Shown here in pieces: positions 1 to 41,777 of a stretch of DNA of 41,777 bases. A program made the translations under genes and the position numbers. Origin of the DNA: a virus. The notes under the pieces were generated by a model, which searched no databases, had not been told where the DNA came from, and worked only from the letters and a program-made list of their open reading frames with translations. How positions within the stretch are numbered: the stretch's first letter is position 1; each line of letters begins with the position of its first letter. Location of the stretch: positions 1-41,777 of IMG/VR virus record IMGVR_UViG_3300021138_000059. The stretch is one strand, 5' to 3'.

Positions 1-29
1 ATGTAAACGTAACCTGTATAAATATGCAT
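1..29 (-). CDS. 5' end of a leftward gene, probably a second GIY-YIG endonuclease
   Basis: Only the first nine codons are inside the window. Read leftward from the ATG at 29-27 they give MHIYTGYVY. A good ribosome-binding site, GGGAGA (37-42 on the complement), lies 7 nt upstream. The leader aligns with that of the GIY-YIG gene starting at 1964: same late-type promoter, same hairpin architecture, and the same TCTA...GTTxGGAGA...CAGC run before ATG. The N-terminus also resembles that gene's start (MFIYYVYAYV). That it is a homing endonuclease is inferred from leader and N-terminus; the catalytic residues lie outside the window. Confidence 0.55.
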
Positions 30-55
30 AGCTGTATCTCCCAACTGAGTATAGA

Positions 56-86
56 GTCAGTGGATATTAGTAGTATCGCGACTGAC
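56..86 (-). promoter_or_regulatory. structured 5' leader hairpin, copy A
   Basis: On the complement, GTCAGT (86-81) pairs with ACTGAC (61-56). An asymmetric internal loop follows (CGC on one side, one C on the other), then a second stem GATA/TATC (77-74 with 66-63) and a 7-nt loop. It begins 4 nt after a TATAAATA box, so it would sit at or near the very 5' end of the transcript. The same fold with different base pairs occurs at 1989-2018. Confidence 0.7.
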
Positions 87-90
87 AATC

Positions 91-98
91 TATTTATA
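91..98 (-). promoter_or_regulatory. T4-type late promoter box TATAAATA
   Basis: An exact TATAAATA lies on the complement, matching the T4 late promoter consensus recognised by the gp55/gp33/gp45 machinery. It faces left, 62 nt ahead of the ATG at 29. Such a box is easy to find by chance in AT-rich DNA, but here it is placed exactly as in the second cassette at 2022-2029. Confidence 0.6.
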
Positions 99-104
99 CT
101 AATT

Positions 105-181
105 GGTTCCTTAGCTCAGCTGGATAGAGCACGAAACTTCTAATTTCGGGGTCGTTGGTTCGAGTCCAACAGGAATCGCCA
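105..181 (+). tRNA. tRNA-Arg (anticodon UCU)
   Basis: A complete cloverleaf can be drawn. The acceptor stem is GGTTCCT/AGGAATC, with one G-T pair. The D arm is GCTC/GAGC, the anticodon stem CGAAA/TTTCG has the 7-nt loop CTTCTAA, and the T arm is GTTGG/CCAAC around TTCGAGT. The discriminator is G and the CCA end is encoded at 179-181. Anticodon UCU reads AGA and AGG. AGA is a common arginine codon in the late structural genes here and is absent from gene 32, so the tRNA probably supplements the host pool for late protein synthesis. Confidence 0.93.
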
Positions 182-186
182 TATAT

Positions 187-278
187 GGGGGTGGGTGTTG
201 GTACACGGGAGGGTCTTATAAACCCTTTAGCGCTAGATGGGCGTTCTTGACTAGGTTCAAATCCTAGCACCCCTACCA
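187..278 (+). tRNA. class II tRNA with long variable arm; loop reads UAU (Ile AUA?) or a Leu-type variant
   Basis: The acceptor stem is GGGGGTG/CACCCCT with an initial G-T pair, discriminator A and encoded CCA (276-278). The T arm is CTAGG/CCTAG around TTCAAAT. The anticodon stem AGGGT/ACCCT encloses CTTATAA, which places UAU at positions 34-36. A 24-nt variable region (227-250) holds a five-pair stem AGCGC/GCGTT. The D arm is short (GTG/CAC around TTGGTA), and three Gs separate it from the anticodon stem. A long variable arm belongs to Leu, Ser or Tyr tRNAs, whereas UAU would read the Ile codon AUA. If the loop is shifted, UAA (Leu) is present one base out of register. The tRNA call is firm; the isotype is open. 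Confidence 0.8.
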
Positions 279-293
279 TCTTAAGGAGTTAGT

Positions 294-503
294 ATGAAAA
301 AAACAAAACTTATTAAAGATATTCCTGTTGGTATTCTTATAATTGTTTTAGCTCAATTTGTAATGTATGGAGCAATTTATCTTGCTAATTTTCCTAATAT
401 TTTAGAATTTGCTGGTATTGTTATTTGTATTCTTGTTACTAGTGATATGATTAATTTTGGAGTAAGACTAATTAAAGGATATGATTTTGATCCAAGTCAG
501 TAA
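294..503 (+). CDS. small two-helix membrane protein, unknown
   Basis: A 69-residue protein with a Lys-rich N-terminus (MKKTKLIK) and two hydrophobic stretches, about residues 11-31 and 36-55, followed by a short charged tail (RLIKGYDFDPSQ). This suggests a small inner-membrane protein. The start has a clear ribosome-binding site (AAGGAG, 283-288). It follows the tRNAs by 15 nt and its end overlaps gene 33 by 23 nt, so the two are probably translated together. I do not recognise the family. A holin-like role cannot be excluded from topology alone, but a better holin candidate is at 6723-7274. Confidence 0.7.
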   Translation: MKKTKLIKDIPVGILIIVLAQFVMYGAIYLANFPNILEFAGIVICILVTSDMINFGVRLIKGYDFDPSQ

Positions 504-708
504 TAATTTTGTTGAAGAAATTGAAAATCTATGTGTGTCTAAAAACATAGATTATATTGACGCTGTAATTTTATGGTGTGAAAAAAATAACTTTGAAGTT
601 GAATATGCTGCGTCTATTATTAAAAAAGATAGTGCGATGAAATCAAAGATTCAATTTGAAGCAGAAAATTTAAATGTTTTGAAACGAGGTGCTAGGCTTC
701 CTATCTAA
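481..708 (+). CDS. 33: gp33-like late transcription co-activator
   Basis: 75 residues. The segment from IENLCVSKNIDYIDAVILW onward follows the T4 gp33 core (IE..., tyrosine-x-(E/D)A block, E/N-rich turn, IQxEA) and ends NVLKRGARLPI. T4 gp33 bridges RNA polymerase and the gp45 sliding clamp and acts with sigma factor gp55 at late promoters. The protein is shorter than T4 gp33 (112 aa), lacking most of the N-terminal arm. Gene order supports the call: in T4 the order is 33-59-32, and here 59 and 32 follow after a short insertion. The start is uncertain: the AAAGGA site at 474-479 is too close to ATG 481 (1 nt) but ideally spaced from TTG 487 (7 nt), which would give a 73-residue protein. Confidence 0.75.
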   Translation: MILIQVSNNFVEEIENLCVSKNIDYIDAVILWCEKNNFEVEYAASIIKKDSAMKSKIQFEAENLNVLKRGARLPI

Positions 709-714
709 TAAATA
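707..714 (+). promoter_or_regulatory. possible late promoter box AATAAATA
   Basis: AATAAATAGAA at 707-717 overlaps the stop of gene 33 and lies about 25 nt ahead of the metallopeptidase start. It differs from TATAAATA at one base. The same 11-mer occurs at 37021-37031 before the large fibre gene, and the exact version TATAAATAGAA precedes gp4 on the complement. Low information content keeps confidence modest. Confidence 0.35.
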
Positions 715-739
715 GAAGAGTCAACAAAGGAGAAGACTT

Positions 740-1192
740 ATGTACCTACGTACAAAAGGAAAACCTAAAAAGACTCCTCTAGTTCTTTGTAAAGAAGCAG
801 TGAAGTGGTATGGTAAACATCTATTAAGCGATAAACTATATCATAATATAGAAATTCATTTAGAATTTAAAAATAATCTTTTAAAAGAAAATTATCTCGG
901 ATACTGTGATTGGAACGATAGTCCTTATAGAGCTAAGGAATATACTATTGTTATAGATTCTAATTTAGGTAAACGAAATACTCTTATGGTTCTTGCTCAT
1001 GAGATGGTTCATGTTAAGCAATATGCTACAGGTGAGATGAGAGATTATTTAAAAGTAAATCGTGTAAAATGGATGGGCTCTATTATAGATGATGGAGAAA
1101 TGAACTATTGGGATCAGCCATGGGAAATTGAAGCCTACGGCAGAGAAAAAGGTCTATATTATAGGTTTATTGACTCAAAAAGGAAGAAGTGA
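740..1192 (+). CDS. SprT-like zinc metallopeptidase
   Basis: 150 residues with the zinc-protease motif HEMVH: H87, E88 and H91 in the stretch VLAHEMVHVKQYATGE. A downstream WEIEAYGRE supplies a likely third ligand, E131. This HExxH plus distant Glu arrangement fits small phage-encoded SprT/gluzincin-type peptidases; the substrate is unknown. There is no signal peptide, so it acts in the cytoplasm or on virion precursors. A strong AAAGGAGA site lies 7 nt before ATG. It overlaps the next gene by one base (TGATG), implying coupled translation. It sits between genes 33 and 59, which are adjacent in T4, so it is an insertion relative to T4. Confidence 0.8.
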   Translation: MYLRTKGKPKKTPLVLCKEAVKWYGKHLLSDKLYHNIEIHLEFKNNLLKENYLGYCDWNDSPYRAKEYTIVIDSNLGKRNTLMVLAHEMVHVKQYATGEMRDYLKVNRVKWMGSIIDDGEMNYWDQPWEIEAYGREKGLYYRFIDSKRKK

Positions 1193-1467
1193 TGGGGTAC
1201 AGTACAAGAAGAACAGCAGTCGTAGAGGTTGATGTTGATTTTGACCTCGATGATTTTGATGAATCAGATCTAGTTGATTACCTTGAAGACAAAGGGTATA
1301 CTGTTATTGAGGGTAAAGTCAGTACCAAATACGAAACTTTCGAGCAGCTCGATAAGCAAATTTGGCAGTTATATCTAATTTACATTTCTTGCAATGGAGC
1401 TGGACATTTGATGGACAAAGAGCTTGGTAATTTCTTTGCTGAGTACTATAACAAAGTATCTGTATGA
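1192..1467 (+). CDS. acidic small protein of unknown function
   Basis: 91 residues from ATG 1192; a GTG at 1189 is also in frame but the ATG overlaps the upstream stop as TGATG. The N-terminal half is strongly acidic (VDVDFDLDDFDESDLVDYLE), followed by a mixed alpha/beta-looking part with YISCNGAGHLMDKELGNFF. The acidic face could mimic DNA or bind a basic partner, but that is speculation. Translational coupling to the metallopeptidase suggests a functional link, for example an inhibitor or adaptor. Its last 22 nt overlap, tail to tail, the end of the leftward GIY-YIG gene. Confidence 0.65.
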   Translation: MGYSTRRTAVVEVDVDFDLDDFDESDLVDYLEDKGYTVIEGKVSTKYETFEQLDKQIWQLYLIYISCNGAGHLMDKELGNFFAEYYNKVSV

Positions 1468-1964
1468 TTTTTATCTAATTTACGTTTAATCCAACTTTTT
1501 CGTATACTATCTTTATGTTCTTGAGATAATTTTCTCCCTGGAAATTTACGACCTTTTTGAGACGCAGACATTTTAGCGCGAGTTTCGGCTGATCTTTTCA
1601 AACCTGTTTGTGATTTTGATCTTTTGTCAATGCGTTCTTTTGTAAATTTCCTACCGCGATTAGCTTTACCTATTTCAAACCTTGTTTCTTTAGATGGTTG
1701 CGTTAACCCATCACCACCATCTGTACGATTCAAAAGAATTCCAGTTGAAATATCCTTACGCCCATACCACTGAATATATCTACGTTCTAAAGCTAGCGCA
1801 CCAATTTCAGATAAGTTTGTTTCTAAAAATACTATTTTTGATCTATCTTTTGGTACAGAAATTCCTTTATGATACGCATACGCTCTATCATTTTTACCTT
1901 TACCAATATAATAAGGTGTATTATTGCTTTGTCTAACGTAAGCATAAACGTAATAAATAAACAT
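1446..1964 (-). CDS. GIY-YIG homing endonuclease with NUMOD3-type repeats
   Basis: 172 residues. The GIY-YIG core is seen as YVY (residues 5-7) and YIG (19-21) in PYYIGKGKNDRAY, with R27 in the usual catalytic arginine position, E60 in ALALERRYI as the metal-binding glutamate and N79 in LLNRTDGGDG. The C-terminal half carries repeated basic motifs (GKANRGRKF, SQTGLKRSAETRAKM, SQKGRKFPGRKLS) typical of NUMOD3 DNA-binding modules in free-standing T4-type Seg/Mob endonucleases. It is encoded opposite to its neighbours, between genes that belong to the 33-59-32 block, as expected for a mobile gene. It has its own late-type promoter and structured leader (1965-2029). Confidence 0.92.
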   Translation of the reverse strand: MFIYYVYAYVRQSNNTPYYIGKGKNDRAYAYHKGISVPKDRSKIVFLETNLSEIGALALERRYIQWYGRKDISTGILLNRTDGGDGLTQPSKETRFEIGKANRGRKFTKERIDKRSKSQTGLKRSAETRAKMSASQKGRKFPGRKLSQEHKDSIRKSWIKRKLDKNHTDTLL

Positions 1965-1988
1965 GCTGGTTCTCCTAACAGAATTAGA

Positions 1989-2018
1989 GTAGGTAGAGAC
2001 GGCAATCTCGTGACCTAC
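1989..2018 (-). promoter_or_regulatory. structured 5' leader hairpin, copy B
   Basis: On the complement, GTAGGT (2018-2013) pairs with ACCTAC (1994-1989). A 3-nt CAC against a single T forms an asymmetric loop, then GAGA/TCTC (2009-2006 with 1999-1996) forms an inner stem with a 6-nt loop. It starts 3 nt after the TATAAATA box and ends 24 nt before ATG 1964. The architecture matches copy A at 56-86 with changed but still complementary pairs. Confidence 0.72.
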
Positions 2019-2021
2019 ACT

Positions 2022-2029
2022 TATTTATA
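2022..2029 (-). promoter_or_regulatory. T4-type late promoter box TATAAATA for the GIY-YIG gene
   Basis: An exact TATAAATA on the complement, 57 nt before the endonuclease ATG. In T4, several homing endonuclease genes are expressed from their own late promoter and kept silent in early read-through RNA by a leader hairpin; the layout here looks comparable. The box lies only 14 nt upstream of the gp59 ATG, facing away from it. Confidence 0.62.
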
Positions 2030-2043
2030 CAAAGGAGTAATTT

Positions 2044-2619
2044 ATGAGTCCATTTGAGGCATATAATACTTACATTTGTTTAAAAAATCATTTTACGAAA
2101 CCATCTTATAATTATTTTAAATATAACGGCAAGAGTAGAACATCTATCGCTACATTTGAATCTCGTAGCGATAAATTGTTCTTTATGAAGGTTGCTAAAC
2201 ATACAGATCCTAAAAATTTTATTCTCGCAAATTTGCTTGAGAATAGTAATTTATGGATTAGAGATATTGCTTATAACGAATCCGCATCAAAAGTATATCA
2301 AGATTGGGCTAAACGTCAACAATCTTTGCTTTATACTTTTAAAGAAGAATTGTCTAAGCTAAATGAGAACTTTGATTCTAATTTTAAAGCTGAAGACAGA
2401 ACGCATCCATATGTTATAAAGTTATTTCTTCGTAAGGAGATATGTCTTGAGACATTGGTTATCCTTGTTGACCTTATTAAGTGTTCTGCGTACTGGTCAA
2501 AAAGGTTCGAATATGACCCTACAGTTGAAGATGTTTTAAATAAAATTATGAAGTATCGACCATTTATGACCTATGATCGAGAAAAGGTGAAGCAAATTGT
2601 ACTTGACAAATTCAACTGA
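2044..2619 (+). CDS. 59: gp59 helicase-loading protein
   Basis: 191 residues (T4 gp59 is 217). Recognised by the all-helical pattern with an N-terminal 'FEAYNTYICLKNHF' segment, the central LLENSNLWIRDIA (T4: SNLVANQDAWIGDIS) and the C-terminal repeat of short helices ending KYRPFMTYDREKVKQIVL, plus its position directly before gene 32 as in T4. gp59 binds forked DNA and gp32 and recruits the gp41 replicative helicase. The AAAGGAG site (2031-2037) is well spaced. The gp32 promoter is embedded in its last 17 coding bases. Confidence 0.87.
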   Translation: MSPFEAYNTYICLKNHFTKPSYNYFKYNGKSRTSIATFESRSDKLFFMKVAKHTDPKNFILANLLENSNLWIRDIAYNESASKVYQDWAKRQQSLLYTFKEELSKLNENFDSNFKAEDRTHPYVIKLFLRKEICLETLVILVDLIKCSAYWSKRFEYDPTVEDVLNKIMKYRPFMTYDREKVKQIVLDKFN

Positions 2620-2631
2620 TTCGGTTATACT
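2603..2631 (+). promoter_or_regulatory. sigma70-type early promoter for gene 32
   Basis: TTGACA (2603-2608) and TATACT (2626-2631) are separated by exactly 17 nt, close to the bacterial housekeeping consensus and unlike the TATAAATA boxes of the late genes. The expected start is near 2638, giving a leader of about 60 nt before ATG 2700. It lies over the 3' end of gene 59, so gene 32 can be transcribed by unmodified host polymerase as well as by read-through. Confidence 0.72.
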
Positions 2632-2640
2632 AAATAATGT

Positions 2641-2699
2641 TGGACGTTATACAGTCCATCATAACAATACTATTAATACAAACAATATGGAGAATACAA
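2641..2699 (+). promoter_or_regulatory. gene 32 leader: hairpin plus unstructured A/T-rich stretch, possible autogenous operator
   Basis: TGGAC (2641-2645) pairs with GTCCA (2654-2658) around an 8-nt loop at the predicted 5' end of the mRNA. An A/T-rich run with little pairing then leads to the GGAG site just before ATG 2700. T4 gp32 represses its own translation by nucleating at a 5' pseudoknot and spreading over an unstructured leader. The arrangement here is analogous, though I cannot show a pseudoknot partner. Confidence 0.4.
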
Positions 2700-3617
2700 A
2701 TGGTAGATTTTGCAAAGCTTAAGGCTAACTCTGGTAAGAAGTCTCTTGATACTCTTACTGCCGAACTCTCAAAGATTTCGGGTAATCAGGAAACTAAGAA
2801 GAACGATGATCGCTTCTGGTATCCTAACGTGGATAAGGCAGGCAATGGCTATGCTGTTATTCGTTTCCTTCCAGCACCTGGTGACGAAGATGTTCCGTTC
2901 ATTCGCATGTTTAATCATGGGTTTAAGGGTCCAACTGGCTCATGGCTGATTGAGAACTGTCTTACTACAGTTGGACATAAGTGTCCTGTCTGTGAAGGTA
3001 ATACAGAACTTTGGAACAGTGGACTTGAGTCTGATAAGAATATTGCACGTGATCGAAAGCGTAAGCTAACATTCATGTCTAACGTTCTTGTTATTACTGA
3101 TCAGCAGAATCCGGAGAACGAAGGTAAGGTATTCTTGTTTAAGTATGGCAAGAAGCTCTTTGATAAGCTTAATGAGGCAATGAACCCTCAGTTTGCCGAT
3201 GAAGATGCAATGAATCCTTTTGATCTTTGGGCAGGCGCTAACTTTAAGCTTAAGATTCGTAATGTTGAAGGCTATCGTAATTACGACAAGTCAGAGTTTG
3301 CTAAGGCAGGTCCATTGTCTGATGATGACTCTGAAATGGAGTCGATTTGGAAGAAGTCACATTCACTTCAGGAGTTCCTCGCACCTTCTAACTTTAAGTC
3401 ATATGATGATTTGAAGGGTAAGTTGGTAAAGGTTCTTGGACTTGATGGGTCTACAGTTGGTATGACTCCAGCAGCTGCACGTGCTACAGCTTCTACTAGT
3501 GAAAACATTCCGTGGGAAGATACCCCAATGTTTAAGCAGAAGACAGCAGCAACACCTAAGTTTGATGAAGATGAAGACGATGAGTCTCTAGAGTTTTTTA
3601 AGAAGCTCGCAGGCTAA
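2700..3617 (+). CDS. 32: gp32 single-stranded DNA binding protein
   Basis: 305 residues (T4: 301). The start MVDFAKLKANSGKKSL resembles the T4 LAST motif region for cooperative self-binding. The OB-fold core contains GNGYAVIRFLP and the zinc site H73, C87, C95 and C98 (NHGFK...NC...HKCPVC), matching the T4 His-Cys3 ligand spacing. The C-terminus is acidic (FDEDEDDESLEFF), the tail that contacts gp59, gp41 and polymerase in T4. An in-frame upstream ATG at 2637 is rejected because the GGAG site precedes 2700 and the extension is not conserved. All lysine codons I read are AAG, and I see no AGA, ATA or TTA codons, in sharp contrast to its neighbours. A rho-independent terminator follows directly. 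Confidence 0.97.
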   Translation: MVDFAKLKANSGKKSLDTLTAELSKISGNQETKKNDDRFWYPNVDKAGNGYAVIRFLPAPGDEDVPFIRMFNHGFKGPTGSWLIENCLTTVGHKCPVCEGNTELWNSGLESDKNIARDRKRKLTFMSNVLVITDQQNPENEGKVFLFKYGKKLFDKLNEAMNPQFADEDAMNPFDLWAGANFKLKIRNVEGYRNYDKSEFAKAGPLSDDDSEMESIWKKSHSLQEFLAPSNFKSYDDLKGKLVKVLGLDGSTVGMTPAAARATASTSENIPWEDTPMFKQKTAATPKFDEDEDDESLEFFKKLAG

Positions 3618-3622
3618 ACACT

Positions 3623-3647
3623 AAGGGGGCTTTATGCCCCCTTTTTT
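3623..3647 (+). terminator. rho-independent terminator after gene 32
   Basis: GGGGGC (3625-3630), loop TTTAT, GCCCCC (3636-3641), then six Ts. This is a six-pair G/C stem, strong for such AT-rich DNA. The U-tract runs into the stop codon of the convergent gene (3646-3648). In the other direction the stem is followed by only two Ts, so it mainly stops rightward transcription. Confidence 0.92.
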
Positions 3648-6600
3648 ATGCTCCGAAAGCATATGAACTTGAACTTAAACCAAATATGTCTTGAAGAATA
3701 TTAGCATCAACACCATTTGAATCTGGTGCATTAGTTGGTTGTGATTTATCTTCACCTTTATCGGCAGCAGCTCTTTCACCAGGTCTCTCAGTAACAGATC
3801 CTCTACCAGCGCCCGCACCCATTTCTGTTGATTGTGATTTATCTAATAGATTAGAACCTGCTCTAGCTTCTGGACCTCCACCAATAGCAGCTGCAAGATT
3901 ACGAGGTGTAACTGCTCTACCTGTAGTAACTGAACCAGATGCATCTGGTATTGGTGCACCAATACGAGCTAAAGATTCACCACGTTGTTGACGATCATCA
4001 TTAAAAGCTGTTGATTGTGTTTGTTCAAGTTTTGCTGCTAAATTTGCTTTTTCGCTAGGAGCACGAGCTGCATCTGCATCATCAACAGCTTGTCTATTCA
4101 TTGCTGCATCACGAGCTGCATTTGCTTCTACTGTTGCTGTTATACTTTTGGCATGTGCAGCACTATCAGCTAACTCTGTAGAAGGAGCTTTATGATCGCC
4201 ACCACCACGACCAAATGCTGTTTCACCTGTAGTATGACCACCACCACGACCAAAATAACGAGTGTCTAATGCTGATTTTGGTTCTTTATTAGCAGGAACA
4301 GCAACTGTTTTTTTAATCTTTGGTGCTTTCATACCAAGTTCTAATGTACGTTGTTTATCAGCAGCAAAAAACATTGCTGATGTGCCTGATTCACCACGAG
4401 CTTCAGCTTCTTGATGAGCTTGGAACATTGCTCTAGATTTAGCATGACGGTCCCAATTAGGATCATCTATTTCAACAGTACGAGATGCTGCTTTTGGTGC
4501 TGCTTTTGGTTTTGCTACTTTGGCAGCATCTGCTTTACGTTTAGCTACTTCTGCCGCACCATCACCTCTACCACCACCTGTTGCACTAAATCCAGGAACT
4601 GTAACATTACCCATAGCATCATATTGCGCATCGACTTTTGTATTAGGTTCTGTAGCGCCTCTACCTGATCCTATAGGTGCTCTATTATCTAATTGTTTTG
4701 CTGCTTCCATTTTAGCAGCCATAAGTGCCATTGGATTAGAAATAGCTGCTTCGGTTCTTGTCGCTTTATCTTGTTCAGTAGCTAATGTTTTTGCCATTTC
4801 TGGAGATAAACTAGAAGCAGTTGCTACACTAACTTTATTCTCAGGTGCTGCTCCAGTAGGACGTTGAGATTTACCAACCTTCCAACCTTCCTGTTTTTGC
4901 ATAGCGTCAAGTAATTTGGTGCGTTGTTCGGTTGAAAAACTAGACATTGATGCGTTAGGATCGGCACCCATTGCTTTAATGTATGCTGGTACATTGTTTT
5001 CGCTAGCGGGCGCCCATCTACCTATAGCTTGACCAAGTGTAAGATTTTTATAAGATTTACTTTCAAATAATAAATGTTCTTGAGCTTTTCTACCAGATTC
5101 ATAACTTGGAAAAATAGCAAATCTACCATCAGAAGATGTTGCGCCCATAGACTTAGCGTAAGGTCCAAATTCAATATTTCCTGGATTATTATTTCTCCAT
5201 GAACGCGAACCACCAGTTGCACCGCGTTGAGCACTAGCTAGACTAGATCCAGAACTTGGACCAGCACCTGGGGATATAGGCGCAGCAGGACCTGCAGGAC
5301 TACCTCCAGGACTACCTCCAGGTCCAATACTACTAGGAGCTCCACTAGGAGGAGCAACTGCTGTTGGAGAATAACCTGTTACACCTGGAGTACCAGCAGC
5401 CATATTTGGTGCACTTGGAGCTGGTTGACTAGGAGGAATAGCACCAGGTGGTGCACTAGCTGGAGAAGCACCAGGAGATCCTGCTCCAGTACCTCTTCTT
5501 ACCATTAATTGACCATTTATAGGTACAAAATATTTTTTAACTTGACCGCCAGAATTACCAGCAATCATTTCAATCATATTGCCTCTAACAACACCAGTTG
5601 CTATACCTACGTGCCCGCCTGGAGCGCCTGCAGGTCTACCTCTAGTTTGAAGTACAACGTCACCTGCCATAACTTGCAAGGGATTAATATTAGTGCCCCA
5701 ACTTTGAAAACTATTAGCTGTTTTAGCACCTGAACCAGTTTGACCTGTTTGTTTTAATGTAGCATTAACAAAATCAGCACACCATGCTTCACCTTGCCAA
5801 TTGACGCCACCAGCAGCCATATATCCTGATGCACCTTGTGCACTAGATCCAACCATTGTTGATGCTAATTTAACTGCATCTGCACTTGGTGCACCAGTAG
5901 TTGCACTAGGAGGACCACCAGGTGCCATACTAGGAGCATTTGAAGCATTTGGTTGAGAAGGACCACCAGTTAAATTACGTAATTGGTTACCAATCCAACT
6001 ACCTATACCAGTGCCTTGTTGTTGAGTACCGCCTAAATACTGATTTGCAAAATCTTGATTAGATAAATTCTTATCAGATCCCCATTGAGCTTTATAAGCA
6101 TCATAACCAATCATTCCTGCAGAAATTAATGGTACGCGTCTTGCACCAAATTTTAAAGCTTTACCTCCTAAATTTTTAGCACCATTTAATAATGATGTTC
6201 CTAAACCAGCACCCGCATCCGCGCCAGCACCACCAAGTAATAATTGTTCTAAAGTTTGAAGGAGGCCGCCGCCGCCCCCCATACCTCCATTTTGTAATAT
6301 CTGTTGTAATAGTAAATTAGTTTTTTCGCCACTTTGAATAAGTGATTTAAATCCAGAATTTAATACATTAGATTGATCCATTAAAATAGCATTATTTTGC
6401 TTTAAAAGACCACCTTGAGTATTAATATCACTCTGAGTATCTCTCAAAGCATTAATAATATCTTTAGCAGCGTCACCTGTTATACCTGTTTGTTTACCAG
6501 ATTCTTTTGCGTCACTAGGCGAATCTCCTTTACTACCAATCATACTACTAGCAGTACCGCCTAGCATTCCAGCTAAAGGACTTTGACCAGTTGATGCTTT

Positions 6601-6717
6601 TTGTGCTCTTAAAGCAGCATCAATTTGTTCTTGTACTTTAGCGCTAGGTTTAATATCTTGAGAAGAACTACTTCTTCCTAATTGGCCAAGAGTTACGCCT
6701 GAAGGTGGTTTTGCCAT
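3646..6717 (-). CDS. large virion/baseplate protein with two peptidoglycan-hydrolase domains
   Basis: 1023 residues, rich in Ala, Gly, Ser and Pro. The N-terminal 230 residues are helical, with QSDINTQGGLLKQNNAILM and a Gly/Leu-rich stretch. Residues about 285-410 form an NlpC/P60- or CHAP-like cysteine hydrolase: C313 in EAWCADFVNATL, H369 in GGHVGIATG, N388 in IAGNSGG. After a Pro/Gly/Ser-rich linker, residues about 505-590 (NNNPGNIEFGPYAK, E516, then DGRFAIFPSYESGRKAQ) resemble a phage P5/lysozyme-type muramidase. The last 400 residues are low-complexity and end FGLSSSSYAFGA. It is the last gene of the leftward late cluster, behind gp26, gp51 and the holin-like gene. It probably opens the cell wall during infection or lysis. 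A combined tape-measure/hub (gp29-like) role is possible from position. gp5 in this phage has no lysozyme, so this protein may replace it. Confidence 0.75.
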   Translation of the reverse strand: MAKPPSGVTLGQLGRSSSSQDIKPSAKVQEQIDAALRAQKASTGQSPLAGMLGGTASSMIGSKGDSPSDAKESGKQTGITGDAAKDIINALRDTQSDINTQGGLLKQNNAILMDQSNVLNSGFKSLIQSGEKTNLLLQQILQNGGMGGGGGLLQTLEQLLLGGAGADAGAGLGTSLLNGAKNLGGKALKFGARRVPLISAGMIGYDAYKAQWGSDKNLSNQDFANQYLGGTQQQGTGIGSWIGNQLRNLTGGPSQPNASNAPSMAPGGPPSATTGAPSADAVKLASTMVGSSAQGASGYMAAGGVNWQGEAWCADFVNATLKQTGQTGSGAKTANSFQSWGTNINPLQVMAGDVVLQTRGRPAGAPGGHVGIATGVVRGNMIEMIAGNSGGQVKKYFVPINGQLMVRRGTGAGSPGASPASAPPGAIPPSQPAPSAPNMAAGTPGVTGYSPTAVAPPSGAPSSIGPGGSPGGSPAGPAAPISPGAGPSSGSSLASAQRGATGGSRSWRNNNPGNIEFGPYAKSMGATSSDGRFAIFPSYESGRKAQEHLLFESKSYKNLTLGQAIGRWAPASENNVPAYIKAMGADPNASMSSFSTEQRTKLLDAMQKQEGWKVGKSQRPTGAAPENKVSVATASSLSPEMAKTLATEQDKATRTEAAISNPMALMAAKMEAAKQLDNRAPIGSGRGATEPNTKVDAQYDAMGNVTVPGFSATGGGRGDGAAEVAKRKADAAKVAKPKAAPKAASRTVEIDDPNWDRHAKSRAMFQAHQEAEARGESGTSAMFFAADKQRTLELGMKAPKIKKTVAVPANKEPKSALDTRYFGRGGGHTTGETAFGRGGGDHKAPSTELADSAAHAKSITATVEANAARDAAMNRQAVDDADAARAPSEKANLAAKLEQTQSTAFNDDRQQRGESLARIGAPIPDASGSVTTGRAVTPRNLAAAIGGGPEARAGSNLLDKSQSTEMGAGAGRGSVTERPGERAAADKGEDKSQPTNAPDSNGVDANILQDIFGLSSSSYAFGA

Positions 6718-6722
6718 TTATC

Positions 6723-7274
6723 TTACTTTCCTGCGAGTTTTTCTTGCCCACGAGTATATGAGGTAATGCCTAAGATAGCACCAAAGGCAAGGTGAATCAA
6801 ACCACCATTACTTAAAGTAAGACTTTGCCATGGAACGTACTGAAGCGGTACTCCAAGACCTTTAAGAAAAACAGGCATAAACATAGCTATAATTGGAAAC
6901 ACAATAAAATCACATAGACAAATAACCATATAGAGCCAGCCCATTGCTGGTCTCCAATACGACTTCATCCAATGCTCTTCTTCTTTCTTTAATTGTTGAT
7001 CAGCCATCTCTTTATCAATAGAGACTTCTGCTAAACCAACTTGAGACTGAGCTTGTACCTGTGCAGTTTGCATTTGCATCTGCACAGTTTGTTGTGCCAT
7101 AGTAGAATTATTTTGATTATTAACATCAATAACAGTTATAGCAGGAGCTGGTTGAGGAGCTACTATTGGTGTTATAGTTGGAGGAGAAATAGCAGCCGAT
7201 TCAGCCTTAGGTGCTACCCTCTCTATAGGAGGTAGTGGTTCATCGTTAGGATCTTTATTACCAAATTTAGCCAT
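6723..7274 (-). CDS. holin-like membrane protein (GTA three-TM type)
   Basis: 183 residues. A Pro-rich N-terminus (1-50), a Gln/Met-rich stretch (60-80, QQTVQMQMQTAQVQAQSQ), then a charged helix KEEEHWMKSYWRP leading into hydrophobic segments at about 111-135 and 156-172 and a basic end (YTRGQEKLAGK). The 'W(R/K)RP...W.Y' entry followed by paired hydrophobic helices fits the 3TM holin family of gene transfer agents and alphaproteobacterial phages. It lies 5 nt before the dual-hydrolase gene on the same strand, a natural holin-lysin pair, and its start overlaps the gp51-like stop (AATGGCTAA). A structural role in the tail remains possible. Confidence 0.7.
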   Translation of the reverse strand: MAKFGNKDPNDEPLPPIERVAPKAESAAISPPTITPIVAPQPAPAITVIDVNNQNNSTMAQQTVQMQMQTAQVQAQSQVGLAEVSIDKEMADQQLKKEEEHWMKSYWRPAMGWLYMVICLCDFIVFPIIAMFMPVFLKGLGVPLQYVPWQSLTLSNGGLIHLAFGAILGITSYTRGQEKLAGK

Positions 7275-7401
7275 TTCTCTGTGAGTCCTCTAGTTTATTA
7301 AGGAAATTCATTAATAATTGAAAATAGAAATCACGTTCAAATGGTATCATTTCCTCAAGTTCTTTTATAGAATATTTATGGTGCTGAACCATAGCAAACA
7401 T
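7267..7401 (-). CDS. 51: short gp51-like hub assembly protein; also -1 frame extension of gp26
   Basis: 44 residues from ATG 7401, centred on KYSIKELEEMIPFERDFYFQ, the kind of short 'I..LE.MIPFERD.Y' helix motif seen in T4-type gp51 hub-assembly proteins, which directly follow gp26. No convincing ribosome-binding site precedes the ATG. The frame stays open upstream to the end of gp26 and joins it at a run of seven Ts, so the functional product may be a 293-residue gp26-51 fusion made by -1 frameshifting (59 residues after the slip). The stop overlaps the holin start. The protein is much shorter than T4 gp51 (249 aa). That it is coding is well supported by its packing between neighbours; the gp51 name is inference. 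Confidence 0.65.
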   Translation of the reverse strand: MFAMVQHHKYSIKELEEMIPFERDFYFQLLMNFLNKLEDSQRNG

Positions 7402-7433
7402 TGTAGTATAATAATTCTCTAATGTATTATGAC

Positions 7434-8147
7434 TCAGCGAAGCGTAAAAAAATCATTTAATGTACTCAAAACAATCGTACGATTGTTACCTAGTGAATTT
7501 TTATAACTAATAACATATTTCATCTTTGGTGCATTAGAAATATATTCATTAATTTTTTGAAACGAATTAATATCAATACCATTAATAAATTCTAGCAATT
7601 CGTCTCTAGAAAATGTTTGTGGATCATAAACAGTACTGTCATCAAATACTTTATCAATGCAACGAATGATTAATTCGATTGTTGCATTTTCTTCTGTTGA
7701 TTTAAGAAAATCTTTATCGGAGTAAATATTAGCAGATGGGTATCTTAAATTAATACCAACTGTATCAGAGATCATAATTTTATTTGAAATGTCTGATGAT
7801 TTTTCAATTTCAACTTTATCCAAATCAACTTCAAAATCATAAAGCTGGTCATCTTCAAAATCTTTGTATGATAAATTTATTTTATTTGAAACTGATAAAC
7901 CACGTAGTTTAACAAAAATATATTCAAGATCAAAAATAGCAATCTTGTTAACATTAAAATTATCATTCATAGAACAATTTTGGACAACTTGACTGACAGC
8001 AGTTAAAATATCTGAGTCATCAGCACTAGATTTAGCAGTAAGAAGAATCTTTTCTTCTTTTACAAGAAACTGTCTAAACTTAGATTTCTTACCCAAAGAT
8101 GGAATAAGAATGTCAAATTGAGGATACATAATTTTCGGTAATGCCAT
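7434..8147 (-). CDS. 26: gp26 baseplate hub assembly protein
   Basis: 237 residues (T4 gp26: 208). The start MALPKIMYPQFDILIPS and the following KFRQFLVKEEKILLTAK are diagnostic of the T4 gp26 family. In T4, gp26 is needed with gp51 and gp28 for central hub assembly. The ribosome-binding site is GGAGTGA before ATG 8147. The reading frame ends NDFFTLR; the two Phe codons form a T7 slippery run (7452-7446), from which a -1 shift enters the gp51-like frame. An 18-nt perfect palindrome (7470-7487) lies just upstream of the slip site. Confidence 0.88.
   Translation of the reverse strand: MALPKIMYPQFDILIPSLGKKSKFRQFLVKEEKILLTAKSSADDSDILTAVSQVVQNCSMNDNFNVNKIAIFDLEYIFVKLRGLSVSNKINLSYKDFEDDQLYDFEVDLDKVEIEKSSDISNKIMISDTVGINLRYPSANIYSDKDFLKSTEENATIELIIRCIDKVFDDSTVYDPQTFSRDELLEFINGIDINSFQKINEYISNAPKMKYVISYKNSLGNNRTIVLSTLNDFFTLR
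7446..7452 (-). other. candidate programmed -1 ribosomal frameshift site (U UUU UUU)
   Basis: On the complement the gp26 codons GAT TTT TTT ACG contain seven consecutive Ts. Both tRNA-Phe can re-pair perfectly after slipping back one base. The new frame reads YASLSHNTLENYYTT and runs without a stop into the gp51-like gene, 12 nt before the gp26 stop. This has the geometry of the lambda G/G-T chaperone frameshift. I see no strong downstream stem or pseudoknot. Confidence 0.65.
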
Positions 8148-8196
8148 AATAATTCACTCCATTAATTAAAATTGTATATTAATATTCGAATTGTTA

Positions 8197-8859
8197 TTAT
8201 TTAGTAACTGATGGATCAACACCGCCAGGTATAGTAGTAGGTGTAGGACCAGTTGTTAAAGTTGTTTGTTGTACAACTGTTGCTGAACTTCCAGTTGTAT
8301 CTGTTCTTACATTCCAAGATCTATAATTAAAACGCATATTTAATTTTATAAGTTCTTCAGCTCCCCAATGAAGTGGTATGTCTGGCATAGCAACAGGAAA
8401 TGCATCTTGAAAATCTATTGTTAGTATAGGCACATTTTGGGTTATTTCATTATAAACAAATAATGAAATAGTAGTAGCATAATTTTGTTTATAATCTAAT
8501 TCATGTAATGTGCCATTACTGACATTAAACGCATATATGCTTTCAATCCATGCTTTAAAAAATGACCAAATACCAGTTTTCTGATCTACATAAAATGACA
8601 TATCTAAATCAGTAAAAGATGCTCCCCATGCTAATTTTTCTATATTACCAACACCTTGTCTTCTTACTTCAGCAGTCTGTAAACTTATGCCTGGTATATT
8701 AACTGATTCAGCAAAAAATTCTATATATCTACTAACATTAAAACCAGAAGCAGATTGCACTAATGGAGGAGGAGTTATACGCACAGCGAATCTATTATTT
8801 TTTAATAGACCACCTTGTTTTGCTATATTTGATTTAAATTCGCTTATACTAAATGGCAT
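8197..8859 (-). CDS. 54: tail-tube-like baseplate protein, candidate gp54 tube initiator
   Basis: 220 residues. MPFSISEFKSNIAKQGGLLKNNRFAVRI followed by FFAESVNIPGISLQTAEVRRQG and DLDMSFYVDQKTGIWSFF is the beta-rich pattern shared by the T4 tube protein gp19 and its paralogues gp54/gp48. The segment IDFQDAFPVAMPDIPLHW and the closing MRFNYRSW fit the C-terminal strands. In T4, gp54 sits on gp48 and starts tube polymerisation. The gp48-like gene is divergently encoded 1.1 kb away, so gp54 is the natural assignment, though the protein is shorter (T4: 320) and gp19 itself is an alternative. The Thr-rich tail (TTLTTGPTPTTIPGG) is phage-specific. Confidence 0.6.
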   Translation of the reverse strand: MPFSISEFKSNIAKQGGLLKNNRFAVRITPPPLVQSASGFNVSRYIEFFAESVNIPGISLQTAEVRRQGVGNIEKLAWGASFTDLDMSFYVDQKTGIWSFFKAWIESIYAFNVSNGTLHELDYKQNYATTISLFVYNEITQNVPILTIDFQDAFPVAMPDIPLHWGAEELIKLNMRFNYRSWNVRTDTTGSSATVVQQTTLTTGPTPTTIPGGVDPSVTK

Positions 8860-8864
8860 TTATT

Positions 8865-9461
8865 TTACACCGATAAAAATGAATCTTTGAAAACTTTAGA
8901 TTTTTGTGCTCCAGCAAATCTCTCAGTTGGTAACATTAAAGCCATATTCCAATCTGGAACAGGTACATTAAGATATTTACCTTGAACATGATTATGCAGA
9001 TAACGTTTAAAACATGGTTTAAAATAAGAAAATTTAGAAGCACTACTTAGTATTCTATACGATAATTTTAATTTAGTTGTATCATCGTATTTATTATTTG
9101 TTCTAAGAGAATATAAAGCATCCATTAATCTAGCTCTTAATTGTGGTGATATGTAATGGAGATTAATACCATAAAAACCATCTGAGTCTATATCAACTAA
9201 AAATATTAATGGAAATTTATCATAATAAGGCAATACGTCTTTTAGTTTTGGATCATACACATACATAAACATCTTACCAATATCTTTTATAGTTATGTTA
9301 TTTCTAAGATTATCTTTATCTGTCATAAGTTTTTGATTATTGACAGTGGTCACTTCAAAAGCAGTTTTACGAAACCATTTAATAGATTCAGCACTAGTAT
9401 CATTAGATATACCAGCTCTGCCTGCTTTATTTAAAAGTGTTTGAAATATATAAGCTGTCAA
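8865..9461 (-). CDS. conserved T4-like virion protein, possibly DNA end protector (gp2-like)
   Basis: 198 residues. Motifs include IKWFRKTA, DIGKMFMYVYDPKLKDVLPYYD, FPLIFLVDIDSDGFYGINLHYI and YFKPCFKRYL. I recognise this as a conserved structural protein of marine T4-like phages but cannot place it on a T4 gene with certainty. Its neighbour gp4 suggests head completion or DNA end protection (T4 order 3-2-4-53); a baseplate role is equally possible. It starts with TTG (9461-9459) overlapping the gp4 stop TGA, so translation is probably coupled, and it ends 5 nt before the tube-like gene. Confidence 0.6.
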   Translation of the reverse strand: MTAYIFQTLLNKAGRAGISNDTSAESIKWFRKTAFEVTTVNNQKLMTDKDNLRNNITIKDIGKMFMYVYDPKLKDVLPYYDKFPLIFLVDIDSDGFYGINLHYISPQLRARLMDALYSLRTNNKYDDTTKLKLSYRILSSASKFSYFKPCFKRYLHNHVQGKYLNVPVPDWNMALMLPTERFAGAQKSKVFKDSFLSV

Positions 9462-9898
9462 AATTTAATATCCAATTCTTTCTCTGTGAAAATATGAAAT
9501 GACCATTTACGTTCTTTACAATATTCTTCTGCTGCTTTCCATTTCGCTTGATTAACACCATATGTCATTACTTCAGTTATATATCTACGACTCTTTTGCG
9601 ATTGTACCACAGGTGGTTTAGTTTGAATAAGTGGTTTTACTTCAATAACAGAAATATCAATTAATCCAGAAGCATTCTTTTTCTTTACATAAAAATCTGG
9701 AAAGTATCTATGCCATCTTCCATCAACAGGTGACTTATAAGGTATAAAAAATTCCTCCGAACTCCACTCTATTACATCAGGATGAATATCCAAATGTGAC
9801 ATTAATTTACACTCCCACATGGACCTATAAATAATATTACTTGGGTTTCCCTTATATTTTTGAGGATTTTTTGGTCTAAAGTAGCCTTTATATGCCAT
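9458..9898 (-). CDS. 4: gp4 head completion protein
   Basis: 146 residues from the ATG at 9898 (T4 gp4: 150). The sequence MAYKGYFRPKNPQKYKGNP, IIYRSMWECKLM, IPYKSPVDGRWHRYFPDFYV, EVKPLIQT and VMTYGVNQAKW matches the gp4/gp50 family almost motif for motif. The residue pattern (PDF...EVKP) resembles PD-(D/E)XK nucleases. gp4 completes the DNA-filled head before tail joining. The frame stays open upstream to 9973, but the extension is hydrophobic and unconserved and would run across the promoter, so 9898 is preferred. A TATAAATA box lies 45 nt upstream. Confidence 0.93.
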   Translation of the reverse strand: MAYKGYFRPKNPQKYKGNPSNIIYRSMWECKLMSHLDIHPDVIEWSSEEFFIPYKSPVDGRWHRYFPDFYVKKKNASGLIDISVIEVKPLIQTKPPVVQSQKSRRYITEVMTYGVNQAKWKAAEEYCKERKWSFHIFTEKELDIKF

Positions 9899-9924
9899 AA
9901 TTATATAATATTCCCGACAAAAAC

Positions 9925-9932
9925 AATAAATA
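9925..9932 (+). promoter_or_regulatory. possible late promoter box AATAAATA for the baseplate operon
   Basis: AATAAATA, one base off the T4 late consensus, lies 28 nt before the gp48 ATG. It is the only candidate rightward promoter between the divergent gp4 and gp48 genes. The operon it would drive runs without an obvious terminator to 37016. Confidence 0.4.
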
Positions 9933-9942
9933 ATTTGTATTC

Positions 9943-9950
9943 TATTTATA
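9943..9950 (-). promoter_or_regulatory. T4-type late promoter box TATAAATA for the leftward gp4-26 cluster
   Basis: An exact TATAAATA on the complement, continuing GAA, 45 nt ahead of gp4 ATG. It overlaps the region that holds the rightward box (9925-9932), so the 60-nt gap between gp4 and gp48 looks like a compact divergent late control region. Confidence 0.62.
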
Positions 9951-9960
9951 AGGTAAATTG

Positions 9961-10782
9961 ATGTCAATAGCAAGTACTACTCAAAGTATATTAAACAATT
10001 TGCCGCTTGGTTTAAGTGCCAAAATAAATGCTACTCTATCTGGTGGTAATTATACTTTTCCATCAGATTTAAATTCAAATTATTATTTAATGTTTAATTT
10101 TTGTCAATATACTAGAGAAGATTTAAATTCTATTGGATCAGCCCCAACTATTGCGCAAGTAAGATTACCAGTACCAACATCTTTAACTGATAGTTATAAT
10201 GTTAATTATAATGAAGAAGATCTTAACACTGCTATTGGTGGCGGGGCTAGTGCTGCTTTGCAAGGCGATTTAAGTGGTTTGGGTGGAGTTGCAGCTGCTG
10301 CTGCAGGTATACAAGCATTGGGCGGAACAGCGATTGGTGGAGCTCTTTTAAATTCAACAGCGGGAGCAGCTGCTTCAGCTATGTCTGGCATATCTTTAAA
10401 TCCATTTACTACTGTTATGTTTAAATCACCACAATATAAACAATATAATTTTAGCTGGCGTTTATTTCCTAAATCACAACCTGAAGCATTAGCAATAAGA
10501 AATATAGCAACATTAATTCGTTATCATATGTTACCTGATCGTAGTGGAGGATTTGGTGGTGCTATTCTTACTTGGCCAAGTTTAGTTAGATGTCAAATTG
10601 TAGCTAAAGGTAATGAATTATATCCGTTTAAATATGGTGTTATTAAAGATTTTCATGTTAATTATGCTCCAGATGGTACACCATCATTTTACAAAGATGG
10701 GCAACCAACAGCAGTTGAAATGGGATTGCAAATACAAGAAGTAGAATATTTCTTAAAATCAAAAACAGGTTCAAGTGTATAA
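9961..10782 (+). CDS. 48: gp48 baseplate tail-tube cap
   Basis: 273 residues from ATG 9961; a TTG at 9958 is in frame, but the AAGG site (9950-9953) is better spaced from the ATG. The N-terminal part is variable, then an Ala/Gly-rich hydrophobic run (GGVAAAAAGIQALGGTAIGG), then the conserved part: MFKSPQYKQYNFSWRLFPKSQPEALAIRNI, PLVRC-like SLVRCQIV, VIKDFHVNYAPDGTPSFY and MGLQIQEVEYFLK. These match the gp48/gp19 tube-fold C-terminus. In T4, gp48 closes the baseplate hub and seats the tube initiator gp54. It is the first gene of the long rightward operon and overlaps gene 53 by one base (TAATG). Confidence 0.78.
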   Translation: MSIASTTQSILNNLPLGLSAKINATLSGGNYTFPSDLNSNYYLMFNFCQYTREDLNSIGSAPTIAQVRLPVPTSLTDSYNVNYNEEDLNTAIGGGASAALQGDLSGLGGVAAAAAGIQALGGTAIGGALLNSTAGAAASAMSGISLNPFTTVMFKSPQYKQYNFSWRLFPKSQPEALAIRNIATLIRYHMLPDRSGGFGGAILTWPSLVRCQIVAKGNELYPFKYGVIKDFHVNYAPDGTPSFYKDGQPTAVEMGLQIQEVEYFLKSKTGSSV

Positions 10783-11660
10783 TGTCAGAACAATATTTTA
10801 AAAAATTTCCTACAATAACATATAATGGTTACCAAGCTGTTAATTTGATGGTACGTACTGCTCTTATTGAAAAATTTTATAATCAATCTAGTAGTTACTA
10901 TAATATAGATTTAATTAATTCTCAACGAGCAGATAGTTTATCAAGTGATGTTTACAGTGATTCGTATATGTCTTGGATTTTATATCTTTCCAATAAGATA
11001 ATTGATCCATATTATGGATGGAATTTATCTCAATATGATTTTAATAATTTTTTAATAACAAAATATGGATCTGTTGCAACTGCTCAGAAAAAAATTGCTT
11101 ATTGGAATAACAACTGGTATGATAATCCAGAACATATATCAGTATCACAATATAACGCTATGCTTGATTATCAAAAGAAATATTATGAAGCTGTTTATGC
11201 TGGTAAAAAGATTTTAGAATACCAACGTAAACAAGATGATTGGGTTGTTAATACTAATCAAATTTGGGAATATACTACTGATGGTAATCCAAATGTAATT
11301 CTTGATGAAAAAATAACAATATATGCTAACAGTTATCCTGTCGCTAATGGTCAGTTGCTTTTTGCTAATAGTAGTCTTGTTAGAATACATCAAGTAGGCG
11401 GAATAACAAATAGTTATTCAAACTCAACGGCAAACGTAACTATTTCTGGTGAAACTAAAGACAACAGAGTCCATATAATTACTGCTAATTTAATCGCTAA
11501 AAATATATCAGATGAAGAATATGTGTATTGGAGTCCTGTATCATATTATGATATTGAGGATATTAAAAATACTTATAACGGAAATATCAGAGTGTTGAAC
11601 CCAGAATATGCTACTGTAGCAGCATTACAACTAAAAAGATTATTAAATGGCAGCTTATAA
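10782..11660 (+). CDS. 53: gp53 baseplate wedge protein
   Basis: 292 residues (T4 gp53: 196). The core SDSYMSWILYLSNKIIDPYYGW corresponds to T4 'YWVLLMCNDNYDPYYGW', followed by aromatic-rich NNNWYDNPEHISVSQYNAML and YEAVYAGKK. gp53 bridges neighbouring wedges around the hub. A C-terminal beta-rich part of about 100 residues (VILDEKITIYANSYPVANGQ...) is additional to T4. It starts in the TAATG overlap with gp48 and its last 14 nt overlap gene 27. Confidence 0.85.
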   Translation: MSEQYFKKFPTITYNGYQAVNLMVRTALIEKFYNQSSSYYNIDLINSQRADSLSSDVYSDSYMSWILYLSNKIIDPYYGWNLSQYDFNNFLITKYGSVATAQKKIAYWNNNWYDNPEHISVSQYNAMLDYQKKYYEAVYAGKKILEYQRKQDDWVVNTNQIWEYTTDGNPNVILDEKITIYANSYPVANGQLLFANSSLVRIHQVGGITNSYSNSTANVTISGETKDNRVHIITANLIAKNISDEEYVYWSPVSYYDIEDIKNTYNGNIRVLNPEYATVAALQLKRLLNGSL

Positions 11661-12879
11661 TCCTGGCGATATCTTAGTAGCAGAATTAACTATAAAAGGC
11701 GCTGACTTCAAGAGAACATTTTTAACTCTTGATGTTTATGAGAGTTTAGCTACGCCTGGTATTATAGTAAAAATAGCTATATTAGATCCAGAAGATTTTA
11801 TCGGTAATGCTAAAATTGGTGGTGGTGAAGAAGTTAGTTTAGCATTTAAATCACCTGGATCAGATTTTATAACTTATAAATTAGTTATTAATTCAATTAA
11901 TAATGTACAATCAACACAATCTATGAAAGCAAAAACATATAATATAACTTGTTGTTCTAAAGAAGCTCATACTGCTAGAGACAAATATGTTTCTAAATCG
12001 TATGAAAAAACTCCTTTTCATACTATGATAAAAAATATATTTGAAGAGTTTATAGGAAGCAAAAAAACACTCAATATTGAAGAAACAAAAGGTATGCACA
12101 ATTTTATTGTACCTAAATTAAAACCTTTTCAAGCTATTGATGCTATGAGACGTAGATCTACTTCTAGTGAAAATACATCTGGTTCATTTTTGTTTTTTGA
12201 AAATCAAGATGGCTATCATTTTACTACCATTGAAAAAATATTTAAAGATAAAAATATAATTAAAACATTAGTACAGAATGCTGCTACTGGTTCTGATTTC
12301 CTTGGCGTTAAAGGTAATGCAATATTATCGGTTGATATCCCAGAACAAATGAGTACATCAAAATCTATTAGTCAAGGCTATTTTAATCAAAGTTATAGAA
12401 CATTTAATATGCAGACAAATGAGTATAAGATAAAAGATAATATTAAAGATCCTGATAAAGGAACAACAAAAGGTGGTACTGGTGAGAGATTATCATCAGC
12501 ATTAAAACAATTACATTCTGACTTAGCTGCTAAAATTTCTGTTATGCCAGTTAATAACCATAAAGATATTGGTCTAAATCAAAAATCTGGCATACCAGAG
12601 CAATCACCAGTTCAAATTGCATATGCTGATTCTATCGCATCAAGTAAAATTAATTTATCTACTATTGGTGATAGCAAATTAAAAGCTGGCGGTATGGTCA
12701 CAGTTAATTTATTAAAGAAAATTGCATTATCGACAATGCCAACTGCCGACGTAACTTTATCTGGTGATTTTTTAATATTTAATTGTCGCCATAAAGTTAA
12801 TCCACCAGGTACAGTTGGACCTCGTTATACTTGTGAATTACAACTTGTTAAGGGCGCATATGAGGAAAGCTTTTCATGA
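11647..12879 (+). CDS. 27: gp27 baseplate hub subunit
   Basis: 410 residues (T4: 391). The N-terminal beta domains (DILVAELTIKGADFKRTF, LDVYESLATPGIIVKIAILDP) and YNITCCSKEAHTARDKYVSKSY, HTMIKNIFEEFIG and PFQAIDAMRRRS follow the gp27/VgrG/late-control-D hub fold. gp27 forms the trimeric cup under the tube that holds the gp5 spike. Its position next to the gp5-like gene supports this. It overlaps gene 53 by 14 nt and gene 5 by 4 nt (ATGA). Confidence 0.88.
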   Translation: MAAYNPGDILVAELTIKGADFKRTFLTLDVYESLATPGIIVKIAILDPEDFIGNAKIGGGEEVSLAFKSPGSDFITYKLVINSINNVQSTQSMKAKTYNITCCSKEAHTARDKYVSKSYEKTPFHTMIKNIFEEFIGSKKTLNIEETKGMHNFIVPKLKPFQAIDAMRRRSTSSENTSGSFLFFENQDGYHFTTIEKIFKDKNIIKTLVQNAATGSDFLGVKGNAILSVDIPEQMSTSKSISQGYFNQSYRTFNMQTNEYKIKDNIKDPDKGTTKGGTGERLSSALKQLHSDLAAKISVMPVNNHKDIGLNQKSGIPEQSPVQIAYADSIASSKINLSTIGDSKLKAGGMVTVNLLKKIALSTMPTADVTLSGDFLIFNCRHKVNPPGTVGPRYTCELQLVKGAYEESFS

Positions 12880-14531
12880 CAGAAAGAGCTCTTGGATCTA
12901 ATTTTAAATGGTTTGTTGCTAATGTTGTCAATCGTGGTGATGGCAAAGAAGGCGATAAAGACAAAACAGAATCAGGTCGTGTTCAAATTCGTATTGTTGG
13001 TAAACATGACGATAAGAAAAATATTCCTGATAGTAAACTACCATGGGCTGTACCTATGTCGCCTATTGGTGGATTGTTTAGTGGCGCTGGACGTGGCGGC
13101 ACAGGTACAACACCAGTTGGATTAAAAAAAGATTCTGTTGTAATTGGTTATTATGCTGATCATGATGAATCAATTCCAGTTATTTTTGGTTTATTGCATC
13201 GTGCTGGTACTGATGGCGGTAATGATGGTGAAACAACTAATCCAGATGGTAACGATCTTCCTAAAGGAGCTAGAACTGCTGCTACAAAAGGTAAAGACGA
13301 AAATGATGTAACTAAGAAACGTTTAACAGAAGATCTAGGTAAAGCAAATCAATTACATCTTAATATTCCAACCTTAGGTAATTTACATTTTGATGGCGGT
13401 AAAATATTAGATGGAATTAATAAAGTAGATCCAAGTAATCTTTCTGGTTCAATACCAGGGGCACTAAGTGCTATTAAATCTATGACTAATACTCTTGCTG
13501 TAGCTGGTTCGTTAATGTCTAATTTTCAAAAATTAGCATCAGGAAAATTAGGTCTTGGTGATGTTATGAGTTTAGCAAACAAAGCTGCAGGTTTAGTTAA
13601 TAGTGCTCAGAGTATAGCAGCTGCTGCTCATCAAATTAGTTCTATAGCAGGATCCATTCCTTCAACACCACAAGCACAAATAGCAAAAGCCCTTACACTA
13701 GTAAATACAGGCAAATATGCTGTATCTGATCCAGTAGGTTTTGCTGCTCAAATTGCATCTAATCCTTCATTGGCTTTAAGTGTTGTTCAAAAAGCAGTAG
13801 CAACAGAACAGATGTTAGCAAATGCTTTTAGTGGCGCTAATCCTTTAGCTGGCATTGTAGGTGCATTAGGTGGATTAGATGGGCTTAAAAAATTAGCTGG
13901 AGGTGCACAAGGATTACTTGGTCCTTTAACAGGTACATTTGGTGCTGCTACTGCTATAGCTGGTATGATGAAAGGATCTGCTGGAGCAGCGTTTGCTGGT
14001 TTAAAACCACCTTCGATACCTAAAATACCTGGCTTACAAATACCAAACATACAGACACCTAACATAAGTAATATATTAGGTGTAACAAATAGTTTAAGTA
14101 ATATTGCTGGTGTAGCTGCTAATATTACTGGTGGATTACCTATATCAGGAGCATTAGGTACTATTGCAAATGATTTGCGTGCTGTTAGCAGTATTGCTGG
14201 TTCATTAAATAATTCAATATTACAAGTTTCAGGTGCAGTAAGTATATCTGGTTTTAATGGTTTAAGTTTAAATAATCCAGGTGTATATACTGGAATAACA
14301 TCAAGTTTAGCACCGATACAAATTATTAACCCACCAACAAGTTTATCTATACCTCCTACTATTATTAATAATGTTAATATAACTTCAAAAAATTACAATA
14401 TTAATTCATTAATAAATTCTTCAATACAAGTAGCTATACCAGCTGGCGTAGCTATCAATACACTTCAAAATATTATTAATCAAAACAGTGGTGTTTCTTA
14501 TAATATAACTGGCACAATTTATAAGGTTTAA
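12876..14531 (+). CDS. 5: gp5 N-terminal OB-fold hub/spike protein, lysozyme absent
   Basis: 551 residues. Residues 1-115 are the gp5 OB domain: NFKWFVANVVNR, GRVQIRIVGKHDD, LPWAVPMSPIGG and VVIGYYADHDESIPVIFGLLH, matching T4 NLNWFVGVVEDR/RVRVRVVG/LPWMSV. The T4 lysozyme domain does not follow. Instead there is a long Ala/Gly/Ser/Ile-rich region (about 170-551) with many GxxG and hydrophobic stretches (GALGGLDGLKKLAGG, PKIPGLQIPNIQTPN), ending in an Asn/Ile-rich beta-like tail. The C-terminal needle is a separate gene immediately downstream, overlapping by one base (TAATG). The two products probably form one spike. Confidence 0.87.
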   Translation: MTERALGSNFKWFVANVVNRGDGKEGDKDKTESGRVQIRIVGKHDDKKNIPDSKLPWAVPMSPIGGLFSGAGRGGTGTTPVGLKKDSVVIGYYADHDESIPVIFGLLHRAGTDGGNDGETTNPDGNDLPKGARTAATKGKDENDVTKKRLTEDLGKANQLHLNIPTLGNLHFDGGKILDGINKVDPSNLSGSIPGALSAIKSMTNTLAVAGSLMSNFQKLASGKLGLGDVMSLANKAAGLVNSAQSIAAAAHQISSIAGSIPSTPQAQIAKALTLVNTGKYAVSDPVGFAAQIASNPSLALSVVQKAVATEQMLANAFSGANPLAGIVGALGGLDGLKKLAGGAQGLLGPLTGTFGAATAIAGMMKGSAGAAFAGLKPPSIPKIPGLQIPNIQTPNISNILGVTNSLSNIAGVAANITGGLPISGALGTIANDLRAVSSIAGSLNNSILQVSGAVSISGFNGLSLNNPGVYTGITSSLAPIQIINPPTSLSIPPTIINNVNITSKNYNINSLINSSIQVAIPAGVAINTLQNIINQNSGVSYNITGTIYKV

Positions 14532-15169
14532 TGATAATGGCATTTTCAGATCCAAACGCAGCAGCTAAAAACCCACCAGATACATCAGTTAGACATCCTG
14601 AAACTTCACATAATGCTGAATACTATACAAATAAAAAAGCTACAACAGAATCTGGACATGAATTTGAATTTGATGATACAGTAGGAAGTGAACGTATACG
14701 TATTGGACATAAATCAGGTTCTTATATTGAATGGTCTCCAGATGGAAGAAAAACTGAAAGCGTTGTAGGACAAGAACACAAGTATGTGTCTCAAGGTAGT
14801 ACTTGTACTATTGATGGCAATAGCGATCACAAGTATAATGGTAATTTGAGAATATCTTCTGCTGATCAACATATGGAAATAAATGGTGTTTATTCTGTAG
14901 CTGCTAGTGAACAATTTGTTTTTACTGCACAGAAAGCATCTACTATAATTGTTTTAGATGATTTGTTTATTATGTGTAAGAATTTAACTGTAGTTACAGA
15001 AGCTGATGCTAATTTTCAAATTGGTGGTTCATTAGCAATAAGTGCCACTGCTGATATTAATTTGCAAGCAGGCGGTGTTGTTTCAATTAGTTCTGGTGGT
15101 GAAATGAGTACAAAGAATGGTGGAACAAATACACTTACAGCACCAAAAATAGATTTTAAATCAGGATAA
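14531..15169 (+). CDS. gp5 C-terminal beta-helix needle (separate gene)
   Basis: 212 residues, or 210 from the internal ATG at 14537, which has the better 10-nt distance to AAGG. ESGHEFEFDDTVGSERIRI and GSYIEWSPDGRKTESVVG correspond to T4 gp5C 'ESGHIQEFDDTPGQERYRL...GTYEEVSPSGRRTRKTV'. The second half consists of short repeating strands (NFQIGGSLAISATADINLQ, GGVVSISSGGEM) expected for an intertwined triple beta-helix. In T4 this domain is fused behind the lysozyme; here it is its own gene between gp5N and the PAAR tip, giving hub, needle and tip in order. Confidence 0.88.
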   Translation: MIMAFSDPNAAAKNPPDTSVRHPETSHNAEYYTNKKATTESGHEFEFDDTVGSERIRIGHKSGSYIEWSPDGRKTESVVGQEHKYVSQGSTCTIDGNSDHKYNGNLRISSADQHMEINGVYSVAASEQFVFTAQKASTIIVLDDLFIMCKNLTVVTEADANFQIGGSLAISATADINLQAGGVVSISSGGEMSTKNGGTNTLTAPKIDFKSG

Positions 15170-15173
15170 TAAA

Positions 15174-15461
15174 ATGGTACAAGTTCATAGAAATAACGAT
15201 GATAGAGCTTGTGGTGCTACAACTACTGTAGTTGGGCAAGGATTTGTTTTTGTTGATGGTCAACTTTGGGCAGTAGATGGTGATCCAAATACTGATGGTG
15301 GTGGTGGTCTAATTCCTGGCAAAATAGCAGCTATCTATATTAATGGCAAAAGAGTTATAGGTAAAGGTGATGATGCAGATCCAGATTCATTATGTCCTAT
15401 TGATCCTATTCATTGTGATCCAAAAGCAACTAGTGGCGACGCAAACGTAACAGCGAGTTAA
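15174..15461 (+). CDS. PAAR-type spike tip protein (gp5.4-like)
   Basis: 95 residues. DRACGATTTVVGQGFVFVDG, a VDGDPNTDGG turn, then IAAIYINGKRVIGKGDD and a Cys/His end (LCPIDPIHCDP). This is the PAAR layout: a small cone capping the beta-helix needle, held by a metal ion. The Cys and His residues near the C-terminus are likely ligands. T4 has the equivalent gp5.4. It sits directly after the needle gene (4-nt gap) and 3 nt before gene 25. Confidence 0.85.
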   Translation: MVQVHRNNDDRACGATTTVVGQGFVFVDGQLWAVDGDPNTDGGGGLIPGKIAAIYINGKRVIGKGDDADPDSLCPIDPIHCDPKATSGDANVTAS

Positions 15462-15464
15462 TAA

Positions 15465-15887
15465 ATGTCAAGAGCTCAAATAAATACAGCATATAAAAAA
15501 CAACCAGAACTATTTTCTGATTTTCTTGGTAATTTAGATTTGCACCCATTGTCTAATGATATTGCTCGTGTAACTAATTCTGAAGCTGTAAAACAAAGTA
15601 TTAAAAATCTTGTACTAACAAATTTTGGTGAAAGACCATTTCGTCCTAATTTAGGTTCAAATGTGTGGAAAATGCTTTTTCAACCATTAGATGGTTTTGC
15701 TATTCAAGATATTAAAAATTATATTAAAGAAACTGTGATATTTTTTGAACCACGTGCTAATTTATTAGATGTATCTGCAGCTGCAAGTCCAACAGATGAA
15801 AATAAACTTGTCGTATCAATAACTTTTAATTTAATAAATACTACAAATATAGATACTTTAAACCTTATTTTACAAAGAGTCCGATAA
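15465..15887 (+). CDS. 25: gp25 baseplate wedge protein
   Basis: 140 residues (T4: 132). The GPW/gp25 pattern is clear: an N-terminal D(F/L)xGNLDLHP strand, AVKQSIKNLVLTNFGERPF (GERPF at 55-59), G64, and the diagnostic EPR at 95-97 in TVIFFEPRANL. gp25 joins the sheath-nucleating wedge and, with gp6, builds the inner baseplate core. It starts 3 nt after the PAAR gene and abuts gene 6. Confidence 0.95.
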   Translation: MSRAQINTAYKKQPELFSDFLGNLDLHPLSNDIARVTNSEAVKQSIKNLVLTNFGERPFRPNLGSNVWKMLFQPLDGFAIQDIKNYIKETVIFFEPRANLLDVSAAASPTDENKLVVSITFNLINTTNIDTLNLILQRVR

Positions 15888-17786
15888 ATGGCAGCTAATA
15901 GTTCATTAGATTTAGTTTCCCTAGATTTTGATTCAACAAAAGCTAGCTTAAAAACATATTTACAATCTCAATCTGCTTTTAAAGATTATAATTTTGAAGG
16001 CTCTAATATTAATATCTTATTAGATGTTTTATCTTATAATACATTTTTAAATTCGTTTTATCTTAACATGGTTGCTTCAGAATCATTTCTAGATTCTGCT
16101 CAATTAAGAGACAGTATTGTTTCACATGCTAAAGAATTAAATTATCTTCCTAGATCAAGTAAATCATCTAGAATTACTTTAGAACCATTTACTATAAGAT
16201 TAAGTGCAGATGCTAGTGCACTTGTTATGCCAAAAGGTACTAGATTCAGTGGTACAACAGGAGGTGTATCTAGAACTTTTGTTACTGATGGTAATTACGT
16301 TAATAACGTACCAGTATATGATGATACTACTAATCCACCTACAAATATATTTACTATTTCTCAAAGAATATATGATAGCATTGGTGCTTCAAGTATTGTT
16401 GATCCATTTGTATTATATCAAGGTGTTTATCAAACAGATACTTTTGTAATGGATTATACTATTGATACACAACGTTTTGTTCTAACTGATCCAACTATTG
16501 ATACTGATAGTATAACTGTAACTGTAACAGAAAATTCTGGTGCGTCAATTTATAATTATGTTTATGCATCTACATTGCTTGACGTTAGAAATATTGATCC
16601 TAAATTTTTCCTTCAAGCAGCAGATAATGGAAAATATGAAATAGTTTTTGGTGATGATATTATTGGTCGTCGTCCTCGTAACAATGCACTTATTACTGTT
16701 GAATATAGAGTAAACAATGGTTTAGATGGTAATGGTGTTACATTATTTACTTTAGATACTGATGTAGGTGCTACTAGTGGTGGTACATTTGTCAATGTTT
16801 CTTTATTACAATCAGCATCTGAATTTCCAGGCGGATCATATAATGGTGCTGATTTAGAATCTAGTCAACAAATAAAATTTAAAGCGCCAAGATATTTTCA
16901 AACACAAGAACGTGCAGTAAATGCATCAGATTATTCTATTCTTTTAAGAAATGCTTTTCCTGAAATTCAAACTACTGCTGTTTTTGGTGGCGAAACATTA
17001 GATCCTCCATTTTACGGTAAAGTGTTTATATCAGTAAAAATTAAAGATGTTGATGGATTACCAGATGCTAAAAAAACAGAATATATAAATTTTCTTAAAC
17101 CACGTGCACCTTTGTCAATTGATTCAATCATTATTCAACCTGAAAATCTATATTATAAGATTACATCTACAATTAATTATAATATCAATATTACTAAAGA
17201 AACACCAGCTCAAATTAGATCAGCAGTTTATAATAATATTGTTACCTATGATAATACATATCTAGGTGATTTTAATGTTACATTAAGAAAATCAAAACTT
17301 ACTGCATCAATTGATTCTTCTGATCCAAGTATTGTAAGTAATGAAACTGCGATTACAATGTACAAAAAAATTGTACCATTCCTTGGTGTTCCTCAAAATA
17401 TAATAATTAGATTTGGTATTCCATTATTTTCACAGGGTGCTGAACTATTAGATCCACATCCAGAAAAAGATCTACATGCTATTACTAGTTCATATTTTTC
17501 TTATGGTGATTTCCCAACAGTTTTATTTGAAGATGATGGTATTGGAAATATTAGAATTGTAAGATCTGATGGTCGTGGTAATCATTATAAAGTAGTCAAT
17601 ATTGGAACCGTAGATTATGGTACTGGTGTTGTAAGTTTAGTAAATTTTAATATTAATAATTTTCAAAATCAAGAAATAAGAATTTATGCTATTCCAGCTT
17701 ATGATGATGTTGCTGTTAATGGTAACAATATTCTAGAACTTGGTTTAGATGAAATTAATATCAATGTTCAGACTGTAAGAGAATAA
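15888..17786 (+). CDS. 6: gp6 baseplate wedge protein (Baseplate_J-like)
   Basis: 632 residues (T4: 660). The N-terminus LDFDSTKASLKTYLQSQSAFKDYNFEGSN and NILLDVLSYNTFLNSFYLNMVASESFLDSAQLRDS fits gp6, as do KELNYLPRS, FGDDIIGRRP, KAPRYFQTQERAVNASDYSI and VFISVKIKD. gp6 dimers form the ring that holds the wedges together and changes shape on contraction. It is directly adjacent to gp25 and overlaps the next gene by one base. Confidence 0.93.
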   Translation: MAANSSLDLVSLDFDSTKASLKTYLQSQSAFKDYNFEGSNINILLDVLSYNTFLNSFYLNMVASESFLDSAQLRDSIVSHAKELNYLPRSSKSSRITLEPFTIRLSADASALVMPKGTRFSGTTGGVSRTFVTDGNYVNNVPVYDDTTNPPTNIFTISQRIYDSIGASSIVDPFVLYQGVYQTDTFVMDYTIDTQRFVLTDPTIDTDSITVTVTENSGASIYNYVYASTLLDVRNIDPKFFLQAADNGKYEIVFGDDIIGRRPRNNALITVEYRVNNGLDGNGVTLFTLDTDVGATSGGTFVNVSLLQSASEFPGGSYNGADLESSQQIKFKAPRYFQTQERAVNASDYSILLRNAFPEIQTTAVFGGETLDPPFYGKVFISVKIKDVDGLPDAKKTEYINFLKPRAPLSIDSIIIQPENLYYKITSTINYNINITKETPAQIRSAVYNNIVTYDNTYLGDFNVTLRKSKLTASIDSSDPSIVSNETAITMYKKIVPFLGVPQNIIIRFGIPLFSQGAELLDPHPEKDLHAITSSYFSYGDFPTVLFEDDGIGNIRIVRSDGRGNHYKVVNIGTVDYGTGVVSLVNFNINNFQNQEIRIYAIPAYDDVAVNGNNILELGLDEININVQTVRE

Positions 17787-20700
17787 TGAGCCAAATAGAA
17801 AAAACAGTATCAAATTTAATTACTTCTCATTTTCCTTATTTTATTCAGGAAGAGGGACCAGTATTTGTTGAGTTTGTAAAACAATATTACGAATGGATGG
17901 AGCAATACTCCACTAGTGGTGTAGGTAATCCCCTTTATTATTCTAGAAATTTTCTTGATAATAAAGATATTGACACTACAGTTGATTCTTTTGTTGTTTA
18001 TTTTAAAGAAAAATATTTAAAAAATATTCAGTTTAATACTGCTGCTTCTACTAGAAAAATGGTTAAACACAGTCTTGATTTGTACCGCTCTAAAGGTACA
18101 AAACGAGCAATCGATCTTCTTTTTAAAGTAGTTTTTGACACACCAGCAGATGTTTATCTTCCTGGTGATGATATGTTTAAATTATCTAGTGGAGATTGGT
18201 ATGAACAAACATATCTAGAAGTATCTTCTTCTCCTACTAATATATTTTTTGTTGGTAAACAAATTACTGGATTACAGTCTGGTACAACTGCATTCGTAGA
18301 AAAATTAACAAGAAAAAAAATTAAAAATGTCTTTATTGAAGTTTTTACTATATCACTGACTATACAAGGTTCACATTTTATTACTGGTGAACTTATTAAA
18401 ACTACGTCACAATCATCATATTATAATAATCCAAAAATAATAGGTTCACTGACAACTGTTACTGTTATTACAGGTAGTAAAAATTTTGCTATAGGTGATA
18501 CTGTAGATATTACTTCATATGAAGGTATTGGTGCTAAAGGGCTTGTTACTGATATATCTGATATAACTGGTAAAGTAAAATTTATTTTAGTTGATGGTGG
18601 CTTTGGTTATACCAAAAATGCTAATGTAATAATTTCAGAAAAAGTATTACATTTAGCAAATGTTCAAATTACAAATGCTAATTATACAGTTGATTCATAT
18701 TTTAATAATTTTGATTACATTACATCTAAGCAAGCACAAATAAATTACGCTAATGCTACAAGTGATTTTGCTATTGGTGCAAATCTTTATACCTATAGTG
18801 GTGGTTCACAAACTGGTAAAGCAATTATTCAAGGTATATCTGGTAATTCATTATCAGGTAATTTATATCTTAGTGTTTTATCTGGTAATATGATTAGTAC
18901 AAAATATTATACAGAAAGTAATACTATAACTGCTAATGCAGGTATTATCCCATATATTGATCAAAGTGCTAGCGCTAATACTATTGGCACACGTGATACA
19001 ATAACAATTAATTATTCTAATTCGTCATCATTTATTTTAAATGAACCAGTTTATCAATATTCTAATGTTGGTATAGAAACTGCTTCTGGTATAGTTACTG
19101 AATTATTAGTAACTAATAAAAGAGCAAATACTGGTATTATTGCTATATCAAATGTTTATGGATTATTTGTTAATACTAAACCTTTAATTGGTTCAATTTC
19201 AAATAACTCAGCAAATATAGATTCAATTAGTATTGAATTAGGCATTGTTCTTGCTACACCAGCTACTTTTACTAGAACAGGTAACACAATATCAGGAAAT
19301 ATTATTTCTGTTGCTGCAACATCAATAGGAATAGCACCAGCTGCTACAGTTACAATATCAAATAATTCTTTTGTTATTACAGGTGCTTCTAGTTCTGGTA
19401 ATGTTGTTACTGTAGTAGATACAACTCATATTATCGCAGGATCACCAATAACAATTACTTCTGGAACTGGTGTATTAGCAACAAATACCTATGTTAGTAC
19501 TATTGAAAGTCCAAGTACTTTTACTTTAACAAATATACCAACAACACCATTATCAAGTGCTTCAATTTTAGTATGGCCATATGTAGGTGAATTATCTACT
19601 TTAACTACAACAACTGTTGTTGGTATAATAAATACTCATGCTATTACTTTATCACAACAACCGTCAATACCTCTTGCTAATGCTACTTTAATATTTACTC
19701 CGGCTAAGTTTCAATTTTACAGTAATGCTGGTAATTTTATTACATCTTCTAATTGGTATGACGGAAACACATATAGTAATGCTACTATAACTTCAATTTC
19801 ACATGGTTATCTAGCTAATTTTAATATTCCATCTACTCTTTCATATCCTGAAACATTGGCTATTAATACTGATTTTGTTTTAGATTATCTTGATGTACCA
19901 TTAAACGCATTTGATTACGGTATTAGTCCTACTGTTATTGCTAATGATTCAAATTCAAATGTTCTTGCTAATATTTTAAATTTTGAAGAAATAACAATTG
20001 GTGGTATTACCAGTCTTGTTGGTATTGACGAAGGCGCTGAATATGATGTGGCACCGATTGTTAATATTAATGAAAAAATAATTTCAGTATATGATAAAAA
20101 AGATATAATTATATTTTATACAAATGCTACTAAAAATTTTGCTATTAATGAAATAATAACTCAAAATAATATTGTTCCTATAACACCAAATACTAGTGGT
20201 GTTAATGCTTCATCTAATAGTATTTTAATTGCATCAGCTAATACTTTATTTTCAATTAATGAAAAAATTTATTATAATGTTTTACCAGGTGATGCTCCTA
20301 TAGGTGGTTTAACAGGTAATACATATTATTATGTTGTTACTGCAAATAGTTCTGCTATTCAACTTTCAACTGTTTCTGGTGATCCAGCTATTGTTATTAC
20401 TGAATCTAATACTAGTCTTAGATCGCCTCAATATTTAATAGCTGATACTGGTGCTAGAGGATTAGTTAAATCAGTAAACTCAATATCTATTTCAGTTAAA
20501 TTAATAAATTTTGAAAACAATTTCTATAATGGTTATGTTATAAAAGGTGATAGTTCTTTATGTTCAGCACTTGTTACTGGTATTACTGTTGACAACAAAA
20601 CTAAACCAATGGGCGATAATGCAATCGTTACTGCAAATGTTATTGTTGAGCAAGGCGCGGTTACTAATTTAAAAATTATTGATTCTGGTTTTGGTTATGT

Positions 20701-21052
20701 TAACAAAGAGTTTGGTCAATTTATTTCATCAGATGGATTAAGAGCTGGTACAGTAGTTATGAATTTAGGTACTAGAAATGAATTAGATACTACAAAAATA
20801 GGTCAAGAAGGTAAAGCTGCAGGATATTATAGAACACAAAACGGATTTTTATCTTCGTCTAAAAAAATCCGTGATGGTGAATATTATCAAGAATTTTCAT
20901 ACGAAGTTAGATCAGCAGTTACTCTTGATAAATACGAAGCTATGTTAAAACAATTACTCCATGTAGCAGGTACTAAATATTTTGCAGCTACAATTATAAC
21001 TTCTAATATTCCTGTATCAACAATTATAAATTCTACAGTTGAAATAAACTAA
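17786..21052 (+). CDS. 7: gp7-position baseplate wedge protein
   Basis: 1088 residues (T4 gp7: 1032). The N-terminus (TSHFPYFIQEEGPVFVEFVK, YYEWMEQ, KYLKNIQFN, KHSLDLYRSKGTKRAIDLLF, YLPGDD) is the pattern of marine T4-like virion proteins lying between gp6 and gp8, and the position supports gp7. The long middle is Asn/Thr/Ser/Ile-rich beta repeats. A module at about residues 798-885 (ITPNTSGVN...YYYVVTANSSAIQLS) is closely related to one in the giant protein encoded from 23160. The C-terminus GYYRTQNGFLSSSKKIRDGE...LLHVAGTKYFA is again a conserved wedge-like domain. Similarity to T4 gp7 itself is not obvious to me. Confidence 0.65.
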   Translation: MSQIEKTVSNLITSHFPYFIQEEGPVFVEFVKQYYEWMEQYSTSGVGNPLYYSRNFLDNKDIDTTVDSFVVYFKEKYLKNIQFNTAASTRKMVKHSLDLYRSKGTKRAIDLLFKVVFDTPADVYLPGDDMFKLSSGDWYEQTYLEVSSSPTNIFFVGKQITGLQSGTTAFVEKLTRKKIKNVFIEVFTISLTIQGSHFITGELIKTTSQSSYYNNPKIIGSLTTVTVITGSKNFAIGDTVDITSYEGIGAKGLVTDISDITGKVKFILVDGGFGYTKNANVIISEKVLHLANVQITNANYTVDSYFNNFDYITSKQAQINYANATSDFAIGANLYTYSGGSQTGKAIIQGISGNSLSGNLYLSVLSGNMISTKYYTESNTITANAGIIPYIDQSASANTIGTRDTITINYSNSSSFILNEPVYQYSNVGIETASGIVTELLVTNKRANTGIIAISNVYGLFVNTKPLIGSISNNSANIDSISIELGIVLATPATFTRTGNTISGNIISVAATSIGIAPAATVTISNNSFVITGASSSGNVVTVVDTTHIIAGSPITITSGTGVLATNTYVSTIESPSTFTLTNIPTTPLSSASILVWPYVGELSTLTTTTVVGIINTHAITLSQQPSIPLANATLIFTPAKFQFYSNAGNFITSSNWYDGNTYSNATITSISHGYLANFNIPSTLSYPETLAINTDFVLDYLDVPLNAFDYGISPTVIANDSNSNVLANILNFEEITIGGITSLVGIDEGAEYDVAPIVNINEKIISVYDKKDIIIFYTNATKNFAINEIITQNNIVPITPNTSGVNASSNSILIASANTLFSINEKIYYNVLPGDAPIGGLTGNTYYYVVTANSSAIQLSTVSGDPAIVITESNTSLRSPQYLIADTGARGLVKSVNSISISVKLINFENNFYNGYVIKGDSSLCSALVTGITVDNKTKPMGDNAIVTANVIVEQGAVTNLKIIDSGFGYVNKEFGQFISSDGLRAGTVVMNLGTRNELDTTKIGQEGKAAGYYRTQNGFLSSSKKIRDGEYYQEFSYEVRSAVTLDKYEAMLKQLLHVAGTKYFAATIITSNIPVSTIINSTVEIN

Positions 21053-21069
21053 CAAAGGCAACTAAATTA

Positions 21070-23142
21070 ATGACACAATCACTGATACCAAACATTTATC
21101 GTTATAACTCAGCTGAAAATTTTCTTAATACATTTTCTTCTGGCGGTATTAATGGTAGTTTTTATTATGTTTTTGCTGGTAACAGTTTAGATTATGAAAA
21201 TTCTACAATTTTACCTATTAATGATAACACTTATGAAACTATTAATGATGTTTATAGAAATATGATTTTTGGTAAACTAGTTCAAAATTCTGATGTATCT
21301 TTAATGATTCGTAATATTGAATGGAAATCTGGTTCAATTTATGCTATGTACGATGATAAAGATCCATCAATAAGTTCTAAAGATTTTTTTGTTTATGTTT
21401 TAGAAGGTGAATTTTATAATATTTTTAAATGTTTGGATAATAATAGTGCTGCTGCTTTAAATTTAAAAGATTCAAATATAACAACTGTTATACCAAGTAT
21501 TTCATCTATTGGTACAGACGGAATACAATATAACCCATCAGATGGTTATGTTTGGAAATATATGTACAGTGTTAGTAATGATATTTTTAATAAATTTTCA
21601 ACAGACAAATATATTCCATTTATTGCTAATACATCTGTAACAAATATTGCTGTACCAGGAGCTATTGATACAATTAAAATTTTAGGAATTGGTGCTGGTT
21701 ATAGTAATTATATTATAAATGGTACATTTTCTACAACTGATGTAGGTGTTCTTTCAAATTCTGCTTATTATGCTATTAGTACACCTGGTGTCAGTACACA
21801 AGACGATTTTTATAAAGGTTGTATACTTGCAATTACTGATGGTACTGGCCATGGTCAATACAGAACAATCGTAACTTATAGTGGTAGTGAAATTGGTAGA
21901 CCTAGATATGTACAATTAAATTCACCATTTACTATTGAACCTGATAATAGTTCAATTTATTCAGTGTATCCTGGTGTTTATATTCAAAGTGAACAAACTC
22001 AAACTACTAATGCTGTAGCTTGGGCATATATTAATCCAGGAAGTAATACTGTTTCTAGAATTGAAATGTTAAATCCTGGTGCTGGTTATAAAACAGCAAC
22101 TGCTAATGTTTATGCTGCCGAACCAGTTAATGTTATTGCACAAGCAACTATTAGACCGATACTTTCGCCTCCAGATGGTCATGGTGCTCATCAAGATCAA
22201 GAATTGTATTGCTCAACTGCTGCTATAAGTACTAAATTTGCAAACACTGAAGGCAATACTGTTCCTTCAGTTAATCAGTTTAGACAAATTGGACTATTAA
22301 AAAATCCTATGTTTAATTCTGCTTCTCTTCATTATAATACTATTGATAATAGTAACAGAGGTAATTTTACTAACGGAGAAACTGTATATAATTTTTATCC
22401 TAAACCAATTCAAAATTTTGTATACATTTCACAAGATACAAATACTGCTATTGTTAATACTGATGTTACTGTTGGAACATTTAATTTATCATTAACACCA
22501 AATACTAGAATTTACGTTTCGAATGGTACAAATGATGGCATATTTACAGTAGCTTCTTTAACTAACAATAGTGAAATTGTTTTTAATGAAACTTCAAACT
22601 TTGATTTTTCCAATGCTACAATATATATTTTAGATACACAAGCTTATGGTACAGTTATAGAAAACCCAGCTGGAATTATTACTTTAAGTAATATTAGTGG
22701 TTTAATTAAAAATGATGCTATTCTTGTTGGAAATAGTTCTGGTGGTTATTCTAATGGTATAATTTACACTAGTATAAATGACGAAAACAAAAATTTTAAT
22801 ACTTTTGTTCAAACATATAGATATGTTGGTACACAAACTTCTGGTAATTTTATAAACAATGAAACTGTAACACAAGTTGCATTAAATATTTCAAATGCAG
22901 TATTATTTGCTGTAGAAACTTTTAATGCTATTACTAGTTATTATGTAACAAATCAAAATGGTATTTTTGACACTTCTAATACAATATATGGTGAATCTTC
23001 TGGAGCAGTGGCTACATTAACATATAAATATTTACCAGAACTAGTATTTGGAAGTGGTGAGATATTGTATTTAGAAAATTTAGCTTCAATAACAAGATCA
23101 AATACACAAACTGAAACGTTCAAACTCGTTTTTGAATTTTAA
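21070..23142 (+). CDS. 8: gp8 baseplate wedge protein
   Basis: 690 residues, about twice T4 gp8 (334). Recognised by MTQSLIPNIYRYNSAENFL, PSDGYVWKYMYSVSNDIFNKF (T4: PGDGYVWEYLFEIPPD), QFRQIGLLKNPM and the end GEILYLENLASITRS...FKLVFEF (T4: GEMIYMENRPPI...ILFTF). The extra length is beta-rich insertions (for example around 480-620). gp8 binds gp7 and gp10 in the wedge arm. An AAAGG site precedes ATG, 17 nt after the previous gene. Confidence 0.88.
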   Translation: MTQSLIPNIYRYNSAENFLNTFSSGGINGSFYYVFAGNSLDYENSTILPINDNTYETINDVYRNMIFGKLVQNSDVSLMIRNIEWKSGSIYAMYDDKDPSISSKDFFVYVLEGEFYNIFKCLDNNSAAALNLKDSNITTVIPSISSIGTDGIQYNPSDGYVWKYMYSVSNDIFNKFSTDKYIPFIANTSVTNIAVPGAIDTIKILGIGAGYSNYIINGTFSTTDVGVLSNSAYYAISTPGVSTQDDFYKGCILAITDGTGHGQYRTIVTYSGSEIGRPRYVQLNSPFTIEPDNSSIYSVYPGVYIQSEQTQTTNAVAWAYINPGSNTVSRIEMLNPGAGYKTATANVYAAEPVNVIAQATIRPILSPPDGHGAHQDQELYCSTAAISTKFANTEGNTVPSVNQFRQIGLLKNPMFNSASLHYNTIDNSNRGNFTNGETVYNFYPKPIQNFVYISQDTNTAIVNTDVTVGTFNLSLTPNTRIYVSNGTNDGIFTVASLTNNSEIVFNETSNFDFSNATIYILDTQAYGTVIENPAGIITLSNISGLIKNDAILVGNSSGGYSNGIIYTSINDENKNFNTFVQTYRYVGTQTSGNFINNETVTQVALNISNAVLFAVETFNAITSYYVTNQNGIFDTSNTIYGESSGAVATLTYKYLPELVFGSGEILYLENLASITRSNTQTETFKLVFEF

Positions 23143-23159
23143 AAGAGGTTTCGAATCAA

Positions 23160-26100
23160 ATGGCATTACAAACTAATCTCAGTGTTTCTCCATATTTTGA
23201 TGATTTTGATGAGAACAAGAGTTTCTATAGAGTACTATTCAAACCAGGCGTTTCAGTACAAACACGTGAATTAAATCAAATCCAGTCAATAATGCAAAAT
23301 CAAATTGAAAAATTTGGTTCAAACATATTTAAAAATGGATCTATTATTTCGGGAGTTAATTTTACTTTTGATAGTAATTATAATTATGTTCGTATTTCTG
23401 ATACAGATATTAATGGCATTCCTACTACACCATCGTCTTATGTTGGATTAAATGTTATATCTGATTCGTCAGGATTAACTGGTAAAATTTTGCAAGCTGT
23501 AGATGGTTCACAAGTATCATTAACTGGTGATACAAAAACTCTTTTTATTAATTATATTAATAATGGTAATGATGGTCAAACAACATCATATGCAGAAGGT
23601 GAAACACTTACCATTTATAATACATATAACAGTCTTTATTCTGTAAATATTAATAATGGTGGATTAGGATTCAGTAATACAGATACAGTTGTATTTGCTA
23701 GTGCTATTAGAATTAGAAACCCAGATGGATTACCATCTACAGATCCTTCATATACTACTGCTTGGAAAAGCAATTTTAATATAAATGATACTATTACACA
23801 ACCAGATACTAGTAGTCAAGCTAAAATTTTTGATATCTTAAATAATTATCAATTTCAAGATGACCCTTCACATTTATATGATGATATTATTCTTCGTATT
23901 CAACCATTAAGTTCTGATTTATTAAATAATTTATCTACAACGCCATGGGTATTTAAAAATACAACTGTTGATACTTCCGTACATAATACTATTGTAGATA
24001 CTACAAGCAGTGGTGCTGCACGTGTAATTCAAACTATTGGTTTACATGCAGCTGGTCAAGTTATTACAGATGCAATTGGTTTTGTTAATGGAATTGCAGT
24101 AACAAATGGTGGTACAGGTTATAGTGTATTACCATATGTTACTATTCAACCTGCTAAAAATACAGCAAGTATTAATGATTTAAACTTAAATGCTGTTAAT
24201 TACGTAACCAAAATTAAAACACCAGTTGGTTTTACAGCATCTGGTTCTGGTTATTCAATGTATGTAACAGAAGGTTATATTTACCAGAAAGGTTACTTTC
24301 TAAAAGTACAATCACAAAATGTCATTGTCAGTAAATATTCTAATATGCCAGATGGTGTATCTGTAGTATTTCAAACAAATGAATCTATTATTAACTCAAA
24401 TCAAGATTCATCATTATTAGATAATGTTATTGGTCAAAGTAATGCAAATGCACCTGGTGCTGATCGTTTAAAACTAGTACCTAATTTAATTGTAGTAGCT
24501 ACAACTGATGCTAATGCTTCAGATTTATATTACAGTTTAGTAGATTTTAGTGAAGGTAATCCATTTAAACAAAATATCTATACATCATATAATGAAATTA
24601 ATAATGAAATGGCTCGTAGAACTTTAGACGAAGCGGGCGATTATGTTCTTGATGAGTTTTTAGCAACTACAAGATCACCAATAGCATCTGATACAAGTAA
24701 TACACAACCTGAAGCTAGTTTAATTTCTGTTGTAGTTGATCCTGGTAAAGCATATATTAGTGGTTATAGAGTAGAAACAACCGATAATTATTTTAAAACT
24801 ATTAATGCTGGTATTAATACTGGTTATAGTAATAATCAAATTGTCAGTATTGATTATGGTAATTATATTAGAATTACTGAATTAGGCGGAAATTTTCCGT
24901 TTATGAATGCTGGAAAAGTATATTTCTACGATACTGCTAAACAATATATTACAAATAAAGCAACTATTGTTACACCTGTTAATATTACACCAAATACTAG
25001 TGGTGTTAATGCAATAGCTGATACAATTTTAATTACTTCAGCTAATTTATTGTTTTCTGTTAATGACAAAATATATTATAATGTTCCTGCAGGTCAAACA
25101 GCAATCGTTGGTATGACTGGCAATTCATATTATTATGTTATTACTTCAAATTCTACTGCAATTCAAGTATCGCCTACTTTAGGTGGTGTAACAGTAAATA
25201 TTACTGAAGCTAATGCAAGTCCTAGAATTTATCATAATTTAACAGTAGACACAACAGCAATTACATATAAAGGTAATCGTGTTGGTGAAGCAAGAATTCG
25301 TTCATTAGATCTTGAAAGTGGCGCACCTGGAACAAATACTGCTGTTTATAGATTATATTTGTTTGCTACAAAAACTTATGGTGGTTTTAACTTTAAAGAT
25401 ACAAGAAGTGTATTTTTTAGCAGTGCATCAGTAAGTGGTATTGCTGATATAGTTTTACAACCAGATCTTGTAACTGGTGTAAATGCAGCTTCAATAGTAA
25501 ATTCTAATAAAAATAAATTAATTTTTAATAGTGGTATTACTAATACTATTCAAAATATATCTAATGTTAATTATTCATATAGAACAGTTAATAATTCAAT
25601 TAGTTTTGCTAATACTGGACTTGCTACAATAAATTATTCATCCGTACCAAATGAAATTTTTCCTTATTATGGTCAACTATCATTTTCACAACTAGAAGAA
25701 TTATATGTTGTGCCTTCTGCTAATTTAGTTGGATCTGTTCCATTAATTGGAACTGTATCAACAACATATGGCAGCAATACAATTACAGGCGTTTCAACTA
25801 ACTTTGTTAATGAATATAATGTTGGTGATTTTATTTATATTCAATCAACTATTCTTGGTGCTAATATCGCTCCACATTCTGCTATTATTTCTAATTATAT
25901 TAATATCACTAATAATCCATTTATTAATGGTGATGCTGTAACTTATACAGTTTCTTCTGGTAATACATCAATTGTTGGATTATCAAGTGGTGCAACTTAT
26001 TATGTTATTAATGCTGATGCTACACAATTTAAATTAACTAGTAGTTTTGGTAATACAACTCCTATTGATATTTCATCAGCTACAGGTAGTGATGAAATAG

Positions 26101-29100
26101 GGCATCAATTTACCGCTGCTTCTGCACATACTGCTGTTAAACAAATTGTAGCCATTTATAATAACACATCATTACAAGTAAGTTCAAATTTAGAATTTAA
26201 TTCTATTAGTGCAAATACATACTATTTCTTTCCACAAAATCTTGCTATACCTTTTGGAACAAATGAAAATTATTCAGCTAATGTTGATGCAACTCAAAAA
26301 TTATTAACATTAAACTTAGGTAATAGATTACAAGGTACAGGTACAGTACCCGTTTCTGTAACATATTCAATAAACAGATCAAATGTATCACCAGGTACAA
26401 AAACGGCACAAAGAAATATTCCAGTAAAAATAACAACTGCTTCTAATCCTGGTGGATCAACAGGACCGTGGTGTCTTGGATGTCCAGATATTTTCCGTTT
26501 AAAACAAGTTAAAGTAAATGGTGCTATAAAAACATCTTCTTTCTATATCGATCATAATCAAAATCCTGATTTTTATGATTTAGGTTATCTATATCTTGAA
26601 CCAAATTCAAATCTATCATTAACTAGTTCAGATATTATTGAAGTTCTTTTTGACGCATTTATTGTTAATACTACAGGTTATTTTACATCTACTTCGTATT
26701 TGTCATCAAATAACATTCAACAATTTATTAATGACAGTTATAGTCTTACTGATTTAACTAGTAATGGTTTAATTAATACGTATGAAGTTTCTGAATTTTA
26801 TTCAAACAAAGATGGTTATTTTGATTTATTAAATTCAATAGATTTTAGACCACAAGCATTACCAACTATTGATGTTTATGCATCTAGTGCTTATTCTCCT
26901 CAATCACCAGGTTACAGTCCTTCTGGTTATTATCAAACTAATGTTGATCCTATTAGTACTGTATTTTTTACTGGTGATACAAATGGTGGAGCTGATATTA
27001 AGTTTCCAATACCAGATAGTAATTTAATTGGTACCATTTCATTTTATTTACCTAGAATTGATACAGTTGTAGTTTCTAAAAATGGAACTATAAACATAAT
27101 TCATGGTGTACCTGGTATATCACCTTCATTAATTAATCAACCATCAGATACTCTTTTAGTTAATAATATTTTTATACCATCTTATCCAACTTATCCTAAA
27201 GTACCTAATAATAGAACATTAGAAATTCTTAACACAAGAATGGCGAGTGAAAAATATTCAACACAAAGAATTAATTCTAAAGTAACATCTACTTTATTAA
27301 CAAATACAACTAATGTTCAGCCACGTGGATATAGCATGGCAGAAATTGCTAAACTTGAAAGACGAATTCATGATCTAGAATATTATGTAAGTCTTAATAC
27401 ATTAGAAGCATCTACAACTAATCAAATTATTCCAAGTTCAATTAATTCTTCAATTGAACGATTCAAATACGGATTCTTTGTAGACGATTTCCATACATCT
27501 AATTTCTCTGATACAAGTAATCCAGAATATTCAGCTTCTACTCAATTTTTTAATTTGTATCCAAAAGCAGATGCTATTAATCTTATTCACGGAGATCAAA
27601 ATCATTGGTCAATGAATATATTAGCTGAATCTGCTGTTGTAAGACAAGATGTAGCAACTTATAAAGATTTGCCACAACCTTGTGTTCTTACTAATGGAGA
27701 TCCATTTGTTATTATTGAAGTAACTGATCAACAAGCAAATCCATACGTAGCTGATGGTGCAGTTGAAACATATTATCCAACAAGATTTGCTGATTTTAAT
27801 CAACCATGTACATTATATTTTTACACTTATGGTAAACCATCAAGTTTTGATATTTACCAAGGTGCATATGGAGCTGGTATTCATGGGGGAGGCACTTTAC
27901 TTGCTCAATCTTCTAGTGCAGTACATTTAACTAATGACGATTTAACATTTTTAAAAACTTTCTCACAATTTAATGATACTGATGTTATACTTGATACAAA
28001 CAATCCTACCATTAATGGTGATTTTGTTACTGGATCTGGTAAAATAACATTTGATCATAATATTTCTGGTGGTACTGGATATAAAATTGTTGCAACAAAA
28101 GGTACTGGTGCATTAAAATGGCGTTGGCTATTAGAGTATCCAATTAATTCACAAGATTATACTGATTGTAAAATTGATGTTGGACCGATTCAACCAACTA
28201 CAACCACTACTACAACTAGCACTTCAACAACAACTAGCACTTCAACAACAACTAGCACTTCAACTACATCTACGTCAAGTTCAACTACATCTACGTCAAG
28301 TTCAAGTTCAACTACATCTACGTCAAGTTCAACAACAACTAGTACTTCAACAAGTACAACTACATTAGGTGTCGCAAGAAATACATTATATAATTTAGAA
28401 TCTTCTATTACTTCTTATAATGGATCTAGTTTTCCTTTTGGAAATAACCCAATTAATGTTCTTAACTTAATGGGCGCACCAGCATTAGCTAGTTCATATG
28501 GTGGTCTTGCGGATTCTGGATGGATTGGAACATTAGGTCCAAATATTCGTAGTTGGACTCCAACAAAAGTTGCAGGTATATCTGCAGGTTTAGTAGCTTC
28601 AACTGATGGTACCAAATTTAAAACTGTACAAATCAGTCCATCAACAATGACAAATTTAATTAGAGCAGATCTTTATAATAAAACTGGCATAAATTATTTA
28701 ATGGATTCTTCTAATGGTGTCGATTTAATAACATATATCCATGAATTATATTATACATACTTTGGTAGATTACCAGAACCTTCTGGTGTTTATTATTGGG
28801 TATGTAAAGTAATTGTCAATGGTAATACACTATCAGATCTAGATGCTATATTCAATAATATTAAAAATGCTTTAATTACAGCAGCAGGTGGAGGTTCGCT
28901 TCCTTTTGAAGGACTACAAGATTTATTTAATACAAGTCCTGATGTAGTATCATCTTTTAGTCCAGCATCATTACCTGCAGGATTTAACTATAGTTCTTAT
29001 CCTAATTCTTATTTCTTCGAAAGACAACCAGATCAAAATAATGCATCGCTTCCTTTACTTGAAAATACTTCAACATCATATGGAAGTTCTGCTGCTTTAT

Positions 29101-29891
29101 CTGGATATGTAACTCAATATTATGTTGATGTTGGCGGTCTCTTTACAAATCCGTTAACAGAAATGTTTAAAATTGATGATAAACAAACACTTATAGACGG
29201 TCTCAGTGCTGCTATAAATCAAAATATACCATTGGATTCAACTGTTGTTGATACAATTTATCATTATTATATTGATAGCCCAATAACAGGCGGTGCCTCA
29301 CTTAGAGGCGGTATTGGCAGATTCCCAGAATGGAGTGGGTTTGTTTATTGGGTAGGAAGATATTATCAATATGGCGATTCAATCGACACAATAACTACTA
29401 ATTTATTTTCTAATCCAAATTGTGTTTTAATAAATAATCATAATCTTGCATTTACATTTACATCACCACCTGCTTATAGTTCAGGAAATGTATTAAGATA
29501 TATAAATCCTGTAACTTATGTTCGTGCTACAAGTCAAGCTGTTCCTTCAAATTATGGTCCAAAACCTACACCTACGCCAGTAATTACTGTTGCGCCTATT
29601 ACTACTACACCTACACCTGCAACTGGTCCAGGTCCATCAAATTATCCACCAACTCCTAGTCTTGTTGTTGATCAATGGTTTTATGCTTATAATGGTGATG
29701 TAGGTAATATATATTTTAATCCTGCTTATCCTGGTGTAGCATTGAACATTCCTGGAGCTACAGATGGTACCAATCCAATTAGTGATTCGGGTCAATCATA
29801 TTCATATATATCTGGTGCACCAGGTAATTTAGTTACTAATTTAGGAGAAACTTTTATTCCAGGTGGAAATTATAATTATAATGGTAATTAA
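23160..29891 (+). CDS. giant DUF4815-like baseplate/fibre protein
   Basis: 2243 residues, the largest complete gene here. The first 65 residues (NLSVSPYFDDFDENKSFYRV, FKPGVSVQTRELNQIQS, NQIEKFG) are the DUF4815 signature of marine T4-like virion proteins. Two related beta modules lie at about residues 608-695 and 913-985 (YYYVITSNSTAIQVS; ATYYVINADATQFKL). A segment at about 1395-1420 (EIAKLERRIHDLEYYVSLN) begins the conserved core. It continues to a beta-sandwich ending KWRWLLEYP, then a pure Thr/Ser linker (about 1678-1736). Two DUF4214-like repeats follow (YYTYFGRLPEPSGVYYWV; GRFPEWSGFVYWVGRYY), then a Pro/Thr-rich end. It probably forms a baseplate-attached arm or short-fibre connector contacting the host surface. 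The T4 counterpart by position would be gp9/gp10. Confidence 0.75.
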   Translation: MALQTNLSVSPYFDDFDENKSFYRVLFKPGVSVQTRELNQIQSIMQNQIEKFGSNIFKNGSIISGVNFTFDSNYNYVRISDTDINGIPTTPSSYVGLNVISDSSGLTGKILQAVDGSQVSLTGDTKTLFINYINNGNDGQTTSYAEGETLTIYNTYNSLYSVNINNGGLGFSNTDTVVFASAIRIRNPDGLPSTDPSYTTAWKSNFNINDTITQPDTSSQAKIFDILNNYQFQDDPSHLYDDIILRIQPLSSDLLNNLSTTPWVFKNTTVDTSVHNTIVDTTSSGAARVIQTIGLHAAGQVITDAIGFVNGIAVTNGGTGYSVLPYVTIQPAKNTASINDLNLNAVNYVTKIKTPVGFTASGSGYSMYVTEGYIYQKGYFLKVQSQNVIVSKYSNMPDGVSVVFQTNESIINSNQDSSLLDNVIGQSNANAPGADRLKLVPNLIVVATTDANASDLYYSLVDFSEGNPFKQNIYTSYNEINNEMARRTLDEAGDYVLDEFLATTRSPIASDTSNTQPEASLISVVVDPGKAYISGYRVETTDNYFKTINAGINTGYSNNQIVSIDYGNYIRITELGGNFPFMNAGKVYFYDTAKQYITNKATIVTPVNITPNTSGVNAIADTILITSANLLFSVNDKIYYNVPAGQTAIVGMTGNSYYYVITSNSTAIQVSPTLGGVTVNITEANASPRIYHNLTVDTTAITYKGNRVGEARIRSLDLESGAPGTNTAVYRLYLFATKTYGGFNFKDTRSVFFSSASVSGIADIVLQPDLVTGVNAASIVNSNKNKLIFNSGITNTIQNISNVNYSYRTVNNSISFANTGLATINYSSVPNEIFPYYGQLSFSQLEELYVVPSANLVGSVPLIGTVSTTYGSNTITGVSTNFVNEYNVGDFIYIQSTILGANIAPHSAIISNYINITNNPFINGDAVTYTVSSGNTSIVGLSSGATYYVINADATQFKLTSSFGNTTPIDISSATGSDEIGHQFTAASAHTAVKQIVAIYNNTSLQVSSNLEFNSISANTYYFFPQNLAIPFGTNENYSANVDATQKLLTLNLGNRLQGTGTVPVSVTYSINRSNVSPGTKTAQRNIPVKITTASNPGGSTGPWCLGCPDIFRLKQVKVNGAIKTSSFYIDHNQNPDFYDLGYLYLEPNSNLSLTSSDIIEVLFDAFIVNTTGYFTSTSYLSSNNIQQFINDSYSLTDLTSNGLINTYEVSEFYSNKDGYFDLLNSIDFRPQALPTIDVYASSAYSPQSPGYSPSGYYQTNVDPISTVFFTGDTNGGADIKFPIPDSNLIGTISFYLPRIDTVVVSKNGTINIIHGVPGISPSLINQPSDTLLVNNIFIPSYPTYPKVPNNRTLEILNTRMASEKYSTQRINSKVTSTLLTNTTNVQPRGYSMAEIAKLERRIHDLEYYVSLNTLEASTTNQIIPSSINSSIERFKYGFFVDDFHTSNFSDTSNPEYSASTQFFNLYPKADAINLIHGDQNHWSMNILAESAVVRQDVATYKDLPQPCVLTNGDPFVIIEVTDQQANPYVADGAVETYYPTRFADFNQPCTLYFYTYGKPSSFDIYQGAYGAGIHGGGTLLAQSSSAVHLTNDDLTFLKTFSQFNDTDVILDTNNPTINGDFVTGSGKITFDHNISGGTGYKIVATKGTGALKWRWLLEYPINSQDYTDCKIDVGPIQPTTTTTTTSTSTTTSTSTTTSTSTTSTSSSTTSTSSSSSTTSTSSSTTTSTSTSTTTLGVARNTLYNLESSITSYNGSSFPFGNNPINVLNLMGAPALASSYGGLADSGWIGTLGPNIRSWTPTKVAGISAGLVASTDGTKFKTVQISPSTMTNLIRADLYNKTGINYLMDSSNGVDLITYIHELYYTYFGRLPEPSGVYYWVCKVIVNGNTLSDLDAIFNNIKNALITAAGGGSLPFEGLQDLFNTSPDVVSSFSPASLPAGFNYSSYPNSYFFERQPDQNNASLPLLENTSTSYGSSAALSGYVTQYYVDVGGLFTNPLTEMFKIDDKQTLIDGLSAAINQNIPLDSTVVDTIYHYYIDSPITGGASLRGGIGRFPEWSGFVYWVGRYYQYGDSIDTITTNLFSNPNCVLINNHNLAFTFTSPPAYSSGNVLRYINPVTYVRATSQAVPSNYGPKPTPTPVITVAPITTTPTPATGPGPSNYPPTPSLVVDQWFYAYNGDVGNIYFNPAYPGVALNIPGATDGTNPISDSGQSYSYISGAPGNLVTNLGETFIPGGNYNYNGN
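28196..28368 (+). repeat. tandem ACAACTAGCACTTCA-type repeats encoding a Thr/Ser linker
   Basis: An 18-nt unit (ACAACTAGCACTTCAACA) occurs three times in a row, followed by about three 21-27 nt units built on ACATCTACGTCAAGTTCA and a final variant of the first type. The product is an almost uninterrupted Thr/Ser stretch of about 58 residues separating the conserved core from the DUF4214-like end. Such repeats can change length by slippage and act as flexible, possibly glycosylated spacers. Confidence 0.9.
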
Positions 29892-29917
29892 CAAGAATTT
29901 TCTTAAGGAGAACTAAA

Positions 29918-30334
29918 TTGGATATTTCAAACATTAAAAAAAGATTAGCAGTAACTAAGTTCTCTGTTCCTGATCAGTCATTTTATATGCAATTCGTAAG
30001 TTTAATACCATACACTCGTTATTATATTATTTTTGATACATTAGATTATACTCAATTTTGTAAACAAGATGGTAAATCTATAGGTGCATCATTAATATCT
30101 GATGGATATGGTAAATTAAATTTTACTTTTTATTGGTCTAGACAAAATCAAGATGTTTTGTTACAAAATAAAACTCTTGGAAATATTTTTAATAATAGTA
30201 GTGGTAATAAAATTTTAACCATTACTAATTTTAGTGGCACAAGTGTTGGTTCAAAAACTATTCAACTTATTAATAATACACCTGATATCATGTTTACAAA
30301 ATATACCAATGCTTCAAATATTGTAAAAAATTAA
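29918..30334 (+). CDS. small virion-associated protein, unknown
   Basis: 138 residues starting with TTG (29918-29920), chosen because a consensus AAGGAG (29905-29910) lies 7 nt upstream and no ATG is close. The N-terminus (MDISNIKKRLAVTKFSVPDQ) is followed by strands rich in Tyr and Phe and by FSGTSVGSKTIQL. I do not recognise the family. It lies between two pieces of what is one large protein in related marine phages, so it may be an inserted accessory subunit. Confidence 0.65.
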   Translation: MDISNIKKRLAVTKFSVPDQSFYMQFVSLIPYTRYYIIFDTLDYTQFCKQDGKSIGASLISDGYGKLNFTFYWSRQNQDVLLQNKTLGNIFNNSSGNKILTITNFSGTSVGSKTIQLINNTPDIMFTKYTNASNIVKN

Positions 30335-30344
30335 GGAAAATTTG

Positions 30345-32498
30345 ATGACTAATATTTCAATTGCGCGTGCAGCACAAACTTTTACAATAGACCCCGCATC
30401 TGTTAAAATGGCTGACCAAATTAATATAACTAGTATTGATCTATTTTTTAAAAGTAAGCCAACAGCACTTGGCAATGATTCTGGTACACAAGAACCAGGT
30501 GTTCTCATTTATCTTGTTCCAACAGCAGCTGGCGGTTTGCCAAATTATGGTAATTCTTTAGATAATTTTTCCGCAGCAAGACAAGAATATACAAATATTC
30601 AATCATCTTTAGATGCTTCTACATCAACAAAGTTCACATTTATATCACCTGTACCAGTTCGAACTGGTGTTGAATATGCTATAATTGTTAAATATGATAA
30701 CGATGATCCTGGTTATGTTCTTTGGGCAGCAACTGAAGGTGAAATAAATGTAGATACTAAATTATCTTCAGCTGGTATTGCTGGTAAATACCAAGGTAAA
30801 TATTTTGAACTTTCAGGGTCATCTTCAAATTGGCAACCGCTCACATATAAAAATTTAAAATTTATTGTATATGTTGCTAGATATGCATATGATGGTGTAA
30901 TACCTGCAGGCACATTTCCACAATTTGATTTAAATATAAGAAATTATGAATATGTTTCATATAACCAATCAATTGGCACATTTTATAATGGTGAATATGT
31001 ATATAAAAAATTATCTTCTCCATCAGGAGTAGTTTCAGTTCTTGCTGGTCAATCTATAGCAACAACAACTGGTGGCGGTTTTGCTGGATTATTTTCACCA
31101 ACTGGTGATGATAGTTATATTGTTGTATTAAATAATGATCAACAAAATGTAAGAAAAGTGCTCAGTGTTTCTAATGACAATAATACTATCCAAGTTGATG
31201 AAACTTTTTCATTCTCTAATAGTAGTTCTAACTTTTACAGAACAGCAGTTGCTAAAGTTTATGTTGTAAGAACTGGTTCACTAGTATCAGGCACTAATAG
31301 CTTTTTAATATTAAGTGATTCAAATGCAAATTCAACTGTTAGATTTACAAATAATTGTGTTCTTGTTGGTGAACAAACTGGAACAACCGTTTCTGGTGCA
31401 TATTTTAATGATATTATTGTTCATAGTACTGAACCTCATGTATATGTTTATGCTCCTGCACTAACATCATTTAATACAAAACAATATTTTGGTTATACCT
31501 CAACAGATGATTTAACAGGTATTGTTGCATATCCACCACCAGGATGGCTTATTACTTTATATTCACCTTCTAATTTAGATACAGTTGGTCAACCAGTTAT
31601 GTTAAAATCAAGATCTAATGAAGTAGATCTACAAGGATGGTCATCAACTGTAAAAAGTGTATCTTCTAAATTAACATTTAATATTACATCAACTAATGAT
31701 TATTCATCACCACAGATTGATTATAATGCTACAGATGTATTATTCACACGTTATATTATCAATAATGATGCTACAAATGAAAATACAACATTAGGTAATG
31801 CTCTTTCTAAACATATAACAACAAAAATTCCTTTAGGAAGATCTGCAGAAGATCTCGTTGTTTATATGCAAGCTTATAAACCAGCTGGAACAGATCTTAA
31901 AATTTATGCTAAAATTTTTAATTCTCAAGATTCAGATTATTTTATTGATAAGGATTGGACTGAGATGATTGAAACTAGTGGTAATAGAGCTAGTAGTTTA
32001 AGTAATTTAAATGATTATATTGAATATTCATATAGTTTTAAAACATCACCAGATGTTAAATATGTGTTGCCAGGCTATGTAACACTTACTTCTGGTAGCA
32101 CTACAGTTACATCAGTTGGATCAATTAATTTTCAAGATACAAATATTGGTCTTAAAGCTGGTGATCTCGTTAAAATTTATTCACAACTTTTTCCAGAAGA
32201 TTATATCATATATTCAGTTTATAGTGTTGATTCAGCTACTCAAATAACTTTAAATACGCCAGTATCTGCTTCTGATTATACTGCTATAGGTACATCTACG
32301 TTACAAATAGCTAAATTAACATTACCACATCAAGCATTTATTAATACAAGAAATAACAATACTGTTCGTTATTTTAATTCAAATATGTCATTATTTGATA
32401 AATTTGATACATTTGCAATTAAAATTGTATTTCTTTCAGAAAGTTCATTTATTATACCTAAAGTTTCTACTTTAAGAGCAATTGGAGTTTCTGCATAA
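30345..32498 (+). CDS. virion structural protein with 'AQTF' DUF4815-type C-terminal module
   Basis: 717 residues from ATG 30345 (an in-frame TTG at 30342 is less likely; AAGGA is at 30333-30337). The N-terminal ARAAQTFTIDPASV, ITSIDLFFKSKP, GVLIYLVPTAAGGLPNYG, TKFTFISPVPVRTGVEYAII and YVLWAATEGEINVDTKLS match the module that normally forms the later part of DUF4815-type giant proteins in marine T4-like phages. Here it is a separate gene. The rest is beta-rich and ends LSESSFIIPKVSTLRAIG. Likely a baseplate-periphery or fibre-adaptor subunit. Confidence 0.68.
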   Translation: MTNISIARAAQTFTIDPASVKMADQINITSIDLFFKSKPTALGNDSGTQEPGVLIYLVPTAAGGLPNYGNSLDNFSAARQEYTNIQSSLDASTSTKFTFISPVPVRTGVEYAIIVKYDNDDPGYVLWAATEGEINVDTKLSSAGIAGKYQGKYFELSGSSSNWQPLTYKNLKFIVYVARYAYDGVIPAGTFPQFDLNIRNYEYVSYNQSIGTFYNGEYVYKKLSSPSGVVSVLAGQSIATTTGGGFAGLFSPTGDDSYIVVLNNDQQNVRKVLSVSNDNNTIQVDETFSFSNSSSNFYRTAVAKVYVVRTGSLVSGTNSFLILSDSNANSTVRFTNNCVLVGEQTGTTVSGAYFNDIIVHSTEPHVYVYAPALTSFNTKQYFGYTSTDDLTGIVAYPPPGWLITLYSPSNLDTVGQPVMLKSRSNEVDLQGWSSTVKSVSSKLTFNITSTNDYSSPQIDYNATDVLFTRYIINNDATNENTTLGNALSKHITTKIPLGRSAEDLVVYMQAYKPAGTDLKIYAKIFNSQDSDYFIDKDWTEMIETSGNRASSLSNLNDYIEYSYSFKTSPDVKYVLPGYVTLTSGSTTVTSVGSINFQDTNIGLKAGDLVKIYSQLFPEDYIIYSVYSVDSATQITLNTPVSASDYTAIGTSTLQIAKLTLPHQAFINTRNNNTVRYFNSNMSLFDKFDTFAIKIVFLSESSFIIPKVSTLRAIGVSA

Positions 32499-32674
32499 TG
32501 GAATCTAATAATTTTTTAAAAAAAGATCCTGTTACAAAAATAGTAATAAATAAAGATGAGAAAGCTTATAATGATTATAAATTTAAAATTGATATTACTC
32601 AGCAATTAAAAATTTTAAGAAAAGAAATAGAAGTAATAAAGAATCAATTGGTCCTTTTAAAAGAGAAAAATTAA
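32498..32674 (+). CDS. 58-residue coiled-coil mini-protein
   Basis: ATG 32498 overlaps the previous stop (TAATG), and its own stop TAA (32672-32674) overlaps the next ATG in the same way, so it is almost certainly translated. It reads MESNNFLKKDPVTKIVINKD, a polar middle (KAYNDYKFKIDITQQ), then a heptad-patterned helix LKILRKEIEVIKNQLVLLKE. The Lys/Glu-rich helix could trimerise or clamp a fibre. It may be a fibre assembly chaperone or connector; I do not recognise a family. Confidence 0.8.
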   Translation: MESNNFLKKDPVTKIVINKDEKAYNDYKFKIDITQQLKILRKEIEVIKNQLVLLKEKN

Positions 32675-34734
32675 TGTCAAGACAATTTGGTATCGTAAAC
32701 GTAGCTTCTTTTAGTTTTGAAAATTGGATAACAAGAGATAATGATATTATCAATCTTGTTAATACTGACGTTGTAACAACAGCAACTAATACTGCTGGTG
32801 ATTTAACTGTTGGCAATGGTTATGTTATCGGTATTTTTGGATCTAATACTTTAGTTGCAACCAATATTAGAGGTGGCAATGTAAAAACATCTGATACTCT
32901 TTCAGTAATATCAAATGCTAATTTTACAAGTTCACAAGTTAATTCTTCTGCAAACGTTTATCTAAATCCAGCAAATATTTATTTTCAAACTGCTAATAGC
33001 ACAACTATTGTTGGTAATACATTATTTAATTCAAATACTACAAATCAAGTATTAACTATCATATCAAATTCTACTAATGTAAATGTATCATTATCTGCAG
33101 ATACATTATACATAGCAGCTAACATATATGCAAGCAATACTTTAAATGTTACTGGCGCAGTTTCATTTGCTAATACTTTAACTACTGTAGGAAATGTTAA
33201 TTTTTCTAATACTTTAACAGTATCAGGAAATACAGTCCTATCCAACAATTTAACTGTTGCTGGATATGCTAATGTTGCTAATACTTTAGCTACTGTAGGA
33301 AATGTTAATTTTAGTAATTCATTATCAATTGTTGGATATACTAATGTTGCTAATACTTTAACTGTTACTGGTAATGTTAATTTTTCTAATACTTTAAATG
33401 TTGAAGGAAGTACTTTATTATTAAATACTTTAACTGTTATTGGTAATACTTCATTATCAAATACTTTAAATGTTGTTGGATATACTAATGTTGCTAATAC
33501 TTTAACTGTTACTGGATATGCTAATGTTGCTAATACTTTAACTGTTACTGGTAATGTTAATTTCAGTAATTCATTATCAATTTCCGGATATGCTAATCTT
33601 GCTAATACTTTAACTGTTACTGGTAATACTACATTAATTAATTTACGTGCTACTTATTCAAATACTGATAATTCAGATATAACAACAATTTTAACTGTAG
33701 CTTCAAATTTTACTGCTAATACAACAGCAACAAAATCAATACAATTTCTTGTAAATGCAATAGCAACAACTAATGGTTTTATTGCTAATTCTAGTACTAT
33801 TGTAGTTGGAAATTCAACTAGCAATACAATTATTACTGGCAATTCATTAACTATTAATTCAATATCAACATATAATATTGATATTATTAATTCTAGCTAT
33901 GGCGCTAACGGTTATTATAAAACATTAACTGGTGCTAATTTAGTTTCTAATTCAATTTACAGTAATACTATTTCAAGTAATTCAATATCAACAGGCAACG
34001 TTGAAATAAAAGGCTCAACTTACGGTGTTAATGGATATTTTAATACTTTAACAGGTGTTACTGGTAATGGTACTATTATTGCTAATACTGTTAACACCTA
34101 TAATTTAAATATTACCAATTCAACTCTTGGTGGTGGTGCAAATGGTTATTTTTATCAGTTAACTGGTAATAGTGTAAATACTTATTCAATAACAACATAT
34201 AATATGAGTGTTACTGGTTCATTAATTGGTACATTTAATCCAACTGGCAATTTTGTTCCAGGCACAAATAACATATATCAAATTGGCACTTCAAGTAATG
34301 TTTTTTTAAGCACATATTCTACAACTGTTATTGCAAACGCGATTAATTCGCAATCTGGTTTATTAACTATATCTGGCAACGTTGCAATTAGTGGTAGTCA
34401 GTTATCAACTAGTGGAATATTATCATCTACTGGTTCTTATAATTTTTCTGCTTTAACTCAGGTTGCTATAGATACTTATTCTATATCAACATATAGAACT
34501 GGTGAGTATACTTTACAATTTACTGATACATCTACTTCAAGTTATCATGTGTCAAAAATTATGGTTTATCACGACGGTACAAGTGCTTATTCTACAGAAT
34601 ATTCACAGATGTACAATAACTCAAGTTTAGCAACTATTACAGTAGATATTAATGGTAGTAATGTTAGAGTACTTGTAACTCCAGCAACAACGACAACAAC
34701 TGTTAAATTTAATAAAACTCTTCTCGTAGTTTGA
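32674..34734 (+). CDS. repeat-rich tail fibre-like structural protein
   Basis: 686 residues. The N-terminus MSRQFGIVNVASFSFENWIT may be the attachment part. Residues about 160-322 are a 12-residue repeat (consensus NTLTVTGNVNFS or NTLTVTGYANVA), a beta-solenoid pattern. Further on, PTGNFVPGTNNIYQIGTSSN is the common fibre motif before 'W/L..vY' strands. The C-terminus (VAIDTYSISTYRTGEYTLQF...VSKIMVYHDG...SNVRVLVTPATTTTTVKF) is a conserved end domain that I recognise from marine T4-like fibres and baseplate proteins. It is translationally coupled to the 58-residue gene. Confidence 0.75.
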   Translation: MSRQFGIVNVASFSFENWITRDNDIINLVNTDVVTTATNTAGDLTVGNGYVIGIFGSNTLVATNIRGGNVKTSDTLSVISNANFTSSQVNSSANVYLNPANIYFQTANSTTIVGNTLFNSNTTNQVLTIISNSTNVNVSLSADTLYIAANIYASNTLNVTGAVSFANTLTTVGNVNFSNTLTVSGNTVLSNNLTVAGYANVANTLATVGNVNFSNSLSIVGYTNVANTLTVTGNVNFSNTLNVEGSTLLLNTLTVIGNTSLSNTLNVVGYTNVANTLTVTGYANVANTLTVTGNVNFSNSLSISGYANLANTLTVTGNTTLINLRATYSNTDNSDITTILTVASNFTANTTATKSIQFLVNAIATTNGFIANSSTIVVGNSTSNTIITGNSLTINSISTYNIDIINSSYGANGYYKTLTGANLVSNSIYSNTISSNSISTGNVEIKGSTYGVNGYFNTLTGVTGNGTIIANTVNTYNLNITNSTLGGGANGYFYQLTGNSVNTYSITTYNMSVTGSLIGTFNPTGNFVPGTNNIYQIGTSSNVFLSTYSTTVIANAINSQSGLLTISGNVAISGSQLSTSGILSSTGSYNFSALTQVAIDTYSISTYRTGEYTLQFTDTSTSSYHVSKIMVYHDGTSAYSTEYSQMYNNSSLATITVDINGSNVRVLVTPATTTTTVKFNKTLLVV
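33150..33640 (+). repeat. degenerate 36-nt repeat array inside the fibre gene
   Basis: Units of about 36 nt built on ...GCTAATACTTTAACTGTTACTGG... with alternating AATGTTAATTTTTCT and TATGCTAATGTTGCT endings; the protein repeats every 12 residues. Several neighbouring units are almost identical (for example around 33480-33560), so copy number could change by recombination. Confidence 0.85.
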
Positions 34735-34746
34735 GGATAGAACTAA

Positions 34747-35076
34747 ATGGCAAGTAAAGCATATCTAGTTATGGATCAAGGTGCTGATTTCAGCGCCACC
34801 ATAACTTTAACTGATGACGCAGGAAATCTTATTAACATAAAAGATTTTACAGGTCGTTCTCAATTTAGAAAAAGTTATACATCTTCTAATTACAAAGAAT
34901 TTGGTATCTCTCTTGATTCTAATACTTCTACAATTACATTGACTATGAATTCAGCCAATACAGCTAATGTAGTTGCTGGCAGATATGTTTATGATTTAGA
35001 AGTTATTAGTTCTGCAAATGTTGTTTCTAGATTATTAGAAGGTATATTAACAGTAACACCACAGGTAACTAAATAA
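34747..35076 (+). CDS. conserved small beta-sandwich virion protein
   Basis: 109 residues: KAYLVMDQGADFSATITLTDDAGNLI, FTGRSQFRKSYTSS, STITLTMNSANTANVVAGRYVYDLEV and LLEGILTVTPQVTK. I recognise this layout as a small Ig-like structural protein repeated across T4-like and other marine myoviruses near fibre genes, comparable to the N-terminal domain of baseplate upper proteins. Probably a fibre adaptor or decoration. An AGGA element precedes ATG. It overlaps the next gene as TAATG. Confidence 0.72.
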   Translation: MASKAYLVMDQGADFSATITLTDDAGNLINIKDFTGRSQFRKSYTSSNYKEFGISLDSNTSTITLTMNSANTANVVAGRYVYDLEVISSANVVSRLLEGILTVTPQVTK

Positions 35077-35348
35077 TGCCTAATGTTCTTACAGTTAACA
35101 AATTAACAATAGCAGTAGGCAATTTAAACCCTAATATTACTATTAGTAATAATAGTGCAACTTTACTTACTTCAAGTATACCTATTGCACTTAGAAATAA
35201 TCCAACATTTGCTGGTTCAAAACAAACTTTAGAAGGTTTGACTGATGTCAGTATTGTAGATAAACAACAAAACTCTACAGTTTCTTACAATGAACCAAAT
35301 AATAAATACGAAATAAAACAATTAACAGTAGACGGGGGTCTTTTTTAA
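35076..35348 (+). CDS. small fibre-associated protein ending VDGGLF
   Basis: 90 residues. The N-terminal MPNVLTVNKLTIAVGNLNPN is beta-rich. The second half (LEGLTDVSIVDKQQNSTVSY, NEPNNKYEIKQLTVDGGLF) is a 'LxxLxDV...YN...KYE' module common in phage fibres. The C-terminal DGGLF matches the DGGTF end of the next gene product, suggesting a shared attachment or assembly signal. It abuts the next gene with no spacer. Confidence 0.72.
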   Translation: MPNVLTVNKLTIAVGNLNPNITISNNSATLLTSSIPIALRNNPTFAGSKQTLEGLTDVSIVDKQQNSTVSYNEPNNKYEIKQLTVDGGLF

Positions 35349-37016
35349 ATGGCAAATATTATTCAGATAAAAAGATCGCTGACCAATGCTACGCCAACTA
35401 GTTTGGCGAACGGCGAATTTGCTTTTACAGCTAATGGTGATATTCTTTATATTGGGTCAAATTCAGAAACATTTGCAATCGGTGGTAGAAGAAACCCTGG
35501 TACGCTTACTGCAAATCAAGCATTAGTAGCGAACGGTTCATCATATATTGATGAGATTAAAACAGTAAATCTTTATACTACTACTATTAGCGCAAACGGT
35601 GCTGTTGGTACTGATAGTCAAATTTTACTTTCAAATTCTTCTGGTGGTATTTATTGGGTAAATCAGAGTGCTTTGAATGTTAATATTGCATCATCTTCAA
35701 ATACTACAAATAGTGCTCTTTATGCAAACAATGCAACTTATCTTAATACTCATGCAGAAGCAGATTTAAACGTTAACAGTGCACTTTATGCAAATATTTC
35801 TGTTAACATTTCTGGCGGTAATGCTGCACTTATTCCTTTTCAAAGTGCAACTAATACAACTGCTTTTAGTAATAATTTAAGTTATGTTGATGCAAGCAAC
35901 ACATTATATGTACCTATTATCACTGTTGGTAATACTACAGTTAATGCATCTATTAGTTCTAATGCTACAATAACATTTTTTAGTGGCACAGCTAATGACA
36001 CATTAAATGTTGGTGGTTCATCTGCTACAAATTATGTACAATATAATGATTCACGTGATTTAACAGGTAATCTTGTATTTAACGGTGCTAATACAGTTGT
36101 TAACGGTTCATTTTTAAATATCAGTTCTAATGTAAATTATACTGGCAAGATATCATCTAACTTTATACCATCAATTACAAATAATTATGATCTTGGTGGT
36201 GATAGTTATAGATGGCGCAATGTTTATGTTGGCACAGGCCTTCAAATTAATACAGTTTCGATGTCTGATAATGCTGGTGCTCTAGCTGTAAATAATTTAA
36301 TTGTTTATGCTAATACTATAATTAATAATATTAGTGGCACAACTACATATGTTAGTTCAAACCTAGACATTAGTTCAAATACAATTTATGCTAATAGTGC
36401 TGTTATATCAGTATATGCAGCTAACATTGCACATGATGTTCATATTGGTGGTGACCTTTTTGTATCTGGTAACGTTACTTCTGTAAATGTTGCTACTATT
36501 AATGTCACAGATTCCATGATTTATCTTGCTGCCAATAATGATACAACAGATCTTGTTGATATTGGTTTTATTGGTCAGTATAGCAATGGTACATCTAATT
36601 TATATGCTGGTGTTTTCAGAGACTATGTTCATAAGGAATTTTATACATTCCAAGATTGGGTAAGCGATAATTACGTAAACAATGCTTTAATAGATACTGG
36701 CAATACAGGTTTTCAACTATCAACTCTTAATACATATTTAAGATCAAATGCTTTAGTATCTAATAGTACTAGTGTTTATATTACTGCTAATTCAACAGTA
36801 AATGCAAATTTTCAAGCTAATACTTTAACATTATCAAGTCCATTGCTTGGAAATTCTGGTGGTACTGGTCTTAATAGTTATACTAACAATGATCTTCTTA
36901 TTGCTAATTCTACTAATGGATTTGATGTATTACCATTTAATGCAAACAATGGATATATACTTCAATCAAATGGTACTGCTATAGTTTATGCTTCTTTAGA
37001 TGGCGGCACGTTTTAA
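35349..37016 (+). CDS. tail fibre-like protein with conserved T4-like fibre modules
   Basis: 555 residues. The N-terminus MANIIQIKRSLTNATPTSLANGEFAF is the standard attachment-type start ('MANxIQxKRS...GELAF') also seen in the next gene. Further modules: DSQILLSNSSGGIYWVNQ, SITNNYDLGGDSYRWRNVYVG, and HIGGDLFVSGNVTSVNVATI followed by DSMIYLAANNDTTDLVDIGF and GVFRDYVHKEFYTFQDW, conserved in many marine T4-like fibres. It ends LDGGTF. Likely part of a side or long tail fibre. An AT-rich hairpin follows the stop. Confidence 0.8.
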   Translation: MANIIQIKRSLTNATPTSLANGEFAFTANGDILYIGSNSETFAIGGRRNPGTLTANQALVANGSSYIDEIKTVNLYTTTISANGAVGTDSQILLSNSSGGIYWVNQSALNVNIASSSNTTNSALYANNATYLNTHAEADLNVNSALYANISVNISGGNAALIPFQSATNTTAFSNNLSYVDASNTLYVPIITVGNTTVNASISSNATITFFSGTANDTLNVGGSSATNYVQYNDSRDLTGNLVFNGANTVVNGSFLNISSNVNYTGKISSNFIPSITNNYDLGGDSYRWRNVYVGTGLQINTVSMSDNAGALAVNNLIVYANTIINNISGTTTYVSSNLDISSNTIYANSAVISVYAANIAHDVHIGGDLFVSGNVTSVNVATINVTDSMIYLAANNDTTDLVDIGFIGQYSNGTSNLYAGVFRDYVHKEFYTFQDWVSDNYVNNALIDTGNTGFQLSTLNTYLRSNALVSNSTSVYITANSTVNANFQANTLTLSSPLLGNSGGTGLNSYTNNDLLIANSTNGFDVLPFNANNGYILQSNGTAIVYASLDGGTF

Positions 37017-37020
37017 TTTA

Positions 37021-37047
37021 AATAAATAGAAATATATATTTCTATTT
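37021..37047 (+). promoter_or_regulatory. AATAAATAGAA box overlapping a perfect AT hairpin, between fibre genes
   Basis: AATAAATAGAA (37021-37031) repeats the candidate late promoter string found at 707. It runs into a 24-nt perfect inverted repeat (37024-37047, AAATAGAAAT/ATTTCTATTT around ATAT). The hairpin is followed by TATTATT, so it could also act as a weak terminator for the operon. A second, weaker TATAAACG string lies at about 37060. This is the only gap of note between 9961 and the window end. Confidence 0.4.
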
Positions 37048-37083
37048 TATTATTGTCGTATAAACGATTAATTGGGGAGCCAT

Positions 37084-40000
37084 ATGGCTAATAATTTAAT
37101 TCAAGTCAAGAGAACGTCTGTTTCAGGGCGCGCTCCTAACACGACAAATTTAAGCAATACTTCATATATTCTTCCAGGTGAATTAGCCTTAAACATGGCT
37201 GATGGTGTTCTGTATTCTTCTAATGGTAGTGATTTAATAGCTTTTACTAAATCTTCTAATTTAACTGTAAGAAGCACGTATGGTTCTGGTGGTGGTGTTA
37301 ATACTACAGTTTATAGTGTTACTGGTATTAATTTTGATGAATCAACTGGTCTTCATGTTACTGATCAAGGTTCAGGTAATGTTTTTGTTAGTTTAGGATC
37401 TGGTTACAAATATATTACAGTATCTGGTCAAACAACAATAACTGCTGTTGGAGAAGATACTTTAGATGTAGCTAACGGCGAAAATATATATCTTACAACT
37501 AGCAACACAGCACCAAAAACATTAACTATTGCTGCTAATCTTGCTTCTTATATTAAAAATTCATATACAGGTGATTTGTCTGGTAATATAAATTTTACTG
37601 GCACAAATACTTATTTTAGTCAAAACATAACTGTAGAACAACAATTAATTATTGATGAACATGGTGATCTTGTTTTTAATAATGGTTCTGGCATTCAAGC
37701 TAACGGAACATGGGGCACAGCTGGTCAAGTATTTACAACAGATGGTAGTGGTAATGTATATTGGTCAACTGTAACTAGTGGCGGTGGCGGAGGTGGCGCT
37801 GGAGTTAATGTTGATTCACAATATACTTGGACAAATACACAAACTTTTAGTAATACTTTATATATCAATAATGATTATAATTATATTAACAATGACTCAC
37901 AGTTTGTTTTTGGTTTGCCATATGTTGCGTCTATTAGTAATACAATAGTAATATCCGCTAATCTTCACAACACACATTATAATGCTGGTCCAGCAATATC
38001 TATTGGTGGTGGTGGTTCTGGAGCTGGTGGTGATACTGTATATGCTCCTCAAGGCGGCATTTATAATACTCAAGCAAACATATTTCTTGTAAACACATCT
38101 TTGATTCAGATGGGTAACAGCACTTCTTATATCAACGTAAGTAGTGCTACAGTATTTTTTGGTGGCGGTGCACTTTCTTCTGTAAATTCAACAATTTATA
38201 CAGGCACATCATATACTTCTAATAATGCTAATAATTCTAGTTATTTAAATAATAAATTAGAATCTAACCTAAATGTAAACAATGCGCTTACTGCTAATAA
38301 TTCTAGTTATTTAAATAATAAAACTGAAGGTACCTTAAACGTTAACAGTGCTATCTATGCAAACACTGCAAACACAACCAATTATATTATTGCTAATACT
38401 GGTCTTGTTTCTAATTTATCTGGTGTTTTCGTTAACACAGCATATATTAATGCTATTTCAGCTAACGCAGCAACATATTTAAATGGCAAAACAGAATCCA
38501 ATCTAAACGTTAATAACGCATTAACATCTAATTCAGCAACGTATCTTGGTACTAAAACGGAAAGTAATCTTAACGTTAATAGCGCATTAACAGCTAATAA
38601 CTCTAGTTATTTAAATAATAAAACTGAATCTAATCTTAATGTTAATAGTTCTATTACAGCTAATAATTCTAGTTATTTAAATAATAAAACTGAAAGTAAT
38701 TTAAATGTTAATAGCGCATTAACATCTAATTCAGCAACGTATCTTGGTACTAAGACAGAAAGTAATCTTAATGTTAATAGCGCACTAACTTCAAATACTG
38801 CTAATACAGCAAATTATATTATTGCTAATACAGGTATTGTTTCTAACTCTGTAGGTGTGTTTGTTAATACAGCATTTATTAATACAATATCTGCTAATGC
38901 TGCTAGTTATCTTAATGGTAAAACTGAATCCAATCTTAATGTTAATAATGCTCTTACTTCTAATAGTTCTAATTATATTGGAACATTAGATGCTGCAAAT
39001 GTTGTATCAAACTCTCAATTAAGTTCAAATCTTTCGTATTATACAAATACTGCAGGGTTGCCAAATGTAGTAGGAAACAATACAGCTAACGATGTATTTT
39101 ATGTTAATGGTGTTACTTCAGTTAACGTCGTATCTAATGGTCAATTAACAGATAACCTTGCTCGTTTTACGCCAACTTCATCGTTCTACCTCGATACACT
39201 TCAAGATGTAAGTGCGGGTGGTCCAACATCTGGTCAAATTCTTACTTGGAACAGTACGACTAATCAATGGACACCACAGGCACCTCCTACTGTAGTGACA
39301 GGTGTAACTCCTGGTTATTATGGTTCGTTTTATGACGCAAACGCCAATCAGACGATTTCGAGCACAACTAGTGCGTATCTCGTAAGAGTTGCAAACACGT
39401 ACGAACAAAACGGTATTACTGTTGTTAACAATACCGATATAACTTTTGCGTATACAGGTACGTATGAAATAGTATATTCTATTCAGTTTTTCAACAATGA
39501 TAATTCGCAGCAAGACATTAACGTTTGGTTTTATAAAAATGGCAATAATAATATTACTAATTCTGATTCTAAGTTTACTATTAATGGAAAATCCGGTACT
39601 AGTAAAGGAAAACTTATAGCTGTTACGCCATTTCTAATTACGTTTAATGCTGGCGATTATGTTAGACTTGCATGGGCAGCAACAGATACTGGAGTTGAAA
39701 TTACTACAGACGCTGCTGGAACTACCCCAGCAACACCAGTAGTTCCAGGTGTTATCGTAACAGTTAAACAAATATCTAATATTATATCAGCGCCGCCTGG
39801 AACTAATAGTCAAATTATGTTTAACGACAGCGGAGTATCAAATGCTACTGCTGGATTTACTTTTAATAAAACAACAAACAACATCACGACAGGTAATAGT
39901 TTATTTGTAACAAGCACTGTGAATGCAGCTGCGTTTACTGTTGATTCTCAATTTATTGCTAACTCAACATTTGTTTATGCAAATAACGGTGTGAACTTTA

Positions 40001-41777
40001 CCCCAAAAGCTGGTTCTACTTCTATATCTACTGAAGGTTCAGTATTTTACGATTCATTAAATCATGCGTTGAATGTTTATACTGATATTGGTGATCCACA
40101 AGAACTTGGTCAGCAAACTTTTGCTCGAGTTTATAATGCTACTGGTTCTACGATAACAAAAGGCACTGCTGTTTATATTAATGGTGCAAATGCTAATCGA
40201 CCAACTATTGGTAAAGCTATATCTAATGGGAGTATAATCCTTTCACAATCAATTGGTTTGGTATATAATGATATTCCAGCAACAACAGAAGGTTTTGTTC
40301 TTACTGGTGGTTTATTACAATCATATGATACAAGAAATTATTCAATAGGTCAACAAATATATATTTCAGCAACAACTGCTGGCTCTTTATCAAATACACA
40401 ACCATCATATCCTAATTATTCTGTACCTATTGGATATGCTCTTAATTCAGCACTTTCTGGGCAAATTTATTTAAATATATCACCACCAACTTTATCATTA
40501 CCTAATACTAATATCTATATTTCAAATGGTACTAGTGCATTTGTTTCAAATAACTTTACTTTTGACTATGCTAATAGCGTATTACAAATTGGTAACTCAA
40601 CTGTAAATGGTACTATTGGGTATGTTAATACTTCGGGTACAACTACGTTTTTAAGATTAAATGGTAATTCAAATTCAAGTCTTGACAGTGATATAACAAA
40701 TTATAGTCTTGGTGCAAATGCATCATCAGACTTTGCTGCTTATGATTCTAATGGACCTCTTAGTTCTAATTTTATCGATATGGGTATTAGTGGTATTAAT
40801 TTTAGTCAGTCATTTTGGACTATTTCTGGTCCATCAGATGGTTATCTTTATACCGGTAATAATGCATTAGCTATTGGTACAGCACAAGCTTATCCAATTA
40901 AGTTTTTTACTGGTGATACATTAGCTGCTAATGAAAGAATGCGTATTAGTCCAACAGGTAATGTTGGTATTAATAATACTAATCCATTAGACAGTTTATC
41001 AATTAATGGTACAACATACCACAGTGGTAAAACAACATTTAATGCTAACCTTGTTCTTAATGCAGGTATTAGTGTTATTGATTCTAAAGGTGCTCAGGGC
41101 ACTTCAGGACAAGTATTAACATCAAACGGTTCTGGAAATGTTTATTGGTCTACTTTATTAGGTGTTAACGTAGCATCTCAATATGCTTTTACTAACACTA
41201 TATCATTTTCCAATGTTGTTACATATACAGCTAACGTATCAGTTAATGGCGCTATTATTGCTAATGGTGGTGCTGGTACATCTGGTCAGGTGTTGACATC
41301 ATCAGCTGGTGGCAACGTGTATTGGTCATCTGGTTCTAGTTTAAATGTTAATAGTGCGTTAACAGCTAATAGTTCAACTTATATCATTGCTAATACTGGT
41401 CTAGTATCAAATGCTATTGGTGTGTTTGTTAACTCTGCTTATATCAATACAATATCTGCTAATCTTGCTTATTATGTTCTAGCTAATACTGGTCTTGTTT
41501 CTAATGCTACTGGTGTGTTTGTTAACTCTGCTTATATCAATACAATATCTGCTAATGCTGCTACTTACCTTAATGGTAAAACTGAAGGTACCTTAAACGT
41601 TAATAGTGCTCTTTATGCTAATAATTCAAATACAACTAATTTTATTATTGCTAATACTGGTTTAATTAGTAACTCAAGTGGTGTATTTGTTAATAGTGCA
41701 TATGTAAATACAATATCTGCTAATCTTGCTTACTATGTTCTAGCTAATACTGGTATTGTTTCTAATGCTACTGGTGT
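37084..41777 (+). CDS. very large tail fibre gene, open at the window end
   Basis: ATG 37084 follows GGGGAG (37074-37079). Read in this frame, no stop is seen to 41777, so at least 1564 residues are encoded. The N-terminus MANNLIQVKRTSVSGRAPN and LPGELALNMADGVLYSSNG is paralogous to the previous gene. Domains in order: fibre motif SGQVFTTDGSGNVYW (~residue 213), a repeat block of 'SYLNNKTESNLNVNSALT' units (~380-630), LQDVSAGGPTSGQILTWN (~706), a C1q/TNF-like beta-sandwich (~740-900; GSFYDANANQTIS, YEIVYSIQFFNN, FNAGDYVRLAW), a conserved module at ~980-1139 (GSTITKGTAVYINGA, EGFVLTGGLL, PIGYALNSA), more SGQVLTSNGSGNVYW motifs, and a second repeat block up to the window edge. It is likely the host-recognition fibre. 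Confidence 0.85.
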   Translation, partial: MANNLIQVKRTSVSGRAPNTTNLSNTSYILPGELALNMADGVLYSSNGSDLIAFTKSSNLTVRSTYGSGGGVNTTVYSVTGINFDESTGLHVTDQGSGNVFVSLGSGYKYITVSGQTTITAVGEDTLDVANGENIYLTTSNTAPKTLTIAANLASYIKNSYTGDLSGNINFTGTNTYFSQNITVEQQLIIDEHGDLVFNNGSGIQANGTWGTAGQVFTTDGSGNVYWSTVTSGGGGGGAGVNVDSQYTWTNTQTFSNTLYINNDYNYINNDSQFVFGLPYVASISNTIVISANLHNTHYNAGPAISIGGGGSGAGGDTVYAPQGGIYNTQANIFLVNTSLIQMGNSTSYINVSSATVFFGGGALSSVNSTIYTGTSYTSNNANNSSYLNNKLESNLNVNNALTANNSSYLNNKTEGTLNVNSAIYANTANTTNYIIANTGLVSNLSGVFVNTAYINAISANAATYLNGKTESNLNVNNALTSNSATYLGTKTESNLNVNSALTANNSSYLNNKTESNLNVNSSITANNSSYLNNKTESNLNVNSALTSNSATYLGTKTESNLNVNSALTSNTANTANYIIANTGIVSNSVGVFVNTAFINTISANAASYLNGKTESNLNVNNALTSNSSNYIGTLDAANVVSNSQLSSNLSYYTNTAGLPNVVGNNTANDVFYVNGVTSVNVVSNGQLTDNLARFTPTSSFYLDTLQDVSAGGPTSGQILTWNSTTNQWTPQAPPTVVTGVTPGYYGSFYDANANQTISSTTSAYLVRVANTYEQNGITVVNNTDITFAYTGTYEIVYSIQFFNNDNSQQDINVWFYKNGNNNITNSDSKFTINGKSGTSKGKLIAVTPFLITFNAGDYVRLAWAATDTGVEITTDAAGTTPATPVVPGVIVTVKQISNIISAPPGTNSQIMFNDSGVSNATAGFTFNKTTNNITTGNSLFVTSTVNAAAFTVDSQFIANSTFVYANNGVNFTPKAGSTSISTEGSVFYDSLNHALNVYTDIGDPQELGQQTFARVYNATGSTITKGTAVYINGANANRPTIGKAISNGSIILSQSIGLVYNDIPATTEGFVLTGGLLQSYDTRNYSIGQQIYISATTAGSLSNTQPSYPNYSVPIGYALNSALSGQIYLNISPPTLSLPNTNIYISNGTSAFVSNNFTFDYANSVLQIGNSTVNGTIGYVNTSGTTTFLRLNGNSNSSLDSDITNYSLGANASSDFAAYDSNGPLSSNFIDMGISGINFSQSFWTISGPSDGYLYTGNNALAIGTAQAYPIKFFTGDTLAANERMRISPTGNVGINNTNPLDSLSINGTTYHSGKTTFNANLVLNAGISVIDSKGAQGTSGQVLTSNGSGNVYWSTLLGVNVASQYAFTNTISFSNVVTYTANVSVNGAIIANGGAGTSGQVLTSSAGGNVYWSSGSSLNVNSALTANSSTYIIANTGLVSNAIGVFVNSAYINTISANLAYYVLANTGLVSNATGVFVNSAYINTISANAATYLNGKTEGTLNVNSALYANNSNTTNFIIANTGLISNSSGVFVNSAYVNTISANLAYYVLANTGIVSNATG
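38220..38970 (+). repeat. fibre shaft repeat block 1
   Basis: Repeated units encode NNSSYLNNKTESNLNVNSAL and SATYLGTKTESNLNVNSALT. Near-identical DNA stretches such as TCTAGTTATTTAAATAATAA recur at about 38235, 38303, 38603 and 38669. A longer TNYIIANTGLVSN...GVFVNTAYINAIS unit alternates with them. Confidence 0.85.
41380..41777 (+). repeat. fibre shaft repeat block 2 (93-nt units)
   Basis: GCTAATACTGGT recurs with a 93-nt period (ending at 41400 and 41493), encoding ANTGLVSNATGVFVNSAYIN and ISANLAYYVL units of 31 residues. The block continues beyond the window. It shares ACTGAAGGTACCTTAAACGT with block 1 (38325 and 41581), so the two arrays are related. Confidence 0.85.

Follow-up and report, generated by a model that had tools for sequence, protein, structure and literature searches.

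A predicted −1 frameshift on seven uridines joins gene 26 to a gp51-like tail in a T4-like metagenomic virus

In phages lambda (G/G-T) and HK97 (gp13/gp14), a short product and a long product made by −1 frameshifting near the 3′ end are encoded next to the tape measure gene. The lambda slip heptamer is G GGA AAG. The T4 proteins gp26 and gp51 are known as “hub assembly chaperones,” and gp51 was long called essential for hub assembly but of unknown function. T4 gp51 is required for tail assembly and is absent from the final particle (PMC3004832). According to a paper that cites their work (PMC12846349), Vladimirov, Gautam and Davidson (Virology 2022) identified the tail assembly chaperones of T4-like phages, with short and long forms and a poly-T slip signal in the short gene. 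A 2023 preprint that also cites this work (PMC10274946) states in its citing passage that some T4-like phages have separate short and fused long genes, with no frameshifting. For the tail chaperone of phage Adele (Vandenendeviridae/Andersonviridae), the relevant passage of PMC12846349 describes a −1 frameshift on the poly-T motif GTTTTT, with the −1 frame uninterrupted in all members.

As far as the citing papers show, the T4-like chaperones of Vladimirov et al. belong to the same gene family as the locus described here. A preliminary description of this locus knew of no described case in the T4 hub genes 26/51; that statement does not stand, as the later papers, in the passages cited above, credit Vladimirov et al. 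with both the chaperone identity and the poly-T slip site. Going by those passages, the main idea of a frameshift in T4-like chaperones is already published, and our additions are the lineage, quantitative tests, and a covarying stem. Adele shares a poly-T −1 frameshift with our locus but represents other phage families and another motif. Our locus resembles lambda G/G-T and HK97 gp13/gp14 in general plan, whereas its slip heptamer is not that of lambda and its tail is of the contractile T4 type.

We analyzed a 41.8-kb metagenomic virus record of a marine T4-like phage (41,777 nucleotides, “the window”). The features at the center of the analysis are as follows.

7434 to 8147, minus strand: gene 26, encoding the short product of 237 amino acids, the putative TAC-N (gpG) equivalent
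7446 to 7452, minus strand: slippery heptamer U UUU UUU, in which the codons TTT TTT encode F233 and F234
7267 to 7452, minus strand: −1 frame extension FFYASLSHNTLENYYTTMFAMV...SQRNG*, predicted C-terminal tail of a 293-amino-acid gp26-51, the putative TAC-NC (gpGT) equivalent
7267 to 7401, minus strand: short gp51-like open reading frame from the ATG at 7401, as a gene finder would call it

The gene 26 product matched phrog_150, annotated as baseplate hub (E value of 3e-50), and Pfam PF12322, T4_baseplate (E value of 2e-47). Together with the match of the −1 frame to phrog_634 described below, these profiles place the locus in the T4 gp26/gp51 family. By sequence, comparison of the family with solved structures and chaperones returned chance matches only, with no detectable similarity. 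The AlphaFold model of gp26 (mean pLDDT of 88) had no significant match in a fold search of the PDB. The top match by probability was the HK97 tail assembly chaperone 2OB9, which was weak (probability of 0.38, E value of about 1); this modeled likeness is a suggestive pointer to a chaperone, short of proof.

The 3′ codons of gene 26 read ...AAT GAT TTT TTT ACG CTT CGC TGA, with the TGA at 7436-7434. The seven Ts at 7452-7446 sit in the zero frame in the register X XXY YYZ that tandem −1 slippage needs, as the preliminary description had seen. It had also placed the heptamer near the gp26 stop, which is right, at a distance of 12 nt, which is not; three sense codons (9 nt) separate the two, and 12 nt is reached only if the stop codon is counted. 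Past the heptamer, the −1 frame reads FFYASLSHNTLENYYTT-MFAMVQHH...SQRNG* and is open to 7267 (in full, FFYASLSHNTLENYYTTMFAMVQHHKYSIKELEEMIPFERDFYFQLLMNFLNKLEDSQRNG). The predicted fusion product spans the junction ...LNDFFYASLSHNTLE and has 234 + 59 = 293 residues, with 15 codons between the FF pair and the ATG at 7401. Our frame analysis thus agrees with the 237- and 293-residue products proposed earlier and with a −1 frame that runs open through 15 codons into the gp51-like gene. Both predicted products would share the N-terminal domain, as the short and long forms of a chaperone do.

We surveyed 96 gp26 loci, consisting of the window, 85 IMG/VR contigs, and 10 phage records. Loci were retained by similarity to the query (the closest 80), so the survey is not a random sample. 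Dereplication at 90% nucleotide identity left 90 loci. All 96 loci were slippery at the same codons, with T TTT TTC or T TTT TTT in all but one, which had T TTT TTA, and each had an open −1 frame, so that the alignment of relatives proposed in the preliminary description turned up neither a locus lacking the run nor one with an early −1 stop. In the exceptional locus (L086) the protein changed from FF to FL, yet the heptamer was retained as TTTTTTA. The heptamer, with an open −1 frame, was also present in all seven further phages inspected, which come from other groups (Cronobacter S13, Stenotrophomonas YB07, Agrobacterium OLIVR5, Aeromonas AP1, Ochrobactrum OC, Pelagibacter Mosig, and Vibrio 6E35.1a). 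Among dereplicated loci with FF at the site, 89/89 used T TTT TTY, versus 41.4 expected from each locus's synonymous codon use; the corresponding log10 P of −32.7 assumes independent loci and is overstated, since the loci are related. FF pairs elsewhere in the same contigs were slippery in 30/430 cases. No known Rfam frameshift element was found at the site.

A homopolymer at a gene break invites two other explanations. Homopolymers attract indel errors, and a miscounted T could have split one continuous gene during sequencing or assembly. However, 96 independent contigs and isolates all show this break at one and the same codon; their downstream stop positions differ, and in some records the run is just six Ts and then C. 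Comparison of the 96 loci refutes this explanation, to which we give a negligible probability. Transcriptional slippage on U runs occurs in bacteria, and the site offers the run that RNA polymerase would need to produce some mRNAs with an extra U that encode the fusion. Against this, the slip site is six Ts followed by C in 32/89 relatives, which is short for transcriptional slippage; the T run is always in register for tandem tRNA slippage; and a covarying stem lies 7 nt downstream, which polymerase slippage does not need. We consider polymerase slippage very unlikely.

The −1 peptide matched phrog_634 (baseplate hub assembly catalyst, gp51) with an E value of 2e-22. It also matched the last columns of phrog_150, which implies that some phages already encode both pieces in one protein. 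A tblastn search with the peptide matched 563 phage records. Among the matches listed, most began at peptide residue 1, the slip site itself, and in the phage records that we fetched the match lay in the −1 frame and began within gp26, 12 nt from its end. Across the 96 loci this frame was open for 47 to 77 codons, the 47-codon case apparently running off its contig. We focused on codons 7 to 16, which follow the gp26 stop and precede the window's ATG. There, stops occurred in 0/90 loci in the −1 frame versus 48/90 and 73/90 in the other frames. Within the window's group, these codons had a pN/pS of 0.29 in the −1 frame versus 1.07 and 0.99 in the two others, and later gp51 codons also gave 0.29. 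The lack of −1 stops and the low pN/pS argue that ribosomes translate the region ahead of the supposed gp51 start and that selection acts on the peptide it encodes.

These data bear on whether the tail is instead a 44-amino-acid gp51-like gene of its own, started at the ATG at 7401 or reached by reinitiation 33 nt after the gp26 stop, with no frameshift. The frame does have an ATG, at 7401, and internal ATGs of this kind are often where public records begin a short gp51. However, the first ATG of the −1 open reading frame had no Shine-Dalgarno sequence in 87/90 loci, nor did the one in the window, in keeping with the earlier remark that the gp51-like frame has no good ribosome-binding site. 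Its position was not conserved, ranging from codons 0 to 9 to beyond codon 50, and one locus had no ATG at all. Moreover, codons before the window's ATG were as constrained as those after it, and an independent start explains neither the heptamer nor the stem. We therefore consider separate initiation very unlikely, and the frame at 7267 to 7401 is probably not an independent gene. In the records of S-CAM1, S-BM3, ACG-2014d, Cronobacter S13, and Aeromonas AP1, the −1 tail is an unannotated gap.

A downstream RNA stem was the element missing from the preliminary description. In the window it comprises the following parts.

7439 to 7445, minus strand: 7-nt spacer between heptamer and stem
7428 to 7438, minus strand: 5′ arm of the predicted stem, GCUGAGUCAUA, which holds the gp26 stop at 7436-7434
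7383 to 7393, minus strand: 3′ arm of the predicted stem, UAUGGUUCAGC

The stem has 11 bp, pairing 7438-7428 with 7393-7383, and appeared in both the minimum free energy (MFE) and centroid structures. Its 7-nt spacing falls within the 5 to 9 nt expected of a stimulatory RNA element. Compared with dinucleotide shuffles, the 75 nt after the heptamer had a mean z of −2.15 across relatives, versus −0.38 for an upstream control. To control for protein sequence, we also compared MFE with that of −1 frame sequences recoded with synonymous codons. The z score was −3.86 for the window, −2.76 ± 0.31 for the window's group, and −1.83 ± 0.22 for the more distant group, versus −0.71 for a control region. 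In the 38 aligned loci of the window's group, the first nine stem pairs were formed in 90.4% of cells. Double-sided changes occupied 14 cells versus 3.7 ± 1.5 expected (0/500 shuffles), and this covariation signal was gone when the partner was moved by one base. A column-pair scan of the same 38 loci found covariation only in the single 9-bp helix, and none between the loop and a pseudoknot partner up to 110 nt away. We infer that the stem stimulates slippage.

The complete 9-bp stem was present in only 4/52 more distant loci, many of which have a shorter hairpin instead. At the same start, the short hairpin of the distant loci averaged 4.63 bp versus 3.58 ± 0.27 expected, above the synonymous null. 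A few distant loci (L044, L046, L073, and L080) had little structure after the heptamer. A single stem for all loci was not supported outside the window's group, as the more distant loci (group B) had 5.29 pairs versus 5.04 expected, barely above the synonymous null.

Sequence upstream of a slip site is another known place for a frameshift stimulator, in the form of a Shine-Dalgarno-like motif. GAGG, AGGA, GGAGG, or AAGG occurred 5 to 20 nt upstream of the heptamer in 45/90 relatives. We rejected it as a stimulator here because it is absent from the window and is confounded with conserved EG codons at that place.

Downstream of the gp26-51 pair, the window encodes two further features.

6723 to 7274, minus strand: 183-amino-acid holin-like open reading frame (Pfam GTA_holin_3TM, phrog_3427), separating the gp26-51 pair from the probable tape measure gene
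3646 to 6717, minus strand: 1,023-amino-acid open reading frame, a probable tape measure protein with peptidoglycan-hydrolase domains, as judged from size, position, and a CHAP domain

An open reading frame of at least 400 amino acids started within 900 nt downstream in 60/61 loci with enough sequence, and a tape measure gene is annotated at that place in the HTVC008M and Cr30 records. The family thus has a tape-measure-sized frame following the chaperone-like pair, resembling the lambda order G, G-T, H. The position is that of chaperone genes, just upstream of the tape measure gene, with the holin-like gene intervening in the window. The probable tape measure frame carries a CHAP domain just below the Pfam cut-off and a stretch matching the endolysin family phrog_873, and so has two putative peptidoglycan-hydrolase regions.

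Taken together, we consider it very probable that a −1 frameshift makes gene 26 and the gp51-like tail a single gene with two products, as the preliminary description had proposed. Supporting this are the slip heptamer found throughout the relatives, the selected open −1 frame upstream of the supposed gp51 start, the lack of a conserved start or ribosome-binding site, the covarying stem at the usual distance, and the adjoining tape-measure-sized gene. The slip site, the selected −1 frame, the covarying stem, the synteny, and the homology to both T4 gp26 and T4 gp51 are seen in the sequence; slippage itself, its efficiency, and the roles as chaperones are what we infer from it. In the proposed mechanism, most ribosomes would terminate at 7436-7434 and release the 237-amino-acid gp26. 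A fraction would pause at the stem and slip back one base on U UUU UUU, with both tRNA-Phe re-pairing, and these would continue in the −1 frame to yield the 293-amino-acid gp26-51. If the pair works like lambda G/G-T, the short form would probably coat the tape measure protein and the tail of the long form would recruit tail-tube subunits; neither product need stay in the finished tail.

We then considered T4 itself. T4 gp26 (208 amino acids) and gp51 (249 amino acids) both matched PF12322 end to end, with E values of 9e-64 and 4e-52, and BLASTP aligned them directly (E value of 2e-6). T4 gp26 reached position 235 of phrog_150, whereas gp51 covered 13-280. T4 gp51 matched phrog_634 and is the only one of the two to carry the extra tail, which the window encodes in its −1 frame. 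By these matches, the two T4 proteins are the long (gp51) and short (gp26) members of one family, and T4 makes from separate genes what the window would make by frameshifting. T4 gene 26 reads GAG TTC TTT GAG and lacks the heptamer. Aeromonas phage 44RR shares the T4 arrangement; T4, 44RR, and Klebsiella phage KP15 each encode the two forms separately, and their gene 26 lacks a slip heptamer with an open −1 extension. In KP15 (locus L106, 2501-3795), the tandem genes 51 and 26 share a strand and overlap by 4 bp, while their order in T4 and 44RR is divergent. The tandem arrangement fits an origin of the pair by tandem duplication.

The simplest reading of these comparisons would be an ancestral frameshift cassette whose place was taken by a gene duplication in the T4 branch. 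In its full form, which we hold with moderate confidence, the cassette would be ancestral in T4-like phages and have a lineage-specific RNA stimulator at constant spacing: in the window's group the covarying stem, whose arms pair at long range across a loop of about 38 nt, and in many cyanophages a short hairpin. In the T4 branch, duplication would have produced gp26 and gp51, one copy having lost its slip site and the other having had its two frames fused. We dropped T4 gp28 as a third paralogue, its phrog_1140 cross-match being weak (E value of 9e-4) and its profile comparison probability 0.3%. Separately, MG010123.1, a 32-kb record of “Staphylococcus phage SAJK-IND,” contains a gene whose protein is 98.6% identical to T4 gp26 and is probably mislabeled or mixed.

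For the family, these data indicate that the short and often unannotated “gp51” of marine T4-like phages is most probably the C-terminal tail of a frameshifted gp26. T4 gp51 would then be linked with chaperones of the lambda G-T type, and the T4 branch may be a compact example in which gene duplication took over from programmed frameshifting. As a stimulator, the covarying stem is a testable candidate.
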